Source: Flagellimonas sp. CMM7 (GTDB taxonomy: Bacteria > Bacteroidota > Bacteroidia > Flavobacteriales > Flavobacteriaceae). Taken from it: a stretch of 64,000 bases of DNA. Location: NCBI RefSeq assembly GCF_021390195.1, contig NZ_CP090003.1:670001-734000 (forward strand), in the 5' to 3' direction. Shown here piece by piece: positions 1 through 64,000 of this stretch. The notes under the pieces were generated by a model, which ran no database searches, was not told the DNA's origin, and worked only from the letters and a program-made list of their open reading frames with translations. Numbering within the stretch: the first letter of the stretch is position 1; each line of letters opens with the position of its first letter. The position numbers and the translations under genes were made by a program.

Positions 1-19
1 AATATCTTGGTAAAGGACT

Positions 20-214
20 TTAAATTTCTTCTTGGTCTCTTAGTCCTTGTATATATTCAGCTTTTTGTATTTCGGCTCTTCGCTTTACTGAAGGCTTAGT
101 AAACTGTTGCCTTTTTCTCAACTGACGCATAGTGCCGGTCTTATCAAACTTACGCTTGAAACGCTTTAAAGCTCTATCGATGTTTTCTCCTTCTTTTACT
201 GGTATAATTAACAT
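20..214 (-). CDS. rpsU: 30S ribosomal protein bS21
   Basis: This is small-subunit ribosomal protein bS21. The 64-residue product is very basic, begins MLIIPVKEGENIDRALKRFK and has the family's usual length. The bS21 protein sits near the 3' end of 16S rRNA, where the anti-Shine-Dalgarno lies. The ATG is preceded by an unusually strong AGGAGG nine bases upstream, which fixes the start. Flavobacterial genes generally lack such sequences. It has its own promoter candidates about 60 bases upstream and a small hairpin in the 5' leader. It lies downstream of an acyl-CoA dehydrogenase gene on the same strand. Identification is very secure. Confidence 0.97.
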   Translation of the reverse strand: MLIIPVKEGENIDRALKRFKRKFDKTGTMRQLRKRQQFTKPSVKRRAEIQKAEYIQGLRDQEEI

Positions 215-220
215 TGGCTA

Positions 221-233
221 CAACCTCCTCTCT
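221..233 (-). promoter_or_regulatory. strong Shine-Dalgarno of rpsU
   Basis: On the minus strand the rpsU leader reads AGAGAGGAGGTTG, with the AGGAGG core at 224-229 and the ATG at 214. I see no comparable site in front of the other genes here. In Flavobacteriia bS21 helps occlude the anti-Shine-Dalgarno, so ribosomes lacking bS21 translate rpsU preferentially. That published autoregulation logic fits this site. Confidence 0.85.
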
Positions 234-245
234 TTAAAATGATAT

Positions 246-280
246 CCCATTGTCTATGGGGCTGCAAATATACAAATGTA
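246..280 (-). promoter_or_regulatory. rpsU promoter -7 elements and 5' hairpin
   Basis: Two overlapping Bacteroidota -7 matches lie on the minus strand, TACATTTG (273-280) and TATATTTG (265-272). Between them and rpsU is a perfect five-base stem, CCCAT at 246-250 pairing with ATGGG at 256-260, which would sit near the 5' end of the mRNA. No clear -33 box is visible. The hairpin could stabilise the transcript or take part in autoregulation; that is inference. Confidence 0.5.
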
Positions 281-330
281 TTCTTTGCCTAAAAGATTTA
301 TTTAAAATATTTTTTGAAATAATTAAATCC

Positions 331-1500
331 CTAGTTACTTGGTGGACGGTAGTCTTTTTTATCAATTATTATTTTAGCAATTATCTCTCTTAGGATTTCA
401 GAGGTTCCTCCACCTATAGGGCCTAACCTACTATCTCTTAACATACGAGCCATAGGATAGTCCTCTATGTAACCATAACCGCCTAAAAACTGAAGACAGT
501 TGTAAATTACCTCATCCGCCATCTTAGTTGACTTGAGTTTTGATATGGTAGCTTCACGAACCACATATTCCCCCTTCTCCATTTTAGATACAACCATATA
601 ATTGTAGTGTTTGCACAAATCCATATCTGCATGTAAATCCACAAGACGATGGCGCAAGGCTTGGTACTGATCTATAGGCTTACCGAACGTTTGTCTTTCC
701 GACATATATTGAATGGCATAGTCCAAGGCCCATTCAGCCCTCGCATGGGCATTAATTGCCATAACCAATCGCTCTAATGCAAACGCCTCCATAATAAAGG
801 TGAATCCTTTTCCTTCCTCACCCATTAAGTTTGCAGCTGGAACCTCAACATTATCAAATGCCAACTCTGCCGTGTCAGACGCTCTCCAACCCAGCTTATT
901 CAACTTACTTGAAGAAACACCGGGGCTTTCTAAATCTACTATAAATATACTGATGCCTTTATTTCCTGCTGTTGGGTCAGTTTTAGCAGCTAAAATGATA
1001 TAATCCCCATAAACACCATTTGTGATAAAGGTCTTTGACCCATTTATTACATATGAATCCCCTTTGCGCGTAGCGGTAGTTCTCATACCAGCAACATCAC
1101 TTCCACCAAAAGGTTCTGTAACCCCCAAACAACCTACTTTATCACCAAGTACACTTGGAATCAAATATTTCTTCTTTTGTGCTTCGTTCCCATTTTTGTT
1201 TAAATGGGTCATTGCCAAATACACATGTGCCCAAATAGCTGCGGCAAAACCTCCAGAATTTATCTTTTGTAATTCTTCAAGTAAGATTACGGTATAGAAA
1301 AGGTCAAGACCCAGCCCTTCTTCGGTTTCTGGTGTTGCCAGGCCAAAGTAGCCCATGTCCCCAAATTTTTTCCAAATAAAGCGGTCTATTGTACCGGTTT
1401 CTTCCCATTTTTCTATATGTGGGACTACATCTTTTTGTAGAAAATCTTTTAGACTTTCTCTAAAAAGTTGATGTTCTTCAGTGAAGTACATACTGTTCAT
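331..1500 (-). CDS. acyl-CoA dehydrogenase
   Basis: This is an FAD-dependent acyl-CoA dehydrogenase that makes the alpha-beta double bond in acyl-CoA during fatty-acid or branched-chain amino-acid breakdown, passing electrons to ETF. The 389 residues match the family length. The substrate/FAD-contact region GCLGVTEPFGGSDV is near residue 123 and the C-terminal signature FLGGYGYIEDYPMARMLRD near 340. The medium-chain YEGT glutamate is absent (IGGGTSE instead). A glutamate at about residue 243 in ALERLV aligns with the catalytic base of isovaleryl- and long-chain enzymes, so the substrate is probably branched or long-chain. It follows the helix-hairpin-helix gene by 10 bases. Confidence 0.93.
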   Translation of the reverse strand: MNSMYFTEEHQLFRESLKDFLQKDVVPHIEKWEETGTIDRFIWKKFGDMGYFGLATPETEEGLGLDLFYTVILLEELQKINSGGFAAAIWAHVYLAMTHLNKNGNEAQKKKYLIPSVLGDKVGCLGVTEPFGGSDVAGMRTTATRKGDSYVINGSKTFITNGVYGDYIILAAKTDPTAGNKGISIFIVDLESPGVSSSKLNKLGWRASDTAELAFDNVEVPAANLMGEEGKGFTFIMEAFALERLVMAINAHARAEWALDYAIQYMSERQTFGKPIDQYQALRHRLVDLHADMDLCKHYNYMVVSKMEKGEYVVREATISKLKSTKMADEVIYNCLQFLGGYGYIEDYPMARMLRDSRLGPIGGGTSEILREIIAKIIIDKKDYRPPSN

Positions 1501-1510
1501 GGCTATTTTT

Positions 1511-2377
1511 TTAAAGTGACAAATATAGCGTTATTCTATCTAGTTTTTCCGATGGAAAACCTTCAATGGTTGTCAATTCGTCAAAGGAATTAATTCTTCC
1601 GTTAACCTCCCTATACGCTACAATTTTATCCGCGACAACATAGGATATGTATACTAGTTGAGAGATTTGGGAAGCACTTGAAACATTAATATTGATTTTT
1701 TCTACTTTGGGTGATTGTATCACAACAAACTTATCAAGTACTTCTTTCGCAACATCAGGTTCCAACCCGTAAACATCATTCAATTGCTCGTTGATTACAA
1801 ATCCGCCCAATCGATCTCTAAATTTCACTATACGCGCTGATAACTTATCCCCTATTCCTCTAATCGTTTTCAAATCGGTTGCTGTAGCCAAATTTATATC
1901 GCTGACTTTGTCAACTTTCTTTTCTTTGGATATGCCATTAGATTTACCTTTAACAAATCTTGGTTTATTTTTTTGAGTCCATTCGGGAAATTTAAAATAC
2001 GGTGACATCGTCTTTAAAAGTGAATCAGATACTTTTGTCACCATCTGAAAATCATCAACAGAATTGATGAATTTTCTCTGTTTTCTATAGGCAAACAATC
2101 TATCTAACTCCTCTAGGGACATCCCCAAGGCATAGCCTTTGTAATCTGTAATATAATTTGGGTTGAAAGGAAAGATCTTTACTGAATCTTTTTTTAATGC
2201 TAACAATCTTAAGCTATCCAATTTGGATTCCGCCATCATATTTATGCTAATCTTGGATGGCTTGCTGGAAGGATTCGTCTTTACATAAAAATAGATTCCT
2301 TGTAAGATGATTACAATAAGGAGTAAAAAGAAAATCCCACTTCGTTCTTGTTTGTTGACCTTAAAGTGGGATTTCAT
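1511..2377 (-). CDS. helix-hairpin-helix (ComEA-like) membrane-anchored protein
   Basis: The 288-residue protein has a short basic N-terminus, one transmembrane segment at about residues 15-32 and several helix-hairpin-helix motifs. The clearest reads LKTIRGIGDKLSARIVKFRD, around residue 170. Further copies lie near residues 85-125 and at the C-terminus (SFDELTTIEGFPSEKLDRI). The family resembles ComEA, the DNA-binding protein of competence, and is common in Bacteroidota; function here is not proven. It sits between the AGCS transporter (18 bases upstream) and the acyl-CoA dehydrogenase (10 bases downstream), probably in one transcript. Confidence 0.82.
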   Translation of the reverse strand: MKSHFKVNKQERSGIFFLLLIVIILQGIYFYVKTNPSSKPSKISINMMAESKLDSLRLLALKKDSVKIFPFNPNYITDYKGYALGMSLEELDRLFAYRKQRKFINSVDDFQMVTKVSDSLLKTMSPYFKFPEWTQKNKPRFVKGKSNGISKEKKVDKVSDINLATATDLKTIRGIGDKLSARIVKFRDRLGGFVINEQLNDVYGLEPDVAKEVLDKFVVIQSPKVEKININVSSASQISQLVYISYVVADKIVAYREVNGRINSFDELTTIEGFPSEKLDRITLYLSL

Positions 2378-2395
2378 ATACTTAAACGTGCTAAC

Positions 2396-4003
2396 TTATT
2401 TTGATGCTTTTATTGCATCCATATAACGAGCAAGTTGTTTCTTCACAACTGGAAACAAGAAGTATAATCCAACCATATTTGGGAATACCATGGCAAATAT
2501 CATAGCATCTGAAAAAGCCCAGATAGAATCCATACTAGCCGCTGCACCTATTATAACGAAAATGCAAAAAAGGAACTTATAGACTAAATCCATTTTTTTG
2601 CCTCTTCCAAAAAGGAATTTCCAAGATTGAAGACCATAGTAAGACCATGAAATCATAGTTGATACCGCAAATAGAACTACGGCAACAGTCAAGAATACAT
2701 TGGAGTAAGGAATATATTCTGCAAACGCTTTAGAAGTGATACCTGCACCCTCATAAGGCATGCCATCAATCATTACAACACCAGACCCATCTCCTCCATA
2801 GTCAAAAACACCTCCAAAGTTGAAAATTATTATTACCAAAGCTGTCATTGTACAAATTACAACGGTATCAATAAAAGGTTCCAACAAAGCAACCAAACCT
2901 TCAGATGCCGAATATTTGGTCTTTACCGCAGAGTGAGCAATGGAAGCAGAACCTGCACCGGCTTCGTTTGAAAAAGCAGCACGTCTAAAGCCAACTAACA
3001 AGACTCCTATTATACCACCAACTCCTATGGCGGTAGGGTTGAACGCTTCACTAATTATTAATGAAATAGCATCATCAATCAAACTAAAGTTTCCGAAAAT
3101 AATATACAAACAGGCAAGTATATAAAGTAGTGCCATAAACGGAACAACTTTTTCCGTTACGGACGCTATCCTTTTAATTCCGCCAATAATAATCACACCA
3201 ACAACGATTGCCAAAATCAAACCTATTATAGCTCCAGCGCTTGTACTCTCCAATCCCATCAACTCTTTTACAACAATAGTAGCTTGATTTGACTGTGCGG
3301 CGTTTCCACCACCAAAAGAACCCCCAATACAAAATATGGCAAACAAAGCTGCGGCAACTTTACCAAGGGTTTTAAAGCCACGTTCTTTAAGTCCTTTACT
3401 TATATAATACATGGGACCACCATAAACCGTCCCGTTTTCATCAACATCTCTATATTGAACTCCCAAAGTACATTCCACGAACTTGGTAGACATTCCCAAC
3501 AAACCACAGATAATCATCCAAAAAGTAGCTCCAGGCCCTCCCAAGGCAATAGCTAAGGCAACACCTGCAATATTACCATTACCAACTGTACCGGAAACAG
3601 CAGTGGCCAATGCTTGAAAATGACTTACTTCACCTTCATGACTCTCATCTCTAATTGTATCTGGCAAATCCCCATCTACTATATTGACTTCAGCCTTTTC
3701 AACCCCATGACCTTCTTCTCCTTCCAATTCATCATATTTACCTCTAACAACATTTATGGCTGTCCAAAAGTGTCTAATATTTGGAAATCCGAAATAAAGC
3801 GTAAAAAACAGGGCACTACCTACTAATAGAATCAGTACAAAAGGCGTCCCCATAATTTCAAAGAAAATCACAGTATTAAAGAAGTCAGAAACGGGAGCAA
3901 ATGCTTGGTCTATTTTTTTATCCAAGCCAATCTCTGCTGTTTCTTGTGCAAAGGAAAATACTGGAATCAACATTGAGATAATCGCAAGAAGTCTATACTT
4001 CAT
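2396..4003 (-). CDS. AGCS family sodium:alanine (amino acid) symporter
   Basis: This inner-membrane transporter imports alanine, glycine or related amino acids with sodium. The family signatures are clear: SGTVGNGNIAGVALAIALGG near residue 136 and FSNEAGAGSASIAHSA near residue 343, spread over about ten hydrophobic helices. The 535 residues are longer than classical AGCS proteins. There is a signal-like N-terminus (FSFAQ) and an acidic insert at about residues 90-125. Both features are common in Bacteroidota members. A possible -7 element, TAAATTTG on the minus strand at 4070-4077, lies about 65 bases upstream. Confidence 0.92.
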   Translation of the reverse strand: MKYRLLAIISMLIPVFSFAQETAEIGLDKKIDQAFAPVSDFFNTVIFFEIMGTPFVLILLVGSALFFTLYFGFPNIRHFWTAINVVRGKYDELEGEEGHGVEKAEVNIVDGDLPDTIRDESHEGEVSHFQALATAVSGTVGNGNIAGVALAIALGGPGATFWMIICGLLGMSTKFVECTLGVQYRDVDENGTVYGGPMYYISKGLKERGFKTLGKVAAALFAIFCIGGSFGGGNAAQSNQATIVVKELMGLESTSAGAIIGLILAIVVGVIIIGGIKRIASVTEKVVPFMALLYILACLYIIFGNFSLIDDAISLIISEAFNPTAIGVGGIIGVLLVGFRRAAFSNEAGAGSASIAHSAVKTKYSASEGLVALLEPFIDTVVICTMTALVIIIFNFGGVFDYGGDGSGVVMIDGMPYEGAGITSKAFAEYIPYSNVFLTVAVVLFAVSTMISWSYYGLQSWKFLFGRGKKMDLVYKFLFCIFVIIGAAASMDSIWAFSDAMIFAMVFPNMVGLYFLFPVVKKQLARYMDAIKASK

Positions 4004-4089
4004 AATATGTTATTTGGTTATGTTATTTTGATGTATAGGGGGCAATATCATAAAAAAATTCAACGGAATCAAATTTAAAGGTTGTTAAA

Positions 4090-5097
4090 CTATCCAATCT
4101 GAAACATTTCATTAAGCTTTCTAATTTGCTCTGGTCTCCCTAAAACTATGACTTTACCTTTGGGTTGTAGCACTAAATCCGCCTCTGGGTTAATAATATA
4201 ATTTCCATCTGGTTCAATATAGCCTATTATCGTGCATCCTGTTTTTCTTCTTAAATCCAAATCGCGTAGCGAATTACAGTCTATTTGATCGGTAAAATCT
4301 TCGATTTCAACTTCCTCCAAGTTTGTGGTATGTTCACCTTCCATGGAGAGTTTGTCCATAAAGGTTATCAAATCTGGCATTACCACAAGTGATGCCATAT
4401 GATCTCCTCCTATTTTATCTGGCATAATCACTTTATTGGCACCTGCCAATCGTAATTTTGCTTGTGAGGTAATTTGTGATGCCCTACTGATAATAAAAAG
4501 ATTCTTGTTCAGTTGACGGGCGGAAAGAACGATGAACAAATTTGCAGCATCATCTGGTAAAGCAGTAATTAGGTATTGTGCCCGTTCAATTCCAGCAGCA
4601 TAAAGAATCTCGTCTTCATTGGCGTCTCCTTCTATAAAAAGGGCATCATCTTCGTGGTGTTCTACCACCTCTTTGTCTCTTTCAATTACAACAAAAGGTC
4701 TTTTGTACTCTTTTAATCTTTCCGCAGCTTGCATTCCATTTCTTCCATATCCGCAAACAACTACATGATTGGATAAACTATCTATTCTTTTTTTCACTTT
4801 TTTCTTTTTTAATATCTGAAGCGAATTTCTTCCTAACAAGTATTCCGTAATTACGGATAAGGCAAAACCAAAGATAAAAACACTGGTAACGATTAAAAAT
4901 ACAGTAAAAACTTTTGCATTGGCATCCAGGGGCCTCACTTCAGAAAAGCCCACCGTGGTAACTGTAATAATGGTCATGTAAATTGCCTCAACCCATGAAA
5001 ACCCAGATATAGTTTTATATCCAATTACACCAAACAACAATACCAGCAGCATTAAAGAAAATGCCCATACTATTTTAGAACGCAATAATTTTATCAT
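4090..5097 (-). CDS. potassium channel with RCK/TrkA-N and TrkA-C domains
   Basis: This is a two-helix potassium channel of the Kch/MthK type. Transmembrane segments lie at about residues 9-27 and 60-85, with a pore loop reading MTIITVTTVGFSEV, where TVGF replaces the more usual TVGYG filter. A Rossmann-fold RCK domain begins at VVVCGYGRNGMQA (about residue 113) and a TrkA-C domain occupies roughly the last 85 residues, so channel opening is probably ligand-gated. It starts two bases after the PspC gene in an apparent DUF2851-PspC-channel operon. The ion selectivity is family-based inference. Confidence 0.88.
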   Translation of the reverse strand: MIKLLRSKIVWAFSLMLLVLLFGVIGYKTISGFSWVEAIYMTIITVTTVGFSEVRPLDANAKVFTVFLIVTSVFIFGFALSVITEYLLGRNSLQILKKKKVKKRIDSLSNHVVVCGYGRNGMQAAERLKEYKRPFVVIERDKEVVEHHEDDALFIEGDANEDEILYAAGIERAQYLITALPDDAANLFIVLSARQLNKNLFIISRASQITSQAKLRLAGANKVIMPDKIGGDHMASLVVMPDLITFMDKLSMEGEHTTNLEEVEIEDFTDQIDCNSLRDLDLRRKTGCTIIGYIEPDGNYIINPEADLVLQPKGKVIVLGRPEQIRKLNEMFQIG

Positions 5098-5099
5098 AA

Positions 5100-5327
5100 T
5101 TAGAGGTCAAATACTGAAGTTCTTTTGGTGTACACAAGATCTTTGATTCGCAGCCAAAACGCCATAAAAAGATAAAGGGCAAAACCAAAGCCCAAAGTGG
5201 CAAACGTTAAATATATGAAGGTAGTCCTAACCACTCTAGCTCTAATACCCAAACGCTCAGCGATACGTCTGCAGACTTCAAAGCCCCTTTTTTGGAAGTA
5301 ATAGAGTGTATTGTAAAACAAACTCAT
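5100..5327 (-). CDS. PspC domain protein
   Basis: This 75-residue protein carries a PspC-type domain: a cytoplasmic helical N-terminus (RRIAERLGIRARVVRTTFIY) followed by a hydrophobic segment at about residues 37-58. PspC proteins act in envelope-stress sensing in proteobacteria; short stand-alone versions are frequent in Flavobacteriia and their role is not established. It lies eight bases after DUF2851 and two bases before the potassium channel, so the three are probably co-transcribed. Confidence 0.8.
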   Translation of the reverse strand: MSLFYNTLYYFQKRGFEVCRRIAERLGIRARVVRTTFIYLTFATLGFGFALYLFMAFWLRIKDLVYTKRTSVFDL

Positions 5328-5335
5328 GTTTAAAA

Positions 5336-6616
5336 TTATGTATTTCTATTCAATAAATGCGCTCCTAAATTACACTGTAAGCATTTATTTTTTGAACAAT
5401 AGTTATTGTACAATTGAATTTTGGCTTGACTTTGCAAAGCATTTTTAGTTTTAACACCAAGATTTTCGAAACCAGCAACTATTGAGTTTTCTTCTTTACT
5501 TATTTGCGAAATGAACGAAATTAAATTTTCATTCCAATCCTTTCCCAAGTGTTTGGCGTAGCAAAATTTAACAGGAACAATAGTGTTGATCACGAGCAAA
5601 TCTACAAAACGTTTTGAAAGCTTCTTTTTACTTTTCTTGGAAACTTTACCAAAAGTAAAATGATCGTTCCAATATGAACTTGCAGATGTTTCAAAAACGG
5701 TATACATCTCTTCCAGCTTGTCTATTTCCATTAGTTTTGAAAACAAGTTTTGGTGCTTTCCATATAAATTGGCCAATTGCGACAAGCGAACAGTAGGAAA
5801 GTTTGATGGTCGCAAACCAAAAAATTCAGGTTTTTCAGAAGTAATGGATAACTCAAATTTTTTAAAAAGAAACTCATGTTCCTTTTTTAATTGCAGAAAG
5901 TACGTGTCTTTACAATCCTTTTTTTCTAATAATCCAAAATAACCGAACAGCAGACTTTCTATCTGATCTATACTGCTTCTCGTTTTGCGAATAATGGAAA
6001 AATCAAGATTTTTGGCTTTTTCCAAAAAGAACTCCCCATTTACTTTAGAACCAAAATTCTTCATTAACAGTATAAAAAGAACATTCTCCCAATCATTCTT
6101 TGACTTTTTGAGAAGCTCAAAGATTAAACTGGATTTCTGTTCTAAACGTTCAATGTAAAGTCTATCCAGCCAATTCTGAAGTAAAAAATCATCAATCGTG
6201 TTAAGGTCTTTTTCACAATTAATAAAGGATGATTTTGAATGCTTAAAAAGATCTTGGTGCCTTTCCAAAAGTTTGGAAGGGATATAATCTTTTAATACCA
6301 AGGTAGGAATGGTAGTGCCGTCTTTTCTAAAAACATGCATGTCATCCTCCCAAACCACATGCAATATTACATTATTGTAGTTGTCATCTTTTTCGTGATG
6401 ATGGGCATACCAATCAGATGATTTAAGATGTATCTCTATGTTGCCAGCCCATGTTTGTCCATCAATCTCAATTACTGCATTGAAAAAATCGGGACCTGAA
6501 AACTGGTTCAAGGTTCCGGTATTCTTGATTTTTACTGATTCGTTGGTGGAGGTAACAAGTTGTTTTCTTTGGAACTTATGATGCTTCCAAATAAAATGAA
6601 GTAGGTCTTCTCGCAT
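5336..6616 (-). CDS. DUF2851 family protein
   Basis: The 426-residue soluble protein belongs to the DUF2851 family of Bacteroidota. Recognisable features are the N-terminus MREDLLHFIWKHHKF, the stretch FSGPDFFNAVIEIDGQTWAGNIEIH near residue 40, a histidine-rich HHHEKD motif near residue 72, and a C-terminal cysteine cluster (YCSKNKCLQCNLG). The cysteines suggest metal binding. No function is known to me. It is the first gene of the DUF2851-PspC-channel operon. Confidence 0.85.
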   Translation of the reverse strand: MREDLLHFIWKHHKFQRKQLVTSTNESVKIKNTGTLNQFSGPDFFNAVIEIDGQTWAGNIEIHLKSSDWYAHHHEKDDNYNNVILHVVWEDDMHVFRKDGTTIPTLVLKDYIPSKLLERHQDLFKHSKSSFINCEKDLNTIDDFLLQNWLDRLYIERLEQKSSLIFELLKKSKNDWENVLFILLMKNFGSKVNGEFFLEKAKNLDFSIIRKTRSSIDQIESLLFGYFGLLEKKDCKDTYFLQLKKEHEFLFKKFELSITSEKPEFFGLRPSNFPTVRLSQLANLYGKHQNLFSKLMEIDKLEEMYTVFETSASSYWNDHFTFGKVSKKSKKKLSKRFVDLLVINTIVPVKFCYAKHLGKDWNENLISFISQISKEENSIVAGFENLGVKTKNALQSQAKIQLYNNYCSKNKCLQCNLGAHLLNRNT

Positions 6617-6905
6617 GATTTGGGGAAAGTTTATGACCCCAAATTATAACATTGTAAGAGTGGGGTATTCTTCAACAAATCAATTCAAAGTCATCATTCA
6701 CAATTTGAAAAGTAGCCGTTGTGAATGAGATTTCCAAGAGAAACATTTTTTTTTGTAGTTTGGCAGCTCCTCATATTAACATTGTTGCATTTCTCAATTA
6801 GAACCTCTTTTCCAGTGAGATGCGATTAATGTTCAGCTTTAAAAAGTATGCTATTTAGTGGCATATTATTTCAACCCGCAATGAAATAGTAATTAAAGCG
6901 AAACA

Positions 6906-8180
6906 ATGAATTTTCCAATTATTCATTACATTAAAAAAATATTTTTTTTACTCTTCTTATATTTTCTAGTCTCTTGTAGCCCTTCAGAGGTAGTTGCTCA
7001 ACCAGTATTAAAGGAAGTGTATTTTCCGAAAGGTGTAAACACGACCTCAAGAACTATCTCCTTTCAAAACAAACAGATGTTCAAGCTAAGTGATATTGGT
7101 GTATATGCCAGTAACGAGTTTAATGGTGCACGTCTGAATGCTTTTGAAAAACTAAATGACAGCACAGTTGTCATATCAATCACTCCAGAAAATGAACCCA
7201 TTAACAACAGTGCGTATTATTCTTTTTTGATATGGTCAAAGGACAAAAAAGAGATTTACCTCAAGTTTGAGTATCCTTCCCAATACAAACATAGGTACGC
7301 TCCAAAGATAAAAAGGGTAGGCAACGGTTGGGAGCAATTAAAAGATGAAGATATCATAAAAGAGGGTAATGGTGCAATAGTAAGACTTGATATTGACAAA
7401 ACACCGATTTTGGTATCTGCCCAAGAATTATCAACATCAACAGATACAGAAAAATGGGTTAACTCACTTATAACAGGAAAAGAAGAATATGTAAGACTAT
7501 TATCTGCAGGAAAATCTAAATTTCTTAGAGACATCCCGGTCTTGGACATCTACAAGGGCACAAAGCATAAAAAGCCAATTGTAGTTTTAATGACACGCCA
7601 GCATCCTCCAGAAGTAACAGGTTTCTTTGCATACCAGTTTTTTTTGGAGACGATATTGAACAGATCAGAACTATCAAACATTTTTTTGGAGAACTACAGA
7701 GTTTTGGCATTCCCCATAGTGAATCCTGATGGGGTCGATTTGGGTAACTGGAGACATAATGGTGGGGGCATTGACCTCAACAGAGACTGGTCTACATATA
7801 ATCAACCAGAAATCAGAAATGTCGCAACCTTTATAACAAATACCCAAAACGGAAGTGATGGTAGAATTATGCTGGGATTGGATTTTCACTCCACCTATAA
7901 AGATGTGTTTTATACAAACAAAACGAGAACAAAAACGACAATGCCAAATTTTATCCCTGATTGGTTCAATGCTTTGGAGAATAACATACCGGGTTACATT
8001 GTTAACGAGAAAAGCAGTGATAGCAGGACACCAAACTCCAAAGGTTGGTTCCTTTACGGCCATAATGCCGTAGGTATTACTTATGAAATTGGGGACGCTA
8101 CACCAAGAAAGCAAATAGAACTCGTAGGAAAAGTTTCTGCAAAAGAAATGATGCGGATTTTAATGGAACAAATAGAATAA
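6906..8180 (+). CDS. M14 family zinc metallocarboxypeptidase, lipoprotein
   Basis: This is an exported M14 peptidase. A lipoprotein signal ends in LVSC around residue 24. The zinc site is visible as HPPE in TRQHPPEVTG (near residue 233) and HSTYKD (near residue 327), with the catalytic glutamate in GITYEIGD (near residue 393). The substrate-binding NRDW stretch is in GGGIDLNRDW. It likely trims peptides at the cell surface or in the periplasm. It lies 79 bases upstream of susC on the same strand, suggesting that it supplies ligand to that transporter. The 289-base gap upstream holds no gene I can support. Confidence 0.88.
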   Translation: MNFPIIHYIKKIFFLLFLYFLVSCSPSEVVAQPVLKEVYFPKGVNTTSRTISFQNKQMFKLSDIGVYASNEFNGARLNAFEKLNDSTVVISITPENEPINNSAYYSFLIWSKDKKEIYLKFEYPSQYKHRYAPKIKRVGNGWEQLKDEDIIKEGNGAIVRLDIDKTPILVSAQELSTSTDTEKWVNSLITGKEEYVRLLSAGKSKFLRDIPVLDIYKGTKHKKPIVVLMTRQHPPEVTGFFAYQFFLETILNRSELSNIFLENYRVLAFPIVNPDGVDLGNWRHNGGGIDLNRDWSTYNQPEIRNVATFITNTQNGSDGRIMLGLDFHSTYKDVFYTNKTRTKTTMPNFIPDWFNALENNIPGYIVNEKSSDSRTPNSKGWFLYGHNAVGITYEIGDATPRKQIELVGKVSAKEMMRILMEQIE

Positions 8181-8259
8181 ACAATCTGTATTAACCTAAT
8201 AACAATTCCTACTAAATCATACAAACCCATGACCCCAAAATCTAACCAAAACCTACTTT

Positions 8260-11200
8260 ATGATTACGCTAATCAAAAAATTATCTCCACTTACACTGAT
8301 ATTGCTGTCAGCCAATATGCATGCGCAAAAAACAGTTTCTGGCACTATATCGGATGATTTTGACACCTTGCCCGGCGCAAGCATTGTTATAAAGAGTACC
8401 GCCAAGGGCACCATCTCAGATTTTGATGGCAAATATTCCATTGAAGTCCCAAACAATGAGGCTATACTGGTTTTCAGTTTTTTAGGGTACGTTGATAAAG
8501 AAGTGGTCATTGGGGATAAAATCTTGTTAAATATTAAGCTAGAGGAAGATGCCCAGGTTCTTGATGAAGTGGTAGTGAATGCTTTGGGTATAGAAGTGGA
8601 CAAAAAAACGTTAGGAACTACGGTTTCCAGAGTCAAAGCTGAGAATTTGGCAACATCTGGAGAGGTCAATATCATAAATGCGCTGCAGGCAAAAGCGTCT
8701 GGTGTAAGGGTAGCAAGATCCAATGGTGACCCCGGTGCCGGTGCAACCATTCAAATTCGTGGAGCCAATACAATTTCTGGAAGTACCCAACCATTAATTA
8801 TCCTGGATGGTGTCCCGATAAGCAATGATAATCTAAATGGCAGTAGTGATCCAGATAGCGGAACTTCACAACAATCCAGATTAAATGATATCAATGAGGA
8901 TGATATTGAATCCATAGACATTTTAAAAGGAGCATCAGCTGCAGCAATTTGGGGTTCCCAGGCAGCTAATGGTGTTTTAGTAATCACCACCAAAAGAGGG
9001 AGGAATACAGGAAAACTAAACATCAGCTACAAGACAAGTGTCTATGTGGACAGGATAGCTAATTTCCATCCATTACAGACAACCTATGGACAAGGTAACG
9101 AAGGAGTTTATGGCAATGATTTTGTGAGCAGTGCCTCTTGGGGAGATAGGATATCATCAAGGCCAAACGCTCAAGATGAATTCTACACCAAAGAAGAAGA
9201 GGGTTTTTTTACGGATCAGAGCGGACGGGAATGGTTGCTTATAAAATCTAAAAACTCTAGGCAGACTTTTATAAAGAGCAACATGGATAAGGTCTTTCAA
9301 GAAGCCTTTTCCCAAAGACACAATTTGAGCATCAATAACGCCAATGAAAATGGGAGGTACCGTTTTAGCATAGCTGTATTAGATCAAGAAGGAATTATCA
9401 AGGAAAGTGATTACAAAAGAATTAATCTAGGATTCAGCGGAAAATATGTTTTTAACGATAAATTAAGCGTCCGTTCCAAAGTAAGATATACCAATACAAA
9501 ATCCATAAGAATACAACAAAATTCCAATACCGCTGGATTATTGCTAGGCTTACTGAGAGGGGCTCCTGATTTTGACATTTCTGGATATAGCGGCACTTAT
9601 ACAGATGAAGATGGAATTCAAAACAGGAATAGACATCGTTCCTATAGAAATCCAATTGGTGCTTCTACCAACCCTGGCTACAACAATCCACTCTGGACGC
9701 TTTACAGGCAAAAAAGTCCCAATGTTGTAGATAGATTAATCACCTCTGCCGACTTTGACTACAAATACAATAAATGGCTACGGTTTAAATTAAGAGGAAG
9801 TTATGATGCTTACTTTGATGAACGCAGGTATTTCTTTCCTGTGCACACGGCTGGGAGGGGCACTGGAAGATTCAACTTGGACAATATCAATAATAGAATC
9901 CTAAACTTTGATTTCATTGTAAGAACCAAAGCTTTAAAAATTAATAAAAGTATAAAAGGGAACCTTTTGGTGGGCTATAACTTTAATGATAGAAACAGAA
10001 AATCCGTATATAACGAAGGTGCAAATTTTCTGGTGGATACAGAAGCACAGGTTTTTTCAAATTCTACAGAAATTGAAACTCCTAGACATTTTATAACACA
10101 AAGTCGCAAGTTCAGGGTTTACTATACCGCCGGTCTAGATATTAAAAAACAACTTTTTCTGAATACCTCTGGTGCAATGGAAAGAGCTTCGACCATCAAC
10201 GGGGCATTTTTTTATCCCTCAGTTGATGCTTCTTGGTTATTCACAAATCTTAAGGCACTTGAGAATAGTTTATTATTGACTTCTGGGAAATTAAGATTGG
10301 GTGTAGGTCAAGTAGGTGTTGAGCCCCGAGCACACAGGGCCCAAACAACTTATGAAACACCAACTTATTCCGATTATTCAGACCCGCTGCAGCTCGAAGA
10401 TTTTGGTGGCGGATACAGATTCAACAACAACCTGGGCAATTCAAATCTTAAACCTGAGATTAAGACAGAATATGAAGCAGGTTTAGATCTGAAATTTTTT
10501 GATAACAGGTTGTCCTTCAACGGAACATATTATTACAACACCGTGAAAGACATTCTTATATCCCTTCCAAAATCCCCTAGTACAGGAGCCGATAATTTTT
10601 ATGCAAATGGGGCGAGTCTTGAGAACAGAGGTATTGAATTGGACTTCAATTATGATTTTATCAAAAATAATAAAGGGCTTAAAGCATCATTGTACGGAAA
10701 TTTCAATAACAACAGAAACAAAGTGCTATCCATACTAGGCTCCAATTCCATAGCGCTTACAAACAATTCCATCAGTTCTAGGGCCATTGTTGGGTATCCG
10801 ATGGGAACGCTATGGGGTTCAAAGGCCATGAGAACCGCTGACGGATCTTTTGATTTGGACGAAAACGGATTTCCCCAATTAGCCCCAGAACAAGGAGTAT
10901 TGGGAGATCCTAATCCAGAATGGAGGGGTGGTCTTGGATTACGCATTAAATACAGAAGTTTTTCTTTCAACACTTTAATTGAACATTCACAAGGAGGAGT
11001 ATTTGCCGAAAGAACGCGTTTTATTCTTAGAAATTTTGGGACCCATAAAGATGTTGGTCGTACCATAATACCAACTACGGAGCTGTTGGACAGGGCAGGA
11101 AACTTATACCCAATTGGAATCCCCGTACGCGGAAACATAAGAGACTTTGGAGGAGGTCCAGTACTCCTGAACGAATCTTACTATACCACAATAGGAGGTG

Positions 11201-11490
11201 GTTTCGGTTCTTCAGTTATAAATGAATTTGCAATTAACCCAGATGCAACGTGGACACGCTTAAGCGAACTTTCTTTTGGTTATGTCCTAAATTCTGAACG
11301 GTTTAGGCAAAAGACCAAACTGGCATCTATTTCTTTTACCCTCACAGGAAGGAATCTATATCTATGGACAGATATTTTGGGAGTAGACCCTCAAACCAAC
11401 CAAACAGGGGTTGATAATGGCTTTGGTGTAGATTATTTCACTAATCCAGCATCTAAAACGTACTCACTCACACTAGAAATTAAATATTAA
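8260..11490 (+). CDS. SusC/RagA-type TonB-dependent outer membrane transporter
   Basis: This is the outer-membrane channel of a SusCD pair. After a signal peptide ending in MHAQ it carries a carboxypeptidase-D-like N-terminal domain (residues ~23-95), a plug domain with VLDEVVVNALG at ~95 and IQIRGANTISGSTQPLIILD near residue 165, and a long beta-barrel ending in the aromatic-terminated SLTLEIKY. The 1076 residues fit SusC proteins. It imports a substrate captured by the SusD protein encoded five bases downstream, using TonB energy. The linked M14 peptidase and the lack of glycoside hydrolases argue for peptides rather than glycans. Confidence 0.93.
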   Translation: MITLIKKLSPLTLILLSANMHAQKTVSGTISDDFDTLPGASIVIKSTAKGTISDFDGKYSIEVPNNEAILVFSFLGYVDKEVVIGDKILLNIKLEEDAQVLDEVVVNALGIEVDKKTLGTTVSRVKAENLATSGEVNIINALQAKASGVRVARSNGDPGAGATIQIRGANTISGSTQPLIILDGVPISNDNLNGSSDPDSGTSQQSRLNDINEDDIESIDILKGASAAAIWGSQAANGVLVITTKRGRNTGKLNISYKTSVYVDRIANFHPLQTTYGQGNEGVYGNDFVSSASWGDRISSRPNAQDEFYTKEEEGFFTDQSGREWLLIKSKNSRQTFIKSNMDKVFQEAFSQRHNLSINNANENGRYRFSIAVLDQEGIIKESDYKRINLGFSGKYVFNDKLSVRSKVRYTNTKSIRIQQNSNTAGLLLGLLRGAPDFDISGYSGTYTDEDGIQNRNRHRSYRNPIGASTNPGYNNPLWTLYRQKSPNVVDRLITSADFDYKYNKWLRFKLRGSYDAYFDERRYFFPVHTAGRGTGRFNLDNINNRILNFDFIVRTKALKINKSIKGNLLVGYNFNDRNRKSVYNEGANFLVDTEAQVFSNSTEIETPRHFITQSRKFRVYYTAGLDIKKQLFLNTSGAMERASTINGAFFYPSVDASWLFTNLKALENSLLLTSGKLRLGVGQVGVEPRAHRAQTTYETPTYSDYSDPLQLEDFGGGYRFNNNLGNSNLKPEIKTEYEAGLDLKFFDNRLSFNGTYYYNTVKDILISLPKSPSTGADNFYANGASLENRGIELDFNYDFIKNNKGLKASLYGNFNNNRNKVLSILGSNSIALTNNSISSRAIVGYPMGTLWGSKAMRTADGSFDLDENGFPQLAPEQGVLGDPNPEWRGGLGLRIKYRSFSFNTLIEHSQGGVFAERTRFILRNFGTHKDVGRTIIPTTELLDRAGNLYPIGIPVRGNIRDFGGGPVLLNESYYTTIGGGFGSSVINEFAINPDATWTRLSELSFGYVLNSERFRQKTKLASISFTLTGRNLYLWTDILGVDPQTNQTGVDNGFGVDYFTNPASKTYSLTLEIKY

Positions 11491-11495
11491 AAAAT

Positions 11496-12929
11496 ATGAG
11501 AACAAAAATCCTTATCGGAATATACTGTACTTTCTTAATGTTTTCATGTAGTGAATCATTTGAAGAATTGAATCGTAACCCCAACGCTATAACAACAGAC
11601 GAATTAATACCTCCAGACTTATTGGTAAAAGGCACTATGTTAGCCAATATATCACTGAACATGAGTCATCTTCAACGTATTTCAGGAATGTGGTCAGGAC
11701 AATACCGAGGTGAGATAGCATTATATCTAGGACTGTATAACTATGATTTTTCATCAGAAGAATCAAACAGTGGTTGGGGATATCTGTATAATGGCATTCT
11801 AAAACAGAACAGAGAAATAGGGAGATACTATAATATAAACGGAATTGATGGTAAAGGCATACTCATAACGGCAATCACACGCATTATAGAAGCTCACGCA
11901 GTTGGGACCGCAACCGTAATTTGGGGAGACATACCTTATTCCGAAGCTGTAGTGGAAACCATAGAAGATCCCAAATTTGATTCCCAAGTAGATGTATATC
12001 GGTCTTTACAAATTTTACTGGATGAAGCGATTGTTTTATTGGAAAGTGATGTCATAGATGACAATTTATCAGAGGATATTTTTTTTGAAGGCGATAAAGA
12101 AAAGTGGAAAGAAACGGCTTATACGCTCAAGGCCAGGTATTATTTGCAGACCAAACAATATGATTTAGCTCATGAAGCTGCAAAGAAGGGTATATCCGCC
12201 CATGAAAATACAATGAAGTTTACACCTTTGGAAACAAGAATATTAGGAACTGAAAACGTATTGTATCGTTTTATGATTGGTGGGCGAAGAGGTTATATGA
12301 GCGCGGATGACACTTATTGTAGAAATCTTTTAAGCACCAATGAAGGCAATAGAAATAATGCAAAAACCAATGAAAAAGCAAGAAGAAACTATTTAAATGC
12401 AGGTGCATCCACCGGTACTGGAAGAACAAATATTATAAATGGGGAACTTACCCCTATGAATTTGGTAAGCTACCAAGAAAATTTATTGATATTGGCAGAA
12501 ACTGGTGCAAGAACCGTTTCTTTTGGGGAAGGACTTTCTCAATTGAACTTGGTCAGGGCTTTCTTAGAATCTGAGAACTCTTTTGATTTACGATTTTCTT
12601 CCGATGAAGACGATAAAATATATCAACCTTATGAAGAAATCGATTTTGAAATTAATGGAATGGAAAATCAAGATGGAATTGACAAGAATCGGGCACTATT
12701 ACGAGAAATAATAGAAGAACGATATGTGACCGGTTTTGGCACCTTTATCCCATGGAACGATTTAAGGAGACTACAGAATGAACCTGATATTACGGTACCC
12801 GTTCCCTTTAATAAATCAGATATTTCTATCCACCCGCAACGCTTTATTATTTCACAAAATGAATTTGAGTCGAATTCCAACAGTCCAAGCGGTCTATCTA
12901 TTTTTGACCCCATACCCATAAATCAATAA
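11496..12929 (+). CDS. SusD/RagB-like nutrient-binding lipoprotein (SusD-like_2 type)
   Basis: This is the substrate-binding lipoprotein partner of the preceding SusC. The signal peptide ends in LMFSC, followed by the typical SESFEELNRNPNAIT. TPR-like helices (YTLKARYYLQTKQYDLAHEA) lie near residue 208 and a C-terminal EIIEERYVTGFG-type helix near residue 410. At 477 residues it fits the SusD-like_2 subgroup, often associated with non-glycan substrates. Only five bases separate it from susC, so expression is surely coupled. Confidence 0.9.
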   Translation: MRTKILIGIYCTFLMFSCSESFEELNRNPNAITTDELIPPDLLVKGTMLANISLNMSHLQRISGMWSGQYRGEIALYLGLYNYDFSSEESNSGWGYLYNGILKQNREIGRYYNINGIDGKGILITAITRIIEAHAVGTATVIWGDIPYSEAVVETIEDPKFDSQVDVYRSLQILLDEAIVLLESDVIDDNLSEDIFFEGDKEKWKETAYTLKARYYLQTKQYDLAHEAAKKGISAHENTMKFTPLETRILGTENVLYRFMIGGRRGYMSADDTYCRNLLSTNEGNRNNAKTNEKARRNYLNAGASTGTGRTNIINGELTPMNLVSYQENLLILAETGARTVSFGEGLSQLNLVRAFLESENSFDLRFSSDEDDKIYQPYEEIDFEINGMENQDGIDKNRALLREIIEERYVTGFGTFIPWNDLRRLQNEPDITVPVPFNKSDISIHPQRFIISQNEFESNSNSPSGLSIFDPIPINQ

Positions 12930-13034
12930 ACTATTAAGGTTTGTAGAGAGCGCCAAAAAATGCAGCCTAATTCTTATCAGAATAAGCACAATAAAAATAT
13001 ATTGACTGTTCAGTATGTTCCAAAGGGATAGGTA

Positions 13035-13346
13035 CTAACCAACTGTTTCACCTTCCCAATTCATAAACCCGCCTTCTAGGTTAAACGTGTTTTCTATTCC
13101 AACACTGTTCAGAATAGCGCAGGCCTGAGCACTTCTGTTACCGGATCTGCAGTACACATAGAAATTTTTTGATTTGTCCAACTTTTCAATTTCGTTCAAA
13201 AAGTCTTGCCCTAAATAAATATCTATATTGGTGGCATTCTGTATGTAACCCTCCTCTACTTCTTCTGGAGTACGTACATCCAATACAAAGGCGTTAGCAT
13301 CATTTTTTAGCTGATCCGCCCATTCTTCTTGTGATAAATCTGACAT
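13035..13346 (-). CDS. rhodanese-like domain protein
   Basis: This single-domain rhodanese has about 103 residues. The active-site loop is YCRSGNRSAQ, with the cysteine that carries persulfide sulfur. DVRTPEEVEEGYI lies near the N-terminus and GGFMNWEG at the C-terminus. I start it at 13346 (MSDLSQEEW), not at the upstream in-frame ATG at 13439, because the longer reading would run through the transcription terminator of the neighbouring thioredoxin-fold gene at 13375-13400 and overlap that gene. Its sulfur acceptor is unknown. Confidence 0.88.
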   Translation of the reverse strand: MSDLSQEEWADQLKNDANAFVLDVRTPEEVEEGYIQNATNIDIYLGQDFLNEIEKLDKSKNFYVYCRSGNRSAQACAILNSVGIENTFNLEGGFMNWEGETVG

Positions 13347-13374
13347 CTTTAATAATTTAAGTTCTGCAAAAATA

Positions 13375-13400
13375 AAAATCCGGAGCATTACTCCGGATTT
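13375..13400 (-). terminator. intrinsic terminator of the thioredoxin-fold gene
   Basis: The palindrome AAATCCGGAG-TAATG-CTCCGGATTT (minus strand) is followed by a U-rich run when read from the gene ending at 13421. It lies just upstream of the rhodanese start at 13346 and supports that shorter start. Confidence 0.85.
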
Positions 13401-13420
13401 AAATCGTTGTATTCTTCTAA

Positions 13421-14038
13421 TTAAACTTTTATACTGCATCCAATGGCACGCGTAATAGTAGTTTTTATCTCTTTTCCGGCCAACATGGAATCCACGGCAT
13501 TTTCCACAAATTTCTCTTCAACTTTGGATGCATCCCTGTTATTGTCATCAATAGCACCTATATATTGAACTACGTTACCTTTTGAAGTTTTTTTCAATAA
13601 GTACACATGTGGTGTCCTTGTTGCTCCATATTGTGGATATATTTTTTGACCTTCATCCAACAAATAAGGAAAAGTAAATCCCTTCTCCGCTGCTCTCGTT
13701 TTCATGGCTGCAAAACTATCCCCAGGTTTTTTCTCTGGATTATTGGGGTTTATTGCAATAACCGGAACACCCAGTGGCTTGTATTTAGCATCCAGAGCAA
13801 TAATTCTATCTTCATAAGCGACGGAATAGGGACAAGTATTACATGTAAAAATGACTAAAAAACCTTTTGCGCTTTCAAAATCTGAAAGTGAGACCATTTT
13901 ACCATCTACATTTTTTAAGGTGAAGTCTGTAGCGGTGTCTCCTATACCGTAACCTGCATCGGTACTAGTAAATTTTGAAGTAAAAGCACCTAATAAAACG
14001 ACCAAAGCCAAAAGGCCCAAAACTTTAAGTGTTTTCAT
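13421..14038 (-). CDS. exported thioredoxin-fold (redoxin/AhpC-TSA type) protein
   Basis: The 205-residue protein has an N-terminal signal or anchor (LLALVVLLGAFTSKF) and a redoxin domain with the CxxC motif in FTCNTCPYSVAYEDRI (about residue 69). An extra cysteine sits at the C-terminus in RAIGCSIKV, a conserved end in this Bacteroidota family. It probably handles thiol-disulfide or peroxide chemistry outside the cytoplasm. It starts six bases after the TlpA-like gene and is likely co-transcribed with it; a strong terminator follows. Confidence 0.86.
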   Translation of the reverse strand: MKTLKVLGLLALVVLLGAFTSKFTSTDAGYGIGDTATDFTLKNVDGKMVSLSDFESAKGFLVIFTCNTCPYSVAYEDRIIALDAKYKPLGVPVIAINPNNPEKKPGDSFAAMKTRAAEKGFTFPYLLDEGQKIYPQYGATRTPHVYLLKKTSKGNVVQYIGAIDDNNRDASKVEEKFVENAVDSMLAGKEIKTTITRAIGCSIKV

Positions 14039-14044
14039 ATAATA

Positions 14045-14599
14045 TCAATTTATAAATTTGCTCAACTCTTCATTTAGTTCTTCATAGGTAAATCCTTGCT
14101 CATAAAAACCACGTTTGTTTTTATTGTATATTAAAGTTGCAGGTATGCCCCCACCCCACTCTTCAGCAACTTTTGGAATCCAGTCATTTTGTTTGGGATC
14201 ATCCAGGATAATAACCTTGGATTTAATCTTTTTCTTTTCAACAAAAGGTTCTAGCTTGGATTTCCACATAGAGGGCATATCCAAACTCACCAAAATAACC
14301 TCAACATTATTGTCCTTTTGTACAGCATTTATTTTTTCAAAGTAGGGAAGCTCTACGATACAAGGCTTGCACCATGTAGCCCAAAAATTCACAACATAGG
14401 TTTTATCGTCCTCCATGTAGAGCAAGGGTTCAAAACTTTCAAAATCGTATACAGGGAATTTGACGGGGTCATTTAGTTCAGAGTGAACTTCAGCATATTC
14501 AGGTTGTGCGTCTTTCTCTGTATTATCACTTTTGGTCTTCCCATTGCAACCAGATGTTATAAATAACATTAGCATACCAAAAAATAACAAGTATTTCAT
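14045..14599 (-). CDS. TlpA-like thioredoxin lipoprotein
   Basis: This is a periplasmic thioredoxin-like lipoprotein. The signal peptide MKYLLFFGMLMLFITSGC ends in a lipobox cysteine. The active site is WATWCKPCIVELPYFEK (WCxxC with a Pro), and GGIPATLIYNKN carries the cis-proline loop. It probably reduces disulfides of exported or cytochrome-maturation substrates. I prefer the ATG at 14599 to one three codons upstream (14608), because it gives the cleaner signal peptide. It heads a two-gene unit with the following redoxin and diverges from the MarR operon. Confidence 0.87.
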   Translation of the reverse strand: MKYLLFFGMLMLFITSGCNGKTKSDNTEKDAQPEYAEVHSELNDPVKFPVYDFESFEPLLYMEDDKTYVVNFWATWCKPCIVELPYFEKINAVQKDNNVEVILVSLDMPSMWKSKLEPFVEKKKIKSKVIILDDPKQNDWIPKVAEEWGGGIPATLIYNKNKRGFYEQGFTYEELNEELSKFIN

Positions 14600-14702
14600 T
14601 ATCTGCATTTTATGTTATTAAAAGTAAATAAAGAGATTTTCCGCAATCTACTTTTAACAAAATTTTATCTGTTAAAGATAAGGACAATATAATTCGTTAT
14701 TA

Positions 14703-14728
14703 TACATTTGTATATACAATTGTTGTAT
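14703..14728 (+). promoter_or_regulatory. MarR operon promoter with candidate MarR operator
   Basis: A perfect -7 element TACATTTG lies at 14703-14710. It is directly followed by the inverted repeat ATACAA-TTG-TTGTAT at 14714-14728, which covers the predicted transcription start. The marR ATG is only five bases further on. The position and symmetry suit an autorepressor site. Confidence 0.6.
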
Positions 14729-14732
14729 TAAC

Positions 14733-15179
14733 ATGAATGTAGAGAAAATTATAAAAACGGATAAGGAGCTCCCTTTAAAGACCAGGACCATAATTCATTT
14801 TGCTTTGGTAAGTAATAAAATAAACGAGCAATTTGCTCTAGCTCTAAAACCCTTTGAAATTTCACAACAGCAATTTAATGTGTTACGCATTCTACGTGGA
14901 CAAAAAGGTAAACCGTCAAACCTATCTACCATTAACGAGCGTATGGTCACTAAAATGAGCAACACAACGCGCTTGGTAGATAAGCTTATAATGAAAGATT
15001 ATGTGAAGAGGTGGGTGTGCGAATCCAATAGACGCAAGGTAGAGATATTGATTACGGCCAATGGCAAAAATGTTCTGGAGAAAATTGACAAAACCATGGA
15101 AGATGTAGAAAAAGAGGTCCTTCAGAATTTCACCAAAAAAGAACTTGAAGAATTAAATATATTACTAGATAAATTTTAA
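14733..15179 (+). CDS. MarR family transcriptional regulator
   Basis: This 148-residue winged-helix regulator of the MarR family probably represses its own operon. A dimerisation helix lies at the N-terminus, then FEISQQQFNVLRILRGQKG (~residues 44-62), a recognition region MVTKMSNTTRLVDKLIMKDY (~71-90) and a wing with R..ESNRRKVEILITANGK. A palindrome overlaps the start of transcription. The nitroreductase starts two bases after its stop. In related operons such regulators respond to quinones, oxidants or aromatic compounds; the ligand here is unknown. Confidence 0.9.
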   Translation: MNVEKIIKTDKELPLKTRTIIHFALVSNKINEQFALALKPFEISQQQFNVLRILRGQKGKPSNLSTINERMVTKMSNTTRLVDKLIMKDYVKRWVCESNRRKVEILITANGKNVLEKIDKTMEDVEKEVLQNFTKKELEELNILLDKF

Positions 15180-15181
15180 CA

Positions 15182-15814
15182 ATGAACAACGTTTTAGAAA
15201 ATAGAACCTGGCGTTATGCCACAAAAAAGTTTGACAGCACCAAAAAAGTATCAGATAATGATTTGGAAGTATTGCTTGAAGCCACAAGACTAAGTGCTTC
15301 TTCATATGGATTGCAACCATACCATGTTTTTGTTATAACCGATCAGAAAATTAGAGAGCAGCTGAGACCTGTTTCATGGGGGCAATCCCAAATTACAGAT
15401 GCTTCTCACTTAATCGTTTTTGCCAATATCACCGATTTTGGGGAAGAACTAATGGATGATTATGTAAACAATGTCAGTACAACCAGAAATATTCCCTCTG
15501 AAGGGCTAAAAGGTTACGGTGACTTTATGAAATCTAAATTACTCGATTTGCCAGCAGATACGAAGAGTGTTTGGACAGCAAGACAAGCCTACATTGCCTT
15601 TAGTAATATGATGCAGGCTGCCTCAGAATTAAAAATTGATACATGCCCAATGGAAGGTTTTGAGTCTGAAGCATACAATGAAATTCTAGGCCTTTCAGAG
15701 AAAAACCTTAATGCTTCTGTAGTATTGGCAGTTGGTTATCGTTCAGATGAAGATGAAACCCAACATTATGCAAAAGTTAGAAAATCAAAAGAAGAATTAT
15801 TTACCATTATATAA
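15182..15814 (+). CDS. NAD(P)H-dependent nitroreductase family oxidoreductase
   Basis: This 210-residue FMN flavoenzyme of the nitroreductase fold resembles NfsB and YdgI. It begins with the typical RTWRYATKKFDSTKKVSD. FMN-binding regions are visible at ARLSASSYGLQPYHVFVIT-like positions (~residues 35-55) and at CPMEGFESEAYNEILGL (~155-171). It would reduce quinones or nitro compounds. Linkage to a MarR repressor and YceI suggests an inducible detoxification or redox role. Confidence 0.87.
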   Translation: MNNVLENRTWRYATKKFDSTKKVSDNDLEVLLEATRLSASSYGLQPYHVFVITDQKIREQLRPVSWGQSQITDASHLIVFANITDFGEELMDDYVNNVSTTRNIPSEGLKGYGDFMKSKLLDLPADTKSVWTARQAYIAFSNMMQAASELKIDTCPMEGFESEAYNEILGLSEKNLNASVVLAVGYRSDEDETQHYAKVRKSKEELFTII

Positions 15815-15855
15815 CTATTAAACCTTAATTAAAACAAAAATTTAAGCACACAATC

Positions 15856-16431
15856 ATGAAAAAGACAATTTTAAGTTTAGCGTTGACAGCAGTATTCGGA
15901 TTTACTGCAATTGCCAGTCCAATAGATGGCGAAAAGAAAGCAGTAAAAGTTGATGAAAGCACGGTAACCTGGAAAGCTTATAAAGTAACTGGGTCACATA
16001 CAGGAACCATAGCCCTAAAATCTGGTGCTTTGGAATTTGAAGGAGACAAACTTACGGGCGGAGAATTTGTGGTAGACATGACCTCTATTACTAATACAGA
16101 TCTAGAAGGCGATTACAAAGGTAAACTTGAAGGACACCTTAATTCTGATGATTTTTTTGGAACAGCAAAAAATCCAACTTCTAGTTTAGTCTTTACCAAA
16201 GTTGAGGCATCTGGAAAAAACTCTTACAATGTTACCGGCGATTTAACCATAAAAGGTATCACCAAACCTGTAACTTTCGATGTTTCCATTTATGGCAGTA
16301 AAGCTACCGCTACATTAAAGGTAGATAGAGCGGCTTATGATGTAAAGTATGGTTCCGGAAGTTTTTTCGACAATTTAGGAGACAAAACAATTTATGATGA
16401 ATTTGATTTAGTAGTTGATTTGCAGCTATAA
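15856..16431 (+). CDS. YceI family periplasmic lipid-binding-like protein
   Basis: This 191-residue exported protein has a signal peptide ending around FTAIASP and a single YceI domain, an extended lipocalin-like beta-barrel that binds isoprenoid chains in characterised relatives. Typical pieces are STVTWKAYKVTGSHTGTIAL, FVVDMTSITNTDLEGDYKGK, LEGHLNSDDFF and GDLTIKGITKPVTFDV. It is the third gene of the MarR-nitroreductase-YceI set (41-base gap) and is followed by a strong terminator. Confidence 0.92.
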   Translation: MKKTILSLALTAVFGFTAIASPIDGEKKAVKVDESTVTWKAYKVTGSHTGTIALKSGALEFEGDKLTGGEFVVDMTSITNTDLEGDYKGKLEGHLNSDDFFGTAKNPTSSLVFTKVEASGKNSYNVTGDLTIKGITKPVTFDVSIYGSKATATLKVDRAAYDVKYGSGSFFDNLGDKTIYDEFDLVVDLQL

Positions 16432-16453
16432 TCAATGCTAGTTTAGTGTTTGG

Positions 16454-16488
16454 AAATCCCGCTTAAGATAGCCTTAAGCGGGATTTTT
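16454..16488 (+). terminator. terminator of the MarR-nitroreductase-YceI operon
   Basis: A 14-base perfect stem, AAATCCCGCTTAAG pairing with CTTAAGCGGGATTT around a five-base loop, runs into a T-rich tract. It lies 22 bases after the yceI stop codon. Confidence 0.93.
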
Positions 16489-16702
16489 GTTTATAAGGTT
16501 CAGTTGACTTCAAAAAAAGAAGTTTAAAAACTAATTGGTCAAACTTAATCCATGGCATTTCTTAATGACATACTACAATAACCCAACCTGTTGATTTGGT
16601 GAAATTTACTAGTATTTTTTAGCTTAAAATACGTATCTTCACAAAACCTATTAATGCTAGAATATTTTCCGCCCCAAGAATATCCTAATTAAAAATTTTA
16701 CC

Positions 16703-18463
16703 ATGAAACTAAAAGCAAAAGGACTCCTGTCCTTCCTAGTCACAGCTATGATATTGTTGTGCACAAATTCCTGTAACAAAGAAGAAAATAGTATTGCGGT
16801 AACGCAAGTTGAATTGAACAAATCGGTCTTGGGTATCCTAGTCGGAGAAACGTATACACTGGAAGCTACCTCTAATTTAGAAAACAGTGCTGTAGAATGG
16901 AGTAGCAGTAAGACAAATGTAGCCACAGTCAATAATGAGGGCCTTGTTGTTGGTATATCTCCAGGTACGGCAATCATAACAATAGAAGTAGGTAATGGAA
17001 AAGCCATTTGCACGGTAGTGATAAAAGAGAAGGAATTAATTCTTGAACTTAACAAGGAAAACCTAACCTTATTCTCTTTCCCAACATACAAAGAAACGCT
17101 CCAGGTCATTACAGATATAGGAGATAATAATGTTACTTGGGAAAGTAGTGATGAGAGTATTGCCACCGTAAATGAAAATGGAGAAGTAGTTCCTTTAGCA
17201 GTTGGCGAGAGTATTATTAGCGCAAGTGTGAACGATGTCACTACGGTTTGTATAGTGACTGTGATTGAAGGCCCCGTGACCTTACTCGAATTGGACCAAA
17301 CGGAACTGAAAATGGATAAATTCGATACTGTCAAACTAAATATCTCATCAGTAGAGACCCAAGCTGAAGAAACAGGACCCGAAGTATGGCAGAGCAGTAA
17401 CGAGAGTTTAGTCAGCGTTGATGATGAAGGTAATCTAACTTCTTATGGATTGGAAGGTACCGCATTAATAACATTAACAATAGACAATCTTACTGTCGAG
17501 TGTTTAGTTACTATTGGCCCAACAGTATATGTGACCGGGGATGATGGCGATATAGTTAGTTTGTGGCAAAACGAGATAAGTACAACCCTTACCGATGAGA
17601 ATAGTGATTCTAATGGAAATTTTGTTTATGTGGATGGCGAAGACGTTTATGTAGCAGGTTATACCAGTAATGGTGCCGAGCGAATTGCCACGGTATGGAA
17701 AAATGAAGAGATTTTGTACAGTTTGACCGACGGCACTAAAGATGCCAAAGCAAAAACTGTAATTATTGATGGCGTGGATGTCTATACAACGGGATATGAA
17801 GATGATGAACAAGGTGATAAAATTGCCATGGTCTGGAAAAATGAAACGATTTTGTATGAATTGACTGATGGAAGCAATGATGCTTTGGCTTATTCTACCT
17901 ACATAGATTCTGGAGACATTTATACGGTAGGGTATGAAAAAAATGTGAACGATACCCTTGTCAGTAAAGTATGGAGAAATGGTTTGTTGCTCTACACCTT
18001 GACCAATGGTGATTTTAATTCCATTGCAAATTCGGTACACGTAATTGCAGGTGAGGTCTATACAACGGGATATGAAAAAAATCCCAACAATACTTTTGTA
18101 GCAAAGGTTTGGAGAAACGATACTGAATTTTACGCGCTAACAGATGGCCAAAACAATGCCAACGCATATTCCCTATATCCAAACGGTAATGACATATACG
18201 TTGCGGGTTATGAAAATGATAATCAAGGAGGTAGAGTTGCTAAGGTGTGGCTAAATGGTAATGAGTTCTATGACCTTACTAGTTCTACAGATGAAGCGCG
18301 TGTGTATTCCGTATATATTTACGAAGACGATATATATGCGGCCGGATATGAAGAAAACGATGAAGGAATTGAGGTTGCCAAGGTCTGGAAAAATGGTGAA
18401 GAACTCTATGAATTAAGTAATGGTAGTGTAGATACAAGGGCCTACTCGGTTCATGTAGAATAA
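16703..18463 (+). CDS. lipoprotein with Big2 domains and seven propeller-type repeats
   Basis: This 586-residue surface lipoprotein has a lipobox cysteine near residue 24 (CTNSC). Three bacterial Ig-like (Big2) domains follow at about residues 33-108, 112-190 and 192-270, with motifs such as VEWSSSKTNVATVNNEG. The rest is seven tandem units of about 46 residues, each with a VWKNGxxLYxLTDG-like strand and a VYTTGYE-like strand, and the protein ends exactly with the last unit. Seven such beta units predict a seven-bladed propeller. Function is unknown; binding or adhesion is plausible. It is monocistronic, with its own terminator. Confidence 0.75.
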   Translation: MKLKAKGLLSFLVTAMILLCTNSCNKEENSIAVTQVELNKSVLGILVGETYTLEATSNLENSAVEWSSSKTNVATVNNEGLVVGISPGTAIITIEVGNGKAICTVVIKEKELILELNKENLTLFSFPTYKETLQVITDIGDNNVTWESSDESIATVNENGEVVPLAVGESIISASVNDVTTVCIVTVIEGPVTLLELDQTELKMDKFDTVKLNISSVETQAEETGPEVWQSSNESLVSVDDEGNLTSYGLEGTALITLTIDNLTVECLVTIGPTVYVTGDDGDIVSLWQNEISTTLTDENSDSNGNFVYVDGEDVYVAGYTSNGAERIATVWKNEEILYSLTDGTKDAKAKTVIIDGVDVYTTGYEDDEQGDKIAMVWKNETILYELTDGSNDALAYSTYIDSGDIYTVGYEKNVNDTLVSKVWRNGLLLYTLTNGDFNSIANSVHVIAGEVYTTGYEKNPNNTFVAKVWRNDTEFYALTDGQNNANAYSLYPNGNDIYVAGYENDNQGGRVAKVWLNGNEFYDLTSSTDEARVYSVYIYEDDIYAAGYEENDEGIEVAKVWKNGEELYELSNGSVDTRAYSVHVE

Positions 18464-18484
18464 CAGAAGGATAAAAAATGAAAG

Positions 18485-18516
18485 TCCCACTTTAGGCTAT
18501 CTTCAGTGGGATTTTT
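18485..18516 (+). terminator. terminator after the Big2/propeller lipoprotein
   Basis: The stem TCCCACT (18485-18491) pairs with AGTGGGA (18505-18511) and is followed by a T run. It ends the preceding gene and insulates the trp promoter that begins 18 bases later. Confidence 0.8.
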
Positions 18517-18533
18517 AATTTTAAAGCTCAAAG

Positions 18534-18564
18534 TTTGCAAGTTTAAATTTCATTTCTATCTTTG
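18534..18564 (+). promoter_or_regulatory. trp operon promoter
   Basis: This is a textbook Bacteroidota promoter: TTTG at 18534-18537, a 19-base spacer, then TATCTTTG at 18557-18564. Transcription should begin five to seven bases downstream, that is at or beside the leader-peptide ATG at 18570, making the leader RNA essentially leaderless. Confidence 0.8.
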
Positions 18565-18569
18565 AGGTA

Positions 18570-18626
18570 ATGAATTTAAGAACAGTTAATACTTGGTGGT
18601 GGATGAATTTACGTCGAATATCGTGA
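18570..18626 (+). CDS. trpL: trp operon leader peptide
   Basis: This 18-codon reading frame encodes MNLRTVNTWWWMNLRRIS, with three consecutive Trp codons at 18594-18602. It lies between the trp promoter and an intrinsic terminator in front of trpE. It was found by eye and is too short for routine gene calling. The stop codon (18624-18626) falls inside the 5' arm of the antiterminator described below, as expected for a stalling-type attenuator. The peptide has no function apart from sensing charged tRNA-Trp. Confidence 0.85.
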   Translation: MNLRTVNTWWWMNLRRIS

Positions 18627-18680
18627 ACTAGTCCCCCATTGTAATCATATAGAGGCTTGTCATCACGACAAGCCTTTTTT
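18621..18680 (+). promoter_or_regulatory. trp attenuator (antiterminator/terminator switch)
   Basis: Two mutually exclusive structures can form. The antiterminator pairs 18621-18626 (TCGTGA) with 18663-18668 (TCACGA), then, after a two-base bulge, 18627-18633 with 18654-18660 with one mismatch and one G-U pair. The terminator pairs 18653-18661 with 18667-18675 and runs into six Ts. A ribosome stalled at the Trp codons leaves 18621-18633 free, so the antiterminator forms. A ribosome reaching the leader stop codon covers it, so the terminator forms. Pairing was read by hand. Confidence 0.75.
18653..18680 (+). terminator. trp leader intrinsic terminator
   Basis: A perfect nine-base stem, AGGCTTGTC and GACAAGCCT with loop ATCAC, is followed by six Ts, 20 bases before the trpE start codon. 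Its position between promoter and first structural gene makes it an attenuator, not an end-of-gene terminator. Confidence 0.92.
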
Positions 18681-18699
18681 AATTTATCACTATTTTGAA

Positions 18700-20097
18700 A
18701 TGACCTATACATTACAAACACATTACAAAAAAATACTTGCCGATACCATTACGCCGGTTAGTGTTTACTTAAAGATTAGGGATAAATTTCCCAACAGCAT
18801 TCTATTGGAAAGTAGCGACTACCATGCCAATGATAATAGCTTTTCCTATATCTGTTGCAACCCTATTGCTTCAATAAAGGTCCAAAATGAAATTATTACC
18901 CAGATTTTCCCAGATGGCACAAAAGAAGAGTTTCCAATTTCATCTACCACGGATGTCACAGAAATTGTTCATGATTTTGGCAAAAAGTTTTCAGTTTCCA
19001 GTAATGGTTTCAAATTTATAAACAACGGTCTTTTTGGGTATATGTCATATGATGCCGTTCGCTACTTTGAAAACGTAGAAATTTCATCAAAGGAAAACTC
19101 TATTCAAATACCGGACATTTATTATGCAGTGTATCAGAATATCATCGCAATAAACCATTTTAAAAATGAAGCTTATCTCTTTGCTCATTGCTTTGAAAGT
19201 GAGAGCAATGTTGATGAGATAGCCCAGTTGTTCAATGTAAGAAACTTTGCGTCTTATAATTTTTCAAAAGAGGGAGAGCCAAAATCGAACTTAGAAGATG
19301 AGGAATATAGGGAGCATGTGAAATTGGCGAAAAAACATTGTCAGCGAGGTGACGTATTCCAGTTGGTTTTATCAAGAAGATTCTCCCAAGCCTTTAAAGG
19401 AGATGAGTTTAATGTGTACAGGGCACTACGCTCCATAAATCCATCACCATATCTATTCTATTTTGATTATGGGGATTTTAAGATTTTCGGAAGCTCACCA
19501 GAAGCACAGCTCATTGTAAAAGAAGGAAAGGCAGAAATCCACCCCATTGCTGGCACCTACAAGAGAACAGGAAATGATGAACAGGATGCCGAATTAGCAA
19601 AAAAATTGGCTCAAGATGACAAGGAAAATAGTGAGCATGTCATGCTGGTAGATTTAGCCAGAAACGACCTCAGCAGAAATGGAAATACCGTGAATGTTGA
19701 GACTTATAGAGAAGTACAATACTTCTCCCATGTTATTCACCTAGTATCTAAAGTAACAGGGCAAAAGAAAAAGGATATCTCCACTATGAAAGTTGTTGCG
19801 GATACCTTCCCCGCAGGCACCTTGAGTGGCGCTCCAAAACATATGGCAATGCAACTTATTGAAAAGTATGAAAAAACTGGTCGTGCCTATTATGGCGGTG
19901 CTATTGGCTTTATGGATTTTAAGGGAAACTTTAACCATGCCATTATGATCAGAACGTTTTTGAGTAAAAATCATGAATTGCATTACCAAGCAGGAGCTGG
20001 TCTTGTGGCGGCCTCCGACCCGGAAATGGAATTACAGGAAACCTATAACAAATTAGGTGCTTTAACAAAAGCATTGGAAATTGCGGAAACAATCTAA
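18700..20097 (+). CDS. trpE: anthranilate synthase component I
   Basis: This is the large subunit of anthranilate synthase, converting chorismate to anthranilate with ammonia from TrpG. The N-terminal feedback-inhibition motif LLESSD is present near residue 27, suggesting tryptophan sensitivity. Chorismate-binding motifs include GDVFQLVLSRRFSQ (~residue 216), HPIAGTYKRTGNDEQD (~280), LVDLARNDLSRNG (~317) and FPAGTLSGAPKHMAM (~370). The 465 residues fit the Bacteroidota type. It is the first structural gene after the attenuator, and trpG follows after two bases. Confidence 0.96.
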   Translation: MTYTLQTHYKKILADTITPVSVYLKIRDKFPNSILLESSDYHANDNSFSYICCNPIASIKVQNEIITQIFPDGTKEEFPISSTTDVTEIVHDFGKKFSVSSNGFKFINNGLFGYMSYDAVRYFENVEISSKENSIQIPDIYYAVYQNIIAINHFKNEAYLFAHCFESESNVDEIAQLFNVRNFASYNFSKEGEPKSNLEDEEYREHVKLAKKHCQRGDVFQLVLSRRFSQAFKGDEFNVYRALRSINPSPYLFYFDYGDFKIFGSSPEAQLIVKEGKAEIHPIAGTYKRTGNDEQDAELAKKLAQDDKENSEHVMLVDLARNDLSRNGNTVNVETYREVQYFSHVIHLVSKVTGQKKKDISTMKVVADTFPAGTLSGAPKHMAMQLIEKYEKTGRAYYGGAIGFMDFKGNFNHAIMIRTFLSKNHELHYQAGAGLVAASDPEMELQETYNKLGALTKALEIAETI

Positions 20098-20099
20098 GC

Positions 20100-20666
20100 A
20101 TGGGAAGAAAGATTTTAATGATAGACAATTACGATAGCTTCACCTATAATTTGGTGCACTATTTAGAGGACTTGGATTGTGATGTTACGGTAAAACGTAA
20201 TGATCAATTAACGCTGAAAGATGTTGACGCTTTTGATGAAATTGTGTTGTCTCCTGGCCCGGGAATACCAGATGAGGCAGGCTTACTCAAAGAAATCATC
20301 AAAAACTATGCGCCTACCAAACGGATTCTTGGGGTTTGCTTGGGACAACAGGCCATTGGTGAGGTCTTTGGCGGAAAACTGGTAAACCTTGATCAGGTGT
20401 ATCATGGAATTGCCACTACCATTAAGATCACCAAGGAAGATGTCATTTTTGGTGGCATGCCTGACCAGATAGAAGTGGGACGCTACCACTCCTGGGTGGT
20501 ACATCCTGAATTGCCGGAAAGCTTGGAAGCCACCTCAGTAGATGAAAATGGACAGATAATGTCCCTAAAACACAAAACGTATGATGTTACCGCTGTTCAG
20601 TTTCATCCAGAATCTGTATTGACCCCTGAAGGAAAACAAATGCTAAAAAATTGGTTAAACAAATAA
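20100..20666 (+). CDS. trpG: anthranilate synthase component II (glutamine amidotransferase)
   Basis: This class I glutamine amidotransferase supplies ammonia to TrpE. Visible are the N-terminal IDNYDSFTYNLV, the oxyanion region SPGPGIPDEAG, the catalytic cysteine in GVCLGQQAIGE (~residue 80) and the His-Glu pair in VQFHPESVLTPEG (~residue 167). The length of 188 residues is normal. A palindromic repeat element occupies most of the gap to trpD. Confidence 0.96.
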   Translation: MGRKILMIDNYDSFTYNLVHYLEDLDCDVTVKRNDQLTLKDVDAFDEIVLSPGPGIPDEAGLLKEIIKNYAPTKRILGVCLGQQAIGEVFGGKLVNLDQVYHGIATTIKITKEDVIFGGMPDQIEVGRYHSWVVHPELPESLEATSVDENGQIMSLKHKTYDVTAVQFHPESVLTPEGKQMLKNWLNK

Positions 20667-20671
20667 TTTAA

Positions 20672-20740
20672 TGTCATTCCTGCCAAGGCAGGAATCCAAA
20701 TTAATTATGAAATAGATTCCGCACCAAGTGCGGAATGACA
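20672..20740 (+). repeat. palindromic repeat element between trpG and trpD
   Basis: This 69-bp element has termini TGTCATTCC and GGAATGACA that are perfect inverted repeats. Inside each end is a further hairpin: ATTCCTGCC-AA-GGCAGGAAT at 20676-20695 and ATTCCGCAC-CAA-GTGCGGAAT at 20716-20736. The RNA could fold as two stem-loops or one closed structure. The design resembles REP/MITE-like dispersed elements I recall from Bacteroidota genomes; copy number cannot be judged from this window. Confidence 0.8.
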
Positions 20741-20752
20741 ATAAACAAAAAG

Positions 20753-21748
20753 ATGAAGGAAACTTTAAATCGATTAATAAACCACGAAATACTATCTAAA
20801 AGCGATGCCAAGCAAATCTTGGTCAACATTGCCAAGGGTGATTACAACACATCGCAGATTGCAGCATTTTTGACTGTATATATGATGCGAAGCATCACTA
20901 TTGAAGAATTGGAAGGTTTCCGCGATGCATTGCTGGAGCTTTGTTTAGCAATAGACCTATCGGACTATAATCCAATTGACCTATGTGGCACTGGAGGTGA
21001 TGGTAAGGATACTTTTAATATCTCCACATTGGCATCTTTTGTAACAGCCGGGGCAGGTATAAAAGTGACCAAACACGGTAATTACGGGGTTTCATCTAAA
21101 TGTGGCAGCAGTAATGTCATGGAGTTTTTAGGTATCAAATTCAGTAATGAAGTAGATTTCCTTAAAAGATCCATTGATGAAGCAGGAATATGTGTTCTGC
21201 ATGCTCCCCTGTTTCACCCAGCCATGAAAAATGTAGCGCCAATTAGAAAAGAGCTTGCCGTTAAGACCTTTTTCAACATGCTAGGTCCTATGGTAAATCC
21301 TGCATTCCCAAAAAACCAGATGGTGGGTGTGTTCAATTTAGAACTGGCCAGAATGTATGGATATCTCTATCAAAACACGGATAAAAATTTCACCGTCCTT
21401 CATGCTTTGGATGGTTATGATGAAATCTCTTTGACAGGATCAACAAAAACTATTTCCAATAACTCTGAAGGGATGCTTACCCCTGTTGATTTTGGTGTGC
21501 AGCGCATTTTACAAGAAGAGATTACTGGCGGTGATGACGTAGCGCAATCTGCTCAAATATTTTTGGATATTTTAAACGGTAGAGGAACCGAGGCACAAAA
21601 CAATGTGGTGTGCGCCAACGCTGGAATAGCTATTTCAACAGTAGAAGGCATAACGCCCAAACAAGGTTTTGAAAAAGCAAAGGAGTCACTCTTAAGCAAA
21701 AGAGGACTGGGAGCATTAAAAAAATTACAAGAGCTAAGCGCATCATGA
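20753..21748 (+). CDS. trpD: anthranilate phosphoribosyltransferase
   Basis: This enzyme transfers the phosphoribosyl group of PRPP to anthranilate. The PRPP-binding loop DLCGTGGDGKDTFNIST (~residue 80) and the anthranilate-site KHGNYGVSSKCGSSNVME are intact. I start it at 20753 (MKETLNRLINHE) because the alternative ATG at 20735 lies inside the palindromic repeat element. The product is about 331 residues. Its stop overlaps the trpC start as ATGA. Confidence 0.95.
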   Translation: MKETLNRLINHEILSKSDAKQILVNIAKGDYNTSQIAAFLTVYMMRSITIEELEGFRDALLELCLAIDLSDYNPIDLCGTGGDGKDTFNISTLASFVTAGAGIKVTKHGNYGVSSKCGSSNVMEFLGIKFSNEVDFLKRSIDEAGICVLHAPLFHPAMKNVAPIRKELAVKTFFNMLGPMVNPAFPKNQMVGVFNLELARMYGYLYQNTDKNFTVLHALDGYDEISLTGSTKTISNNSEGMLTPVDFGVQRILQEEITGGDDVAQSAQIFLDILNGRGTEAQNNVVCANAGIAISTVEGITPKQGFEKAKESLLSKRGLGALKKLQELSAS

Positions 21749-22530
21749 ATATCCTTGATAAAATAGTAGCGGATAAACGCAAAGAGGTCAATTTAAAAAA
21801 GTCGTTGATTCCCGTTTCGCAATTGGAGCAATCTGTTCTTTGTGGTCGAGACACGGTTTCTTTATCTGAGGCTCTTAAAAATAGTAATTCGGGAATTATT
21901 GCCGAGCATAAACGGCGTTCGCCTTCAAAATCGGTAATCAACCAAAAACTTAATGTTCAAGATGTAGCCAGAGGGTATGAAGAAGCTGGAGTTTGCGGCA
22001 TGTCCGTTTTAACCGATGGAAAATACTTTGGAGGGTCTTTGGATGATTTATTACTAGCAAGATCAGTTACAAAGTTTCCTGTGCTACGAAAAGAATTCAT
22101 TATTGATGAATACCAAATTTTGGAAGCCCTAGCACACGGTGCTGATGTAATTCTCTTGATAGCCGCCATTTTATCAAAAATGGAAATAAAAAACCTTTCA
22201 GAAATAGCAAAAAGTTTGGAATTGGATGTGCTTTTGGAAGTTCACAACGAAGAGGAATTGCATAAATCCATCATGCCAAGTTTGGATATGTTAGGGGTAA
22301 ACAACCGAAATCTCAAAACCTTTGAGGTGAGTTTGGAAACTAGCAAAAGTCTGTCAAAATTGATTCCCGATGAATTTGTAAAAGTTTCGGAAAGTGGCAT
22401 CAGTACCATTGAAGCCATTCAAAATTTAAAGCAATATGGCTATCAAGGTTTTCTGATTGGAGAGAATTTTATGAAAACGGAGGACCCCGGAAAGCATGCA
22501 ACTGAATTTATAAAAGCCTTGGAACCATGA
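21745..22530 (+). CDS. trpC: indole-3-glycerol phosphate synthase
   Basis: This TIM-barrel enzyme closes the indole ring, converting carboxyphenylamino-deoxyribulose phosphate to indole-3-glycerol phosphate. Catalytic motifs IAEHKRRSPSKSVI (~residue 51), VLRKEFIIDEYQI (~112) and LGVNNRNLKTFEV (~residue 190) are present. The 261 residues are normal and the protein is not fused to TrpF. It overlaps trpD and trpF by four bases each, so translation is probably coupled. Confidence 0.96.
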   Translation: MNILDKIVADKRKEVNLKKSLIPVSQLEQSVLCGRDTVSLSEALKNSNSGIIAEHKRRSPSKSVINQKLNVQDVARGYEEAGVCGMSVLTDGKYFGGSLDDLLLARSVTKFPVLRKEFIIDEYQILEALAHGADVILLIAAILSKMEIKNLSEIAKSLELDVLLEVHNEEELHKSIMPSLDMLGVNNRNLKTFEVSLETSKSLSKLIPDEFVKVSESGISTIEAIQNLKQYGYQGFLIGENFMKTEDPGKHATEFIKALEP

Positions 22531-23246
22531 AATTCAAAGTCTGTGGAATGAACCAGAACCCAAAAGAAGTTGCTCAATTGCAACCGGATTATTTGGGCTT
22601 TATATTTTGGGAACCTTCAACACGCTATTTTGATGGTGACATGCCCGACTTGCCAAAATCCATTAAAAAAGTTGGGGTTTTTGTCGACGCTTCTATTGAG
22701 GAAGTACTTCAAAAAATTGAAAAGTATAAATTGAATGCAGTACAATTACACGGAACGGAAAGTCCTAAATATTGTAAGAATCTACAAGATAAGTTTCCGT
22801 CATTTCGAGCGCAGTCAAGAAAAAATAAGCTTACACTCCCTGAAAAGATTTCGACTCCGCTCAACCTGACAGCATTAGAAATCATCAAAGTATTTTCGAT
22901 AAAAGATGACTTTGATTTTTCAATTCTTAAACCCTATGAAGCATCCTGCGATTATTATATGTTCGATACCAAAGGAAAACTACCTGGCGGTAACGGTTAT
23001 GCCTTTGATTGGAGTATTCTAAAAGAATATCCTTCAGAAAAACCTTATTTCTTAAGTGGAGGTATTGGATTGGATGAAATAGAAGATTTATTGGCTTTTT
23101 TAGAAAGTCCAGCTTCAAAACGATGTTATGCCATAGATGTAAACAGTAGATTCGAGATACAACCAGGGCTCAAAAACATTGAACAACTAAAAGAATTTAA
23201 AAAGTTGTTGTCTGACAACTTTGAACCTAATACTAGCAATTCATGA
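22527..23246 (+). CDS. trpF: phosphoribosylanthranilate isomerase with in-frame repeat insertion
   Basis: TrpF isomerises phosphoribosylanthranilate. The catalytic cysteine is in FKVCGMNQ (residue ~5) and the general-acid aspartate in [13 protein letters not shown]; phosphate contacts are in [11 protein letters not shown]. At 239 residues it is about 24 longer than usual. The excess corresponds to a 72-bp imperfect palindrome at 22799-22870 that keeps the frame and adds 24 residues (about 92-115). Excising it gives an uninterrupted ...[12 protein letters not shown]... and a 215-residue protein. The insert lies between a helix and the next strand on the non-catalytic face, so activity is probably retained. 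Confidence 0.94.
22799..22870 (+). repeat. palindromic repeat element inserted in frame within trpF
   Basis: This 72-bp imperfect inverted repeat begins GTCATTTCGAGCGCAGTC and ends in the near complement GACTCCGCTCAACCTGAC; 14 of 18 terminal positions pair. It equals exactly 24 codons and has no stop codon in the trpF frame. The terminal GTCA/TGAC resembles the ends of the trpG-trpD element. The GTCATTTCGAGCGCAGTC-like sequence is one I recall as a dispersed repeat in flavobacterial intergenic regions. No target-site duplication is visible. Confidence 0.8.
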
Positions 23247-24424
23247 GTTATCACGCTAACGAAAAAGGATATTACGGAGAGTTTGGTGGTGCGTTCATTC
23301 CAGAGATGCTTTATCCAAATACCGAAGAACTTCGTCAAAATTACATCCGCATTATGGAAGAACCTTCTTTTAAAGAAGAGTTTGACCAATTGCTCAAGGA
23401 TTATGTTGGACGCCCCACCCCACTCTATTTTGCAGAAAGGCTATCAGAAAAATATCAAACTAAAATCTATCTAAAACGAGAAGATTTATGCCATACAGGT
23501 GCACATAAAGTGAACAACACCATAGGTCAGATATTAATGGCCAAAAAGCTCGGTAAAAATAGAATCATCGCTGAAACAGGTGCTGGACAACATGGCGTGG
23601 CTACAGCAACGGTTTGTGCTCTAATGGGCATTGAATGTGTAGTATACATGGGTGAAATTGATATTGCACGTCAAGCACCAAATGTAGCCCGCATGAAAAT
23701 GTTGGGGGCAGAAGTACGGCCAGCTTTATCGGGTAGTAGAACATTAAAGGATGCCACAAATGAGGCCATCCGTGATTGGATCAATAATCCAGTGGATACC
23801 CATTATATAATAGGTTCTGTGGTCGGCCCTCATCCATACCCTGATATGGTGGCGCGTTTCCAATCGGTGATTTCCGAAGAAATTAAAACGCAGTTGTTAG
23901 AAAAAGAAGGCATCGAAAATCCAAGTTACGTGGTGGCCTGTGTTGGCGGAGGCAGTAATGCTGCTGGAGCATACTATCATTATCTGGATACCCCTGAAGT
24001 TGGAATTATTGCAGTGGAAGCAGCAGGAAAGGGTATTGACACTGGGGAAAGCGCAGCAACCTCTGCCTTGGGAAAAGTGGGAATTATTCATGGCAGTAAA
24101 ACCCTTTTAATGCAAACCAATGATGGTCAAATTACCGAACCCTATTCTATTTCTGCAGGATTGGATTATCCTGGTGTTGGACCAATGCATGCCCATTTAT
24201 TTAAATCAGGTAGAGGGGAATTTATTTCTATCACGGATGATGAAGCTATGACTGCTGGATTGGAAGTTTCACAACTGGAAGGAATTATTCCCGCTATAGA
24301 GACTTCCCATGCCTTTGCCATTTTTGAGTACAAAAAGTTTAAAAAAGAGGATATCGTAGTCATCAATCTTTCAGGGCGTGGTGACAAAGATTTACAGAAT
24401 TATATTGATTATTTTAAATTATGA
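23243..24424 (+). CDS. trpB: tryptophan synthase beta chain
   Basis: This PLP enzyme condenses indole with serine to tryptophan. The PLP lysine is in [14 protein letters not shown] (~residue 87), the phosphate-binding GGGSNAAG near residue 234, and the catalytic glutamate in [13 protein letters not shown] (~residue 110). At 393 residues it is the TrpB1 type that partners with TrpA. ATGA overlaps join it to trpF and trpA. Confidence 0.97.
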
Positions 24425-25182
24425 ATCGAATCAATCAAAAACTAAAAGAGGACAAGAAACTGCTATCCATATACTTTACAGCGGGTTATCCTAGTTTAAA
24501 TGATACTGCTAAAATAATCCAACACCTTGAACAGAATGGTGTGGACATGATTGAAATAGGTTTGCCTTTTAGTGATCCTTTGGCAGATGGTCCAACAATA
24601 CAGGAAAGTTCCACGGCTGCCCTGAACAATGGCATGAACACTGAATTATTATTTGACCAGTTAAAAAACATTAGAAAAACAGTTTCCATTCCGTTAATCA
24701 TGATGGGATACTTTAATCCAGTATTTCAATATGGTGTGGAAGCCTTCTGTCAAAAATGTCATGAAATTGGTATTGATGGCATTATTCTGCCCGACCTTCC
24801 TCTTGATGTTTATAAAGACGAGTATGAGGTCATCTTTAAAAAATACGGTCTAATCAATGTCTTTTTAATTACCCCGCAGACTAGTGAGAAACGCATCCGC
24901 GAAATTGATGCAGTTTCTGATGGTTTTATTTATATGGTAAGTTCTGCCAGTACCACTGGGGCAAAAACAGGATTTGGGGACAAAACCGAAACCTATTTTG
25001 ATAAAATCAATGGTATGAATCTTAAAAACCCTCAAATTGTTGGCTTTGGCATCAGTAATTCCAATACTTTTAATCAAGCTACCAAAAAAACCAAAGGAGC
25101 AATTATTGGTTCAGCGTTCATAAAACATCTGACCCAAAACGGGGTTGAAAAAATTGATGATTTTGTAAGAGGAATTCGCTAA
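24421..25182 (+). CDS. trpA: tryptophan synthase alpha chain
   Basis: This subunit splits indole-3-glycerol phosphate into indole and glyceraldehyde 3-phosphate and channels indole to TrpB. The catalytic glutamate and aspartate are in [19 protein letters not shown] (~residues 43-61), and the phosphate-binding end in [11 protein letters not shown]. The 253 residues are normal. It is the last enzyme gene of the operon; the M20 peptidase starts 21 bases later with no terminator between them. Confidence 0.96.
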
Positions 25183-25203
25183 ATTGAACTCAAAATCAGT
25201 TCA

Positions 25204-26709
25204 ATGTTCACAATCAAAAGAATTCTATTTTTATTTACCATAACCTCTTGTTTTTCAGTTTTCTCCCAAGATTCTATTGCTGTTAAATCAGAAGTGAATG
25301 ATGCTATAAAAGAACTAAAGGATTTTGTTTCCATTCCAAATGATGCACTTAGCGCAGATGATATTGATGATAATATCTTTTGGTTAAAGAAAAAGTTTGG
25401 TGAACGAGGATTTAATAGTACGGTATTGGAAACTGAGAACTTACCACTTTTCTTCGCCGCCTTGCCGATGGAAGACTCCAAACCCACCATGCTTATATAT
25501 ATGCATTTGGATGGCCAATCCGTGGACCCTTCAAAATGGAATCAACCCAATCCATACGAAACTGTTTTGAAAAAACCAGTTGAAGACGGTTATGAAACCA
25601 TTTCCTTTGATGTTTTAGAGGAAGGCATTAACTACGACTGGAGACTCTTTGGTCGTTCAACCTCTGATGATAAGGGACCTATAGTCATGTTTTTGAATGC
25701 GATTGACCTGCTTAAAAAAGATAACAAGGAGATTCCCTTCAATATCAAAGTGATTTTGGATGGTGAAGAAGAAAAAAGCAGCAAACCATTACCAAAGGCT
25801 GTAAAACAATATAGAGAATTGCTTGAGGCGGATTTTTTGGTCATAAACGACGGGCCCGTGCATCCTTCAGGAGATCCAACAGTAGTATATGGCTGTCGCG
25901 GCATCACTTCTTTGACTCTCACCTCATATGGTCCAATAACGCCACAACACAGCGGACATTATGGAAACTATGCTCCAAATCCAGGGTTTCAACTTGCCCA
26001 ATTATTGGCCAGTATGAAAGACAAGGAGGGTCGTGTAATTATTCCAGGATATTACAACGGTATTACTTTGGATGACACTGTTCAGGAAGTTTTAAAAAGT
26101 GTACCTGACAGTGATACTGAAATTTCGAAAAAACTTCAGTTTAAATCCGCTGAAAAAGTTGGTGGTTTCTATCAGGAAGCTTTGCAATATCCCTCTTTGA
26201 ATATTAGAGGTTTAGGTTCTGGTTGGGTCGGAAAAAAAGCACGAACCATAGTACCAGAAAGTGCAACAGCTGAACTTGATCTGCGTTTGGTCCCTGAAAG
26301 TGATGGAGCCCGTTTAAAGAAACTGGTGAAAGACCATATTACCAAACAAGGATTTCATGTCTTGGACCATATTCCATCTAAAGAAGAACGTATGACCCAT
26401 GATAAAATCATCACAGTAACCGAAGGTAGTGTTACGGACGCTTTCCGCACCAATTTGGACAATTCTTATGGAAATTTTTTAGTCGAAACCCTAAAGGCAT
26501 CTTTTCAAAAAGAGGTGGTCCGTATTAGAATCATGGGAGGAACCGTTCCCATAGCGCCTTTTATCAATGAATTGAAGATTCCTGCATTTATTGTTCCAAT
26601 GGTAAATGCGGACAATAATCAACATAGCCCTAACGAGAATTTAAAAATTGGGCAGTTGGCTTATGGAATTAGAGCATTTTATAACATCATTTCTACGCCA
26701 ACCAATTAA
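25204..26709 (+). CDS. exported M20 family metallopeptidase
   Basis: This is a zinc aminoacylase/carboxypeptidase of family M20. The signal peptide ends around SVFSQ. Metal ligands are visible in LIYMHLDGQSVDP (HxD, ~residue 99), GRSTSDDKGPIV (~residue 152), LDGEEEKSS (~residue 189) and a C-terminal NQHSPNENL. The 501 residues include the usual dimerisation domain. It probably hydrolyses dipeptides or N-acyl amino acids outside the cytoplasm. It lies 21 bases after trpA and may be read through from the trp operon. Confidence 0.88.
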   Translation: MFTIKRILFLFTITSCFSVFSQDSIAVKSEVNDAIKELKDFVSIPNDALSADDIDDNIFWLKKKFGERGFNSTVLETENLPLFFAALPMEDSKPTMLIYMHLDGQSVDPSKWNQPNPYETVLKKPVEDGYETISFDVLEEGINYDWRLFGRSTSDDKGPIVMFLNAIDLLKKDNKEIPFNIKVILDGEEEKSSKPLPKAVKQYRELLEADFLVINDGPVHPSGDPTVVYGCRGITSLTLTSYGPITPQHSGHYGNYAPNPGFQLAQLLASMKDKEGRVIIPGYYNGITLDDTVQEVLKSVPDSDTEISKKLQFKSAEKVGGFYQEALQYPSLNIRGLGSGWVGKKARTIVPESATAELDLRLVPESDGARLKKLVKDHITKQGFHVLDHIPSKEERMTHDKIITVTEGSVTDAFRTNLDNSYGNFLVETLKASFQKEVVRIRIMGGTVPIAPFINELKIPAFIVPMVNADNNQHSPNENLKIGQLAYGIRAFYNIISTPTN

Positions 26710-26856
26710 TCATCAAATTCTATATTTCAGTCTACAAACGGCAATTAACTTCGATGTATAAAAAACTGGTTTCTATAAAAATCATTAAAATCATGATTTT
26801 GTCCCTATAAGAAGGTCGTACATCTCTATTTTTCTTTATAAACCTGTAGGTGAAAT

Positions 26857-26864
26857 TAACTTTG
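26857..26864 (+). promoter_or_regulatory. promoter -7 element of the receiver gene
   Basis: The motif TAACTTTG matches the TAnnTTTG consensus and predicts a start of transcription near 26870. The in-frame ATG at 26850 would then be untranscribed, which favours the ATG at 26889 as the true start. Confidence 0.55.
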
Positions 26865-26888
26865 AATCAACATATTTACCTACTTACT

Positions 26889-27314
26889 ATGAAATACTCA
26901 ACTATTGTAATTGATGATTCATCAATTCAGCGTTTAGCTACATCCGTTTTGGTAAAGAATCATCCAAATCTAGAATTAATTGGTTCTTATGGGAATCCTT
27001 ACGAAGCAATTAAAGCCATTTATGATCAAAAAGTAGATATTGTTTTCCTTGATGTCTTGATGGAGAATGTTGATGCTTTTGAATTGCTTGACAACATTGA
27101 AATCAATTCGGCTATCGTTTTGAACTCCACATGGGAAAATTTTGCAGAGAAGGCCTTTGATTATGGAATAAATGATTTTTTATTGAAACCGATGCCTAAA
27201 AAGAGATTCGATATTGCAATTGATAAAATTATTAAACAAATTGAACAAAAGAAGGTCAAGCAAATTAAAACCTTTCCTTTTTCAGAATTGCTTTCTAACT
27301 TTAATCTTAACTAA
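26889..27314 (+). CDS. stand-alone response regulator receiver protein
   Basis: This single CheY-like receiver domain has about 141 residues and no output domain. Acidic pocket residues are in TIVIDDSS, the phospho-acceptor aspartate in IVFLDVLMENVD, and the lysine in DFLLKPMPKKRF. The spacing is like the receivers of LytTR regulators, but no LytTR domain follows. I start it at 26889 because a -7 promoter element lies downstream of the earlier ATG at 26850. No kinase gene is adjacent. It converges on the next gene, with seven bases between stops. Confidence 0.82.
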   Translation: MKYSTIVIDDSSIQRLATSVLVKNHPNLELIGSYGNPYEAIKAIYDQKVDIVFLDVLMENVDAFELLDNIEINSAIVLNSTWENFAEKAFDYGINDFLLKPMPKKRFDIAIDKIIKQIEQKKVKQIKTFPFSELLSNFNLN

Positions 27315-27321
27315 GGTCTAC

Positions 27322-28011
27322 TTAGAAAAACTCTTTATACTGCATTACCCTAAAATCCAGCGTGTTAAATTTGGGGTTTCTACTTTTTAGATCTTTATAG
27401 GTTTGTAGACTCCCAACTGCCCTGTTGGCAGCCCCAGATGGCGCAGTCAACGATACCGTTTTTACAATTCTGGACTTCTCAGTTCCGTTCATTGAGCTAG
27501 GCAGCATAAACTGATGTACTCTCGGTACCTCACCAGAAACAACTTCTAATTGTAATCCATATTCTTTCAACTGTCTTCTAAAAAAATATTCAGGACCATT
27601 CTTGCTGTTTCCTCCAGTGAACAAGAGTGTGTCCACATTTGTATACTTCTGCAAATACATTATCAAATCTCTAAGTTTTGCATTTTGCATACCAAGATCA
27701 GATGCATCAATTTTATGTCTTTCTGCACTGCCCACAATATCGCAAACACCTATTTTCCTTTTCAACAAGAACTTTTTACGCTGCTCCGCAGCTTCAGCAG
27801 TAGTCTCATACTTAAGGTTTAAATCAAAAATTCTGTCTAAAATAGGCCAGAGCATTCCATTTCTGCTACCATAACAAAAGTCAACATCGTCTTCTTTCAA
27901 CTCACCTGTAGTAAACCTTGGGGGTGGTAAGGTACCTACAATCAATTTTGTTGCCTCTGGAAAAAGAAATGGCTCGTAAGGATGGGTATGAACAAACAGT
28001 TTTGAGCTCAA
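27322..28011 (-). CDS. uracil-DNA glycosylase family-like protein
   Basis: This 229-residue protein has the look of the uracil-DNA-glycosylase superfamily. A first motif reads LIVGTLPPPR (~residue 24), followed by FCYGSRNGMLWPILD (resembling the MUG/TDG strand-helix), GVCDIVGSAERHK and a C-terminal MLPSSMNGTE loop, which resembles the second active-site motif. Activity on damaged bases is inference. It may be the terminal gene after ppc on this strand, 48 bases away. Confidence 0.68.
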   Translation of the reverse strand: MSSKLFVHTHPYEPFLFPEATKLIVGTLPPPRFTTGELKEDDVDFCYGSRNGMLWPILDRIFDLNLKYETTAEAAEQRKKFLLKRKIGVCDIVGSAERHKIDASDLGMQNAKLRDLIMYLQKYTNVDTLLFTGGNSKNGPEYFFRRQLKEYGLQLEVVSGEVPRVHQFMLPSSMNGTEKSRIVKTVSLTAPSGAANRAVGSLQTYKDLKSRNPKFNTLDFRVMQYKEFF

Positions 28012-28059
28012 GATTACAAATTGTTATTAAATCTATTTTCAAACTTAATGGTTTAAATC

Positions 28060-30615
28060 TTAAGCTGAATTTCTACTAGCATTAATGTTTCCGTACAACG
28101 ACCTTGTAACTATTTTTTCATACAATTCTTTGTATTCCGAATTCTGGGTAATATGATACAGCGCGTTTTGTTGAATGACCAATAACGGAAGTACAATCTT
28201 TTCTCGAATCTTTACGGATTCTCTCGAAACCGCTTCGTCTTCCATTAAAATTTTATGCCCAGAAATCTGTAAAAGCATCTTTTTTGAAAGTTGGTATTCA
28301 TCATGGAGTATATTCCAGAATTCTCCAAATTCTGAATCCTCTTTCATATAACTGGTCAACTCAAAATTGGTCTTTGCCAACGACATCATACTGTTCATCA
28401 TCAATGCTCTAAAGAACGGTACTTCTTTAAACAGTTTTTTCACGTCTTCCAATCTTCCTTGTTGTCTAAAAGCCTCTATCGCTGAGCCTAAACCAAAATA
28501 GCCTGGTACATTTTGTTTTAATTGGCTCCAAGATCCTACAAACGAAATCGCCCGTAAATCCGAAAGTTCCAATTGTTTTTTGCTACCTCGTTTTCCAGGG
28601 CGGCTACCAATATTAGCTTTGGTATAATATTTCAATGTGCTCCTGTTCTCTAAATATGGGATGAATTTTTCGTGCTTTTTTAAGGCATCGTACTTGTCAA
28701 AACTTAATTCTGACAACTCTTCTATCAACTTTCGCTCATTAGCAGAAATCACATGTTCTTTGCCATAGAGATTATTGCTCAACCCAGCGGTGAGCAACTG
28801 TTCCGCGTTGTGAATAAACTGTTCCTTAGTACCATATGTACTTGTAATGGTCTGACCCTGAATGGTAAGCTGTATTTCGTGATTTGCCACATCTTTGGTC
28901 TGCGCAGCATAAAAACGATGCGTTTTACCACCTCCTCTTGCTGGTGGTCCTCCCCTACCATCAAAAAACATGGCCTTTATACCATTCTTCTTACAGACCT
29001 TGCTCAAGGTTTCTTTTGTTTTTAAAATGGACCAGTTAGCTTTTAGATAGCCTCCGTCTTTAGTACCATCTGAAAAACCGAGCATAATGGTATGATCATT
29101 TCCTCTGCGCTCTAAATGTTCTCGATAGCTGGGAATATTAAAAAGGGTTTGCATTACCTCTTCAGAAGCATCCATGCCTTTCATTGTTTCAAAAAGTGGG
29201 ACAATATCAAAAGTAATCTCCTTTTCTTCCCAACCACACCATCTAAACAATCCAAATACAAAAAGAACGGAAAAAATATCCTCTGAATTACTGATGATGT
29301 ATCGATTGCATCCATCTTCACCGTTGTTGTTCTGTATGCTTTTTAATTGCTGAATATTAATCAGGGTATCTTTTACAATATCTTCATCAAAATCGGCAGG
29401 ATTAAGTGCCAAATCTTTTTTAAGAAGCCATTCCAACAATTCTTCTTTGCTCAATTCTTCAAGATGATCTTTAATGGCTCCATTCTTTTTAAGAACGGTC
29501 TCAACCGTTAAATAATGCTTACTATGGTCTTGACGAATATCCAAGGTTGCAAAATGCGTTTTAAAAATATGTACTCTATCTATTAGGTTATTCAAATCAT
29601 CTAAATACAGGCCATGATAATCCGTGGTTAATTTCTCCCGGATTTTAATAAGTGATTCTATTATTTCTGGATAACCAATAACGAACTTGGCATCAAACAT
29701 AGCCCTGTACAACTTATTGTTCAACTCTGTTAAATCTTGTTGCAAACCCTTGAATGTCAATTTTTTGCGCAATGCCTTTAGTTCATTGTAGTAACACTTC
29801 ATTAGTGTTAGCCTAAGCTCATCTGCTACTTGCCTAGTGATTTCAGCTGTTACAAAAGGATTTCCATCGCGATCTCCTCCTGGCCAAAAGCCTAATTTCA
29901 TAATGTTGTAGTTGGAAAAATCTTCAGCTCTAATATTGCTTTTTACATACTGAAACAATTCACCAATAGCATCATAATAGGTATGTCGTAAAATGTAGAT
30001 GATATTTTTTGCCTCATCCAAAGGTGTAGGTTTTTTGGCATTTATCAGAGAGGTCAACCCTAACTGTTGAAGCGTAACATCAATTTCATTGACTTCATCC
30101 TCATTGATCAACGACTGCATTTTTGAAATAATGTCCAGCACCGCCGGAGTGTAGAATTGGGTAGGGTGCGCTGTAAGTACAATTCTTGCACTAAATGTTG
30201 ACAATTTCTTGGCTATTTTATCCCAGTTCTTGCTTTGATCTACTAATTCAAAATAGTCTTTAATGGAAAGGGAATTGCTATATTCTTGCAATTTAGAAAA
30301 AGCGGAATCCTCAACACTATCATAAAGGACTACCTGACGCTCAACGTATTGGATAATTCTAAACATAAAATCCAATCTCTCTCTTTCGTCTTTGATATCT
30401 ACAAAATTTGTAAAAAATATTTCTAAAATTTCTTGGGGCGTCTTTCCCTCTTTTAAACCTTTTTCACATTGGTCGAACAATAGTGGAACCAACATCACCA
30501 CATTCTCGATATGCCGATAGGGCAATGTTAGAAATAGGCTATTATAAATATTGAATTTATTGGTTACCGATTTTTTAAACTCTTCTAAACGCTTTGCTTG
30601 TAGTACTGAATTCAT
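28060..30615 (-). CDS. ppc: phosphoenolpyruvate carboxylase
   Basis: This enzyme carboxylates PEP with bicarbonate to oxaloacetate, replenishing the TCA cycle. The catalytic histidine region reads VLTAHPTQF (~residue 147), followed by GFWPGGDRDGNPFVTAEIT (~residue 242) and the PEP loop MFFDGRGGPPARGGGKTHRF. The loop and the C-terminus (ending NASRNSA) differ from the E. coli type (GRGGxxGRGGxP and RNTG). I read this as the Bacteroidota subfamily. The 851 residues are slightly short for the family. Loss of the canonical terminus could alter allosteric regulation. Confidence 0.93.
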   Translation of the reverse strand: MNSVLQAKRLEEFKKSVTNKFNIYNSLFLTLPYRHIENVVMLVPLLFDQCEKGLKEGKTPQEILEIFFTNFVDIKDERERLDFMFRIIQYVERQVVLYDSVEDSAFSKLQEYSNSLSIKDYFELVDQSKNWDKIAKKLSTFSARIVLTAHPTQFYTPAVLDIISKMQSLINEDEVNEIDVTLQQLGLTSLINAKKPTPLDEAKNIIYILRHTYYDAIGELFQYVKSNIRAEDFSNYNIMKLGFWPGGDRDGNPFVTAEITRQVADELRLTLMKCYYNELKALRKKLTFKGLQQDLTELNNKLYRAMFDAKFVIGYPEIIESLIKIREKLTTDYHGLYLDDLNNLIDRVHIFKTHFATLDIRQDHSKHYLTVETVLKKNGAIKDHLEELSKEELLEWLLKKDLALNPADFDEDIVKDTLINIQQLKSIQNNNGEDGCNRYIISNSEDIFSVLFVFGLFRWCGWEEKEITFDIVPLFETMKGMDASEEVMQTLFNIPSYREHLERRGNDHTIMLGFSDGTKDGGYLKANWSILKTKETLSKVCKKNGIKAMFFDGRGGPPARGGGKTHRFYAAQTKDVANHEIQLTIQGQTITSTYGTKEQFIHNAEQLLTAGLSNNLYGKEHVISANERKLIEELSELSFDKYDALKKHEKFIPYLENRSTLKYYTKANIGSRPGKRGSKKQLELSDLRAISFVGSWSQLKQNVPGYFGLGSAIEAFRQQGRLEDVKKLFKEVPFFRALMMNSMMSLAKTNFELTSYMKEDSEFGEFWNILHDEYQLSKKMLLQISGHKILMEDEAVSRESVKIREKIVLPLLVIQQNALYHITQNSEYKELYEKIVTRSLYGNINASRNSA

Positions 30616-30766
30616 CAGTGGAATGTGTTTCTAGGTTAGTTTTAAAAGGTCAAAGATCGTGATAAAAGTCAAAATTAACGACCTATTTTATCTACATCAC
30701 AATTTAAAGCGTGACGGGGCATAAACCTAACATCTTTTCAAAAAACATGAGAACAGTAGGTAAAAA

Positions 30767-31528
30767 CTACCTTATAAAAACAGGTTGGTTTTCTTTTAAG
30801 GTATGTTCTGCACTAAACACATAGCTGTCATAATCAAAACCCTTAAGTTCATCCAACGTCTGTGCATTGGTATCCAATATATAGCGAACCATTGAGCCTC
30901 GAGCTTTTTTAGCGAAAAAACTGATGACTTTTAGCTTGTCATTTTTCCAGTCTTTAAAAATTGGTGTTATTACAGGAACCTTAAGTTTCTTTTCATCCAC
31001 CGCTCCAAAGTATTCGTTACTAGCTAAGTTGATGAACAACTCTCCATCTTCTAGTTCTGAATTTAAATGTTCGGTTAATGGTTTGCGCCAAAACTCATAG
31101 AGGTTCTTTTTACGAGCCACTTTTAATTGAGTACCCATTTCTAGACGATAGGGCTGCATTAAATCCAAAGGCTTTAAAACTCCATAAAGTCCAGATAAAA
31201 TACGAAGTGTATCTTGAAGTTCATCCAACTTATTCTCAGGAATGGTATATGCATCCAAGCCTTGATAAACATCCCCATTGAATGAAAATACGGCAGGTCT
31301 TGAATTTTCCGGGGTGAACGGAGTTGAAAATTGTTGGTTTCTTTGCCAGTTGAGCTCTGCTAGATTAGCAGATATGGACATAAGCTTGGACAATGCTTTT
31401 GGTTTCTTCTTGACCAAAACACTGTTCAACTTTTTAGATTGTTCCAAAAACTCAGGCTGACTGTATTTTGATGTAGGCAGCGTTGTTTCAAAATCTAGCG
31501 ATTTGGCTGGTGAAATAACAATTTTCAT
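30767..31528 (-). CDS. yaaA: YaaA/DUF328 peroxide-stress protein
   Basis: This is a 253-residue YaaA family protein, which in E. coli limits free iron during hydrogen peroxide stress and binds DNA. Family landmarks are the start [23 protein letters not shown] (~residue 88), [25 protein letters not shown] (split over ~107-131), NLASNEYF and [13 protein letters not shown] (~residue 205). It is monocistronic. Confidence 0.93.
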
Positions 31529-31620
31529 GGAAAACTAATTTTTAGTAAAAATAAAGAGAAAATGGTTTTTTAAACCATAAGTATAACAGGTGTTTTCAAT
31601 TCTTCAATTGAAGAAAACTA

Positions 31621-32646
31621 TTATTCACTATGCTTTGTATAATTCCTCCATTTTTCAATACAACTAACCATATCTTCGGGCAGTTCAGAGTTAAATTTCA
31701 TAAACTCTCCCGTTTTTGGATGTTTAAAGCCTAAAGTTTTGGCATGAAGAGCTTGTCTTGGCAGAATTTTAAAGGAATTTTCCACAAACTGTTTGTATTT
31801 AGTAAAAGTGGTGCCTTTTAAAATTTTATTACCTCCATAACGCTCATCATTAAATAATGTATGCCCTATATGTTTCATATGAACACGAATCTGATGTGTC
31901 CTGCCAGTTTCCAGTCGGCACGAAACCAAAGTAATATAGCCCAATCGCTCAACAACCTTGTAATGTGTAACGGCCTCTTTTCCTTGATCACCATCAGGAA
32001 AAACAATCATTTGCAGCCGATTTTTTGGGTTTCTGGCAATATGTCCTTCAACCGTTCCTTCCTCTTCTTTCAAATTGCCCCAAACCAGTGCCAAATACTC
32101 TCGCTCACTGCTTTTCTCAAAAAACTGCTTTGCCAAATGGGTCATAGCGGCTTCCGTTTTGGCAATTACTAAAAGACCGGAGGTATCTTTGTCTATGCGG
32201 TGAACCAATCCAGGTCGTTCGGAACTGTTCTTAGGTAAGTTGTCAAAATGATGAACCAAAGCATTAATTAAGGTTCCTGAATAATTACCGTGACCAGGAT
32301 GAACCACCATTCCAGCGGGTTTATTAACCACAAGGAGTGTTTCATCTTCATAAACAATATCCAACGGAATATCTTCAGGTGTCAACAGAAACTCGTAAGG
32401 AGGGTGTTCAAATAGAACTTTTACCTCATCACCTGCTTTTACCTTGTAGTTTTGTTTTACTAAAGTATCATTTACCCAAATATGCCCTTGTTTGGCTGCT
32501 TGCTGAATCTTATTTCGAGTAGCATTTTCTATAAAATTCATCAGAAATTTGTCCACCCTTAAGGGCTCTTGCCCCTTGGAGGCTACAAACTTGTGGTGTT
32601 CAAAAAGGTCATCCTGTGAAAGCTCGGTATTTTCTGAAGTATCCAT
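31621..32646 (-). CDS. rluD: RluA-family 23S rRNA pseudouridine synthase
   Basis: This is a pseudouridine synthase with an N-terminal S4 RNA-binding domain (~residues 26-85, RVDKFLMNFIENATRNKIQQ) and the catalytic motif GLVHRIDKDTSGLLVIAKT (~residue 145), whose Asp attacks the uridine. KPAGMVVHPGHGN and TGRTHQIRVHMKHIGHTLFND are also intact. The 341 residues and the S4 domain point to RluD-type modification of helix 69, though RluC/RluD cannot be fully separated by eye. It starts two bases after the PASTA gene. Confidence 0.9.
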   Translation of the reverse strand: MDTSENTELSQDDLFEHHKFVASKGQEPLRVDKFLMNFIENATRNKIQQAAKQGHIWVNDTLVKQNYKVKAGDEVKVLFEHPPYEFLLTPEDIPLDIVYEDETLLVVNKPAGMVVHPGHGNYSGTLINALVHHFDNLPKNSSERPGLVHRIDKDTSGLLVIAKTEAAMTHLAKQFFEKSSEREYLALVWGNLKEEEGTVEGHIARNPKNRLQMIVFPDGDQGKEAVTHYKVVERLGYITLVSCRLETGRTHQIRVHMKHIGHTLFNDERYGGNKILKGTTFTKYKQFVENSFKILPRQALHAKTLGFKHPKTGEFMKFNSELPEDMVSCIEKWRNYTKHSE

Positions 32647-32648
32647 AA

Positions 32649-33236
32649 TTATTGGGAATCTGCCTGTACGCGAGCACTCCCAGGAATTGTTCCATTACCA
32701 CAAATCAGCTCTATTTTTGATGTCTTGGGTAATTTATCACCAGGTTTCAAGTATTTCCCTTTGTGCTTCATTCTATAAACCATATCCCTTCCCAACTCAT
32801 CTATATAGGTCACACGTTGCACGTCCAATCCTACTGCTCTTAACATAGATGCAGCATTACGTTGGGTAACTTGAATAATATCTGGAACCGTTACTTTTTT
32901 ATATCCTGAAGGGTTCACGGTAAAGTAAATTTTTCGGTTGGACTTTACTTTATTACCCGCCGGTGGGTCTTGATCCAAAATAGAAAACCTAGGGTAATCT
33001 GGATTATAATTGGAAGAGTCTAAAACCTGATAGCGAAGTCCCGCATTTTCTACGGATTTGCGCATTTCAGTAACAGACATTTTTGAGAAATCCGGAACCT
33101 CAACAAACTCTCCATGATTTGTAGAACCCTTTAACCACTGTAGCACCAAAAAGCAAAAGAGGACAACAGAAACCAAGGCCAACCCTATTTGGATTAAGAA
33201 AATCTTACTTTTTAAAAAACTCAAAAAATGTTTCAT
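32649..33236 (-). CDS. membrane-anchored PASTA domain protein
   Basis: This 195-residue protein has one transmembrane helix at about residues 13-34 followed by tandem PASTA-type repeats (VEVPDFSKMSVTEMRKSVEN and VTVPDIIQVTQRNAASMLRA). PASTA domains bind muropeptides or beta-lactams in other proteins. Here there is no kinase or penicillin-binding domain. Its pairing with rluD and with ddl divergently upstream is common in Flavobacteriia. Function is unknown beyond a likely cell-wall link. Confidence 0.85.
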   Translation of the reverse strand: MKHFLSFLKSKIFLIQIGLALVSVVLFCFLVLQWLKGSTNHGEFVEVPDFSKMSVTEMRKSVENAGLRYQVLDSSNYNPDYPRFSILDQDPPAGNKVKSNRKIYFTVNPSGYKKVTVPDIIQVTQRNAASMLRAVGLDVQRVTYIDELGRDMVYRMKHKGKYLKPGDKLPKTSKIELICGNGTIPGSARVQADSQ

Positions 33237-33254
33237 GCATATGCCTTATCTAAA

Positions 33255-33262
33255 CAAATATA
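33255..33262 (-). promoter_or_regulatory. promoter -7 element of the PASTA-rluD operon
   Basis: On the minus strand the site reads TATATTTG, 18 bases before the PASTA start codon, predicting a very short 5' leader. No clear -33 box is visible. Confidence 0.5.
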
Positions 33263-33312
33263 GGAAAGCCAGTCCTTTTTTCTTTACTTTGACATAGTGA
33301 TTCGACAAGCTG

Positions 33313-34287
33313 ATGAAAAAAAACATTGCCATCATTATGGGTGGTTACTCTAGTGAATATGAAATTTCAATTAAAAGCGGTAACGTGGTGTATCAGTATT
33401 TGGATAAAACAGCCTACAATCCGTACCGTATCATCATCACAACTGAAAAATGGGTTTATCTAGATGAAGACAATACGGAATTCCCAGTAGACAAGTCGGA
33501 TTTTAGTGTTACACTGAAAGATAAAACCGTTCATTTTGATTGTGTTTTTAATGCTATCCATGGATCTCCCGGAGAAGATGGCCTATTGCAAGCATATTTT
33601 GAGTTATTGAACATACCGCAAACATCATGTGACCATTATCAGGCAGCACTAACGTTTAACAAGAGAGATTTGTTAAGCGCACTTAAACCATACGGAATAC
33701 ATTGTGCCACATCTTTCTATTTAAATTTAGGGGATACCATTGATACAGATGCAATTGTGGACAAGGTAGGTCTTCCATGCTTTGTAAAAGCCAATAGGGC
33801 CGGCAGTAGTTATGGTATTAGCAAAGTACATGAAAAAGGTCATCTAGATGAAGCCATTACAAATGCTTTTAAGGAGGACAATGAGATAATTATTGAATCT
33901 TTTTTAGATGGAACAGAAGTGTCCGTAGGGGTTGTTACCTATAAAAATGAAGTCAAGGTACTCCCTATAACTGAGATCGTCACGGAAAACGATTTTTTTG
34001 ATTATGAGGCAAAGTATGAAGGAAAATCACAAGAAATAACACCTGCAAGAATTTCTAAAGTACAGGAAGAACGTGTTAGAAAATGGGCTGAGTACATTTA
34101 TAAAGCTCTTGGGTTAAAAGGTTATACGCGTAGCGAATTCATCTTTATAAAAGATGAACCCTATCTTTTAGAAGTCAATACTACGCCAGGTCTTACCGAG
34201 GAAAGTATTCTACCCCAACAAGCCAATGCATTGGGAATATCTTTAGAGGAACTATTTGGCAGTGCTATAGAAGAAACATTACGATAG
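33313..34287 (+). CDS. ddl: D-alanine--D-alanine ligase
   Basis: This ATP-grasp ligase joins two D-alanines for peptidoglycan. Typical features are the glycine-rich start IAIIMGGYSSEYEISIKSG, FNAIHGSPGEDGLLQAYFELL (~residue 79, split by position), FVKANRAGSSYGISKV (~residue 157), the ATP-lid region and the C-terminal EVNTTPGLTEESILPQQA (~residue 291). The 324 residues are normal. It diverges from the PASTA-rluD operon and precedes coaD by 32 bases. Confidence 0.95.
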   Translation: MKKNIAIIMGGYSSEYEISIKSGNVVYQYLDKTAYNPYRIIITTEKWVYLDEDNTEFPVDKSDFSVTLKDKTVHFDCVFNAIHGSPGEDGLLQAYFELLNIPQTSCDHYQAALTFNKRDLLSALKPYGIHCATSFYLNLGDTIDTDAIVDKVGLPCFVKANRAGSSYGISKVHEKGHLDEAITNAFKEDNEIIIESFLDGTEVSVGVVTYKNEVKVLPITEIVTENDFFDYEAKYEGKSQEITPARISKVQEERVRKWAEYIYKALGLKGYTRSEFIFIKDEPYLLEVNTTPGLTEESILPQQANALGISLEELFGSAIEETLR

Positions 34288-34319
34288 AAAATCTGTATTT
34301 TAAAAAAAACTTTCCGAAC

Positions 34320-34778
34320 ATGAGACGCGCCATATTTCCAGGTTCTTTTGACCCATTGACTTTAGGCCACTATGATATCATAAAAAGAGGGATAACCCTA
34401 TTTGATGAGCTGGTAATTGCAATAGGTATAAATTCGGATAAAAAGTATATGTTCTCTTTGGAAGAACGAACAAAGTTTATTGAAGAAGCCTTTAAGGATG
34501 AACCAAAAATAAAAGTGGTCACCTACGAAGGCCTTACGGTGGATTTTTGCAAAAAAGTAGATGCCGATTTCATTTTAAGAGGGTTGAGAAATCCTGGGGA
34601 TTTTGAGTTTGAAAAGGCTATTGCCCATACCAATAGAAAACTCTCCGAAATTGAAACGGTATTCCTTTTGACCTCTTCGGGTAAATCCTATATCAGTTCA
34701 TCCATTGTAAGAGATGTTATCAGAAACGGTGGAGATTATACTGGTTTGGTGCCAGACACCGTAGTATTTAAGTCCTAG
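34320..34778 (+). CDS. coaD: phosphopantetheine adenylyltransferase
   Basis: This enzyme makes dephospho-CoA from phosphopantetheine and ATP. It has FPGSFDPLTLGHYDII with the nucleotidyltransferase (T/H)xGH motif, LRGLRNPGDFEFE (~residue 88) and YISSSIVRDVIRNGGD (~residue 124), corresponding to ISSTxxR. The 152 residues are standard. It probably forms a unit with ddl. The 202-base gap after it contains a 14-bp palindrome but no supported gene. Confidence 0.96.
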   Translation: MRRAIFPGSFDPLTLGHYDIIKRGITLFDELVIAIGINSDKKYMFSLEERTKFIEEAFKDEPKIKVVTYEGLTVDFCKKVDADFILRGLRNPGDFEFEKAIAHTNRKLSEIETVFLLTSSGKSYISSSIVRDVIRNGGDYTGLVPDTVVFKS

Positions 34779-34980
34779 TTTCCAATTGCAGGACCCTTAA
34801 TCTTGTAACATGTAGTAAATCAGAAACTCTCTGCCTTCCACCTTCCAAACTTCTCGTTTCACATAAGAAACAACATATTTCTAGTAGTTCACAACAATTA
34901 ATGAGCAAAGAAAGGTAATACATATATTTTAGTAAGAAATTTCTTATAGTTTCAAATAACCCCCAAATCTGAACCCTATT

Positions 34981-36822
34981 TTGAAAGCAATTGAAACCAT
35001 TCCCCATAATTACCTACTAAAACAATTACCCAAAGCTACTGCTCTTATTGACACGAATTATTTTTTGATAGAAGCCTCTAATTCATGGTTAAACATTTTT
35101 GACTTAGAACCAAAAAATACGCTTAGCAGAAGTATTTTTGATTTTTATCATAGCCATAAAGGGTTTTCAAGCAAAGCACTAAAAGAGTGTTTATCAAAAA
35201 AGCACAAACCAATAATTCGTCATAAAAAGTATGAGAAGGAAAATGAAAGATGGTTTGAAAGTACTTTTGCGCCTTGGTTTGATGAAAAGGAAAATGTACT
35301 TGGCACAATAGTGCAAATAGAAGACATAACTAACGAGATTGAAAAAGAACTTGAACTTGAAAGAATCAAGACTTTGCTTCAAGCAAAATCCGAAGTTGCC
35401 AAAGTAGGTAGCTGGGAATATGATATATCTACCGAAAAACTCACTTGGTGCCCTGTAACCAAGGAAATTCACCAAGTAGCTCCTAACTATAAGCCTAACG
35501 TAAACCAAGGTATAGAATTCTATAAACATGGTTATAGCAAAAACAAAATCTCCATGCTCTTTCACAAAGTACTGGAAGACGGCACTCCTTTTCACGAACG
35601 CTTAATCATAATTACCAGTAAAGGTGAAGAGAGATGGGTAGCTACCGGCGGAAAAGCAATAAAAAAGAATGGGGAAATTGTTAAGCTCTTTGGAACTTTT
35701 CAAGATATTAACGATCAAGTTGTAGCAGAAATTAAAACGAAGGAAAGCGAACAACTATTAACCACACTGATTGATAATCTACCTATAAATGTCTTTATCA
35801 AGGACAAGGACTCAAAAAAGATATTGGTAAACAAGGCTGAGTGCCAATACTTAGGAACAACTCCCGATAAACTAATAGGCAAAACGGACTTTGATCTTTA
35901 TGATAAAAAAGTAGCACAGATTTCAAGAGATGAAGATGTTGAAGTGATGCGCACATTAAAACCTATGATTGGAATTGAAACCATTAATATAAAAAAAGAT
36001 GGTAGTGCCACTAATTTTCTTACCTCAAAGATTCCGCTTCTAGACTTAAAGGGCAAAGCATACGGTCTTATTGGTATGAGTATGGATATCACCCATATAA
36101 AACAAAAAGAAGATCAACTACAGGATTTAATCAATGTAACCGCAATACAGAACAAAAAGCTCATAAACTTTGCGCACATTGTTTCTCACAATTTAAGATC
36201 CCACACTGCCAATTTTTCTATGCTTTTAGAATTTCTTGTTAAAGAAAAAGAAGAACAGGAGAAAAAGAGAATCATGAAAATGTTGTCTCATGCTTCTGAT
36301 AATCTCTTAGATACATTGGAAAATTTAAATGAAGTTGTGGACATAAGTACCAACGTCAACCTAGATAAGAAATCTTTAAATCTTAATGACAACATTCTTA
36401 AGGTTCAGCAAAACTTAGCCGGTTTCTTAGTAAAACATAAAGTAGAATTCAATAATTCTGTTCCAAAAAAATTATCAGTAATGAGTGTTCCTGCTTACTT
36501 GGAAAGTATTATTCTAAACTTAATTACCAATGCCGTAAAGTATAGCAAGCCAAAAGAAAATCCCACCATCACTCTAAGTGCTCAAAAACAAGAAAAAAGT
36601 GTTGTTTTCAGCATAAGTGATAGTGGAATGGGTATAGATCTAAATAGATACGGAGGTAAAATTTTTGGAATGTATAAAACCTTTCATAAAAACAAAGATG
36701 CTAGAGGTCTCGGTCTATATATTATAAAGAATCAGGTAGAGGCGATGGGTGGCAATATAACCGTAACTAGTGAAATAAATAAAGGTACTACATTCAATGT
36801 TTATTTTAATGAAGAAGATTAA
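34981..36822 (+). CDS. multi-PAS sensor histidine kinase
   Basis: This 613-residue soluble histidine kinase has three PAS/PAC-type sensor domains at roughly residues 15-120, 140-255 and 258-380. A dimerisation domain follows with the phospho-accepting histidine in FAHIVSHNLRSHTANFSMLL (~residue 398), then an ATPase domain with the N box LITNAVKYSKP (~residue 515), SISDSGMGIDL and DARGLGLYIIKNQVEAMGG. There are no transmembrane segments, so it senses a cytoplasmic signal. The start codon is TTG; no in-frame ATG exists near the first PAS domain. Its 3' end overlaps the receiver gene. Confidence 0.9.
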   Translation: MKAIETIPHNYLLKQLPKATALIDTNYFLIEASNSWLNIFDLEPKNTLSRSIFDFYHSHKGFSSKALKECLSKKHKPIIRHKKYEKENERWFESTFAPWFDEKENVLGTIVQIEDITNEIEKELELERIKTLLQAKSEVAKVGSWEYDISTEKLTWCPVTKEIHQVAPNYKPNVNQGIEFYKHGYSKNKISMLFHKVLEDGTPFHERLIIITSKGEERWVATGGKAIKKNGEIVKLFGTFQDINDQVVAEIKTKESEQLLTTLIDNLPINVFIKDKDSKKILVNKAECQYLGTTPDKLIGKTDFDLYDKKVAQISRDEDVEVMRTLKPMIGIETINIKKDGSATNFLTSKIPLLDLKGKAYGLIGMSMDITHIKQKEDQLQDLINVTAIQNKKLINFAHIVSHNLRSHTANFSMLLEFLVKEKEEQEKKRIMKMLSHASDNLLDTLENLNEVVDISTNVNLDKKSLNLNDNILKVQQNLAGFLVKHKVEFNNSVPKKLSVMSVPAYLESIILNLITNAVKYSKPKENPTITLSAQKQEKSVVFSISDSGMGIDLNRYGGKIFGMYKTFHKNKDARGLGLYIIKNQVEAMGGNITVTSEINKGTTFNVYFNEED

Positions 36823-37222
36823 TAGCATATTTATTATAGATGATGATCCTATAACTATTTTCGGTATAAAAAAAATGCTGAAAACCACTGTCATTTGTAA
36901 AGACATTAAGGACTTTGAAAATGGAAAAACAGCATTGGAAGGGTTAAAAGAAAGGATTAAAAAAGGAGCTTCCATACCAGAAGTTATTTTTTTAGATATT
37001 AACATGCCGATTATGGATGGATGGGAGTTCTTGGAGGAATTTGTGGAAATGGATATTAAGGAAAAAATAATCATTAATGTAATTACATCTTCCATTGATC
37101 CATTAGATTACAAGAGATGGAATGACTTTAGGTTAAAATCCTTGCACTATCTTAATTTCAAAAACAAACCCATCTACAAGATTGAAGCTACAGACCTAAA
37201 TAGAATCAATATGGCATCATAA
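36809..37222 (+). CDS. single-domain response regulator
   Basis: This CheY-like receiver of about 137 residues has an acidic pair in SIFIIDDDPITIFG, phospho-acceptor aspartate in VIFLDINMPIMDGWEF, the Thr/Ser in VITSSIDP and the lysine in NFKNKPI. It is the probable partner of the PAS histidine kinase, whose gene it overlaps by 14 bases when started at 36809 (MKKINSIF); an ATG four codons upstream is the alternative. There is no output domain, so it likely acts by protein contact or in a phosphorelay. Confidence 0.87.
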   Translation: MKKINSIFIIDDDPITIFGIKKMLKTTVICKDIKDFENGKTALEGLKERIKKGASIPEVIFLDINMPIMDGWEFLEEFVEMDIKEKIIINVITSSIDPLDYKRWNDFRLKSLHYLNFKNKPIYKIEATDLNRINMAS

Positions 37223-37294
37223 TTATTTTATTGTCTATTTTTATGGTAGGAAAGAAATTTTCGCAAAGTTATTTTCAATTAGCATTCCACAACC

Positions 37295-39067
37295 TTGAAG
37301 TATTTTATTTTTCTGATAGTACCAATGTTCTTTTTATCCTGTGAAACCCAAACACAAGATAAAATTGCCTCCTACCAAACATTTTATGAAACTTCGCAAG
37401 GAAAAGAGACTCCCACGTACCAAGAAACAATTGCGTTTTATATAAAGTTGGCTAAAGATTTTCCTGAAATCAATATCCAGACTTTAGGACAAACGGATAG
37501 TGGGTATCCCTTGCATATGGTCACCTTTAATCCTGATGGAGATTTTAATTTTGAGAACGTACGTAAGGAAAAGGCCATTGTCCTAATTAATAATGGTATC
37601 CATCCTGGAGAAAGTGATGGTATTGATGCTACCATGCTCCTTTACCGTGATTTAGCCACAAAAAAACTATCACATCCTAAAAACACAGTTTTAGTAACTA
37701 TTCCTATTTATAATATTGGTGGAGCCTTGTATAGAAATTCTACCACTAGAGCAAATCAAAATGGACCATCTGAATACGGTTTTCGCGGAAATGCGCTAAA
37801 CTATGACCTGAACAGGGATTTTGTAAAAATGGATACTAAAAACGCAAAAACCTTTACGCAGATTTTTCATTTAGTAAAACCTGATGTTTTTATTGACAAC
37901 CATGTAAGCAACGGGGCAGATTATCAATACACATTAACACATCTTTTTACACAACATAATAAGATGGGCGGAAAGCTAGGCAACTATCTTCATAAAGAAT
38001 TCATGCCGCAAGTGGAAAAATCATTAGCAGAAAAAGATTTGGACATAACACCTTACGTAAATGTGTTCAACAGGCCACCAGAATTCGGTTTTAGCCAATT
38101 TATGGATCATCCCAGATATTCAACAGGGTATACCACTCTTTGGAGCACTTTAGGTTTAATGGTGGAAACCCACATGCTAAAACCTTATAAAAATAGGGTT
38201 GAAGGTACTTATGAGCTTATGCAAAGTATGATATCCGTTGCTGAAAAGGAATATGAAACCATAAAAACGATGCGCAAAGAGACTTTGGAGGAGAATCCGA
38301 AGGCTTCAGAATATTATTTTAATTGGCAAGTGGATACTACCCAAACATCAACATTGAATTTTAAAGGGTATGAAGCTGAACGAATACAAAGCGAAGTAAC
38401 AGGTTTGTGGAGGTTAAAATATGACCAAACCAAGCCTTTTACCAAAGAGACTACTTATTACAACTACTACTTTCCACAAGACACAGTTTCCGTTCCTGCC
38501 GCTTACCTAATAAAACAAAGTTGGCAAAAAATAATGGATAGGCTGGATGCTAATAAAATTCAATATTTTAAGATAGAGAAAGATACGGTTCTGACGGTGG
38601 AATCCTATAAAATTTTGGATTACAATACCAGAGAAAACCCGTATGAAGGACACTACCTTCATTACAATACCGAAGTTGGGGAAAGTATGATTAAGGTTGC
38701 CTTCAGAGCTGGGGATTTTGTAGTTCCAACAAATCAAGAGGGTATCCGGTATATTTTGGAAACACTTGAACCCCAAGGAGCAGATTCCTTTTTTAATTGG
38801 AATTTCTTTGACACCGTTCTTCAACAAAAAGAAGGGTTTTCCCCGTATGTTTTTGAAGATGTGGCTTTGGATATGCTGAAAAAGGATTCCGTACTTCGTG
38901 GTAACTTTCTACTTAAAAAGGAGGTTGACCCAGAGTTTTCCAAAGACTGGTACGCCCAATTAGATTGGATTTATCAACGCTCAAAATACAAAGAAGAACC
39001 TTATTTAAGATACCCCGTATATCGTGTTGTAAAAGGTAGTAGGGCTTCTACTATTCTTGGTCAGTAA
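37295..39067 (+). CDS. M14 family metallopeptidase, lipoprotein
   Basis: This is a second M14 zinc carboxypeptidase, of 590 residues. A TTG start gives the lipoprotein signal MKYFIFLIVPMFFLSC; the only nearby ATG would leave too short a signal. Zinc ligands are HPGE in NNGIHPGESDGID (~residue 106) and the histidine in IDNHVSNGADYQY (~residue 200), with the glutamate in MVETHML (~residue 292). A large C-terminal region of unknown role follows the peptidase domain. Its 3' end overlaps that of the convergent NUDIX gene by 17 bases. Confidence 0.85.
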   Translation: MKYFIFLIVPMFFLSCETQTQDKIASYQTFYETSQGKETPTYQETIAFYIKLAKDFPEINIQTLGQTDSGYPLHMVTFNPDGDFNFENVRKEKAIVLINNGIHPGESDGIDATMLLYRDLATKKLSHPKNTVLVTIPIYNIGGALYRNSTTRANQNGPSEYGFRGNALNYDLNRDFVKMDTKNAKTFTQIFHLVKPDVFIDNHVSNGADYQYTLTHLFTQHNKMGGKLGNYLHKEFMPQVEKSLAEKDLDITPYVNVFNRPPEFGFSQFMDHPRYSTGYTTLWSTLGLMVETHMLKPYKNRVEGTYELMQSMISVAEKEYETIKTMRKETLEENPKASEYYFNWQVDTTQTSTLNFKGYEAERIQSEVTGLWRLKYDQTKPFTKETTYYNYYFPQDTVSVPAAYLIKQSWQKIMDRLDANKIQYFKIEKDTVLTVESYKILDYNTRENPYEGHYLHYNTEVGESMIKVAFRAGDFVVPTNQEGIRYILETLEPQGADSFFNWNFFDTVLQQKEGFSPYVFEDVALDMLKKDSVLRGNFLLKKEVDPEFSKDWYAQLDWIYQRSKYKEEPYLRYPVYRVVKGSRASTILGQ

Positions 39068-39659
39068 TAGACCATCCCTCAAATAATACTTTAATATTGA
39101 AGTATGAGTTTTTCAAAGCCTTTTTAGCTTTTTTGGGACCTTTCCATTTCACTTTCATAATACCTTCCTCTTTCTGCCCAACCAATTTGCCATCATAAGT
39201 GGTATACATAGCAAACCAATGTACCTGCTTTAAACGATATTCTCCGTTCCTTCTAAAAACATGGTATGTGGTTCGTAAGAACTTGTCAATAACCAAGTCT
39301 CGCACACCTGTTTCCTCTTCTACCTCTCTAATAGCAGCCTTTTCAATAGATTCACCCTTATCAACTTTGCCTTTAGGCAAGTCCCATTTATCATTTCTAT
39401 AAATGAATAGAATCTTGCCTTTTGGATTTGTTACAAATCCTCCGCCAGCTACCACCACCGGAAGCTTATGCATAAAAACATCAAGCATTTTTTCTTCATC
39501 GGGGTGGTATATGTAAGCCTCTTTCAACCTGCCCTTTGACAAGGAATCAATAGCCATTAGTATAGAATCACCATCCAAAGAAAAGAGGTTCCCATTAGAA
39601 TTCTCTTGACGCTCATTTGTTAAAATCAGTGGGGACTCATTAACAAAAACTTTATACAT
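39051..39659 (-). CDS. NUDIX hydrolase
   Basis: This NUDIX hydrolase has about 202 residues. The NUDIX box is complete in GKVDKGESIEKAAIREVEEE (~residue 93) and continues TGV. An N-terminal region of about 60 residues precedes the domain and is typical of the Flavobacteriia protein. I start it at 39659 (MYKVFVNESPL), because the ATG at 39686 lies inside pyrE. The start lies only seven bases from the pyrE start on the other strand. Substrate (a nucleoside diphosphate derivative) is unknown. Confidence 0.88.
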   Translation of the reverse strand: MYKVFVNESPLILTNERQENSNGNLFSLDGDSILMAIDSLSKGRLKEAYIYHPDEEKMLDVFMHKLPVVVAGGGFVTNPKGKILFIYRNDKWDLPKGKVDKGESIEKAAIREVEEETGVRDLVIDKFLRTTYHVFRRNGEYRLKQVHWFAMYTTYDGKLVGQKEEGIMKVKWKGPKKAKKALKNSYFNIKVLFEGWSITDQE

Positions 39660-39662
39660 TTG
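39655..39662 (+). promoter_or_regulatory. candidate pyrE promoter -7 element
   Basis: TACATTTG matches the Bacteroidota -7 consensus and ends four bases before the pyrE ATG, so transcription would start about at the start codon (a leaderless mRNA). The motif also covers the start codon of the divergent NUDIX gene. No convincing -33 box is visible. Confidence 0.45.
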
Positions 39663-39666
39663 CGCA

Positions 39667-40305
39667 ATGGTTTTAAACAAGGACACTGCAAAGAAAACAG
39701 CCGAACTTCTGCTACAAATTAATGCAATTAAGTTGGAACCAGAAAATCCATTTACTTGGGCTTCTGGTTGGAAATCCCCTATCTATTGCGATAATAGAGT
39801 CATGCTCTCTTATCCTAAAATAAGAAGTTATGTTGGTGAAGAGATGGCAAAACAAGTGGAAACATTGTATGGAAAACCAGATGTTATTGCTGGAGTTGCT
39901 ACCGGAGCTATAGGCATTGGCGTTTTAGTTGCCGAGGCAATGGGACTGCCATTTATCTATGTTCGCCCAGAACCAAAATCACACGGAAGACAGAATCAGA
40001 TTGAAGGTTATTTGGAACCAGGACAAAGTGTGGTGGTCATTGAGGACTTAATAAGTACCGGAAAAAGCAGTCTAAATGCAGTAAAAGCATTAAAGGCCCA
40101 GCAAGCCAACGTGCTGGGTATGATTGCTATTTTTACTTATGGATTTGCAACTGCGACCGACAATTTTTCAAATGAAAATGTTGAGCTCCACACCTTATCA
40201 GATTATGATCATTTGATTGAACAAGCTTCTGAAACCAATTATATAAAAGAATCTCATCTACAAACCTTATTGCAGTGGAAATCAAATCCTCAGCAATGGA
40301 AATAA
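39667..40305 (+). CDS. pyrE: orotate phosphoribosyltransferase
   Basis: This enzyme converts orotate and PRPP to OMP in pyrimidine synthesis. It shows FTWASGWKSPIYCDNR (~residue 24), KPDVIAGVATGAIGIG (~residue 72), VRPEPKSHGRQNQIEG (~residue 99) and the PRPP loop SVVVIEDLISTGKSS (~residue 119). The 212 residues are normal. It starts seven bases from the divergent NUDIX gene and is followed after nine bases by an SRPBCC-like gene. Confidence 0.95.
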   Translation: MVLNKDTAKKTAELLLQINAIKLEPENPFTWASGWKSPIYCDNRVMLSYPKIRSYVGEEMAKQVETLYGKPDVIAGVATGAIGIGVLVAEAMGLPFIYVRPEPKSHGRQNQIEGYLEPGQSVVVIEDLISTGKSSLNAVKALKAQQANVLGMIAIFTYGFATATDNFSNENVELHTLSDYDHLIEQASETNYIKESHLQTLLQWKSNPQQWK

Positions 40306-40314
40306 TCTTACACT

Positions 40315-40710
40315 ATGCATATTGAAGTCCCCAAAAAGAAAGTGGCCAAAAGTGATAAAGAAGTTTTTGATTTTTTAAGTGACATCAAGAATTTTAAAAC
40401 CTTAATGCCTGATAATATTGACAAATTTGAGGTTTTAGATGAAAAGACCTTCAAATTTGCTTTAAAGGGCATGCCAGAAATAATTCTAAGATTAAAAGAA
40501 CAGTTTCCTAACGAGAAGGTTGTACTTGGTGCAGCCAGTGATAAGTTACCATTTACATTGACTGGAAACATAGAAGCTTTAAGTGATAATGAAAGTGAAG
40601 TAGGTCTTAGTTTTGAAGGGGAATTTAACGCCATGATGGCCATGATGATAAAAACTCCCATTACCAATTTCATGGAGACGCTCTCGTCGAATTTGGATAA
40701 AATAAGCTAG
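40315..40710 (+). CDS. SRPBCC-like (polyketide cyclase/START-fold) small protein
   Basis: This 131-residue protein has no signal and a pattern typical of the SRPBCC fold: KVAKSDKEVFDFLSDIKNFK at the start, central strands FKFALKGMPEIILRLKE, and a long C-terminal helix MMAMMIKTPITNFMETLSSN. It may bind a hydrophobic ligand; nothing more specific can be said. It follows pyrE by nine bases. Its TAG stop shares the palindrome CTAG with the stop of the convergent birA gene. Confidence 0.72.
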   Translation: MHIEVPKKKVAKSDKEVFDFLSDIKNFKTLMPDNIDKFEVLDEKTFKFALKGMPEIILRLKEQFPNEKVVLGAASDKLPFTLTGNIEALSDNESEVGLSFEGEFNAMMAMMIKTPITNFMETLSSNLDKIS

Positions 40711-41450
40711 TATAACAGCGATACTTCTTTTAACCCGAACTCCTTAAATATTTTATCTTCTAACTCTAAGACCAGTTTTCCCTCTGGTGAGATACCACGG
40801 ATAAACCCCATGAACAATTGTCCTTCCATATTCTTAAAAGTTGAAGGCTTATCCTTTCTAAAAAGTAACGCTAAATAAGAGGGCAATAGTTGTGAAACTG
40901 ATTTTCCTTCAATTTCGATAAGATAGTATTTCAACCTTTCCAAAATTTTGTTTAGCAGTTCATCAAGGTCAAAATACTTTCCGGTTAAAGACTTCAGTGA
41001 TGCGACTTTTTCCAAGTTTTCGTAATATGTTTGATTCACATTTAGACCTATTCCAATAATGGAATTTTGAATCAACTGCCCTTTAAGAACATTTTCTATT
41101 AAAATGCCACAAATTTTAGAAGAACCTGACATAATGTCGTTGGGCCATTTCACCTTTAAATCTGGTATGGACAACTCCCTCAAAACATCACATATTGCAA
41201 GAGAAATACAAATATTTAAGCTGAACTGATGAATAACCTCAAAGGATTTAAACTTCTTCAACACACTAAAAGTCAAGTTTTTACCATCTTCAGACTGCCA
41301 GGTAGTTCCCATTTGCCCCCTACCTTTTAACTGGCTTTTGGCCACAACCACGGTAAAATCACCCAAGGTTTTAGACTGTATCAAATCTTTTAAATAGAGA
41401 TTTGTAGAGTCCGTGGCATCAAGTTTGATTATTTGTGATAGTTCTCCCAA
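40707..41450 (-). CDS. birA: biotin--[acetyl-CoA-carboxylase] ligase
   Basis: This enzyme attaches biotin to the biotin carboxyl carrier protein. It has LDATDSTNLYLKDL, the ATP/biotin loop KSQLKGRGQMGTTWQSEDGK (~residues 39-58, split by position), VKWPNDIMSGSSKICGILIE and IGIGLNVNQ. The 247 residues lack the N-terminal winged-helix domain of E. coli BirA, so it is a ligase only, not a repressor. It diverges from the rsfS-ftsH operon. Confidence 0.93.
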   Translation of the reverse strand: MGELSQIIKLDATDSTNLYLKDLIQSKTLGDFTVVVAKSQLKGRGQMGTTWQSEDGKNLTFSVLKKFKSFEVIHQFSLNICISLAICDVLRELSIPDLKVKWPNDIMSGSSKICGILIENVLKGQLIQNSIIGIGLNVNQTYYENLEKVASLKSLTGKYFDLDELLNKILERLKYYLIEIEGKSVSQLLPSYLALLFRKDKPSTFKNMEGQLFMGFIRGISPEGKLVLELEDKIFKEFGLKEVSLLY

Positions 41451-41504
41451 AGTGGTGCGTCCAATGTTATGTTAAAAACTAGGGCTAAGAAAACAAAAAA
41501 AATA

Positions 41505-41512
41505 TAACTTTG
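41505..41512 (+). promoter_or_regulatory. promoter -7 element of the rsfS-ftsH operon
   Basis: TAACTTTG matches the -7 consensus and predicts transcription from about 41518, giving a 5' leader of roughly 14 bases before the rsfS ATG at 41532. No strong -33 is visible. Confidence 0.6.
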
Positions 41513-41531
41513 TAGAAATTAAAATTTTTGA

Positions 41532-41909
41532 ATGCAGAAAACGAAAGCTAGCGCAGATGAACTGATTGCCTTAATATTACATGGAATAGAAGAAGTTAAA
41601 GGAGTTGACATAAATCTACTTGATCTTAGGGAAATTGAAAATACAGTTTGTGACTATTTTATTATCTGCAATGGTACTTCTAACACGCATGTAAACGCAA
41701 TTGTTTCTTCCATCCAAAAAACTGTCAGTAAAGCTATACAAGATAAGCCCTGGCATGTTGAAGGTTCTGAAAACGCAGAATGGATTTTGATGGACTATGT
41801 AAATGTTGTTGTTCATGTATTTCAAAAACACATTAGGGAATTCTACGACATAGAAGGGCTTTGGGGTGACGCTAAAGTAACAATGGTGGAGAGCAGCTAC
41901 AATTCTTAA
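41532..41909 (+). CDS. rsfS: ribosomal silencing factor RsfS
   Basis: This 125-residue protein of the RsfS/Iojap family binds uL14 on the large subunit and blocks subunit joining during starvation. Landmarks are GIEEVKGVDINLLDLREIEN, CDYFIICNGTSNTHVNAIV (~residue 39), KPWHVEGSENAEWILMDYVN (~residue 72) and the end REFYDIEGLWGDAKV. It is the first gene of the operon and ends six bases before ftsH, a pairing common in Bacteroidota. Confidence 0.95.
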   Translation: MQKTKASADELIALILHGIEEVKGVDINLLDLREIENTVCDYFIICNGTSNTHVNAIVSSIQKTVSKAIQDKPWHVEGSENAEWILMDYVNVVVHVFQKHIREFYDIEGLWGDAKVTMVESSYNS

Positions 41910-41914
41910 AAAAA

Positions 41915-43858
41915 ATGGCAAAAGACAACAACAATTCTAATACCCCTAAGAAACCTCGTTTTAGTTCCTGGTGGATTTACGGTGTGGTAATCGCATTAAT
42001 TATTGGTTTTCAATTCTTTGGAGGCAACAGTTTCTCCAGTACAGAAAAAACCACGACCTCGGAACTACAGGAGTATTTAAGAAATGGGGACATTTCTGAA
42101 ATCCTGATTATAACCAACGCAAGACAGGCTAAAGTTTTCTTAACTGAGGAAGCACTGCAAAAAGATGTGCACAAAAATGTTTCTGAGAAACCTTTTAATT
42201 TTTCGGCAGGAAAAATTCCCCAGTACACTTTGGATTATGGAGACCTTCAGAATTTTGAAGATGAAATAAAAAGTATCAAAAAAGAAAATAATCTTGATAC
42301 GATTGTTGATTTTGATACAGAGTCAAACGTTTTAGGAGAGTTATTGCTCTCATTACTTCCATTTGCACTAATTATAGGTATTTGGATCTACCTGATGCGA
42401 AGAATGTCTGGCGGCGCCGGTGGTGGTGCCGGAGGTCAGATTTTCAATATTGGAAAATCAAAAGCAAAACTGTTTGATGAAAAAACAGATACTAGAACCT
42501 CGTTCAAAGATGTTGCTGGGCTTGAAGGAGCAAAAGAAGAGGTGCAAGAAATTGTGGAATTCCTTAAGCACCCAGATAAATACACATCACTTGGAGGAAA
42601 AATACCTAAAGGAGCCTTATTGGTAGGACCTCCAGGTACAGGTAAAACTCTACTGGCCAAAGCAGTGGCTGGGGAGGCAAAAGTTCCATTTTTCTCTCTA
42701 TCTGGTTCAGATTTTGTTGAGATGTTTGTGGGTGTAGGTGCATCACGTGTACGAGACCTTTTTAAGCAAGCCAAGGATAAATCACCTGCCATTATTTTTA
42801 TTGATGAAATTGATGCCATAGGTCGTGCCAGGGGTAAAAACAACTTTACAGGTTCCAATGATGAACGCGAAAACACGCTCAATCAATTATTAACCGAAAT
42901 GGATGGTTTTGGCACCAATACCAATGTCATTGTCCTGGCTGCCACCAACCGTGCTGATGTATTGGACAAGGCATTAATGCGTGCAGGTCGTTTTGACCGT
43001 CAAATCTATGTAGACCTTCCAGACATAAGAGAACGAAAGGAAATCTTTGAGGTTCACCTGCGTCCTATTAAAACTGCGGAGACGCTTGATTTGGATTTTC
43101 TTGCCAAACAAACACCTGGTTTCTCTGGGGCCGATATCGCAAATGTTTGTAATGAAGCAGCATTGATTGCAGCTAGAAAAGAGAAAAAAGCGGTAAACAA
43201 ACAAGATTTCCTAGATGCTGTTGATAGAATTGTAGGTGGTCTTGAAAAGAAAAATAAAATCATAACGGTTGAAGAGAAAAAGACCATTGCATATCATGAA
43301 GCTGGCCATGCTACGGTAAGCTGGATGTTAGAGCATGCGGCCCCATTGGTAAAGGTGACAATTGTTCCTAGAGGCCAATCTCTTGGAGCCGCTTGGTACT
43401 TGCCAGAAGAACGTTTAATTGTTCGTCCAGAGCAAATGTTAGACGAGATGTGCGCAACCATGGGAGGACGAGCTGCGGAACGTGTTATTTTCGACAAAAT
43501 ATCTACAGGTGCCCTTAGTGATTTGGAAAAAGTAACCAAACAAGCAAGAGCTATGGTTACCATATATGGGCTTAATGAGCAACTTGGAAACATTACCTAT
43601 TATGATTCTTCCGGGAACAATGAATATGGTTTTACAAAGCCATATAGTGAGGAAACAGCCCAGAAAATAGATGAAGAAATATCAAAAATCATAGAAGAGC
43701 AATACCAGCGGGCCATAAAATTATTAGCTGATAACAAGGATAAACTTACAGAGCTTGCCGATAGACTTTTAGAAAAAGAAGTTATCTTTAAAGATGATTT
43801 AGAAAAGATTTTTGGAAAAAGACCATTCGAAAAAGAAGAATTGGAAACTGCTGATTAA
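41915..43858 (+). CDS. ftsH: ATP-dependent zinc metalloprotease FtsH
   Basis: This membrane-anchored AAA+ protease degrades misfolded and regulatory proteins. Two transmembrane segments lie near residues 18-35 and 140-160. The AAA module has Walker A GPPGTGKT (~residue 239), Walker [13 protein letters not shown] (~residue 293) and the arginine region [15 protein letters not shown]. The M41 zinc site is [13 protein letters not shown] (~residue 450). The 647 residues are normal. A glycine-rich [20 protein letters not shown] linker follows the second membrane segment. Confidence 0.96.
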
Positions 43859-43909
43859 ATTCAAATTCCAAAAATAACTTCGAATGACTAAATGTTGCTG
43901 ATAGCGTAA

Positions 43910-44518
43910 ATGGGAGTTTTTGATAAACTTTTTGGAGGTGGTAAAAAGGTTTCCAAGGAAACAGTGGAAACCCGTGGAGATCATATGCCTGACTTAAAGA
44001 TTCCCGTTGATGAAAAATTCACCATATACTTCAAAAAAAATGGAGGTAAGTTCATTTATTGCGAAGATGATGCCGAAATTTCTGAAGCCTTAAAGAGCAT
44101 AGTTTCTGAGAACGATTGGCAAAGTCATTTGTTCTATACTCTTGACCAACGACTACAAAGTCGTTTTTCTTCTGAAAAAATCGAGTTTACAGAAAACCGA
44201 AAAGAGAGTGATATTTTCTTTACGACCTGCGAACATTTGATTGCTCATAATGGTTCTATTTTGGTATGTTCAAATCAAATCAAAGAAAAAAAGCTTGATG
44301 AACTCCCTTCCAATCTAATCGTCTTTGCCACTACCAGTCAATTAGTGGATTCTATTAGTGAAGCATTAAAGGTCATCAAAGAGAAATATCGAAAAAATAT
44401 CCCTAATAATATTACAACCCTAAAACACTTCCAACCTACCCCAGAAAACAAAAATGATTTCCTATCCTACGGAAGTGCTTCAAAAAATGTATATCTTTTA
44501 CTCCTAGAAGATTACTAA
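43910..44518 (+). CDS. LUD (LutC-like) domain protein
   Basis: This 202-residue protein has a C-terminal LutC/YkgG-like LUD domain. Its central VESTAR-like region reads FFTTCEHLIAHNGSILVCSN (~residues 104-123), followed by NLIVFATTSQLVDSISEALK. The first 40 residues are basic and distinct. LUD proteins belong to lactate-utilisation systems in other bacteria; LutA and LutB are not here. Its conserved place between ftsH and cdsA in Flavobacteriia, as I recall, argues for a different role. Function unknown. Confidence 0.72.
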   Translation: MGVFDKLFGGGKKVSKETVETRGDHMPDLKIPVDEKFTIYFKKNGGKFIYCEDDAEISEALKSIVSENDWQSHLFYTLDQRLQSRFSSEKIEFTENRKESDIFFTTCEHLIAHNGSILVCSNQIKEKKLDELPSNLIVFATTSQLVDSISEALKVIKEKYRKNIPNNITTLKHFQPTPENKNDFLSYGSASKNVYLLLLEDY

Positions 44519-44522
44519 CCAC

Positions 44523-45329
44523 ATGAAAGAAATTCTAAGGCGCTCTATTACAGGGGTCATCTATGTGATGCTACTGATGGGAGCTGTTTTTTTAAACTCA
44601 GATGCTTTTGATTTTCTTTTTATGACCTTTGGTTTGGCTTGTTTATATGAGTTCAAAAAAATTGTTCGCCTAAAAGGGTATTACATATTTGTTGCTTATT
44701 TGGCTCTTTGGTGGGCTTTCATATACCTAGTTCATGATACCACCATTATCACCATACTCATGATACTGACCATCACAGTAGATTTAGCTCTTTTGGCCTT
44801 TTTATTCTCTAAAAAAGCAAAGCAGTTTACTGAGTTTCAAAAGTTTATTATTGCTGTTTTTTACATTGGTGGCGGGTGTATATTTTTAACGATGATTCCC
44901 TACAAGCAAAATGATTTTGCCAAATTTCTTATTATGGGCATTTTTATTTTGATATGGGTAAATGACACTTTTGCCTATTTGGTTGGGCGATCTATTGGAC
45001 AGACAAAATTATATTCTGCAGTTTCTCCTAAAAAAACCATTGAAGGTTCTTTAGGAGGTCTTATTTTTGCATTGGTAGCAGCATATATTTTGTCCCAATA
45101 TGAAACTACGAACCTTAAAACACTGGAATGGTTAATTCTGGCGGTTGTAATTGTAATTGCAGGTAGCCTAGGAGATTTATTGGAATCCAAGTTTAAAAGA
45201 ATTGCAGGTGTAAAGGATAGTGGTGCAATATTGCCGGGACATGGCGGTATTTGGGATAGATTGGACAGTTTGGTATTTGCAGCTCCTTTTGCATATTTGG
45301 TACTTAATATATTTTCGTATGTTTCATAA
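44523..45329 (+). CDS. cdsA: phosphatidate cytidylyltransferase
   Basis: This inner-membrane enzyme makes CDP-diacylglycerol, the precursor of phospholipids. Several hydrophobic helices precede the family signature, which runs from about residue 155: TIEGSLGG in the loop, then GSLGDLLESKFKRIAGVKDS and LPGHGGIWDRLDSLVFAAP (~residues 220-257). The 268 residues are normal. It overlaps psd by 11 bases, so the two steps to phosphatidylethanolamine precursors are coupled. Confidence 0.94.
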   Translation: MKEILRRSITGVIYVMLLMGAVFLNSDAFDFLFMTFGLACLYEFKKIVRLKGYYIFVAYLALWWAFIYLVHDTTIITILMILTITVDLALLAFLFSKKAKQFTEFQKFIIAVFYIGGGCIFLTMIPYKQNDFAKFLIMGIFILIWVNDTFAYLVGRSIGQTKLYSAVSPKKTIEGSLGGLIFALVAAYILSQYETTNLKTLEWLILAVVIVIAGSLGDLLESKFKRIAGVKDSGAILPGHGGIWDRLDSLVFAAPFAYLVLNIFSYVS

Positions 45330-45984
45330 AGAGGGTCAAAAAATTATAATCACAGCCTTTTTCATAGTGGTTGCCATTATCCTTGCTGCACATTTTTATG
45401 TAGCTATTGAATGGGTAAAGTTGGCAGTACAAATTGTCTCACTTGTAGCGTTGATTTTAATATTACAGTTCTTTAGAAATCCCAAAAGACCGGTAACCCC
45501 CACTTTTGATGAAATACTTGCCCCTGTTGATGGCAAAGTTGTTGTAATAGAAGAGGTAGAAGAACCTGAATATTTTAAGGACAAGCGTAAACAAGTTTCT
45601 ATATTCATGTCCCCCCTAAATGTCCATGTTACGCGTTATGCCGCAAGTGGAACGGTCACCTATTCAAAATATCACCCGGGTAAATATTTGGTTGCTTGGC
45701 ATCCAAAATCTAGTACCGAAAATGAGCGTACTACCGTAATATTGCACACTCCAAAATTTGGAGAGATAGGCTATAGGCAAATTGCCGGTGCAGTTGCACG
45801 TCGTATTGTAAATTACGCCGAGGAAGGTGAACAAGTTTCCCAAGGACAAGATGCCGGTTTTATTAAATTTGGCTCTAGAGTAGATTTGTTTTTACCATTG
45901 GATTGCGATATCGCTGTAAAATTGGACCAAAAAGTGGTCGGAGCAAAAACCTGTATAGCATCTATTCGGAAAAAAGATGACTGA
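45319..45984 (+). CDS. psd: phosphatidylserine decarboxylase proenzyme
   Basis: This enzyme decarboxylates phosphatidylserine to phosphatidylethanolamine. The short archaeal/Bacteroidota type has about 221 residues. Two hydrophobic helices lie at the N-terminus, then IFMSPLNVHVTRYAASGTV (~residue 95) and the self-cleavage motif FGSRVDLFLP (~residue 193), whose serine becomes the pyruvoyl group. I start at MFHKEGQ (45319), overlapping cdsA by 11 bases; a much longer upstream reading would run far into cdsA. Confidence 0.93.
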   Translation: MFHKEGQKIIITAFFIVVAIILAAHFYVAIEWVKLAVQIVSLVALILILQFFRNPKRPVTPTFDEILAPVDGKVVVIEEVEEPEYFKDKRKQVSIFMSPLNVHVTRYAASGTVTYSKYHPGKYLVAWHPKSSTENERTTVILHTPKFGEIGYRQIAGAVARRIVNYAEEGEQVSQGQDAGFIKFGSRVDLFLPLDCDIAVKLDQKVVGAKTCIASIRKKDD

Positions 45985-46246
45985 CGGGGCCAAATTACAT
46001 AAACAGTTTGAAGAAGCAGTTGCATACGTAAATAGCTACACAGAACCTTTACCCGCAGATCTCTTGCTAAAATTATACGCATATTTTAAGGTAGCCAACA
46101 AGAATTTTGGAAATCCTGGCAGCAAAACCCCACTAATCAATGCATTTAAGGCCAACGCCATGATTCAAGCCCAAAATATCAGTATTGAAGAGGCTATGCA
46201 AGGTTATATTGATCTAGTAAATAAAGAGGTAAGAAAATTAAAATAA
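45977..46246 (+). CDS. acyl-CoA-binding protein
   Basis: This 89-residue four-helix protein matches the acyl-CoA-binding protein family: KLHKQFEEAVAYVNSYTEPL, then LLLKLYAYFKVANKNFGNPG (helix 2 with the Tyr and Lys that hold CoA) and the final helix ISIEEAMQGYIDLVNKEV. It carries long-chain acyl-CoA in the cytosol of eukaryotes. Here it overlaps psd by eight bases at the end of a phospholipid operon, which supports a role in delivering or buffering acyl-CoA. The usual tryptophan of helix 3 is missing. Confidence 0.85.
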   Translation: MTDGAKLHKQFEEAVAYVNSYTEPLPADLLLKLYAYFKVANKNFGNPGSKTPLINAFKANAMIQAQNISIEEAMQGYIDLVNKEVRKLK

Positions 46247-46279
46247 CCTTTTCTCTCTAGATAATTTATAGTCATAAAA

Positions 46280-46305
46280 AAGCTGGAAGAAAAATCTTCC
46301 AGCTT
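46280..46305 (-). terminator. terminator of the lamin-tail/spondin lipoprotein gene
   Basis: The perfect 11-base stem AAGCTGGAAGA / TCTTCCAGCTT has a four-base loop and is followed, on the minus strand, by a T run. It lies 33 bases after the stop of the minus-strand gene. It also separates the convergent phospholipid operon but lacks a T run in that direction. Confidence 0.88.
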
Positions 46306-46337
46306 AATCCAACCTAACCTAATTTATGGAATAGACA

Positions 46338-48707
46338 CTATTGAGGTTGAATCTCAACTGTGATAATATTATACCCTCCTCTTGGATCTCCAACATAAAC
46401 AACACCTGCTGGGTTATTATATGCTCCTTTACCAAATTGCACATCGGTAAGGAAAGTTCCATCACTAGGGCCTACTCTTCTAACAATGTTATTAGAATCG
46501 TCGGCACCTGTATCCGGTCCACCTTGTCTTGGGGCCTGATCAGTACCAAATCCAGTAATTTGATCAATTTCAGTTCCAGAGTCGAATAAATAAGACTTCT
46601 CACTTGCGCCAAAACCAGAAGCTGGAACACCATTATCATCCCATAATGGGTAACCGGCATTGTTATATGCTATAAACCAATCATTAGTATCAACAAACAT
46701 CGTTGCAAAACCAAATTTAAAATCTTGACCTTCAGGCACTGTTAAGCTAAAAGTTAAGCTTTCTCCCGGACCTACATTAGAAGTTTGATCACTAGCTGCT
46801 ACTGGAATTCCAAGATTAGTTAAATACTCGAGAGCTACAGCATTGTTACCATCTTCAGCGATTTCTTCAAGACCGTTTGAAGGATTGTTTACTTCTCCTT
46901 GCAATACAAAAGGATCTCTTTCACCATTAAAAGCATATACTACACCTGGAGAGAATACTGTACGAGTCGAAGTTAAACGTAATGGACCACTACTTCCTTC
47001 TTCCTTATAAAAACTGTACAATGCTGTTGGATCACCATCTTCGGCAATTCCCTCAAGACCTTCACCTCTATCAACTTCGCCTAAAGCGAACAAAGGAGCA
47101 TCATTTGCATGTAATGCAACGATACCAGGAGTTACCACAAAATTAGCCGCATTAATTGCTGTAATGGTCAATGTAAATGTACCCGCTGACTGTCCATCAC
47201 CACTAGCATATGTTAAGTATGCAGTCAAGTAGTCGCTACCTCTCATTCCACCGCGATCAACAAGGCGAATTAAGTTATTAGAATCTGCAGGACCTACATT
47301 GGCACCAGCTGGAGGGAAATACGTAGGTTCATTATCAACCTCAGTACCTAAATCATACAGCACTAGTTGATCCGCAATATCCACGCCATTTAGAGCAGTT
47401 CCATTTTCCCATAGGTTGATTCCTGCTAAATCCTCCGGAGCCAAAAACCAATCATTACTATTACCCATCATGGTCACTGGGGTAATTTTTGTGCCAGGTA
47501 CAGCTGGAAATGAAATTTGATAAAAGTCGTTATCTTGAGTCAATGGCACTCCATCAGTAAGTATTCCTCCGCTATTTCTTTCTGTAAAAGTATGTACATT
47601 AAATATTTTGGCAGCATTGGTGATCGTTACATTAAATGTAGTTGTTCTAGCAGCCGCATCATTAGATTCACCCAAAGAAGGAATAGTTTCTTCTGTCCAA
47701 TCTGTAGAAGCATCTCCTTCGCCATCATACTCAATACTAGCAGACTCACCTACGGTAGGCACGAAATCACTAGCCGTCCAAATACCAGCTTCAACAGCTA
47801 CATTTTCTCTTGGACTACCAGCTTCTCCCCACTGTACGAAATCCACAATAGCATCTGAACTACCAAAACTATCGTTAGAGTATAAACCAAGGCCATCAGC
47901 GTCATCCATATCAAATGGTAACACTAAAAATTCACCAGCAGGTAATTCAACTGTACCGCTTACTGGAGTAAGGTTTCCTATTTGTGCATATCTACCAGGA
48001 CCTAAGCATAACCAATAAGAGCTTAAATCTACGGCTACATTGCCGTTATTGTACACCTCTACTTGATCAAGGTTACCATACTGCACCTCATTAAGCACAA
48101 TAGATCTTTTCATTGCATCTGGCATGCTCAAAACATTCTCAGCTCCAATAGTCACTGTAGTAGTTTCTGCCCAGTTGGCAACACCATTACCAGTACCATC
48201 ATAAATAATGCTGTAGTTTTCATTGCCCATTACTGGCACAAAGTCACCTGCAGTCCATAGATTGGCTTCAACTGCTACATTCTCGCGGGCATTGCCTCCA
48301 GCACCCCATTGAACAAAATCAACAATTGCGCTTGCGCTACCAAATTCATTTGTGGAATAAAGACCTAATCCACCTGTTCCTTGTGGCATTTCATAAGAAA
48401 CACTCAAGTATTCGCCTGCGTCAAGGTTAACGTTTCCTACAGTTACAAGGTCGCTAATTTGTGCATATTGACCAGGACCTAAGCATAACCAATACGAACC
48501 TAAGTCAACAGCTGCGTTGCTGTTGTTAAAAATTTCAACACGGTCTCCCAAGTACTCTACTTCATTGAGAACTACCGTGCCTTCAACATTGTTTCCACCA
48601 CCATCCGGTACATCCGGGGTATCTGGAACACTGACGATTGTATCGTCTTCTGAACATGCTGCTATCAACAAGGATAGTGCGATGATCTTAAAAAAATTCT
48701 TTTTCAT
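46338..48707 (-). CDS. lipoprotein with two lamin-tail domains and spondin-like domains
   Basis: This 789-residue lipoprotein (lipobox LLIAAC, cysteine ~18) has a Pro/Gly/Asp linker and then two similar lamin-tail (LTD) domains at about residues 45-190 and 200-345. Each contains VLNEVxY, YWLCLGPGxYAQI, GLGLYS, IVDFVQWG and ENVAVEA. The C-terminal half has two related segments resembling the Spondin_N fold, near 355-515 and 620-760. Both carry a NDWF.A motif and an LYD/LFDSGTEvD...DSNNivR motif, the latter typical of metal-binding loops. It is likely surface exposed; function is unknown. It diverges from a LytTR regulator that may control it. Confidence 0.7.
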   Translation of the reverse strand: MKKNFFKIIALSLLIAACSEDDTIVSVPDTPDVPDGGGNNVEGTVVLNEVEYLGDRVEIFNNSNAAVDLGSYWLCLGPGQYAQISDLVTVGNVNLDAGEYLSVSYEMPQGTGGLGLYSTNEFGSASAIVDFVQWGAGGNARENVAVEANLWTAGDFVPVMGNENYSIIYDGTGNGVANWAETTTVTIGAENVLSMPDAMKRSIVLNEVQYGNLDQVEVYNNGNVAVDLSSYWLCLGPGRYAQIGNLTPVSGTVELPAGEFLVLPFDMDDADGLGLYSNDSFGSSDAIVDFVQWGEAGSPRENVAVEAGIWTASDFVPTVGESASIEYDGEGDASTDWTEETIPSLGESNDAAARTTTFNVTITNAAKIFNVHTFTERNSGGILTDGVPLTQDNDFYQISFPAVPGTKITPVTMMGNSNDWFLAPEDLAGINLWENGTALNGVDIADQLVLYDLGTEVDNEPTYFPPAGANVGPADSNNLIRLVDRGGMRGSDYLTAYLTYASGDGQSAGTFTLTITAINAANFVVTPGIVALHANDAPLFALGEVDRGEGLEGIAEDGDPTALYSFYKEEGSSGPLRLTSTRTVFSPGVVYAFNGERDPFVLQGEVNNPSNGLEEIAEDGNNAVALEYLTNLGIPVAASDQTSNVGPGESLTFSLTVPEGQDFKFGFATMFVDTNDWFIAYNNAGYPLWDDNGVPASGFGASEKSYLFDSGTEIDQITGFGTDQAPRQGGPDTGADDSNNIVRRVGPSDGTFLTDVQFGKGAYNNPAGVVYVGDPRGGYNIITVEIQPQ

Positions 48708-48793
48708 AACATTTTTAGATTTTATATATGATGATTATATTTTGATGCCGCAAATGAACGACGCACACCAACCTTATTTCAAAAAAAACTACC

Positions 48794-48825
48794 TAAAACG
48801 GAAAATAGCGTCTTAAAACGGAAAA
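48794..48825. promoter_or_regulatory. direct repeat, candidate LytTR-type binding site
   Basis: TAAAACGGAAAA occurs perfectly at 48794-48805 and 48814-48825, a spacing of 20 bp (two helical turns). LytTR regulators bind direct repeats on one DNA face with about this period. The site lies midway in the intergenic region next to a LytTR gene. The specific recognition is inference. Confidence 0.5.
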
Positions 48826-48855
48826 ACCATTCCATTCGGGAGCCCTTATTATATC

Positions 48856-48863
48856 TATGTTTG
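48856..48863 (+). promoter_or_regulatory. candidate promoter -7 element of the LytTR gene
   Basis: TATGTTTG matches TAnnTTTG and predicts transcription from about 48870, leaving a leader of roughly 145 bases before the ATG at 49015. On the opposite strand a weaker match (TTCATTTG, 48751-48758) could serve the lipoprotein gene. Confidence 0.45.
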
Positions 48864-49014
48864 GTTAAAAATCATCATATATAACATGTGTCTATGGACA
48901 AACAGGTCAATCATACGCATAGCAACTTAAAACATGTGGCCAACAACTCTATCTGACCTTTAAATCATATATTGCACTGTTTTTTTGAAGAGCTTTTTAT
49001 CCTTGATTTGGATT

Positions 49015-50151
49015 ATGCGCAAAGACCGACTTTATTTTTATACATTTTTAGCAATTGCCACCATTTTTGTAATTATTGGTGGTATTACTGCACAATACTT
49101 TGTGCGTATCAGTACAGATCAGATGTTAGGCACTCAACTGGAGTCAAGCAAACGCGAAGCCAAAGAAGTTGCTGTATTTATAAGTCATCAACTTGAGAAC
49201 GATATTTCAAAAGAAAAAGTTATTGGTAATGTGCAAAAAGCCATTCAAAATACCAATATAGAATCTGGTTTTATAAGTATTATAGACTGGGCGGGAAAAA
49301 ATATTTGCCATCCAGATAGAACACAAGCAGGTTCTCAAATAGGGTCTAGCCAATCTCTTGCAATGGCCATGGATAGTGAAATAAGCACTGAAGATTTTTA
49401 CAATTTGCTTACCAATGGAGAAAACAATGATTTGAGAACTAATGAACAACAATCTGAAATACTCTACATTTATCCAGTACAAAATTCTGATTGGATTGTT
49501 GCCGCCCACGCTAACTTTGCTAAAATATCGGCGCAGATAAAAAATCTTCGCAATCGATTTTACGCCCTTTATAGTATTATGGGTTTTGCTGTCATATTAG
49601 CTTCTGTCTTTACAGTAAGGTTTATTGGAAGTTTCTATGAGAAGAAATTAGAAGTCAAAAACCAGGAGTTGGAAAGTGAAGTTATCAATTTAGCTAAATT
49701 GAATAGCGATTTAGGTAAATACCAAAGGCGAGTTGTTGAAGAAGGGCCTAAACAACAAATTAGTGAGGATGAAAAAAGTTCCCCTGAAAAAAGCAAAAAA
49801 CAGACGGATGGTGGCAAAAAACGTATTTTAACCTACTTGCGAAATGAGTTATTGCCTATTGCCATTGATGACATCGCCTACATTTATACAGAAAATACAA
49901 TTACCTATGTTGTTGACATGCATGGTAAAAAAGCAACTACAAACAGTAGTCTGGATGAACTATATTCCGGTTTGGACAGTAGTTTTTTTTACCGGGCCAA
50001 TAGACAATTCATCATTGCCATATCTTCTATTGAAAAAATAATTAGGTACAGCAATAGTCAATTGAAGATTTTAGTGAACCCAAATTCTGAAGTGGACATT
50101 ATTATTGGGAAGAACAAGGCAGCTGAGTTTAAACAATGGCTCAATCTATAG
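49015..50151 (+). CDS. membrane sensor with LytTR DNA-binding domain
   Basis: This 378-residue one-component regulator has a transmembrane helix near the N-terminus (about residues 8-30), an extracytoplasmic Cache-like domain of about 140 residues with FISIIDWAGKNICHPDRTQ and YPVQNSDWIVAAHANFAKI, and a second helix. A coiled coil follows, then a charged linker, and a LytTR domain over the last ~100 residues (ILTYLRNELLPIAIDDIAYI, FFYRANRQFIIAISSIEKI). It would bind DNA directly in response to an external ligand. I start at 49015 (MRKDRLYF); a TTG ten codons upstream is possible. Confidence 0.87.
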   Translation: MRKDRLYFYTFLAIATIFVIIGGITAQYFVRISTDQMLGTQLESSKREAKEVAVFISHQLENDISKEKVIGNVQKAIQNTNIESGFISIIDWAGKNICHPDRTQAGSQIGSSQSLAMAMDSEISTEDFYNLLTNGENNDLRTNEQQSEILYIYPVQNSDWIVAAHANFAKISAQIKNLRNRFYALYSIMGFAVILASVFTVRFIGSFYEKKLEVKNQELESEVINLAKLNSDLGKYQRRVVEEGPKQQISEDEKSSPEKSKKQTDGGKKRILTYLRNELLPIAIDDIAYIYTENTITYVVDMHGKKATTNSSLDELYSGLDSSFFYRANRQFIIAISSIEKIIRYSNSQLKILVNPNSEVDIIIGKNKAAEFKQWLNL

Positions 50152-50171
50152 CAATCAGGTTCTAACTCTTA

Positions 50172-51092
50172 TCACTTTTTGGATTTAATATTTGCTCGCT
50201 TTTTTTGATTGAAATGCAGTACGTAAGTAGCATTTACCCCTATATGTAAGCGACCGGCATTAACATTAAAGTTGTTGGGTATCAAAGTATAATTGGCAAC
50301 ATCGTCAAAACTTTTGGAATTTGTCATGGAAAACTGAAGTATTACATCACTGATTTCCCAATTTACACCTAATGAAAAGAGATTAAAGCCCTCTGGTCCC
50401 TCTTCTCTTCCAAATGTATAATAGTATTCAGAAACTAAAGATACATGGTTGCTCAATTTATATCGTCCTCCAAAACCCAAAGAGAAAAAATCTTGGTTTC
50501 CATCAAGTGATGGTTGTTCGCTTCCCATATGAATATAGGTAGGTGCAATCTGCAAGGAAAGATTACGATCAAATTTTCTTGCTATAATGGCTTGTGATAC
50601 AAATGAGAGTCTATTTGATGATTCATTAGGCAATTGAAAGCCAAGAAAATTACGTGTAAAATAAGAGGTCCCTTGGACGAGCGTAATGCCCAATTGTGAT
50701 TTTCCATTGTCTTGCTGTCTTAGTAAACGGTATTTGGCAAAACTATTTACAATACCATCCCAGGTAGTAATTCCTGCACCAAAAGTAAATCGGTCGGTAA
50801 ATGCATATTGTGCTCCAAAATGTGCTGAAAACCGGTCGGCCGCAAAACTTTGGCCATTTTCATTGTTGGGAATGTTCCAATATCGTGTACCCAAAACAAA
50901 TTCCAAGACCCCTTTCTTCCTCGTCTCCACAGATTGGCCCAATAAAACACGATTAGCCTTAAAAGTGGCTTGGGTATAAAATTTTTGCCCTGAAAGTTCT
51001 TTATCCAATATATCGAGAATATCCTGGGCGCTTACCGAAACAATGCCGAAACAAAGGGTAAATATTAGTAAAATGTTGTTCTTATTCTTCAT
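50172..51092 (-). CDS. DUF5777 family beta-barrel protein
   Basis: This exported protein of about 306 residues has a signal peptide ending in VSVSAQ and a body of alternating polar and aromatic strands characteristic of an outer-membrane beta-barrel (RFSAHFGAQYAFTDRFTFGAG, split over ~80-100, and SNHVSLVSEYYYTFG). It matches the DUF5777 family. I start at 51092 (MKNKNNILL), overlapping the YceI gene by 11 bases. It is the last gene of an OB-fold/YceI/DUF5777 operon. Function is unknown. Confidence 0.78.
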   Translation of the reverse strand: MKNKNNILLIFTLCFGIVSVSAQDILDILDKELSGQKFYTQATFKANRVLLGQSVETRKKGVLEFVLGTRYWNIPNNENGQSFAADRFSAHFGAQYAFTDRFTFGAGITTWDGIVNSFAKYRLLRQQDNGKSQLGITLVQGTSYFTRNFLGFQLPNESSNRLSFVSQAIIARKFDRNLSLQIAPTYIHMGSEQPSLDGNQDFFSLGFGGRYKLSNHVSLVSEYYYTFGREEGPEGFNLFSLGVNWEISDVILQFSMTNSKSFDDVANYTLIPNNFNVNAGRLHIGVNATYVLHFNQKKRANIKSKK

Positions 51093-51627
51093 AGGGTTCG
51101 TATTCAAATCTGAACATTACCTGTATTACTTTCGCTATATTGGGCGCTAATAAAGGTGGGACTTTAATGTTAAAGTCAGCTACTGGAACTTCAAAATCCC
51201 CAGTTAACACCAAATTACTGCCCAAATTTTCAATCTTGACTTTTATATCAATTTCTTTTTGCACTCCGTGTAATTCTAGATTTCCCTTTAAAAAAACTAT
51301 ACCATCATTGAAAGAATCTGCATTGAAATCAACTATTTTACCTGAAAAATTTGTTTTCGGGTAAATATCAGATTCCACATAGCTTTCATTAAAATGTTCT
51401 TCCATCAAGGATTTTTTGAATATGAAAGCTCTCAATAACATACTAACCCCAATAGCACCATTACTTTTATCCACAATACTATGGACTTGATTGTTGGTAG
51501 CCTCTATATCCTCTACCGAGGTGTACGAGAAAAAGGAAACCTGACCTTGTCTTGTAATGATCCTATTAGAGGTTTGACAAAAAGCCCCAAAGTGCAAAAA
51601 GAAAAATAAGATGACTAATTTATTCAC
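51082..51627 (-). CDS. YceI family protein (second paralogue)
   Basis: This 181-residue exported YceI-domain protein has a signal peptide ending in FGAFCQ. The lipocalin-like barrel contains GQVSFFSYTSVEDIEATNNQ, FNESYVESDIYPKTNFSGKI and LELHGVQKEIDIKVKIE. It is distant from the YceI at 15.9 kb. It overlaps the OB-fold gene by four bases and the DUF5777 gene by 11, so the three are translationally coupled. It may deliver a lipid such as a quinone to a membrane process; that is inference. Confidence 0.85.
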   Translation of the reverse strand: MNKLVILFFFLHFGAFCQTSNRIITRQGQVSFFSYTSVEDIEATNNQVHSIVDKSNGAIGVSMLLRAFIFKKSLMEEHFNESYVESDIYPKTNFSGKIVDFNADSFNDGIVFLKGNLELHGVQKEIDIKVKIENLGSNLVLTGDFEVPVADFNIKVPPLLAPNIAKVIQVMFRFEYEPYEE

Positions 51628-52061
51628 TTGTTATAATCAATTGGTATACAATTTAGCATTATTACATCTAAAAGAAAGCCTTTACAGACTCCCTTCAAAA
51701 TAATAGTATCACCGACGCTTAGTTTTTCAACCTGGTTTTCTCCAAAGGGCATCATATCACATACTATAAAATTTTTGGTGAACTGTTTACTTTTCAACAA
51801 AATCGTCCGCCTATCATTCATACTACTTATACCCTTGATTATACCCTTAACTTCTATTGTTTTTTCAACATAAATGGTGTTAGCTAACTTTTCATCATGG
51901 GTAAACATAGAAATTAGGTCATCAGCGCTTAACTTATCATCAGAAATACTATTAAGAACGTCAACTCTTGAAGGTCTTTGAAATTCAAAATACACATAAG
52001 TCAATATGGATAACACTGTAAAGATTACCATGAAAATGATTAAGTATACTTTTTTTCTCAT
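51624..52061 (-). CDS. membrane-anchored OB-fold (tRNA_anti-like) protein
   Basis: This protein of about 145 residues has one N-terminal transmembrane helix (VYLIIFMVIFTVLSILTYVY) and a tRNA_anti-like OB-fold: TIYVEKTIEVKGIIKGISS, FIVCDMMPFGEN and LSVGDTIILKGVCKGFLLDV. Members of this fold occur in Bacteroidota envelope gene clusters; nucleic-acid binding is unlikely outside the cytoplasm. I start at MRKKVY (52061), three codons inside a longer reading. It leads the three-gene operon. Confidence 0.75.
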   Translation of the reverse strand: MRKKVYLIIFMVIFTVLSILTYVYFEFQRPSRVDVLNSISDDKLSADDLISMFTHDEKLANTIYVEKTIEVKGIIKGISSMNDRRTILLKSKQFTKNFIVCDMMPFGENQVEKLSVGDTIILKGVCKGFLLDVIMLNCIPIDYNK

Positions 52062-52070
52062 TCCTAACAA

Positions 52071-52391
52071 TCCAATCTTAGAAAAACAAATTCTGAATAA
52101 TTAAAAAAGGAAAGGCCATTCGAAAATGGCCCAACCTCTTTCTCAAAACAATTTTCTTCACCTGTCTTTTTATAGACATTAAAGACATGTACAAAGCAAT
52201 GTATTCCATTGGAATTAATAACCTTAAATCTTGTTGAAAGTGAAAATCAAGCCTTAAAAGTGAAATCATACTAAAAGAATGTTTGTCGGTGTAATACCAA
52301 CATATATCAAAAAGCAGTTATTCTTTGCTATGTTACATGATAATGATGATATATTACAATAAAAACCAAGCACTAAAAAAACCAAAAAGGA
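52071..52391. other. 321-base intergenic region without a supported gene
   Basis: Between the OB-fold gene and the sterol-desaturase gene, both on the minus strand, I find no coding region I can support; a 63-codon frame at 52078-52269 looks like chance. The only structure is an imperfect 19-bp dyad, TGTCGGTGTAATACCAACA, at 52284-52302. The promoter of the OB-fold/YceI/DUF5777 operon must lie in this stretch, but no clear -7 element is visible. Confidence 0.5.
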
Positions 52392-53648
52392 TTATATTAT
52401 TTTATCATTTTTTTCAAAAAATGAGAAGTAAATACCTCCAAAAATTGTAACTACAAAATAAAGACCTACCAAGTAGCTCCCTATTGGCAAGTAACTGTTC
52501 AAACCAAACCAATCATTGGTTACAAAAATCAGAGCCAGTCCGGCGATACTCCTAAAAATTTCAATCCAAACAGCGTAGGTTTCCTTATCCATTAGAGTGG
52601 AATATCCATAAATTCCTATAAATATGTATGCCCCAAACAAAAGGAGACTACTGAAACCTATTTCAGAATAATTATAAAACATAAACAACATTAATCTGGT
52701 GTTTGCCAATAGTTGAAAAATGGCATATGCCTTCAGTTCTTTAGAAGCTTTAGGCTTATATTTTTTGAAGTTATAGACATCCTCAATAATTTGAATTGGA
52801 TACTTTTCCTTGACATCTTCTGGCCTCCATCCTGTTGGCATAAACCAAATTCTAAGTTTATCCCAATAGCTATTGGTTCGCCATGCATCTTTTACCAATC
52901 TCCAAATATGTTGAAAATTAATAAGTATGGGATTCCATGTTCCGGCGGGCTTTAACACACCATATTGAGGCGGAACTTCTGGTAATTCTTCTTGAAAAGT
53001 ACCGAACATTCTATCCCAAAAACTAAAAATCTGCCCTAGGTTCTTGTCTATATATTCTGGGTTGATTGCATGATGCACCCTATGTTGTGACGGTGTTATA
53101 ATAATGTACTCCAACCATCCCATCTTACCAATGTGTCTTGTATGATACCAGAATTGGGCGAATAAATGAATGGGGGCCAAAATAGCGATTACTTTATGCG
53201 GAACACCCAACAAAGCAGCGGGAATCAATAATAATGGAAAATATCCCAACAAATTAGATATGGATTGCCTAAGCGCACAGGCCAAATTAAATTCTTCACT
53301 ACTATGATGTATTACATGCTGATTCCAAAAAAAGTTGATGCTATGACTTAAACGATGGTTCCAATAGCCTGCAAAATCAAGGGCAAAAAAACCAATAATC
53401 CAGATCAACCAAGTCTCTTTTATTTCAGTTAAGGCAAAAAAATCCAATAGAAAAGGGTACGTAACAATAATAATCCCAAGGCCTAATGAATCTTTGACCA
53501 CATTGGTAAGTCCTGAACTTAAACTGCTTATGGTGTCCATTACATTGTGCATCTGTTTTTTTGCAAAATGCCCATATAGAACCTCAAAAAGAACAAGCCC
53601 TATGAAAAATGGAATAGCGTATAATAAAGCTGTGGCATAGGTTTCCAT
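52392..53648 (-). CDS. sterol desaturase/fatty acid hydroxylase family membrane protein
   Basis: This di-iron membrane oxygenase-like protein has 418 residues and the three histidine clusters HRLSH (~residue 98), HVIHHSS (~residue 109) and SQHRVHHA (~residue 185) between hydrophobic helices. Family members hydroxylate or desaturate fatty acids, sterols, carotenoids or ether lipids; the substrate here cannot be told. The C-terminal ~130 residues add further membrane helices, as in the larger Bacteroidota form. It is monocistronic. Confidence 0.88.
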   Translation of the reverse strand: METYATALLYAIPFFIGLVLFEVLYGHFAKKQMHNVMDTISSLSSGLTNVVKDSLGLGIIIVTYPFLLDFFALTEIKETWLIWIIGFFALDFAGYWNHRLSHSINFFWNQHVIHHSSEEFNLACALRQSISNLLGYFPLLLIPAALLGVPHKVIAILAPIHLFAQFWYHTRHIGKMGWLEYIIITPSQHRVHHAINPEYIDKNLGQIFSFWDRMFGTFQEELPEVPPQYGVLKPAGTWNPILINFQHIWRLVKDAWRTNSYWDKLRIWFMPTGWRPEDVKEKYPIQIIEDVYNFKKYKPKASKELKAYAIFQLLANTRLMLFMFYNYSEIGFSSLLLFGAYIFIGIYGYSTLMDKETYAVWIEIFRSIAGLALIFVTNDWFGLNSYLPIGSYLVGLYFVVTIFGGIYFSFFEKNDKII

Positions 53649-53748
53649 GCTTTAAATATAGAAAACATTAAAGAATAAGAGGTTTTGCGGCTAATTATAA
53701 AAAATATGAGTTTTCTACAATAGACATATCTAGCTTTTACAACTAAGA

Positions 53749-56034
53749 CTAGCTTGCCTGTATCTTTACGATAACTGATTTGCTAACAGGAGTATTACTT
53801 TTATCCGCGTATAAATCTATGGGAACAAGAACATTTGTTTCAGGAAAATATGCACATAAATTTCCAGAAGGAATATCATACGGAATTAGCTTGAATTTTT
53901 CCGCTCGTCGTTCTTTTCCATCATAACAACTTACCAAATCTATCACTTGCTGTGGTTGTAACTGTCGTTTTTTCATATCACTTGGATTCATAAAAACAAC
54001 TCGTCGTTCCCCATAAATGCCACGGTACCTATCATTCATTCCATAAATAGTGGTATTGAATTGATCATGACTACGAACGGTCATCAAAACAAATTCGTCT
54101 TTTTCTAAATGATGCTGCGGAAGTTCACATACTGAAAACTGGGCTTTGCCTCCTGGTAATTTTGAAAAATCCCCTACTCTTGTATTATTGGGCAAGTAAA
54201 ACCCTGAACCCTTTGATCTATTGGAGTATTCTTGGTATCCATTTAATACAAGAGAAATCTTTTCCCTAATTAAATCATAATCGGTCCCTAAAGAGTTCCA
54301 ATCAATCTGAGCATCATCACCAAAGTAAGCTTGGGCAATATTCCCGATAATTTCTGGTTCGCTTTTCAAATGCTCACTAACAGGTTTTAACCTACCTTCG
54401 CTCTGGTGTACCTTTCCCATACTGTTCTCAACAGTTACAAAGCGCTTTTTGTCTTTCTCAGTTCTACCCAAAGTAGGTAAAATCAAAGCTGTTTTACCAG
54501 CAGTAAGGTGCGTTCGATTTAGTTTTGTACTGACTGAAACGGTTAAATCACAAGATTGGAGTGCATCTGAGGTATATATGGTATCTGAAGCAGCGGAAAC
54601 AAAATTTCCTCCTAATGCAATAAAAACCTTGGCTTTTCCTTTATGCATTGCCTGAATGGCGTTTACCGTATCTAATCCTTCTTTGTTTGGTGGTTGAAAA
54701 CCAAATACATTCTGAATGGATTTGTTCAAAGATTCTGAAACATGGTGCATAATACCCACACTTCTATCTCCTTGAACATTGCTGTGCCCGCGCACAGGGC
54801 AGGTACCAGCTCCTTTTTTACCGATACTTCCTTTTAACAATAAAAGATTGACACATTCTTTTATGTTTTCCACTCCATTTTTATGTTGCGTAAGGCCCAT
54901 AGCCCAGCAAATGATGATTTTTGATTTTTTAGCCAGTAGTTCAACTGCTAAATCTATTTGTTTGGAATCCACCCCACATAATTGGAGTAATTCGTCCTCA
55001 TTGTGGTGCTCCAAATCATCCAACAGTTCTTGATATCCACTTGTTTTCTTTGAGATAAACTCAAGATCAAACACCTTTTCTCCCCCATTATGACGTTTTG
55101 CCAAACGTTTCATGATAAGTTTTAGCAAAGAAACATCCTGATTTATCTTCACTTGAAGAAAAATATCGGTCAAGGCAGTTCCAGAACCTAAAATTCCACT
55201 AAGCTGTTGCGGGTTTTTAAACCTGTTCAATCCGCTTTCCGAAAGGGGATTAATGGTAATGAGCTTACCTCCATTTTCCTTACATTTTTGCAAGGCGGTC
55301 AACATTCTAGGATGATTAGTGCCTGGGTTTTGTCCGATCACGATAACAACTTCGGCTTCTGGAAAGTCTTCCAAAACCACAGATCCTTTGCCTATTCCCA
55401 AGGTTTCAGAAAGTGCCACTCCACTAGATTCGTGACACATATTGGAACAATCTGGCATATTATTGGTACCAAAAGCGCGCACAAAAAGACCGTATAAAAA
55501 AGCAGCTTCATTACTAGAACGTCCAGATGTATAAAAAATAGCCTCATCCGGAGAATCAAGAGCATGTAGACTTTCTCCTATTATTTTGAAAGACTCCGCC
55601 CAGGAAATAGGTTCATAATGAATAGCTCCCGGTCTTAGAATGAAGGGTTCAGTAATTCTCCCACTTTTTCCTATGTGATAATCTGTCCATGTAGAAATTT
55701 CCTCAACGGAGTGTTTCTCAAAAAAGCTCCTATCCGCTCGTTCCAATGTGGCTTCCTCTGCAATGGCTTTAGCTCCGTTTTCGCAGTATTCACCTAATTT
55801 GGAAGGCTTTTCTGGATCTGGCCATGCGCAGCCAGGGCAGTCAAACCCCTCCTTTTGATTCATGCGGGAAAGTGTTTTCAAAGACCTAAACAAGCCAGCT
55901 TCCTTACTAACATGCTCCAAAGCTGCTTTTATTCCAGGTATCCCAGCAGCATATTCCGAAGGTTCGGTAACTTTTAAATTGGAAAACTCTATGGTTCCCG
56001 TTGCTGAAATATTACGTTTTGGAGCGTCTGACAT
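53749..56034 (-). CDS. FdhF/YdeP family molybdopterin oxidoreductase
   Basis: This is a soluble molybdenum enzyme of the formate-dehydrogenase-like YdeP group, 761 residues long. The N-terminus has the YdeP signature FDCPGCAWPDP (~residue 58) in place of a canonical iron-sulfur cluster motif. Cofactor regions include FYTSGRSSNEAAFLYGLFVR (~residue 163), NMCHESSGVALSETLGIGKG and CPVRGHSNVQGDRSVGI, and a C-terminal MopB domain has MTVRSHDQFNTTIYGMNDRY. E. coli YdeP is linked to acid resistance; the substrate is not known. No fdhD or cofactor genes lie nearby. Confidence 0.9.
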   Translation of the reverse strand: MSDAPKRNISATGTIEFSNLKVTEPSEYAAGIPGIKAALEHVSKEAGLFRSLKTLSRMNQKEGFDCPGCAWPDPEKPSKLGEYCENGAKAIAEEATLERADRSFFEKHSVEEISTWTDYHIGKSGRITEPFILRPGAIHYEPISWAESFKIIGESLHALDSPDEAIFYTSGRSSNEAAFLYGLFVRAFGTNNMPDCSNMCHESSGVALSETLGIGKGSVVLEDFPEAEVVIVIGQNPGTNHPRMLTALQKCKENGGKLITINPLSESGLNRFKNPQQLSGILGSGTALTDIFLQVKINQDVSLLKLIMKRLAKRHNGGEKVFDLEFISKKTSGYQELLDDLEHHNEDELLQLCGVDSKQIDLAVELLAKKSKIIICWAMGLTQHKNGVENIKECVNLLLLKGSIGKKGAGTCPVRGHSNVQGDRSVGIMHHVSESLNKSIQNVFGFQPPNKEGLDTVNAIQAMHKGKAKVFIALGGNFVSAASDTIYTSDALQSCDLTVSVSTKLNRTHLTAGKTALILPTLGRTEKDKKRFVTVENSMGKVHQSEGRLKPVSEHLKSEPEIIGNIAQAYFGDDAQIDWNSLGTDYDLIREKISLVLNGYQEYSNRSKGSGFYLPNNTRVGDFSKLPGGKAQFSVCELPQHHLEKDEFVLMTVRSHDQFNTTIYGMNDRYRGIYGERRVVFMNPSDMKKRQLQPQQVIDLVSCYDGKERRAEKFKLIPYDIPSGNLCAYFPETNVLVPIDLYADKSNTPVSKSVIVKIQAS

Positions 56035-56085
56035 AAATTGGAAATATTATTATAAAGATACAGATTGCAAGAAACATTATACTCC

Positions 56086-57645
56086 TCAATCCATTCTCCA
56101 AATATCATTTAACCTCGGGTCACTTTCAAAACGTCCTCCTATTACCCATAAACTTGAGTCGAACATAGCAGATGCATGAAAGGCTCTTGGCGAAAAATAA
56201 TTTCCGTCCACAATCTCTTTTTTCCAGTTGGTCCCATCCACTGTGGACCAAACATCATTCTCATACTCTTCACCAATACCACCTATCAACCACATCTTGT
56301 CGCCAAAAACCACAACTTGATGTAGTGACCTTGGGAAAAATTTACTTTTTTCTGATGTTTCCAAATCCCAATTAGTACCATCGGAGCTGGACCATACTTC
56401 ATTGTTTGTTCCCAAACTACCTCTTCGACCTCCTATCACGTATATTTTATCATTGAAAACAGCAACCTGAAAACTTTGTAATCCTCCAAATGTGGTGCCT
56501 GAGGTAACTACCTCTGACCAGTTTGTTCCATCAGAACTTGACCAAACTCCAGAAGTATCAGTAGTTTGACCCCCGATCAGCCATAGCTTGTTTTGGAAAA
56601 CAAAAATCTCATGTCCATTCCTGCCGGGGAAAACATCACCGATTAGGGTTTCTTCTTGCCAATTTGTTCCATCTGAACTGGACCAAACTTCCGAAGGAAT
56701 TGCTGCCCCAGAAGTAACTATCCATAACTTACTGTTAAATTCTGCCACCCTCACCTGATTTCCATCCGTCTCTCTGGTAGAATTTTTAACTCCAAAATTT
56801 CCTAACAATTCCCATGTAGCGCCATCCTCCGTTGACCAAACTTCCCGCACATTTCCTCCATTCCAACCTCCTAGCAACAATAATTTATTATTAAATTCGA
56901 TAGCCCGCATTCCTGTTCTTCCAGAAAAATGGGTTCCGTTAATCATAATTTGGGTAAATGAAATTGGAGTTTCTACTATATCATTAAGGTTTACAGTTAC
57001 ATTCGCAGTATTCGTAACACCATCATTTTGCGTAGATACAACTGCAGTAATTACTGGGTTTTGTTCAAAATCAAACAAATCGGCATTGCCAACTATGATT
57101 TCGCCAGTAGAAGAATCTATTTGCAATGCTCCCTCAGGGATTACGGAATTAATTGAAAATGTAATCTCGCCAATGTTGGTAGAAGCATCAATAATCCCCA
57201 AAACCTGATTGGGGTCGGGGTTTTCATCAATGGTGACTTCAAAATCGCTTAGCGAAACTGTAATTTCTTCTTCCACCTCATTCAAAGTGATTGTTATTGT
57301 AATATCCTTAGTTACATCACTGTTTTTTAGCTGAACTATGGCTGTTATAGTCGGATTAACATCAAATTCAAAATGAGAAATGTTGGCAACCGAAATTTCA
57401 CCAGTAGTTGTATTAATTTGAAGAGCACCTGCAGGGTCAACAGAAACTAACACATAACTAAGAGTTCCGCTATTTGTAGTTCCTCCTACAGCTCCCAATA
57501 TCGTTCCAAGAGATGGGTTTTCATCAACTTGTAGTGATACATTCTCTGCGTTTATGACAATTTCATCCTCATTGGTATCGTCGTTTGAGGTACTGCAAGC
57601 ATTTAAAACAAATAATGCCAGCAAAGTAGATAAAACTAATCTCAT
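56086..57645 (-). CDS. lipoprotein with cadherin-like and Kelch-type repeats
   Basis: This 519-residue lipoprotein (FVLNAC lipobox) has two cadherin-like domains at about residues 32-125 and 130-225. Each contains DENPxxxxxLG and GALQIxxxTGEIxVxN. About six Kelch-like repeats of ~48 residues follow, with VWSSSDGTNW and KLWLIGG motifs, probably a six-bladed propeller. Such proteins bind carbohydrate or protein partners on the surface; the ligand is unknown. It ends upstream of a molybdoenzyme gene with no obvious functional tie. Confidence 0.78.
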   Translation of the reverse strand: MRLVLSTLLALFVLNACSTSNDDTNEDEIVINAENVSLQVDENPSLGTILGAVGGTTNSGTLSYVLVSVDPAGALQINTTTGEISVANISHFEFDVNPTITAIVQLKNSDVTKDITITITLNEVEEEITVSLSDFEVTIDENPDPNQVLGIIDASTNIGEITFSINSVIPEGALQIDSSTGEIIVGNADLFDFEQNPVITAVVSTQNDGVTNTANVTVNLNDIVETPISFTQIMINGTHFSGRTGMRAIEFNNKLLLLGGWNGGNVREVWSTEDGATWELLGNFGVKNSTRETDGNQVRVAEFNSKLWIVTSGAAIPSEVWSSSDGTNWQEETLIGDVFPGRNGHEIFVFQNKLWLIGGQTTDTSGVWSSSDGTNWSEVVTSGTTFGGLQSFQVAVFNDKIYVIGGRRGSLGTNNEVWSSSDGTNWDLETSEKSKFFPRSLHQVVVFGDKMWLIGGIGEEYENDVWSTVDGTNWKKEIVDGNYFSPRAFHASAMFDSSLWVIGGRFESDPRLNDIWRMD

Positions 57646-57689
57646 AATAATCTAATAACTATTCTAGTATAAAAAACATTTGTGGGCAT

Positions 57690-60314
57690 TTACCCCAAAC
57701 TCGCCAAACTTTTCTCCAATGTCTCAATTTTGGCTTCTGCATCTGAAGCTTTCTTTTTTTCAATGGCCACAACTTTTTCTGGGGCATTGCTTACAAAGCG
57801 TTCGTTACTAAGTTTCTTTTGGACAGATTGCAAAAATCCCTTGGTATAATTAAGCTCTTCTGTAATCTTTTTGATTTCTGTTTCAACATCAATTGCACCG
57901 CCCATGGGAATAAAGTATTCATTGCTTTTTACTCTAAAGCTCAAAGCACCATCTAACCCTTTATCTACCGTTTCTATATGAGTAATATTACCCAATTTGG
58001 TGATAACGGCATCCATTTGGGTACTTGTATTACCGCTATTTAAGATTGAAAGTTCCAAACCTTCTTTTTGAGCAATGTTTTTCTCCTTTCTAATTGTGCG
58101 TATACCTGAGATTACTTCAGAAGCAAAATCAAAATCAGAAATTAGATTGGTCTTTACCTCGGCTATTTTTGGCCAATTGGAAATAATTAATGCTTCTTCC
58201 GGAGTACGTTCTGCTATATGTTGCCAAACTTCTTCAGTTAAAAATGGCATAAACGGATGCAACAGTTTTAAGTTTTCTTCAAATAAGTGTATTACCGCAC
58301 TTAAAGTAGTTTTATCAATAGGTTGTTGATAAGCAGGCTTAACAATTTCCAATAACCAAGAGCAGAAATCGTCCCAAACTAGTTTGTATATGGCCATTAA
58401 AGCATCTGAAATACGATATTTTGAGAAATGGTCCTCAATCTCTGCAAGGGTTTGGTTAAACTTGGCAGTATACCAATCAATTCCAATCTTTGAGGCCTCG
58501 GGCTGAGGCAAATTAGCAATCTCCCAACCTTTTACCAATCTAAAGGCGTTCCAAATCTTATTTGCAAAGTTTTTTCCTTGTTGGCATAGTGCTTCATCAA
58601 ACATTAAATCGTTTCCTGCTGCCGAACTCAACAAAAGTCCAACACGAACTCCATCAGCACCAAAATCCTTCATAAGTTTGAGAGCATCTGGAGAATTCCC
58701 CAATTGTTTGGACATTTTTCTGCGCTGCTTGTCACGTACCAATCCTGTAAAATATACATTTTCAAATGGTCGTTTCCCTTGATATTCATAGCCAGAAACA
58801 ATCATTCTTGCCACCCAGAAGAACAAAATATCCGGCCCTGTGACCAAATCACTTGTTGGGTAATAGTAGTTTATCTCCTCGTTATCAGGGTTTAAAATTC
58901 CATCAAAAACACTTATAGGCCACAACCATGAAGAGAACCAAGTGTCTAAGGCATCTGGATCCTGGCGTAAATCTGACTCTTGAATTTTTGGATTCTTGGC
59001 TTGCGCTTTTTTAAGTGCTTCTTCTTTGCTTTCAGCTACAACAAAGTCGTTTTTATCATCTCCATAGTAGTAAGCAGGAATCTGCTGTCCCCACCATAAT
59101 TGGCGCGAAATGTTCCAATCCCTAATGTTTTCCATCCAATGACGGTATGTATTTTCAAACTTTTTAGGATATAGCTTAACCTCACCATTTTTTAGTACCG
59201 CGTCTAGAGCTGGCTTGGCCAAGTCTTCCATTTTAAGGAACCATTGGTCTGACAGTCGAGGCTCAATAACCGCTTTGGTACGCTCAGAAGTACCCACTTT
59301 ATTGATATGTTGCTCGGTTTTCACCAAAAAACCATTTTTTTCTAGCTCTTTTGAGATTTCCTTTCGGACTACAAAACGGTCTTTCCCTTGATATTGAAGT
59401 CCATAAGAATTAAGTGTGGCATCTTCATTAAAGATATCTATAACCTCCAGACCATGCTTATCCCCTAAATTCTTATCATTTTCATCATGTGCTGGGGTCA
59501 CTTTTAAGCAACCTGTACCAAATTCAATATCTACATATTCATCCTCAATAATGGGAATAACCCTATTGCAAATGGGAACGATGGCCTTTTTTCCTTTTAA
59601 ATGACGATATCTTTCATCCTTAGGATTAATACAAATAGCGGTATCACCTAAAATAGTCTCAGGACGCGTTGTTGCTATGGTAACTTTTTCATCTGAGCCA
59701 TCAATTTGGTAAGCCAAGTAATATAGGGTGCCTTGACGTTCCTCATGCACTACTTCTTCATCAGACAAGGTAGTTTTAGCTTCTGGATCCCAATTTACCA
59801 TTCGATACCCCCTGTAAATCAGGTCTTTTTCGTATAAATCCACAAAAACTTTAATAACGGATGCTGACATATCGTCATCCATTGTGAACTTTTTACGCTT
59901 CCAATCCAAGGAACACCCAAGTTTTTCCAACTGTTTAAAAATAACTCCCCCGTATTCATTGGTCCAGTCCCAAACATGTTTTAAAAACTCTTCCCGAGTT
60001 AAATCCGACTTTTCAATACTATCCTCCTTTAATTTAGCGACTACTTTTGCCTCAGTGGCAATTGCCGCATGATCAGCCCCCGGAACCCAACAAGCATTCT
60101 TCCCCATAAGCCTTGCCCTTCTAATGAGCACATCTTGAATGGTATTGTTGAGCATATGTCCCATATGCAACACTCCTGTTACGTTAGGCGGTGGTATTAC
60201 TATGGTATAAGGCTCCCTATCATCTGGTTTTGAACTAAAAAAGTCATGTTTCATCCAGTAGGTGTACCAGTGCTCTTCTACCCTATTTGGGTCGTATTTT
60301 GATGGAATTTCCAT
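57690..60314 (-). CDS. valS: valyl-tRNA synthetase
   Basis: This class I synthetase charges tRNA-Val. It has the HIGH-type motif in [15 protein letters not shown] (~residue 42) and the KMSKS-type loop as [12 protein letters not shown] (~residue 527), a variant I recall from other Bacteroidota. An editing domain between them has [13 protein letters not shown] (~residue 218). The C-terminal ~65 residues form the usual coiled coil. The 874 residues are standard. It is monocistronic. Confidence 0.96.
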
Positions 60315-60511
60315 TTTTCGGTATAGTTTTTGTCCTTTTGGTACTCAGATTGGGTTTTTGAAGGAGAGTAGTAATGTTAATTTAACGCTATTCTTCAACC
60401 GAGAACCAATCTCGAAATACGAAACAAAAATAAGTAACGTTATTACATAACAAAAGAATTTTGGATGCAGGTGTGAAAACATTTAAATTTGAAGTTCACC
60501 CAAAACTAGAA

Positions 60512-60901
60512 ATGATGAAAAAAACTGTACTCATGTTGTTTGTTGGACTTTTGTCTTTAGGCGTTTATGCTCAAGAGTCAACAGCAAAGATTGAATTTAA
60601 AAGTGAGACCGTAGATTACGGTGAAATTGCAAAAGGCAGTGATGGAGTTCGAGTTTTCGAGTTTACCAATACTGGAAGTGTTCCATTGGTAATCAGTAAT
60701 GTTAAATCCAGTTGTGGATGTACTATTCCAAAAAAGCCGGAAGGACCTATTTTACCCGGTAAAACTGGTCAGATTCAGGTGAAATATGACACCAAAAGAG
60801 TTGGTCCAATCAGAAAAGCAATTACAGTAACCTCTAACGCGGATACTCCTACTAAAGTTCTTAAAATTAAAGGAAACGTTAAGGCTGAAGGAGCCAAATA
60901 G
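60512..60901 (+). CDS. DUF1573 family exported protein
   Basis: This exported protein of about 129 residues has a signal peptide MKKTVLMLFVGLLSLGVYAQ and one DUF1573 Ig-like domain with DYGEIAKGSDGVRVFEFTNT, VISNVKSSCGCTIPKKPEGP and GQIQVKYDTKRVGP. The CGC motif is conserved in the family. An upstream TTG in frame would add 17 residues before the signal and is unlikely; the ATG at 60512 or 60515 is the start. Function unknown, abundant in Bacteroidota. Confidence 0.87.
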   Translation: MMKKTVLMLFVGLLSLGVYAQESTAKIEFKSETVDYGEIAKGSDGVRVFEFTNTGSVPLVISNVKSSCGCTIPKKPEGPILPGKTGQIQVKYDTKRVGPIRKAITVTSNADTPTKVLKIKGNVKAEGAK

Positions 60902-60928
60902 AGAAGAAAACAATATTGAAACTAAAAG

Positions 60929-60958
60929 TCCCATGAATAAAAATTCATGGGATTTTTT
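60929..60958 (+). terminator. terminator of the DUF1573 gene
   Basis: The stem TCCCATGAAT / ATTCATGGGA with a four-base loop runs into six Ts. It lies between two convergent genes, three bases from the stop of the aspartyl-protease gene, and could also act in that direction with a weaker T run. Confidence 0.9.
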
Positions 60959-60960
60959 AT

Positions 60961-62292
60961 TTAGAATACCTTTTTAAGCACGAACGAGAACAGCAAATCT
61001 TTGTTATAGCGCTCTATTAAAACACGTATACGCTTTCCTTCTTTGTCATTCAACATTTTTAGGACTTCTTGTAATTTATAACGATGTATTTTTTTTCCGT
61101 TAACCGCCAATATAACATCACCAGCTTGCAATCCAGCCTCTGCTGCGGGACTTCCAGCCCTAATACCAGAAACAATGATTTCTGGAACTAGACTAAGTCT
61201 GGTCTTATTTTCCAAAAGAATCTGAACATTTCCGAAGGAGCCTTCTTCACTTTGCACCACTCCATTAAAACCTGCTATACTCTCCGCTATGTACCTAAGT
61301 CCATTGTGCTGTAATTCTATACCCGCCATGTTATATTGAAATGGGGCCCTAAAATTTCCATTCTTTTTAAAGGTGACCTGTCCTCTGGCATAATCAAAAA
61401 TGATATTAAACCGTTTTAAAATCTCACCACCCACACTTCCGTTGCGATCTCCTAAGTTTTTAATGAACCCGAAAGATTCTCTGTAAGGAAAGGCCGCTTT
61501 TGCATCTTTTAATTCAAAATCTCCAATTTTAATACCGCTTACCTTCGTTCGTTTACCAAAAATATCTCCGCTTAATCCTCGTCCTAAATAGTCTTCATAA
61601 TGCTTCTCAGGTATCTCTAACCCCTTTTCCGGTTCTCTAAAAAGCCAAAGAGCATCACTACTTCCTGTATCCACTAATAGCTTAACAGGAATATCCTCCT
61701 CGTTTTCCATTAAAACAGTGCCTTCAACATAGGCTTTCCTTCTTTCTATGGATAAGCGTAGCGTTTGAGATTTGTTATGGGGGTTATGCTCGTACAGATC
61801 AGGATTATGTAGTTTAATGTTTCTAGAATGATAGTTGATCTCTACCTTGAAGTCCCTAAACAAGTCATACCCCAAAATACCATGCACGGGAATTCCCAAA
61901 GACGTGGAGAAATTAATTTCTTTATCCAAAACCACATATAAATCTTGGTTGTAGTTCTTTACTTTTCCCAGTTTAAAAACATTTCCTTTGGAGCTCAAGG
62001 CCTTCATGGGTTCACCATCCCCTAGCCCTCTAATTGTAACCTCCGAAACATTGTTAATTTGAAGTGAATCTCTATCAGAAAGATTAAAAAGAATAGGCTT
62101 GCTCACTCCTGAATCCAATACAAAAGTGAGTTCCTCCCCATTAATTTCAATAGGAATTATGATAAGGTTGTTAATAAGCTCAAAATTGATCTTTTGAAAC
62201 TTTTGGTCCTTGGGTAACTTGAAGCCTTGTGCCGAAATCAAAAAAGGAAGTGACACAAAAAGAAGTGTAAAAAGATGTAGGTTTTTTTTCAA
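60961..62292 (-). CDS. retropepsin-like aspartyl protease with PDZ domain
   Basis: This 443-residue exported protein has a signal peptide ending in LISAQ and two tandem aspartyl-protease halves. The first active-site loop is FVLDSGVSKPIL (~residue 56) and the second is LLVDTGSSDALWL (~residue 205). A C-terminal PDZ domain (~residues 370-443) contains ISGIRAGSPAAEAGLQAGDV. Members in Bacteroidota are probably envelope proteases. The first loop has DSG where DTG is usual. Confidence 0.86.
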   Translation of the reverse strand: MKKNLHLFTLLFVSLPFLISAQGFKLPKDQKFQKINFELINNLIIIPIEINGEELTFVLDSGVSKPILFNLSDRDSLQINNVSEVTIRGLGDGEPMKALSSKGNVFKLGKVKNYNQDLYVVLDKEINFSTSLGIPVHGILGYDLFRDFKVEINYHSRNIKLHNPDLYEHNPHNKSQTLRLSIERRKAYVEGTVLMENEEDIPVKLLVDTGSSDALWLFREPEKGLEIPEKHYEDYLGRGLSGDIFGKRTKVSGIKIGDFELKDAKAAFPYRESFGFIKNLGDRNGSVGGEILKRFNIIFDYARGQVTFKKNGNFRAPFQYNMAGIELQHNGLRYIAESIAGFNGVVQSEEGSFGNVQILLENKTRLSLVPEIIVSGIRAGSPAAEAGLQAGDVILAVNGKKIHRYKLQEVLKMLNDKEGKRIRVLIERYNKDLLFSFVLKKVF

Positions 62293-62441
62293 TTTGCTTA
62301 CTTCTACAAGGTTATGCTATTCAATATACAAAATAATAACTGACTCTAACTTTAATTTAACATTCCTATAACCGCTCAAATAATGTAATAATGTGTTGTT
62401 TCCAAGAGTTGGTTTTACCATTTTTGCTTAAAATTTAAAGC

Positions 62442-63635
62442 ATGCCAGGTATATCTAAAAAAGGGCTACAAATGCCGGCCTCTCCTATACGTAAATTGGT
62501 TCCCTATGCTGAAGAAGCGAAAAAAAGAGGCACCCATGTAATTCATTTAAATATTGGGCAACCCGATATTAAGACCCCAAAAATAGCGTTGGATGCCGTA
62601 AGAAACCACACCATTGAAGTTCTTGCGTATAGCATGACAGAAGGTTCCGAGCAATACAGAGAAAAAATCGCTGCTTATTATTCCAAAAAACACATAAATG
62701 TCTCGGCCCAGGATATAATTGTAACCACGGGAGGGTCTGAGGCCCTTTCTTTTGTAATGGGAACCATTATGGATGGTGATGATGAAATTATTATCCCTGA
62801 ACCTTTTTATGCCAACTATAACGGTTTTGCAACTGCTTCTGGGGTAAACGTTGTTCCAATCGCATCCTCTTTTGAGAGTAATTTTGCATTGCCTCCAATT
62901 GCTGATTTTGAAAAACTAATAACTCCTAAAACAAAGGCTATTCTTATCTGTAATCCCGGAAACCCTACGGGATATCTGTACAGTAAAGAGGAGATTAAAC
63001 AGCTAGCAAATCTGGTCAAAAAGCATAATTTGTTTTTAGTTGCAGATGAAGTGTATAGAGAGTTTACTTATGAAGGGCGTGAACATCACTCTATTTTACA
63101 AGAATCAGGGCTTGAAGAGCATGCCATTATAGTAGATTCTGTATCCAAAAGGTATAGTATGTGCGGGGCACGTATTGGCTGTTTGGTTTCTAAAAACAAG
63201 GAAGTTATACAAACTGCAATGAAATTTGCACAAGCACGTTTATCTCCACCAACATTTGCTCAAATTGCCAGTGAAGCTGCTTTAGAAACCCCTGAAAGCT
63301 ATTTTGATGATGTCATTGAAGAATATGTAGAACGAAGAAATATTCTTATTTCAGAATTACAAAAGTTGGAAGGTGTCAGGATTGCAGTACCCCAGGGAGC
63401 ATTCTATTGTGTTGTTGAACTACCTGTTTCCAACTCTGATGATTTTGCCCAATGGCTTTTAGAAAAGTTTGAAATGCACGGGAGCACTGTAATGGTGGCT
63501 CCAGCTGGCGGATTCTATGCAACAGAGGGCCTAGGTGAAAATCAAATTAGAATTGCGTATGTTCTTGAAAAGGAACAACTTGTGAAAGCTGTTCAAATAT
63601 TAGGAGAAGCTTTGAAAATTTATACCACCAAGTGA
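62442..63635 (+). CDS. class I/II pyridoxal phosphate aminotransferase
   Basis: This fold-type I aminotransferase has 397 residues. It has HLNIGQPDIKTP near the N-terminus, VTTGGSEALSFVMG (~residue 93), ICNPGNPTGYLYSKEEI (~residue 168) with the conserved Asn, VADEVYREFTYEG and the PLP lysine in SVSKRYSMCGARIGCLVS (~residue 237). It resembles aspartate/aromatic aminotransferases; the substrate is not certain. Its stop overlaps the murB start as GTGA, so the two are co-transcribed. Confidence 0.92.
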   Translation: MPGISKKGLQMPASPIRKLVPYAEEAKKRGTHVIHLNIGQPDIKTPKIALDAVRNHTIEVLAYSMTEGSEQYREKIAAYYSKKHINVSAQDIIVTTGGSEALSFVMGTIMDGDDEIIIPEPFYANYNGFATASGVNVVPIASSFESNFALPPIADFEKLITPKTKAILICNPGNPTGYLYSKEEIKQLANLVKKHNLFLVADEVYREFTYEGREHHSILQESGLEEHAIIVDSVSKRYSMCGARIGCLVSKNKEVIQTAMKFAQARLSPPTFAQIASEAALETPESYFDDVIEEYVERRNILISELQKLEGVRIAVPQGAFYCVVELPVSNSDDFAQWLLEKFEMHGSTVMVAPAGGFYATEGLGENQIRIAYVLEKEQLVKAVQILGEALKIYTTK

Positions 63636-64000
63636 ACATTCAAGAAAACATATCGTTAAAAAGCTACAATACTTTTGGTATTGATGTGAAAGCCCGCTTT
63701 TTTATTGAAATAAATGGCCTTGCACAGCTTCAAAAGGTACTTGAACTTGAAGCATATCCAAAAAAATTCATCATAAGTGGTGGCAGTAATATGCTGCTTA
63801 CCAAGGATATTGATGCTTTGGTAATGCACATCAACTTAAAAGGGATAACGGTTGTTGAAGAAGATGAAGATGAAGTTGTGGTTAAGGCAATGGCAGGAGA
63901 AAACTGGCATGAACTGGTACTTTGGAGTTTGGACAATGGTTATGGCGGATTAGAAAACCTTTCGCTTATTCCCGGAAATACTGGAACAGCACCCATTCAG
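63632..64000 (+). CDS. murB: UDP-N-acetylenolpyruvoylglucosamine reductase, 5' part
   Basis: The first 123 codons of murB run off the window end. The protein begins VNIQENISLKSYNTFGIDVK and has the FAD-binding ISGGSNMLLTKDID (~residue 48), then LENLSLIPGNTGTAPIQ at the edge. It reduces UDP-GlcNAc-enolpyruvate in peptidoglycan synthesis. The GTG start overlaps the aminotransferase stop by four bases. The fragment resembles the E. coli (type I) form. Confidence 0.93.
   Translation, partial: MNIQENISLKSYNTFGIDVKARFFIEINGLAQLQKVLELEAYPKKFIISGGSNMLLTKDIDALVMHINLKGITVVEEDEDEVVVKAMAGENWHELVLWSLDNGYGGLENLSLIPGNTGTAPIQ

Follow-up and report, generated by a model that had tools for sequence, protein, structure and literature searches.

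A tagged palindromic repeat lies in frame in trpF of a Flagellimonas bacterium, in a loop that is most likely a landing pad for several repeat families

Introduction

How does a palindromic repeat come to lie in frame within the coding sequence of an enzyme, and what becomes of it once it is there? The question is raised by trpF of Flagellimonas sp. CMM7, the genome of which is a single contig of 4.42 Mb. The stretch analysed here, referred to as the window, comprises 64,000 nucleotides (positions 670001-734000 of that genome). In it, trpF lies between trpC and trpB and is interrupted by a 72-bp cassette, the parts of which are as follows.

21745..22530, + strand: trpC, open reading frame, upstream neighbour of trpF, used as a tree marker
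22527..23246, + strand: trpF (phosphoribosylanthranilate isomerase), open reading frame of 239 residues including the insert, Pfam PRAI match of 110.5 bits
22798..22801, + strand: CGTC tag at the left end of the cassette, read from the sequence, tag types as given in the available part of PMC3733652
22799..22870, + strand: type A palindromic repeat cassette, in frame, 24 codons, assigned from the sequence, genome matches and alignments
22799..22822, + strand: left arm of the cassette, one mismatch against the genome-wide A arm, near-invariant across 16 species
22823..22846, + strand: spacer of the cassette, resembling the spacers of other A cassettes in trpF
22847..22870, + strand: right arm of the cassette, the arm near-invariant across 16 species
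23243..24424, + strand: trpB, open reading frame, downstream neighbour of trpF, used as a tree marker

Results

An open palindromic cassette in a helix-to-strand loop of TrpF

The original prediction described an imperfect inverted repeat at 22799-22870 that adds 24 open codons to trpF, and both parts of this description agree with our counts. The first 18 and last 18 bases of the cassette pair at 14 of 18 positions, its 72 nucleotides contain no stop in the trpF frame, and TrpF without them has 215 residues. The product is recognisable as TrpF by sequence matches to PDB relatives and by fold (1nsj, TMt 0.84), a fold search with the model returning nothing beyond this confirmation, and its closest named relatives are those of Flagellimonas species. 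Residues F146 and D147 are invariant in 58 sequences, D147 being the aspartate of the FDTKG motif, which has a catalytic role. As expected of inserted sequence, the residues at about 92-115 are missing from the distant TrpFs with which they were aligned (11 proteins of other genera, L065-L075), and a cassette-free genome, G055, reads NRFPELEII where the flanks in the window, if joined, would read DKFPALEII.

An AlphaFold2 model of the window TrpF, built with 58 sequences (mean pLDDT 86.5), has the overall architecture of the TrpF barrel. In it, helix 80-101 and strand 118-124 bound the insert (residues 92-115), in agreement with the helix-to-strand loop that had been proposed. Helix-to-strand loops of such barrels face away from the active site. 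In the model, the insert extends helix 80-101 and then becomes disordered, residues 105-114 having pLDDT values below 50; a second stretch this low is 151-157.

The cassette belongs to a repeat family dispersed through the host genome

When up to 3 mismatches are allowed, the arm motif GTCATTTCGAGCGNAGTCGAGAAA has a single match in the window and none in any of 100 shuffles. The prediction had called for further copies in the host genome, and these were found: at the same tolerance TTTCGAGCGNAGTCGAGAA has 37 genome matches against 1 for the reversed control. Thirty of the 37 were examined, corresponding to 25 distinct sites, of which 12 carry both arms by hand count. The paired arms are inverted and typically bounded by TGTCA and TGACA, and a strict pattern recovers 9 A dimers of 54-76 bases in the examined loci, the trpF copy included. 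The left tag is CGTC in the window and TGTC in most other A copies, while the right end carries TGTC on the other strand. One match (L030), with 3 mismatches and no tag, was judged to be due to chance. Folded alone as single-stranded RNA, the hairpin of the window is of modest stability (z -1.84), and Rfam gave no match in 22400-23300.

Several A copies are traversed by an open frame well inside a gene. Two of these genes, leuS and gltX, score over their NCBIfam cut-offs; three further frames, with best matches to metH, bioF and the methylmalonyl-CoA mutase small subunit gene (mutA), score below them, the metH-like frame being a piece cut by the end of the locus. Against PDB relatives, LeuRS has a plain insertion of 9 residues at the repeat, GltX and MetH have gaps of 4 and 3 residues, respectively, and the bioF-like and mutA copies have none. 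Because these gaps are small or absent, the in-gene copies in gltX, metH, the bioF-like gene and mutA depend for their assignment on the match to the arm and on an uninterrupted frame. Seven loci (L006, L009, L016, L018-L020 and L022) were not counted as in-gene, since their repeat falls within the first 20 residues and may precede the real start. The leuS copy of the window's genome (L001) is a single A arm with a partly duplicated end, in frame in LeuRS. Together, these observations support the reading that a palindromic repeat found throughout the genome was inserted in frame in a protein of a Bacteroidota bacterium, at a helix-to-strand loop.

Several repeat families occupy the same loop in related species

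We read the loop in 60 genomes of the genus (Flagellimonas/Allomuricauda), of which 58 have a TrpF. The repeats were sorted into types A to F, our own labels, assigned by eye from the DNA letters with a regular-expression tally as a rough check. By this reading, 51 of the 58 genes carry a repeat at the loop: full A in 17, one arm of A (half A) in 8, B in 20, B-left/A-right in 1, B and A in tandem in 1, C in 2 and D in 2; the remaining 7 have no recognised repeat. Thus, the view that the insert is private to this bacterium had to be given up, as repeats occupy the loop in the majority of the genus and belong to more than one family.

Type B is a palindrome unrelated to A (CGTCATGCTGAACTTGTTTCAGCATC...GGGGTGACG), its CGTC tag being present in 19 of the 20 B cassettes, and its cores recur in genomes of the genus. 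Its arm, read by eye, has an 8-bp stem and a 5-base loop, and five B cassettes (G027, G029, G041, G043 and G046) have the stems in reversed order. The C pattern has 7 matches in G025 (control 0) and is absent from G024, the second genome labelled C by eye; D in the trpF loop is a putative family, labelled by eye in its 2 cases. Among the best 120 of 7998 homologues, further mixtures were seen (A-left/B-right, B-left/A-right, B+A and B+C), as were palindromes nested in cassette arms. In trpF of G018 and G044 (L056 and L057), the arms of an A cassette and of a B cassette contain a further short palindrome of the CCTGCCGGCAGGCAGG type, which adds 21 bases and keeps the frame. The trpF of G017 (L102), counted as cassette-free, reads CGTCA...GTGAC and looks like a collapsed B element.

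Across the family, a TrpF match was obtained in 138 of 149 genomes (one per genus, the window's own included). Loops were read for the 29 best other genera (L182-L210, 28 of them readable), a choice that favours loops with inserts. Type B occurs in L185, L187 and L188 and as half of L184, type F (CGTCATTACGAGG...) in L183, L184, L189, L192 and L198, and A arms in L189 and L190. The F pattern has 21 matches in the 5 F genomes and none in the control. Judged from sequence, then, the TrpF loop of related species holds at least three repeat families besides A.

The type at the loop changes between close relatives

Repeat types were mapped onto a tree of trpC and trpB (63 rows; G038, which lacks trpC, was left out). 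The type at the loop requires at least 27 changes on this tree. Of the 14 changes needed for B, well supported branches force 10, and of the 15 needed for A they force 11. A leuS tree with the leuS insert removed (48 rows, fewer than half of the positions being filled in 18 of them; bootstrap support had not fully settled) requires at least 19 changes. On both trees, three pairs of sisters differ in having A or B, namely G031(A)/G059(B), G053(A)/G015(B) and G057(A)/G046(B), and one pair in having A or C, G020(A)/G025(C).

The flanks of the cassette were then compared between such genomes. In 12 of 13 windows, the G059 flanks are closer to those of its sister G031 than to those of any other genome with B. 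For G015/G053, similarity to the sister is higher in 4 of 11 windows, the same in 2 and lower in 5; with no preference for the sister, a longer piece of trpF may have recombined there. In G035/G008 the windows beside the cassette are mixed or undecided.

The type in trpF also follows the repeats resident in the genome. A-arm copies have a median of 40 per genome with A in trpF (n = 25) and 17.5 with B (n = 20; p 0.0012, kinship uncorrected). B copies tend in the opposite direction without differing clearly (11 in A-trpF and 19 in B-trpF genomes, p 0.074). The A:B copy ratio tracks the trpF type (p = 1.4e-5). These values are uncorrected for relatedness between the genomes, for their completeness and for the arms that the cassette itself contributes.

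Silent sites are near-constant in the arms but not in the spacer

A silent-site freeze within a coding gene makes it possible to test directly if such repeats undergo homogenisation or selection. Silent sites were compared in 16 full A cassettes (120 pairs), the nested cassette of G018 being left out. pS reaches 0.68 in trpF outside the cassette, against 0.51 in the A spacer and 0.11 in the A arms. The spacer value lies at the 5th percentile of host windows, whereas none of 179 host windows is as low as either A arm, the lowest being 0.41. Similar values are seen in half-A cassettes (8 rows, arm 0.10 versus 0.54) and in reversed-B cassettes (5 rows, arm 0.12 versus 0.64). In B cassettes of the usual order (6 rows), the left arm is frozen (0.18) and the right arm is at 0.42, with 11 of 167 host windows as low. 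Arms that stay near-unchanged at silent sites next to a drifting spacer must be either renewed or held as DNA.

The 16 A spacers in trpF have a mean identity of 0.528, against 0.320 for shuffles (largest 0.343), with the window's own spacer among the less alike; for intergenic spacers of the host the value is 0.231 (8 copied spacers). The sharing of spacers in trpF thus points to one origin of A in this gene. Standard pairs make up 93.1% of the arm pair cells, 11 of the 16 sequences have a mid-arm mismatch, and no hairpin covariation beyond that of shuffles was detected in them. A copy number and arm decay are not correlated (rho -0.24, p 0.37).

leuS is a second repeat-bearing site and can hold a DUF559 domain

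By its sequence, leuS is a second such site besides trpF. The gene was found in 60 of 60 genus genomes, G014 and G038 giving weak matches only, and the site was read in 50. Seven have a short spacing of 30 residues, and many of the rest were read by eye as having A arms, B halves, a D-like repeat or some other repeat. In five species, the site is occupied by an in-frame DUF559 domain of some 105 residues, with inverted GC-rich repeats on either side. A search with PF04480 (DUF559) in 8 genomes also placed the domain inside three other proteins; in the window's genome the match is weak and partial.

G041 (L234), G001 (L240), G007 (L241), G044 (L236), G034 (L242): leuS with in-frame DUF559, REP arms at the same site elsewhere
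L232:10-3141 (G034): DUF559 inside MetH, host domains on both sides
L246:58-2700 (G001): DUF559 inside RecG, host domains on both sides
L244:1-2832 (G057): DUF559 inside HsdR, host domains on both sides

At the protein level, DUF559 in MetH, RecG and HsdR is flanked by Pro/Gly-rich stretches like those in LeuRS.

RAYT-like genes do not adjoin the A and B repeats

PF01797 matches occur in 10 of the 60 genus genomes and are missing in 50; the window's genome has 1 partial match, with a stop. No A or B core arms lie beside PF01797 loci in the examined flanks, some of them shortened by contig ends, although one such locus (L111) has a weak B-like half match. RAYT was therefore rejected as the mover of A and B. 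A D-type arm (CTGAGCTTGTCGAAG) lies just outside a RAYT-like gene in L114 and L116 and about 1 kb away in L112, and is possibly the own REP of that RAYT-like transposase. The motifs of the genes at L114 and L116 resemble Bacteroidetes subclass 2.6 as described in the available part of PMC6006769.

Discussion

The 72 bases in trpF form a dimer of tagged palindromic repeats of the REP type, and the TrpF loop is most likely a permissive landing pad, into which resident repeat families may insert repeatedly, to be read into the protein as harmless additional residues and to overwrite each other. We give this explanation as a whole a probability of roughly 0.7. A type A cassette would have entered trpF early in the genus, to be later halved, lost or replaced, and the replacements would be drawn from repeats already present in the same genome, either through re-insertion or through gene conversion at the arms, movements that we infer from the patterns above. 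TrpF presumably still works with its insert. Several results count against this explanation: the flanks of G015/G053 and the windows of G035/G008, the unclear difference in B copies, the right arms of usual-order B cassettes, the absence of the C pattern from G024 and the lack of PF01797 in most genomes. Moreover, the identical junctions of B cassettes in scattered species speak against independent insertion, as they are not predicted without a target preference, and the lack of correlation between arm decay and copy number speaks against simple gene conversion, which might give one.

Shared junctions are what would be expected if each type had instead entered trpF only once and its cassettes had then passed from species to species through homologous recombination of short pieces of the gene. 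The same junctions within each type in scattered species, the shared A spacers and the G015/G053 flanks all fit such exchange, but it has to contend with G059/G031 flanks that are sister-like up to the windows beside the cassette, with several B stem variants and reversed orders, and with a resident A:B ratio that tracks the type; we regard it as rather unlikely. It is less probable still that the palindrome is kept for a useful DNA or RNA hairpin, which might stabilise the trp operon mRNA, for example, or bind a protein; types could then be swapped because every palindrome would do. Frozen arms beside a drifting spacer, a repeat in 51 of 58 species and the high share of standard pairs would suit a hairpin in use, yet covariation does not exceed that of shuffles, a mid-arm mismatch is common, the window's hairpin is weak, 7 of 58 species have no recognised repeat and 8 of 58 have half a cassette. 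Ordinary variation in loop length, with a chance resemblance to repeats, is refuted by the 37 genome matches against 1, by the 0 of 100 shuffles and by near-exact arms in many species, even though TrpF loops do vary in length.

What might move the repeats of the landing pad? At leuS, repeats share one site with an in-frame nuclease-like domain, which makes DUF559 a candidate for the missing mover of CGTC repeats; that it moves them is a guess. We take DUF559 to be akin to Vsr and homing nucleases. A wider scheme, to which we give little credence, would make certain loops of the housekeeping enzymes TrpF, LeuRS, MetH, RecG and HsdR docking sites of a so far undescribed class of coding mobile element, in which an endonuclease gene of the DUF559 (Vsr-like) kind between palindromes cuts or invades codons and is kept in frame, the REP dimers of trpF and leuS being small passengers swapped in place via tagged palindromic ends. 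A single loop rewritten by several repeat families would in any case make the fate of inserted DNA traceable across dozens of species.

The claim of novelty survives in part. In-frame REP or RPE inserts are already known beyond Rickettsia, in several other bacteria, according to the available parts of PMC3733652 and PMC10969869; the intragenic examples named in that of PMC3733652 are not from Bacteroidota. Among the matches listed in our literature search, which covered neither subscription papers nor supplements, no paper was found on in-gene repeats in flavobacterial trpF or leuS or on DUF559 inside these genes, nor any description of a landing pad with swapped repeat families and frozen arms.

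Three known systems invite comparison, the first two by what the available parts of the sources describe. The palindromic elements of Rickettsia lie in frame within genes unrelated to one another, and their translation becomes part of the protein (PMC10969869, PMC3733652), RPE-4 and RPE-6 being CGTC REPs (PMC3733652). By description, the trpF cassette shares with them a palindromic repeat in frame within a protein gene; they differ in being of about 150 bp, compared with 72 bp here, and in residing in an intracellular alphaproteobacterium (PMC10969869), and serial replacement of families in one loop is not told of them in those parts of the two papers. CGTC-tagged REPs have a CGTC, TGTC or CCTC tag, a stem of 8-9 bp and a loop of 4-5 bases, are mostly head-to-head dimers and list Bacteroidetes among their hosts (Di Nocera 2013, PMC3733652). 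The A cassettes share with them the CGTC/TGTC tag, the dimers, the intragenic copies and the lack of a linked transposase. The type A hairpin differs in being bulged, with an outer stem of about 4 bp read by eye, which departs from the stem and loop lengths of CGTC REPs, whereas the type B arm fits them. The nearest precedent is recB of two Xanthomonas species, where different REPs lie at about the same site (PMC3733652). With REPIN/RAYT systems, finally, the repeats have in common that they are dispersed pairs of inverted tagged palindromes, but here no RAYT is flanked by A or B repeats, and most genomes of the genus are without a PF01797 match.
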